Assembly: GCA_022545745.1 (NCBI GenBank)
Contig: JACZQL010000004.1
Span: 1 to 12,378 of the forward strand
From: Deltaproteobacteria bacterium
Lineage (GTDB): Bacteria; Desulfobacterota_B; Binatia; UBA9968
Reading direction: 5' to 3'
DNA: 12,378 nt
A model generated the notes under the pieces. That model saw only the letters and a program-made list of their open reading frames with translations, was not told the origin of the DNA and made no database searches. Made by a program: the position numbers and the translations under genes. Below are positions 1 to 12,378 of this stretch, piece after piece (within the stretch, counting starts at the first letter, position 1; each line of letters opens with the position of its first letter).

Positions 1-1308
1 CAGAAAGGATGAGCTTGTGAGATTCTGGCTCAGATCGATTCGGTGGCTCCCTTCAAGATGGAACGCGAGCCGGGAGTTAAAAAAGCTCCCAAGCAGGGCA
101 ACGCCGAATATATTTCCCAGATGCCTCATGGTGCCGTAAATCCCTCCTGCGACCCCGAGGCGATCCGTCGATATAGAGCTCAAGATTGCAGTTAGATTCG
201 GTGTCCGGTAGAGGGCACGAGCGGTACCGAGGAGAACTAGTCGGGTTACAATGCCCAAAGTTGAGGAGCTGGAATCAAGGGAAGTCATGGAATACACGCC
301 AGCACAGAAAAGAAACATGGAAACTACCGATGGCCACTTTGTCCCGAAACGATCCGTCAATGCTCCGCCCACCATTCCTCCGAAAACCATCGATATGGCC
401 AGAGGAAGGAGGAGGAGCCCCACCGCTTCAGCCGAAACCTGGAGTACCTGCACGAGGTAAAACGGCATTAAGAACAAGACACTGAATAGGATCATGTTGC
501 TTATAAAGTTTCCTACTTGGGCAATGGCAAAGACCTGATTTTTGAAAAGGCTCAAGTCGAGCATGGGATTGGCAGCACGCCTTTCGATCAACACAAAGGC
601 GAGGGTGAAGACTACGGAGAGAACCAGGAGGACCACGACGCTTGGGGAAGCCCAATCCATCTCTTGGGTCCTGTGGGTGGCAAGGACAAGAGAGGCTATG
701 GATACAAAAAACAAGACCGATCCAGGAACGTCGATTTTGATTGTTTTAGGATCCAGAGACGCGCCTTTAACGAAGTAACTCGCAAGGAGTCCCAAGATAC
801 CAATGGGGACATTGCAGAGAAAGACAGACCTCCAGCCAAACAGGCCGATTAACAGGCCGCCCAGCATTGGGCCAAAGGAAAGGGCGGCTCCAATGACGAT
901 CGCCTGTAGCCCAATGGCCCTCCCTCTTTGTTCCGGTGGAAAGGAGGAGGTCACGATCCCGGGTCCATTGGAAATGATCATGGAAGCGCCCAGGGCTTGG
1001 AAAACCCTGAGGGCGATTAGCCATTCTACGGATTGAACGAGGCCGCAAAGGAGCGAGAAAAAAGCAAAAACCACAAATCCCACGGTGTGCAACCGTAATT
1101 GACCCAACAGGTCTCCCAGTCTGCCGAAGTTAATCATGGTGCTCGACGTGGTCAGAAGGTACCCAAGGACGATCCACTGGGCGCTTCGGATATCAGATTG
1201 GAAGCTGTCAGTAATGTAGGGAAGCGCGACGTTCGTGATGGTGAGACCGCTGGTGGTTAAGAACACGCCCACGGACACAATGGAGAATACAAGCCACCGC
1301 TGAACCAT
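1..1308 (-). CDS. MFS exporter, DHA2 (14-helix drug:H+ antiporter) type, C-terminus cut by window edge
   Basis: An open frame of 436 codons reads leftwards from an ATG at 1308 and runs off the window at base 1 without a stop. It is a major facilitator superfamily inner-membrane transporter, probably a proton-driven efflux pump. Visible marks are TM1 ending in TITNVALP (residues 23-30), motif A GRLGDLLGQ (62-70), motif B beginning at R101 (RVFQALGAS), the antiporter motif C GAALSFGPMLGG (140-151), and WRSVFLCNVPIG (159-170), which is typical after TM6. The last visible residues, with GNIFGVALLGSFF, match the TM13 area, so only about the last helix is missing. AAAGGAAA lies 5-12 bases before the ATG. 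The acidic residue DHA2 pumps usually carry before the TM1 motif (LDxTIVNVALP) is absent here (LTTSGLTITNVALP). The gene lies 97 bp downstream of egtD on the same strand. Its substrate cannot be told from sequence. Confidence 0.9.
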   Translation of the reverse strand, partial: MVQRWLVFSIVSVGVFLTTSGLTITNVALPYITDSFQSDIRSAQWIVLGYLLTTSSTMINFGRLGDLLGQLRLHTVGFVVFAFFSLLCGLVQSVEWLIALRVFQALGASMIISNGPGIVTSSFPPEQRGRAIGLQAIVIGAALSFGPMLGGLLIGLFGWRSVFLCNVPIGILGLLASYFVKGASLDPKTIKIDVPGSVLFFVSIASLVLATHRTQEMDWASPSVVVLLVLSVVFTLAFVLIERRAANPMLDLSLFKNQVFAIAQVGNFISNMILFSVLFLMPFYLVQVLQVSAEAVGLLLLPLAISMVFGGMVGGALTDRFGTKWPSVVSMFLFCAGVYSMTSLDSSSSTLGIVTRLVLLGTARALYRTPNLTAILSSISTDRLGVAGGIYGTMRHLGNIFGVALLGSFFNSRLAFHLEGSHRIDLSQNLTSSSFL

Positions 1309-1338
1309 CAAGTTTCCTTTGGCATCGCCGAGTTAGAT

Positions 1339-1355
1339 TATCCTACCTGAGGATA
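1339..1355. promoter_or_regulatory. Inverted repeat upstream of the MFS gene, possible operator
   Basis: TATCCT-ACCTG-AGGATA has perfect 6-base arms around 5 bases and is centred about 39 bases upstream of the MFS start. It could be an operator for a local repressor or a small mRNA hairpin. Exporter genes are often repressor-controlled, but no regulator gene is visible in the window. The arms are short enough to arise by chance. Confidence 0.25.
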
Positions 1356-1405
1356 GACTGCGTTCGGAAACAACCCACGCCATCTAAACGCTGCACATGA
1401 GGGTA

Positions 1406-2440
1406 TCAGGGGGCGGAGGTTTTTCTAAAGAGGAGCAGAGAGAACCACTTTTTGGGATCGGTGAAGTGCTCAACCGTTGCAAAGCCGAAAAACTGTAGTT
1501 GCTTTTGAAGTTCCAAGGGGTCAAACTTTCGGCTGATCTCCACCAGAATCTTTTCCTCTTTTTCCCATACGAATGATGCGGCATGAGAGGGAAAGCAAAT
1601 CTCTTGAGTTTGGGTGGAGACGGAGCACATTTCCACACGTTGCCACTCGGGGTTGTATTTCGAGTGGTAGCGCATCTTGTTAAGATCGAAGTTGCTCTGG
1701 AGAAGTCGGTTGACGTTCTCAAAAACGTTGAGGATAAATTCCGCGGTTACTCCCTGAGAATCGTTGTAGGCCCTGTGTATCACATCCATGTCCTTGACCC
1801 GATCCACCCCGAGGAGCAAAAAATCTCGGGGCCCCATGGATTCGGAGAGCTGTTGAAAGAATCGGACAAATTCAGGTTGAGTGAAGTTTCCTATGGTACT
1901 GCCCAAAAAGACAAATAGGGTGGGCAGGCTCTTTTCGATGCTTGCCATTCCCCCTTCGAATTGAGCCTGTAACCCATGGAAGACCAGTTCTGGAAACTGT
2001 TCACGGATCACCTCTCTGGATACCACCAATCCCGTGCGGCTAACATCCAAGGGGGCAAAGATTCCGCCTTTCCTTTGCCGGGCCTGTTCCTTCAACAGGT
2101 GCAAAGTCTTCTTAGAGAACCCTGCTCCCAATTCGACAATACACTCCACCGGTGCGAGAGCGATCACCCGCTCGGCTTCCCTTTCCAGGATGGAGTTCTC
2201 GGTTCGAGTCGGGTAGTACTCGGGAAGCTCGCAGATCTTTTCAAACAATTGGCAGCCCTTTTCATCATAAAGGTTGTGGGCCTCCAACCAGCGGGGTTGG
2301 TCAAACAGGGTTCTTAGCACCGAGAGAGTCGGGTCTTGATGGATATGGCTACCGTCTAGACTCCATATGGATGGCTCAAGTGGATGCCAAAGATGTCGTT
2401 GAGCTGGGGCAAGTATGCTGGGTAACGGTTGCGCTTCCAT
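1406..2440 (-). CDS. egtD: L-histidine N(alpha)-methyltransferase EgtD (ergothioneine biosynthesis)
   Basis: This 344-residue protein has the length and motif order of EgtD, the SAM-dependent enzyme that trimethylates the alpha-amino group of histidine to give hercynine. The SAM site shows ELGAG (104-108) and PLDVS (130-134). The residues known to bind histidine in Mycobacterium EgtD all have counterparts: Tyr58 in LYDEKG, Asn185 in STIGNF, Tyr225 in AYND, Met271 in VEM, and Glu301 and Ser303 in EIS. LPEYYPTRTE (72-81) is also characteristic. The Glu/Met pair separates EgtD from other methyltransferases of this fold. AGGA lies about 8 bases before the ATG. No egtB (sulfoxide synthase), egtC or egtE is visible. 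The next gene on the strand is an MFS exporter. Family assignment is firm, while participation in complete ergothioneine synthesis is inferred. Confidence 0.93.
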   Translation of the reverse strand: MEAQPLPSILAPAQRHLWHPLEPSIWSLDGSHIHQDPTLSVLRTLFDQPRWLEAHNLYDEKGCQLFEKICELPEYYPTRTENSILEREAERVIALAPVECIVELGAGFSKKTLHLLKEQARQRKGGIFAPLDVSRTGLVVSREVIREQFPELVFHGLQAQFEGGMASIEKSLPTLFVFLGSTIGNFTQPEFVRFFQQLSESMGPRDFLLLGVDRVKDMDVIHRAYNDSQGVTAEFILNVFENVNRLLQSNFDLNKMRYHSKYNPEWQRVEMCSVSTQTQEICFPSHAASFVWEKEEKILVEISRKFDPLELQKQLQFFGFATVEHFTDPKKWFSLLLFRKTSAP

Positions 2441-2693
2441 AGGTTATCCTGTGGTGCAGGTAAAAATTGCTGGATGATGGAGTGGAATTGGCAGTTTCAT
2501 AACCCTAGAATGGTTTGGCCCATTATTCAAGCCTAAACTTTCTAATCAGATCCCAGCTAGCCAAGACGACGAATCGGTTGGATGATCAATGGCCAATTTA
2601 GAGTGCGAAGGCTTTTACAGATTTGAGGCAGGTAGAATCAACGAGAAGAAAAAGGGAGGTGTCCTGGTAGAGTTTTGAGCTTTTTCCCACACA

Positions 2694-3059
2694 CTATTTG
2701 GACAGGTTTTTTTCTATGCAATGAACCACTTCTTCTGCATTGACCGGTTTGGCGATAAAGGGACGACCGGAAATCATGCCCTCTTCATCTTTGGCCACTG
2801 CGGCAGTCAAGAAAACGATCGGGGTATCCTTGAGCGCCTCATCTGCAATGATGTTGGAGGCGACTTCACCTCCATCCATATCCGGCATGACGATGTCGAG
2901 CAGGATGAGATCTGGTTTAAATTGCTTGGCGGCTGCCAGCGCCATCTTTCCCCGGTTCTCGTCTCTCACCTCGTAGGTGCCGGTCTTCTCCAGATAGAGC
3001 TTTAGCACACGCGTAAAGCTTGGCTCATCGTCAATGACAAGAATCTTTTTCTTTGTCAT
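2694..3059 (-). CDS. Single-domain (CheY-like) response regulator
   Basis: This protein of 121 residues is one receiver domain with no output domain. It shows the acidic pair Asp10/Asp11 (VIDDEP), the phospho-acceptor Asp55 (LLDIVMPD), Thr85 (FLTAA) and Lys104 (AKP), so it should accept phosphate. Its ATG overlaps the stop of the upstream PAS histidine kinase in an ATGA arrangement, which points to translational coupling and a cognate pair. It could act as a phosphate shuttle or sink, or bind a partner protein. About 86 of its first 120 residues are identical, without gaps, to the receiver of the receiver-protease fusion at 6341-7834, so the two share an ancestor and perhaps a kinase. The 253 bp between its stop and egtD show no clear terminator. 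Confidence 0.93.
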   Translation of the reverse strand: MTKKKILVIDDEPSFTRVLKLYLEKTGTYEVRDENRGKMALAAAKQFKPDLILLDIVMPDMDGGEVASNIIADEALKDTPIVFLTAAVAKDEEGMISGRPFIAKPVNAEEVVHCIEKNLSK

Positions 3060-4333
3060 TGTGACTCCCTCCTCTGTGCTTTTAACATCATCTCAACCCT
3101 GACACCTCCTTCCTTGCGGTTTCTGATGTCAATCGTTCCGCCGTGCAATTCCATGATCTTGCTCGTCACCGTTAATCCTAAGCCAGTACCTTTCCCGGTT
3201 GGCTTGGTCGTGAAAAAGGGGTCGAAGACCTTTGAAAGCTGGTTTTCGGGGATGCCCGTTCCCGTGTCCTCCACCTCCGCAACGACGACGGTGTCACCCA
3301 CTCTGAGTCGGTCTGCTAGCTTATCCGGTTCCCCGTGACCCCGAGGGTGGCCCCCCTCGTTAAATTGCTTGATGTAGGTTTTAACGGTGAGCGTGCCGCC
3401 TTTTGGCATAGCCTGGATGGCGTTCATCAGAACATTCACGAAGACCTGCTCGATTTTATTTCGATCCAGCCTGACAGGAGGGAGGTCTTCGCCTAGCTCT
3501 TGCAACAAGTGGATGTGGGAACGGTCGAGCTCATGTTTCACCAGGGACAGGGATTGTTCAACGACGAAGTTGAATTCTTCGATTTCCGATAGGAATGTAC
3601 GTGAGGCGGAAAAATTTAACAAACCCTTTATCACGGAGTCAGCCTTCTTAACGGCATTATTGATGTCTTTTAGGATTATGGGAATAGTCTCATCCTTGTC
3701 TGTGAGGGTGTTGGTCAGGTAGTCAACATCCAATTGGATGATGGCAAGTGGGTTCTTGACCTCGTGGGCCACCCCGGCGGCCAATCGGCCGACGGACTCC
3801 AGCTTTTCGGCTTGGATCAATTGCAATTGAGTGGCCTTTAGTTCTTCATGAGTAACCTTTAGGTCCACGAGCGTCTTGGCAAGCATCTTCTCACTTCGGT
3901 TGAGCTCCGAATAAGTCTGCTTTACCTTTGCTTCCGTCTGCTTACGCTTGGTGATCTCATGCGCCATGCTGAGCATGGCACAAACCTCTCCTTGGGGGCC
4001 TAGGATAGGTCGGTAGTGAACGTCGAAATATCGGTGGCCTTCCGGAAAGGGTATCTTTGTATCGGGAAGCGCCATGAGTTCACCCTTCCATACCCTTTCA
4101 TGAAGGTGCCGGTGCTCGGCCATAGCTGGAACCAGGTCATACCAGGTTTTTCCGATCATCTGTTCCACCTCGAGACCTAACATGGTGGCCATTTCTTTGT
4201 TGACCCATTTCACATTCATGTGTCGATCGGAGACCAAGAGACCCAATGGGATCTGGTCCAGAATGGCCTGGCTTTCTAGTTCCAACTGCTTGTGGCTCTC
4301 GCTGATTTGTTTCTGTTGTAGAGTTTTCACCAC
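3056..4333 (-). CDS. Soluble PAS sensor histidine kinase
   Basis: The 425-residue protein has no membrane segment. The order is a PAS domain (about 22-130), a helical linker, a HisKA dimerisation domain with His190 in AAGVAHEVKNPL, and an HATPase_c domain. The ATPase domain shows Asn304 in the N box (NVLMNAIQAMP), DTGTGIP (356-362) and GKGTGLGL (380-387). All catalytic boxes are intact. An insert of about 30 residues (320-350, rich in Gly/His/Pro) sits between the N and G1 boxes. The start is a GTG at 4333, with AGGAT five bases upstream and an in-frame TAG two codons before it. A second GTG follows directly. The PAS domain implies a cytoplasmic signal, but I see no residue pattern that identifies heme or flavin. 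It is coupled to the receiver gene by a 4-base overlap. A sigma-54-type promoter lies about 265 bp upstream. Confidence 0.93.
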   Translation of the reverse strand: MVKTLQQKQISESHKQLELESQAILDQIPLGLLVSDRHMNVKWVNKEMATMLGLEVEQMIGKTWYDLVPAMAEHRHLHERVWKGELMALPDTKIPFPEGHRYFDVHYRPILGPQGEVCAMLSMAHEITKRKQTEAKVKQTYSELNRSEKMLAKTLVDLKVTHEELKATQLQLIQAEKLESVGRLAAGVAHEVKNPLAIIQLDVDYLTNTLTDKDETIPIILKDINNAVKKADSVIKGLLNFSASRTFLSEIEEFNFVVEQSLSLVKHELDRSHIHLLQELGEDLPPVRLDRNKIEQVFVNVLMNAIQAMPKGGTLTVKTYIKQFNEGGHPRGHGEPDKLADRLRVGDTVVVAEVEDTGTGIPENQLSKVFDPFFTTKPTGKGTGLGLTVTSKIMELHGGTIDIRNRKEGGVRVEMMLKAQRRESQ

Positions 4334-4396
4334 TGTCTATCCTACGAACATCTCCTGACTATTGCAGGTGCCCAGCCGTTATTGGCCCGTCCAAGT

Positions 4397-4419
4397 CCTC
4401 GCTTCGCTCACAATGACAG
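4397..4419 (-). repeat. Probable dispersed intergenic repeat fragment (TGTCATTGTGAGCGAAGCGA)
   Basis: The minus strand reads TGTCATTGTGAGCGAAGCGA. From memory, near-identical strings of the form GTCATTGCGAGCGAAGCGAAGCAATC recur in intergenic DNA of many bacterial genomes. The neighbouring plus-strand bases GCAATCTCG occur twice (4458-4466 and 4497-4505), which fits the other half of that repeat type. Only one copy of the core is in this window, so its repetitive nature is inferred. Confidence 0.4.
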
Positions 4420-4424
4420 ATCTC

Positions 4425-4488
4425 ACCCCGTGGAGTATTATCCACGACTAAGATGGGCAATCTCGACCGAGAGGTTACTCCACAGGGT
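4425..4488. repeat. 64-bp inverted-terminus repeat, copy A
   Basis: The element begins ACCCCGTGGAGTA and ends TACTCCACAGGGT, so its 13-base ends are inverted copies with one mismatch. Inside it, CGTGGA-GTATTA-TCCACG forms an alternative hairpin that competes with the end-to-end pairing, and TCTCG-AC-CGAGA forms a second small one. It differs from copy B at 9 of 64 positions. On the minus-strand transcript the single end mismatch becomes a G-U pair, so the long stem is kept. It lies in the leader of the PAS kinase gene. It looks like a small palindromic mobile repeat (REP or MITE-like). Confidence 0.75.
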
Positions 4489-4608
4489 GCTATTTGCAAT
4501 CTCGCAGGGTCTCCCCCTCGGTTGCTTTATGGCTACTTACTTATGAACTCTTTAGTAGATTGTTCTAGCTTAACCGGCTTAGGGGGTTCCTAAATGTACT
4601 GCTTTGGA

Positions 4609-4625
4609 AGCATAAGTCATGCCAA
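4609..4625 (-). promoter_or_regulatory. Sigma-54-type (-24/-12) promoter ahead of the PAS kinase
   Basis: The minus strand reads TTGGCATGACTTATGCT, with the invariant GG (4623-4622) and GC (4611-4610) exactly 10 bases apart. The consensus is YTGGCACG-N4-TTGCW. It shares 12 of 17 positions with both other sites in the cluster (6116-6132 and 7909-7925). Transcription would start near 4598, giving a leader of about 265 bases. Confidence 0.55.
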
Positions 4626-4754
4626 ATATCAGGATGTTCCTCTTATGAGATAAAGGTACTGTTCTACCAAGGGTTTTTCCCCCGCTGGGAATCCATGCAA
4701 GGAGAAAAGATGCCCAGATTCGAGATTTGTGATCCCATAGTTCAATTTTTGTTT

Positions 4755-4818
4755 ACCCCGTGGAGCATTATCCACGACTGAGTTGAGTGGTCTCGACTGA
4801 GAGGTTACTCCACGGGGT
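4755..4818. repeat. 64-bp inverted-terminus repeat, copy B
   Basis: This is the same element as 4425-4488, in the same orientation and 330 bp to the right, with 55 of 64 bases identical. Its ends ACCCCGTGGAGCA and TTACTCCACGGGGT pair almost perfectly. Its last base is also the last base of the membrane kinase's TAA stop codon, so the hairpin begins as that frame ends. No run of T follows on the minus strand, so it is not a typical intrinsic terminator, but it could shield the mRNA 3' end or attenuate read-through. Confidence 0.75.
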
Positions 4819-6047
4819 TAAGCCCGGGTTGGCAAACGAACAATGAACTTTGATCCCTCACCCTGTTTGCTCTCCGCAAGGACCGTTCCTCCATGGGCTT
4901 CCACGATGGATTTCACGCTGAAGAGTCCGAGTCCTGTCCCCTCAATTGTTTCTGCTCCTTTGAGTCTCCGAAACTCGGTGAAGAGTTGTGGCAATGCATC
5001 CTCGGGAATTCCCATCCCCGTGTCTTTCACGCTAATTGACACATGGCCGTCATCCACTCGCGAACTGACGCTAATGGTCCCACCCGATGGCGTAAACTTG
5101 ATGGCGTTACCCACCAAGTTCCACAACACGCGTTCTAATTGAGCTTCATCCCCCATAACGTCAGGGAGGTGCTCATCGAGGTCCATATTCAGGGAAATGT
5201 TTTTCTTTCGTAGCGCTTCCATTTGTTGCTGTCCTAAGTTTTGAATCAGAGGGGTGAGTTTGACGGGCTGTTGCTTCATCTCCATCGTTCCTGATTCTGC
5301 CTTGGTGGCATCGAGAAAACCTGTGACCAGCCTAACGATGCGTTCGCCGTTTTCTTGAATGGCATGGAGGGCCTGCGAGTTTTCTTTGCCATTTTGCCCT
5401 CTTTCGAGGCGAGTGGCTACCGTGTCTGCACAAAACATAATTACGCCTAGGGGATTCTTTATGTCGTGGGCCAAGGCCGATACCAGTTGGCGCTTGAGTT
5501 GCTGCGTCTCCTCAGCATTTTCCGCTCTTTTTTTCTCTTTTTTCACCTGTTCACCGAGATAGCCGTAGAGAAGAGAGACACCGAAGATAAAGGGGATACG
5601 AATCAACGCCTGTGCATCCAAAGCATCCAGACCCCCTTGAAAGGTACTTAACGCCACGGAGACAATGGTGATGATGAAGCACCCTATAACGATTTGGAGA
5701 AGATTTTCGCCAATGGCCGCAATGAATAGCCCAAAGTAGAAAACAATGAAAAGGTCCCAGGGGTTCTCGCGGTTCAATCCGATTGCTACGGAGGTGAGGA
5801 GGGTGTCCACTATAACGAGAATCGGTGCAAAGAGCTTGTGCTCGTAAACACCTAGGGGAAGACGGTAGAGCACAAGCATGAATGCTAGGCTCAATACGAT
5901 CAGCAAATAGGCGCGCGGGTCATTGACCACTTCCCCCTTGCTGAAGAGCACGAAGTAGGAGGTGACGATGACGAGAACCCACTGAAGAGGGACTAGGGTG
6001 TTCTTGCGGGCCTGAAGGCTTTCTTCCGTGTTCACGATGGAAGGCAT
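4818..6047 (-). CDS. Membrane histidine kinase with six N-terminal helices
   Basis: The protein has 409 residues from the ATG at 6047. The first 166 or so residues hold about six hydrophobic helices (roughly 20-37, 46-64, 72-90, 97-112, 115-134, 149-166) with very short loops, so the sensor is probably the membrane bundle itself. A charged coiled-coil stretch (167-188) follows, then HisKA with His194 in ALAHDIKNPL, the N box NLVGNAIKFTP (Asn314), DTGMGIP (342-348) and EGTGLGL (369-375). All kinase boxes are intact. A longer reading from a GTG at 6149 is possible, but its extra 34 residues are unlike a membrane kinase start and coincide with a sigma-54-type promoter, so I prefer 6047, although no clear ribosome binding site precedes it. 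No receiver gene is paired with it directly. The nearest are the protease fusion upstream and the receiver at 2694. Confidence 0.9.
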   Translation of the reverse strand: MPSIVNTEESLQARKNTLVPLQWVLVIVTSYFVLFSKGEVVNDPRAYLLIVLSLAFMLVLYRLPLGVYEHKLFAPILVIVDTLLTSVAIGLNRENPWDLFIVFYFGLFIAAIGENLLQIVIGCFIITIVSVALSTFQGGLDALDAQALIRIPFIFGVSLLYGYLGEQVKKEKKRAENAEETQQLKRQLVSALAHDIKNPLGVIMFCADTVATRLERGQNGKENSQALHAIQENGERIVRLVTGFLDATKAESGTMEMKQQPVKLTPLIQNLGQQQMEALRKKNISLNMDLDEHLPDVMGDEAQLERVLWNLVGNAIKFTPSGGTISVSSRVDDGHVSISVKDTGMGIPEDALPQLFTEFRRLKGAETIEGTGLGLFSVKSIVEAHGGTVLAESKQGEGSKFIVRLPTRA

Positions 6048-6115
6048 TTCATAGGCTTTGGCTGCAATTTCGGGATCTTGGTAAGAAAGAGAGTCCCTAA
6101 AAGTGCTGAATAATA

Positions 6116-6132
6116 CGCACAAGCCATGCCAA
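6116..6132 (-). promoter_or_regulatory. Sigma-54-type (-24/-12) promoter ahead of the membrane kinase
   Basis: The minus strand reads TTGGCATGGCTTGTGCG, with GG (6130-6129) and GC (6118-6117) 10 bases apart. It matches the sites at 7909-7925 and 4609-4625 at 12 shared positions. The expected transcript start is near 6105, about 58 bases before the ATG at 6047. This supports that start over the upstream GTG at 6149, which would lie outside the transcript. Confidence 0.55.
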
Positions 6133-6200
6133 GGACAGACATGGCCCACACCCAGGCTAAGTTGTTTTAATTAAAGGGTTTTTGCCATTAGTTTCAGGTT

Positions 6201-6244
6201 AATTGTGGGGTCAGACCGCGGATTTATGTCCCCAGAGGACAATT
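6201..6244. repeat. Hairpin-forming intergenic sequence with GGGGTCAGACC
   Basis: AATTGTGGGG (6201-6210) faces CCCC (6230-6233) and ACAATT (6239-6244), giving a nested inverted repeat with a 5-base bulge. It lies between the protease fusion's stop (6341) and the membrane kinase's promoter. From memory, GGGGTCAGACC-type strings recur near REP-associated tyrosine transposase genes in several phyla, but no such gene is in the window. It could also act as a 3' hairpin for the protease transcript. Confidence 0.35.
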
Positions 6245-6340
6245 TTTGCTTCCTAACAGAGAGGGGAAGCCGTGAGGAAAACTAGGACAGCTGAGTCATC
6301 TTGCCGTCCTTTACCTTTCTGGGATCAGCGGATCTGATAC

Positions 6341-7834
6341 CTACCTGAGTGTCAGAAACTTTAGCGTATCACGACGTAGATCATTTAAATCTAAAATTCT
6401 TCCTATACTTTCAACTCGACCGCGCCTGGAAAAAGTTGGGATACCAACGATACAACCAGAAGACTTGATTGCCACTCCACCAGAGTTTCCGCGATCTGTC
6501 TTGGCAGAAGTTTTTACATAACGGCTTCGTCCATCCACTTCAAAACCAGAAACGATACCCTCAGTCACAGTAAGGGTTTCACCACCGATCCCGGGATAAC
6601 CAAGTATGGATAGATGGTCACCTATATTAACGGATTGGCATAGCGGAGATTTGGCTTCGTCTCGTGCATAGACTACCAAATCATTCTTGGAACCTGCGTG
6701 CTCATTGTTCGTTACCATTTCGGGTTCTATGAAGGCAAGATCTATATCTTCCGCATAGGATTTATGGCTCTTACTCTTGAATAGAAGATAGGAATTGCTA
6801 TCCGAGTAATCCGGATAGAGAGCTATTCTACATTGGGAGACAGAGCGGTCAATGGTTTTAACAACATGAAGGCTCGTTTGAACATAGTACAGCGGAAATT
6901 TAGGGTTGTTACGCGCGGCACGGAATAGCAGGCCAGAGCCCTTTTGAACGTGATTGGAGTACGAACTTGAAAGACAATAGACTTTTACTACAGATGGGGC
7001 GAATTCACTTAATAAGGAACCAGAGACACCACGGTTTTTTGATTCTGAGGCCTTGGTTTCTCCGATACGGACCAGTGTTTTTTCTAGAAGGTCCTCAATG
7101 GCTTTCATTTTTCGCAGGCTATCGTTCTTTTCTGCCAATTGTTTTCCCTGATCATCGATTTTGTTTTGTTGCCTGAGTATGGCTTCACTGGCAGAGAATC
7201 GTATTAACGATAGTTCCTCTTGGGTTTTTTGTAATGCATTGAACGTTTCTTGCTGTGTCTGTTTGGTTTGGCTGTAAATTCTGTATACAAAGAGCCCGGT
7301 CCCGATTAAGAAAACTACCAATATCAATGGAAGCCCATAGCCCGTAGAAATAGTATTGGGTCTCAGGTAGGAAAACTCTTTGCGTTCGTTGCCTTGTTTT
7401 GTTTTTACTGTTGGGCCGATGCCCGGGCCATGCTCCGCTATGAAATCTGACGAGTGTGGGAGTTTTGGGATGGGTCCTAAATGTTCCTGGATGCATTCCA
7501 TCACTTGCTCTGCGGTCACGGGCTTTGAGATGAAAGGAAAGCCGGATATGATGCCCTGCTCATCCTTCGCCAACGCAGCGGTTAAAAATACGATGGGAGT
7601 GTTCTTGAGCTTCGCGTCAGATCTAATCTCAGAGGCAACCTCACCGCCGTCCACATCCGGCATCATGACATCCAGTAGAATCAGGTCTGGCTTAAACCGC
7701 GTTGCGGTTTCTAGAGCCATCTCTCCACGGTTTTCCTCCGTTACCTCATAGGCGCCTGATTTCTCGAGATAGAGCTTCAGGACCCGTGTAAAACTCGGCT
7801 CGTCGTCGATGAGGAGGATCCGTTTTTTCATCAT
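6341..7834 (-). CDS. Receiver domain - TM helix - coiled coil - trypsin-like serine protease fusion
   Basis: The protein has 497 residues from the first of two adjacent ATGs (7834). Residues 4-120 are a complete receiver: Asp10/Asp11, phospho-acceptor Asp55 in LLDVMMPD, Thr85 and Lys104. A polar linker (121-165) leads to one hydrophobic helix (about 167-185, LPLILVVFLIGTGLFVY). A Gln/Glu/Lys-rich coiled coil follows (about 187-255). Residues 278-480 form a trypsin-fold domain of the HtrA-like (Trypsin_2) type without a PDZ domain: GSGLLF (299-304), His323 in SLHVV, Asp365 in DIDLAF, LGYPG (411-415), and Ser451 in GNSGG. The triad is complete. The receiver must be cytoplasmic, so a single helix places the protease in the periplasm. 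Four cysteines lie in that part. A longer reading from a TTG at 7915 overlaps a sigma-54-type promoter, so I reject it. Substrate and activation mode are unknown. Confidence 0.9.
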   Translation of the reverse strand: MMKKRILLIDDEPSFTRVLKLYLEKSGAYEVTEENRGEMALETATRFKPDLILLDVMMPDVDGGEVASEIRSDAKLKNTPIVFLTAALAKDEQGIISGFPFISKPVTAEQVMECIQEHLGPIPKLPHSSDFIAEHGPGIGPTVKTKQGNERKEFSYLRPNTISTGYGLPLILVVFLIGTGLFVYRIYSQTKQTQQETFNALQKTQEELSLIRFSASEAILRQQNKIDDQGKQLAEKNDSLRKMKAIEDLLEKTLVRIGETKASESKNRGVSGSLLSEFAPSVVKVYCLSSSYSNHVQKGSGLLFRAARNNPKFPLYYVQTSLHVVKTIDRSVSQCRIALYPDYSDSNSYLLFKSKSHKSYAEDIDLAFIEPEMVTNNEHAGSKNDLVVYARDEAKSPLCQSVNIGDHLSILGYPGIGGETLTVTEGIVSGFEVDGRSRYVKTSAKTDRGNSGGVAIKSSGCIVGIPTFSRRGRVESIGRILDLNDLRRDTLKFLTLR

Positions 7835-7908
7835 GGTTGTATCGCGCCCCGATGCATGCGTCCCATACGCGCATGGATCGTTGGAACTACATACGGGTGA
7901 GGTAAGTA

Positions 7909-7925
7909 AGCACAAGTTGTGCCAA
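7909..7925 (-). promoter_or_regulatory. Sigma-54-type (-24/-12) promoter ahead of the receiver-protease gene
   Basis: The minus strand reads TTGGCACAACTTGTGCT, with TGGCAC as in the sigma-54 consensus, GG at 7923-7922 and GC at 7911-7910, 10 bases apart. Transcription would start near 7898, leaving a leader of about 64 bases before the ATG at 7834. It is the best match to consensus on the -24 side among the three sites of the cluster. Confidence 0.6.
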
Positions 7926-7932
7926 AAGAGAG

Positions 7933-7945
7933 GACACCCTGTGTC
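7933..7945. promoter_or_regulatory. Inverted repeat just upstream of the sigma-54-type site
   Basis: GACAC-CCT-GTGTC has perfect 5-base arms and is centred about 41 bases upstream of the predicted start near 7898. Enhancer sites of sigma-54 activators usually lie farther away (80-150 bases), so this would be an unusual position for one. It may be an operator for another factor, or chance. Confidence 0.25.
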
Positions 7946-8155
7946 TGAAAAAAATGTCGTCAGGTCGGGGGTTTCTTATGGTGATGGACTCCAGGAGTTG
8001 TCTGTCCCTGTGGAATGCAGTTGCGCAACACTGCTCGGAGTGACGATTTTTGTCTAGGTCGGTTAAGTCTGGTCTTCGTTATTTTTTAGGAAACCTCGGC
8101 TTGGGAAACTTTAGGAGGGAAGAATGGCTGGGGTAGCCAGTGGCCCAGATTGGAT

Positions 8156-8902
8156 TCATCTACAGGCTGAGATGAATGAAGAGAAGATTTTCCTCTGGGG
8201 AAGGTTACGCTCGATCAGAAACTCGGGGTGCCACTGGACTCCGAGGACGAAGCTGTGTTCCTTGCTTTCAATGCCTTCGATAATTCCATCTTCCGCGGTG
8301 GCATTCGTGATCAATCCCCTGCCAGGATCCTTGACCGCCTGGTGATGGGTGGTATTTACCTTGAGAACTTTGCAGCCCACGATCCGATGAAGTTTCGTTT
8401 TAGGGAGGATGTTGATGAAATGGCTGCTCTGTACTTTTGGGGTCCTCTGCTCATGTTGTAGAGCATGGGGTAGCTGCGTGGCGATATCCTGGTAAAGGGA
8501 TCCGCCCAGAACGACGTTGATGGCCTGTTGGCCTCCGCACACCCCAAGGATTGGAAGGTCTCGCTCCAGAGCTAAAGAGATCAATTCAAGCTCAAATCGC
8601 GTTCGCTCTTTTTTGATCTCTCCAAGGGGCTCTAAGGGTTTCTCACCATATAGAATCGGGTTGATGTCAAAATTTCCTCCCGTCACCAGAATGCCATCGA
8701 GCCGATCCAAGGCCTTTTTCAATGTTCTTCGGGAAAAAATCATGGGCAGGATCATGGGAATTCCACCCGCGTTGAGAACCGCTTGGTTATATCGGTGTGA
8801 CAGAAAGAGGTTTGAGTCGTTTAGATTGGCGGAGGTGTCACGAGTTACGACGTCAGGCGTGACACCGATGATGGGTGCTTCACTATTTTGGCGTTTTCTC
8901 AC
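8156..8902 (-). CDS. Class I glutamine-amidotransferase-like gamma-glutamyl hydrolase (peptidase C26, PuuD-like)
   Basis: The protein has 248 residues, normal for the family of gamma-glutamyl-GABA hydrolases and related C26 peptidases, which cut gamma-glutamyl amide bonds with a Cys/His/Glu triad. The nucleophile is Cys122 in GVCGGQQAINV, and the partners are His225 and Glu227 in QWHPE. VNTTHHQAV (182-190) is a family hallmark. The nucleophile elbow reads CGGQ where PuuD proteins usually have CRGxQ. The GTG start overlaps the stop of the lytic transglycosylase gene (GTGA), so the two are translated as one unit. No putrescine-degradation genes are nearby, so a PuuD role is not supported. Pairing with a murein enzyme suggests gamma-D-glutamyl bonds of peptidoglycan fragments as a possible substrate. 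That substrate is inference only. No signal peptide is seen, so it is cytoplasmic. Confidence 0.88.
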   Translation of the reverse strand: MRKRQNSEAPIIGVTPDVVTRDTSANLNDSNLFLSHRYNQAVLNAGGIPMILPMIFSRRTLKKALDRLDGILVTGGNFDINPILYGEKPLEPLGEIKKERTRFELELISLALERDLPILGVCGGQQAINVVLGGSLYQDIATQLPHALQHEQRTPKVQSSHFINILPKTKLHRIVGCKVLKVNTTHHQAVKDPGRGLITNATAEDGIIEGIESKEHSFVLGVQWHPEFLIERNLPQRKIFSSFISACR

Positions 8903-10938
8903 GGCTGATTGTCATAGAGTTCTTTGTAAGTCCAGTAGTTGCGCAACACGAGTTTCACATATCCACGGGTTTCCCGATAGGGAATTCTCTCGATGAATTC
9001 CTCTTCATCCAAGGAAGCGAATCTCTTTTTCCAGCGATTGACCGGACGTCTCCCGGCATTATAGGCGGCCAATGCCTTGGCCAGGCTGTTTGGATATATT
9101 TCAACCAGTCTCTGGAGATGGTGGATGCCCAGCCTGAGGTTGAGATCCGGCTCGAAAAGTTTCTCGGGCCCCGGATACAGAAGACCCATGTTTGCCGCTT
9201 CACGCCCAGCAGTAGAGGGGAGGAGTTGCATCAGGCCCAGTGCTGATGCTGGAGAGATGGCGTCCGGGTCAAAAAGGCTCTCCTGTCGGATCAGCGCCAA
9301 TATCAAATAGGGATCCAGTCCTCTCTCGGCCGCTTCCTTTTTTATGATTTCCCAATAGGCTAGGGGGTAGCGATACCGTCTAAACTCCTCAGAGGAATTA
9401 CCGAATTGTATAGCCAGCGCCACGCTTCGATCGTAGCCCTGATTGCGGGCGTACTGCTGCATCAGCATTATCCTTAAACTTGAATCCTTGCCGGTTTGGT
9501 CCCTGACTCGATCCAACTCGGCCACTGCAAATCGCTGGTGCGACAGGTCCGACAGTTTCTGCGCGCGAGCGAGATGAAAGGAGAGGTTTTGATTGGAAGG
9601 AACCGTCGGGTTTGGCAGGGTCTGACCGTCCACCGGTTTTCTTTTCTCTATCACCTCTCCCAGCCTGCGCAGGGCATTTCTCGATGGCTTTTTGTAATAA
9701 CTGTCGCCCGTTCGACTCAAGATCTGCCGGTAAAGGCCTTTGGCTTCCTCTTGATTTCCCAACTGCTCCGCAGTTCGTGCCTGCCAGAATCGGGCCCCGG
9801 TCCTGTAGTGCTCGGGGTAAATGCCTGTGGCTATACGTTTGAAAGCGGCATGTGCCTCGTCGTAATCAGCTGCGAGGTAATGAATCCAGGCCATTCTCCA
9901 GGTGGCCTGTGCGCCCCAACGGCTACGGGGAAAGTTTTTGGAAAAATTGCGGTAAATTTGTATCGCTTCAGATGGGATCTTTAGAGACTCGTAGATACGA
10001 CCCCTGGCGAATTCAGCATGATCAATGTCCGGACTCTCGGGGTAGCGTTCCCTCAACTGGTTAAATCCCGTGAGGGCCTCACGATTCTTACCCTGATTCC
10101 AAAAAATTTCTGCGATACGATAGAAGGCATCGGCTGCTTCGGGTGTTTGAGGAAACTCCCGCACGATCTGGTTCAGAACTTCTTTCTCTTGATCCCTTTT
10201 GCGCGCCCTACGGTACACCTCGGCGAGGCCATTGAGAGAGGAAAATTGGACACTTTTCTTCGCATCGAGACCGGGCAGGGCACGGTAAATTTTTTCTGCT
10301 TCGGAGTAATCCAGTTCGCCTAGGAGGATTTCCGCCTCTTTCAACAGGGGACCGGGTTTCTCTGCTCCGAGGAGTACCGGGAACTGTTCTCGTAGTTTCC
10401 GCGCCTCTTTTTTTGCCTTGCCGGCCCATGCGGAGAGGGGGAAGGTGGCTCGTAATCTCTGGTAGGATTCGAAGGCTCGCTTTGGGTCCCCTTGTTTTTC
10501 GTAGGTCTGGCCGAGGAGGTAGAGGGCTTCAGTGAACAACGGTTCCCCGACCCTTCTCGATCCAAGGGAGGTCAGTAACCCAATGGCCTGGTGGGGTGCT
10601 CCTTCTTTGAGTGAAATTTTTGCCAGATGAAAGTTTGTGTCATGCAGCCAAACACTTCGGGGGAAATCATTTTTAAGCCGTCCGAAATAGTCTCGAGCTT
10701 GGTCGAAGGAATCTTGGGAAAAAGAGATGACACCGAGAAAGTAAAGGTTATAGTCTTCCAGGATCGTTTTTTGGTCCAGGGATTTTCGAAAGAGGGGCTC
10801 TGCTTCGGTAAGCTTCCCTTGCTCAAAAAGGGCATAAGCTTTAGAGAAAGGATCGCGGGGTGGTTCCGTCGCCGAGTCTATCACACCAGGGTGTGTCAGC
10901 CAGAAAAGATGGAAAAGAAGAACCAACACCTTGTTCAT
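8899..10938 (-). CDS. Periplasmic TPR-containing soluble lytic transglycosylase (Slt70-like)
   Basis: The protein has 679 residues. A signal peptide (about 1-23, hydrophobic core LVLLFHLFWL) is followed by a long array of TPR-like helical repeats (about 30-430) in place of the alpha-superhelical U domain of Slt70. A C-terminal SLT domain (about 525-675) completes it. The catalytic Glu553 sits in IRQESLFDP, followed by SALGLMQLLPSTA (565-577), AAYNAG (624-629) and the end motif IPYRETRGYV (652-661). The enzyme cleaves the MurNAc-GlcNAc bond of peptidoglycan and forms 1,6-anhydro ends. The TPR array suggests it docks with envelope proteins. The start ATG is preceded only by a weak AAG. It is the first gene of an operon with the C26 hydrolase and diverges from yggS across about 100 bp, where I cannot assign promoters with confidence. 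Confidence 0.93.
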   Translation of the reverse strand: MNKVLVLLFHLFWLTHPGVIDSATEPPRDPFSKAYALFEQGKLTEAEPLFRKSLDQKTILEDYNLYFLGVISFSQDSFDQARDYFGRLKNDFPRSVWLHDTNFHLAKISLKEGAPHQAIGLLTSLGSRRVGEPLFTEALYLLGQTYEKQGDPKRAFESYQRLRATFPLSAWAGKAKKEARKLREQFPVLLGAEKPGPLLKEAEILLGELDYSEAEKIYRALPGLDAKKSVQFSSLNGLAEVYRRARKRDQEKEVLNQIVREFPQTPEAADAFYRIAEIFWNQGKNREALTGFNQLRERYPESPDIDHAEFARGRIYESLKIPSEAIQIYRNFSKNFPRSRWGAQATWRMAWIHYLAADYDEAHAAFKRIATGIYPEHYRTGARFWQARTAEQLGNQEEAKGLYRQILSRTGDSYYKKPSRNALRRLGEVIEKRKPVDGQTLPNPTVPSNQNLSFHLARAQKLSDLSHQRFAVAELDRVRDQTGKDSSLRIMLMQQYARNQGYDRSVALAIQFGNSSEEFRRYRYPLAYWEIIKKEAAERGLDPYLILALIRQESLFDPDAISPASALGLMQLLPSTAGREAANMGLLYPGPEKLFEPDLNLRLGIHHLQRLVEIYPNSLAKALAAYNAGRRPVNRWKKRFASLDEEEFIERIPYRETRGYVKLVLRNYWTYKELYDNQP

Positions 10939-11039
10939 GACTTAATAGAGAGCTTAACGAAGCGACCGTGGGATTTCAACCATACAGAATGAATTACGTT
11001 GCAAAATATGCTAATGCATTCCAAAGGGGCATGGAATCG

Positions 11040-11741
11040 ATGGAAGTTATGGATACTGTTGCTGAGAATACGCGGAGAGTCATGGAAACCATCCGCCAGG
11101 CGGCAGAGCGGAGCGGAAGAAATCCGAATGAGATCAAGCTCCTCGCAGCCTCCAAGATGCAGGATGTTGAAAAGATCCGAGCCGCCGCGAAGGCTGGGGT
11201 CCGACTTTTCGGTGAGAACTATGTCCAAGAGGTGAAGGCAAAACAGGAGGCCCTTGAGGAGTCCGTAGAGTGGCACATGATCGGTCATCTCCAAAGAAAT
11301 AAGGCTAAGTTAGCGGTCAGTTTGTTTTCCCTGATCGAATCCTTGGACAGCATTGAGTTGGCTGCGGTGCTGGACAAGGAAGGTAAAAAGTTGGGAAAGC
11401 AAGTGCGGGCCTTCGTGGAGGTTAATCTGGCCAAAGAGGAGACCAAGAGCGGAGTGGGCGAGGAGGATCTGATGCCACTGCTAAAGAAGGTGGGGACCTG
11501 CTCTCATTTGAAGGTGGAAGGATTGATGGTTATTCCGCCTCCCCGAGAGGACCCTGAAGAGGCGCGTCCTTTTTATCGGAGTCTACGAGAGTTGCAAAAG
11601 TCCCTAGGGAATTTGGGAATTCCTAACGTAGACCTTCGAGAGCTTTCCATGGGAATGACCCATGATTATCCCGTTGCCATAGAGGAAGGAGCCACCATCG
11701 TTCGCGTAGGCACAGCCATCTTCGGACAGAGGAGCGGTTAG
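11040..11741 (+). CDS. yggS: Pyridoxal-phosphate homeostasis protein (YggS/PLPBP family)
   Basis: This is the conserved PLP-binding TIM-barrel protein that buffers free pyridoxal phosphate and affects amino-acid metabolism. Visible family marks are LLAASKM with the PLP lysine, RLFGENYVQE, WHMIGHLQRNK, FVEVNLAKEETKSG, GLMVIPPP, LSMGMTHDY and the C-terminal VRVGTAIFGQR. The reading frame is open further upstream (to 10968), but those residues do not resemble the family. Homologues begin where MDTVAENTRRV starts (ATG at 11049). I chose the ATG at 11040 because AAAGGGG lies 10 bases upstream of it. 11031 and 11049 remain possible. yggT follows 7 bases after the stop, the common arrangement of this pair. 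The gene diverges from the lytic transglycosylase operon. Confidence 0.92.
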   Translation: MEVMDTVAENTRRVMETIRQAAERSGRNPNEIKLLAASKMQDVEKIRAAAKAGVRLFGENYVQEVKAKQEALEESVEWHMIGHLQRNKAKLAVSLFSLIESLDSIELAAVLDKEGKKLGKQVRAFVEVNLAKEETKSGVGEEDLMPLLKKVGTCSHLKVEGLMVIPPPREDPEEARPFYRSLRELQKSLGNLGIPNVDLRELSMGMTHDYPVAIEEGATIVRVGTAIFGQRSG

Positions 11742-11748
11742 AGAGCAA

Positions 11749-12048
11749 ATGTTTCTATTAGCCAATCTTTTAGGGGCCTTAGCGACAGTTCTGGATTACC
11801 TCCTTATGATCTATATGTATGTGATCATTGCGAGGGCGGTCATCTCCTGGGTCAATCCGGATCCATACAATTCCATTGTGCGTTTCCTCTACATTGTCAC
11901 GGACCCTGTGCTCGACCGGGTGCGCCGGCTCTTTCCGTTCTCTGCCGGGGGGATCGACTTCTCTCCTATCATTGTCTTTATTGCCATCATATTCCTCCAG
12001 CAGTTCTTAGTTCAGTCCCTCAAGGACCTGGCGAGATCGCTAAGTTAA
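11749..12048 (+). CDS. yggT: YggT family integral membrane protein
   Basis: The protein has 99 residues with two hydrophobic spans (about 3-35 and 70-90), matching the short YggT family. WVNPDPYNSIVRFLYIVTD (34-52) holds the conserved W-x-NPD signature, and DPVLDRVRRLFP (52-63) the following amphipathic segment. Family members sit in the inner membrane. They are linked to cell division or chromosome and envelope functions and to osmotic stress in some bacteria, but the biochemical role is unsettled. The start lies 7 bases after the yggS stop with only AGAG as a weak ribosome binding site, so translation is probably coupled to yggS. Confidence 0.92.
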   Translation: MFLLANLLGALATVLDYLLMIYMYVIIARAVISWVNPDPYNSIVRFLYIVTDPVLDRVRRLFPFSAGGIDFSPIIVFIAIIFLQQFLVQSLKDLARSLS

Positions 12049-12111
12049 AATGATAGAGAGAAGAAAATAGGATTTTTCTCTGTCTCTGTCTAATTTCTTT
12101 GTCTGGAATTA

Positions 12112-12165
12112 TGGTGCGAGGAGGGGGATTTGAACTCCCGTCAGCCAATGAGGCTGAAGGCTCGG
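12112..12165 (-). pseudogene. 3' part of a leucine-type tRNA, 5' part not found
   Basis: Read on the minus strand, the end is a 3'-CCA, discriminator A, acceptor strand TCCTCGC (12116-12122) and a T arm with loop TTCAAAT (12128-12134). A long variable arm TCAGCC-TCATT-GGCTGA (12141-12157) precedes it, and CCGAG (12161-12165) could be the 3' side of an anticodon stem. A long variable arm with discriminator A and a TCGCACCA end fits tRNA-Leu. The sequence further upstream (GAACTTTT) is not an anticodon loop, and the matching 5' acceptor GCGAGGA is absent to the window edge. The T stem also has one A-C mismatch. It is therefore a truncated copy, an attachment-site remnant, or less likely a split gene. 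Confidence 0.5.
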
Positions 12166-12209
12166 AAAAGTTCGATGTGATTGATATTTTAAAACTAAAG
12201 AACATTGAC

Positions 12210-12240
12210 GAGTGAAAGGCGTTATCCCGTAAAGTCACTC
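12210..12240. repeat. Inverted repeat GAGTGA-N19-TCACTC
   Basis: Perfect 6-base arms surround 19 bases, 45 bases beyond the tRNA fragment. Short inverted repeats near a tRNA 3' end are common at integration sites, but no integrase is visible in the window and the arms are short. Confidence 0.3.
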
Positions 12241-12264
12241 AAAAACCCACGTCCAACCCCTAAA

Positions 12265-12283
12265 AACCGTGACGGTCACGGTT
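12265..12283. repeat. Perfect 19-bp palindrome AACCGTGAC-G-GTCACGGTT
   Basis: Nine-base arms match perfectly around a single G. The arms are long for chance in a window of this size. It could be a protein-binding site, such as an operator or recombinase site, for an unseen gene to the right. It is not followed by a T-run on the plus strand, while on the minus strand the right-hand arm ends in GGTTTTTAGG, so it might also work as a compact terminator for a minus-strand gene entering from the right. Confidence 0.5.
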
Positions 12284-12378
12284 CTCCCAGCCCACCGATT
12301 CAGGCGCTCAGCCCAGAGCCTCCAGAAAGCGGCATTTAAATATCATGGACAAGGCCCATATAGCTTTGCTGGGAGGTC

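Follow-up and report, generated by a model that had tools for sequence, protein, structure and literature searches.

A conserved fusion of a response-regulator receiver to a trypsin-like protease through a single transmembrane helix, with a possible inside-out output

The window, by which we mean the whole 12,378-nucleotide stretch of DNA that was analysed, encodes a protein in which a response-regulator receiver, a linker, a single transmembrane (TM) helix, a coiled coil and a trypsin-like serine protease follow one another in one chain. This architecture is real and conserved, and it is undescribed within the searches made. The best-supported reading is an inside-out output, for which we infer the topology, the phosphotransfer and the control: we lean modestly towards a membrane-spanning response regulator with an extracytoplasmic HtrA/DegS-like protease as its output, the assembly or activity of which would be changed by phosphorylation in the cytoplasm. 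Judging from sequence and model, phosphorylation inside the cell may thereby control protein cutting outside the inner membrane.

The fusion gene and its domains

Among the ORFs of the window, that of the fusion runs on the minus strand from an ATG at 7834 to a stop at 6341 and encodes 497 aa; the longest version starts at a TTG at 7915, and the close homologue P0002 has the 497 aa obtained with the ATG at 7834. Pfam matched Response_reg at residues 6-115 (E 2.3e-19) and Trypsin_2 at residues 317-465 (E 6.2e-9, 37.2 bits; cut-off 27.6), and at E 0.01 no other Pfam domain was found on the protein. The parts of the fusion are as follows.

6341..7834, minus strand: receiver-linker-TM-coiled coil-trypsin-like protease, 497 aa (ORF, Pfam, homologue search)
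7490..7819, minus strand: receiver domain, residues 6-115, with D10, D11, D55, T85 and K104 (Pfam Response_reg, E 2.3e-19; family conservation)
7334..7474, minus strand: linker, residues 121-167 (model, span counts, conservation)
7277..7333, minus strand: single TM helix, residues 168-186 (hydropathy; the full-length model, of low confidence, has one helix spanning 168-257)
7049..7276, minus strand: coiled coil, residues 187-262 (heptad pattern; helix in the model)
6380..7012, minus strand: HtrA/DegS-like serine protease, residues 275-485, with H323, D365 and S451 (Trypsin_2, model, Foldseek, VIA, conservation)

The sequence check agreed with the first-pass annotation on the receiver residues (Asp10, Asp11, Asp55, Thr85 and Lys104 all stand where it had placed them) and on the protease, where H323, D365, N450 and S451 were found as claimed within a domain matched by Trypsin_2. 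The single TM helix that had been drawn at 167-185 appears as a single hydrophobic segment with its peak at 168-186 in two agreeing hydropathy runs, and the coiled coil proposed to follow it shows an a/d heptad pattern from residue 184 (58% and 64% of the a and d positions hydrophobic in the best register) and a helix in the model. The domain order and the comparison with DegS were likewise borne out by Pfam, Foldseek and VIA. The fused receiver has the acidic pair, the phosphoacceptor Asp, the Thr/Ser and the Lys of a response regulator, and the protease has the trypsin fold with a His-Asp-Ser triad of HtrA/DegS.

The full-length model (mean pLDDT 60.6) is poor in its protease half and was left out of the fold search, for which the protease domain was modelled at pLDDT 90.7. 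The fold neighbours of the protease domain in Foldseek include the periplasmic DegS and DegP, and since the top two rows are the plant proteases Deg2 and Deg9, the fold says little about the side of the membrane. The Pfam scan gave no PDZ domain at the C-terminus, and little of the chain remains beyond the protease. The TM helix and the invariant cysteines described below are indirect signs that the protease may be trimeric and extracytoplasmic, as in HtrA/DegS. A PADLOC match to RT-Protease_XI (E 6.5e-8) covers the trypsin part alone and was not accepted as a defence assignment.

Conservation of the receiver and the protease

The protein search with the fusion gave 1464 matches, of which the best 120 were listed, each row being a 90% cluster. 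Among these, at least 35 further proteins carry both Response_reg and Trypsin_2, each on contigs of differing size, some sizes being nearly alike. Three more rows have a receiver only: P0022 and P0025, in which the protease is cut or broken in alignment A1, and P0038, which lies on a 1,224-base contig and was not aligned. Mean pairwise identity, computed on 34 of the 38 A1 rows, was 0.64 for the receiver and an equal 0.64 for the protease; the parts between them scored lower, with the TM helix at 0.46, the coiled coil at 0.37 and the linker at 0.26. Both ends therefore look held by selection. Because at least 35 fusion homologues exist and the two ends are equally conserved, a sequencing error joining two genes, which the first-pass annotation had named as a possible refutation, is excluded; the window bears no sign of an artefact of assembly or sequencing, and we give such an explanation practically no credence.

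Of the phosphorylation residues, D10, D55, T85 and K104 were kept in 36/36 comparable A1 rows and D11 in 35/36; Asp55 was kept in all of nine rows less than 75% identical to one another. The span from Thr85 to Lys104 is 19 residues in 22 A1 rows and 23 in 16, and in the window receiver the alpha4 helix is absent from the stretch 85-104 in a low-confidence model. Among the best 120 of the 1464 matches, P0111-P0114 and P0116 have a receiver 57-67% identical to that of the window joined to a class III nucleotide cyclase domain. The receiver lineage is thus attached to at least two enzymes. In P0054 and P0056 similar receivers stand in tandem, and Pfam places three of them in P0056.

The protease was compared across 104 rows (the first 110 of the 1464 matches minus P0022, P0025, P0038, P0054, P0056 and P0095). 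C287, C335, C399 and C461 are invariant in 104/104 of these rows, and the catalytic triad is intact in 101/104. Substitutions at a catalytic residue occur in P0009, P0017 and P0021, all of them receiver fusions (3/36, versus 0/68 of the other rows) that keep Asp55; their altered triads count against a simple protease-output reading.

Relatives with other heads and the origin of the receiver form

The same 104 rows (from the best 110 of 1464 matches, six left out) divide by N-terminal head into 36 with a receiver, 35 with a zinc-ribbon motif and 33 with nothing recognised; among the matches listed, the head-less rows that carry names are mainly from Patescibacteria. The zinc-ribbon and head-less relatives have the same TM helix, coiled coil, protease, four cysteines and triad, at 36-59% identity in alignment A2, and with its own four invariant cysteines the window protein belongs to this TM-coiled coil-trypsin family. 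On the protease tree, two close relatives without a receiver, P0008 and P0019, are nested among the receiver fusions. The 36 receiver fusions alone as one clade were rejected (p 0.00013); the 38 rows that include P0008 and P0019 were not rejected as a clade (p 0.849), although this group was picked with the tree already in view and its high p is no proof that it is a clade. A single origin of the receiver form, lost again in some lineages, is compatible with the data, and one gain followed by two or more losses would be the simplest account; P0008 and P0019, which are known from protein rows alone, could instead be gene fragments.

Membrane topology

One clear TM segment was seen by hydropathy in 34/38 receiver rows at the threshold used. 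The flanking charges differ among the branches of the family. Of the 38 receiver rows, 8 have the higher K+R count N-terminal to the TM helix and 24 C-terminal to it, and 19 have the higher net charge on the N side; among short-headed relatives, K+R is in excess C-terminally in 8/8; in the zinc-ribbon rows the N side was the more positive by net charge in 13/14, which gives them N-in flanks. The positive-inside rule does not settle the topology of the receiver rows. Since a receiver must meet its kinase in the cytoplasm and the chain has a single TM helix, we infer a cytoplasmic receiver and a periplasmic protease. The outside placement of the protease also draws on the invariant cysteines, which may be paired, and on the DegS-like anchor.

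Between residue 119 and the TM helix lie 20-50 residues across the 38 receiver rows, and the linker was modelled at pLDDT <50. Such a long, variable, low-confidence linker speaks against a rigid signal rod and favours a gathering of chains.

Candidate kinases and the sister receiver

Two histidine kinases and a second receiver are encoded downstream of the fusion on the same strand.

4818..6047, minus strand: histidine kinase directly downstream, 409 aa, candidate partner (Pfam HisKA and HATPase_c; hydropathy)
3056..4333, minus strand: PAS histidine kinase, candidate partner (ORF, Pfam, hydropathy)
2694..3059, minus strand: stand-alone (sister) receiver (Pfam; identity to the fused receiver)

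The kinase directly downstream, whose start was chosen from homologue length, has several hydrophobic segments within residues 17-134 by hydropathy and is called the membrane kinase here. At the threshold used, hydropathy gave no TM segment for the PAS kinase, whose gene overlaps that of the stand-alone receiver by 4 bases. The fused and stand-alone receivers are identical at 86/121 residues and at 13/14 in alpha1, the helix that sets kinase choice, so one kinase may serve both; outside alpha1 they are less alike (5/7 in beta5-alpha5 and 6/13 in alpha5). Two short hairpins, around GGGGTCAGACC and GTCCCCAGAGGAC, lie at 6203-6241 in the gap that separates the fusion gene from the kinase gene; neither motif has a second copy in the window, and no repeat was seen.

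Relatives of the membrane kinase and of the fusion occur on contigs of equal size, namely 353726 bases (P0019, P0211), 51927 bases (P0014, P0214, P0224) and 11535 bases (P0012, P0218), sharing being judged from equal base counts rather than DNA and the kinase rows being the best 120 of 6641 matches. The 353726-base contig also matches P0127, a relative of the upstream transglycosylase. Contig sharing holds for 3/13 relatives on contigs >10 kb among P0002-P0041, and one of the three (P0019) has no receiver. The equal 2335-base contigs of P0007 (ncbi) and P0302 (ena) come from differing sources and were taken as chance. Around eight membrane-kinase relatives, a receiver gene lies just downstream in three loci (L119 and L120 by Pfam, L121 by eye), and none was found in the other 5/8 loci examined; the second receiver of L119 resembles the sister receiver of the window (49% over 122 residues). 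In L123-L126 the membrane-kinase relative is preceded by a gene that carries a GHRGA/APENT motif and is probably glycerophosphodiesterase-like, and in L125 and L126 a gene for a HEAT-repeat protein comes after the kinase relative.

Proposed mechanism and alternatives

The inside-out reading draws on the equal conservation of receiver and protease, the invariant Asp55, the four invariant cysteines of the protease and the adjoining kinases. Asp55 would be phosphorylated by one of the two neighbouring kinases, either the PAS kinase, whose gene overlaps that of the sister receiver, or the membrane kinase encoded next to the fusion, and phosphorylation would alter the self-association or the partner binding of the receiver. 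With a flexible linker and no rigid rod, this change could act by making chains associate or separate via the TM helix and coiled coil, and the resulting assembly would switch or gather the protease beyond the inner membrane, where its substrate is likely an envelope protein. Counting against this reading are the mixed positive-inside counts with an excess of K+R on the C side in 8/8 short-headed rows, the variable 20-50 residue span with linker pLDDT <50, and the receiver-less P0008 and P0019; the divergence of the two receivers outside alpha1, contig sharing in 3/13 and the 5/8 kinase loci with no receiver gene count against the proposed explanation as well.

The linker, being long, variable and poorly conserved, would also suit a receiver that serves as a tether or address tag, keeping the protease near a kinase or a cell site, with phosphorylation setting location or turnover rather than catalysis; the protease part does exist without a receiver, as in the 68/104 rows with a zinc ribbon or no recognised head. 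However, D10, D55, T85 and K104 are kept in 36/36 rows, which goes beyond the needs of a plain tether, and we regard this account as rather doubtful. Signalling could instead run from outside in, the HtrA-like domain sensing misfolded envelope proteins and altering phosphate uptake or release by the receiver, so that the fused and stand-alone receivers would compete for one kinase. In its favour, sensing is a role of HtrA proteases such as DegS, the two receivers of the window share 86/121 residues and nearly the same alpha1, and the three receiver fusions with an altered catalytic residue keep D55; yet the fusion lacks the PDZ domain, with which DegS senses, and the triad is intact in 33/36 receiver fusions, which makes this direction unlikely.

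It is more improbable still that both domains are cytoplasmic and that the hydrophobic helix merely docks the protein to the membrane. The positive-inside counts, undecided for the receiver rows and running in the opposite direction in 8/8 short-headed rows, would allow it, whereas the clear TM segment in 34/38 rows at the threshold used, the four cysteines invariant in 104/104 and the N-in flanks of the zinc-ribbon rows speak against it; periplasmic DegS and DegP among the fold neighbours do so faintly, as plant Deg2 and Deg9 rank above them.

Returning to the inside-out reading, we see an even chance that it represents a distinct class of two-component output, in which a cytoplasmic receiver controls outside proteolysis within one polypeptide, and which arose once when a receiver entered the cytosolic N-terminal slot of a protease family that otherwise bears a zinc ribbon or no recognised head. 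If true, the scope of two-component systems widens, with the output leaving the cytoplasm within the same protein that takes the phosphate, and the fusion would be a compact system for studying receiver signalling across a membrane, with the zinc-ribbon and head-less relatives as natural comparisons.

Comparison with known systems

CheB and other response regulators with an enzymatic output likewise have receiver and enzyme in one chain, although in the fusion a TM helix comes before the enzyme. Control of DegS is exerted from the periplasm; compared with DegS/HtrA (S1C-type), the fusion has no PDZ and carries four invariant cysteines, an N-terminal receiver and a long coiled coil. Rv3671c, a membrane protease, differs in having no known receiver, and the TM-coiled coil-Trypsin_2 relatives differ in their zinc ribbon or lack of a recognised head. 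Nearest in working principle to the inside-out reading is LapD-LapG, in which, according to part of PMC3032545, a cytoplasmic signal crosses the inner membrane and controls a periplasmic protease. In that system the signal is c-di-GMP, read by LapD, and the cysteine protease LapG is a protein of its own, whereas the fusion joins a receiver to a serine protease in one chain and has no c-di-GMP-binding EAL/GGDEF or HAMP domain by Pfam (Response_reg and Trypsin_2 only).

The words protease and peptidase do not occur in the main text of PMC1183210, in which other enzymatic outputs are not treated, or in that of PMC5847659, which covers archaea and in its section 14 (archaea) lists enzymatic outputs with no protease among them; in part of PMC12471899, the protease passages concern the degradation of regulators. 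No protein with the receiver-TM-coiled coil-trypsin order was described in the literature searched, in which output-domain reviews were covered incompletely, so that absence from print is not proved. The earlier claim that no characterised protein has this order held within that literature, but the protein is not unique, being one of a family.

Host order and distribution

Upstream of the fusion lies a pair of genes.

8156-10938: transglycosylase with TPRs, then a peptidase C26 amidotransferase

The window makes up a whole 12,378-base contig (P0122). The pair recurs in 16/17 loci from one order, and the transglycosylase of the window has relatives named Candidatus Binatia and Deltaproteobacteria. 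In the order likely to be that of the host, the A2 TM-protease profile, used without a positive control, found the fusion in 0/35 genomes; the membrane kinase was found at E 1e-100 in 10/35. A close transglycosylase relative, P0129 (81%), lies on a 4,459,497-base contig, and no such contig is among the best 120 of the 1464 fusion matches. From these two absences the distribution of the fusion looks patchy. The A2 profile gave 0/297, 0/334, 0/46 and 0/77 on further genomes, in sets that partly overlap and lack a positive control, so that these zeros show little. The A1 genome scan was dominated by ordinary receivers (at least 80 loci, with matches within query residues 1-222) and was uninformative on the fusion.

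The protease part of the window had no match in phages; plasmids gave one weak match with P0059 as query, and viral contigs gave three weak matches 64-71 residues long. An Rfam scan of the window gave no match and a tRNA search found none. Promoter-like sites number 8 in the window versus 5.5 in shuffles, and terminator-like sites 9 versus 6.8.
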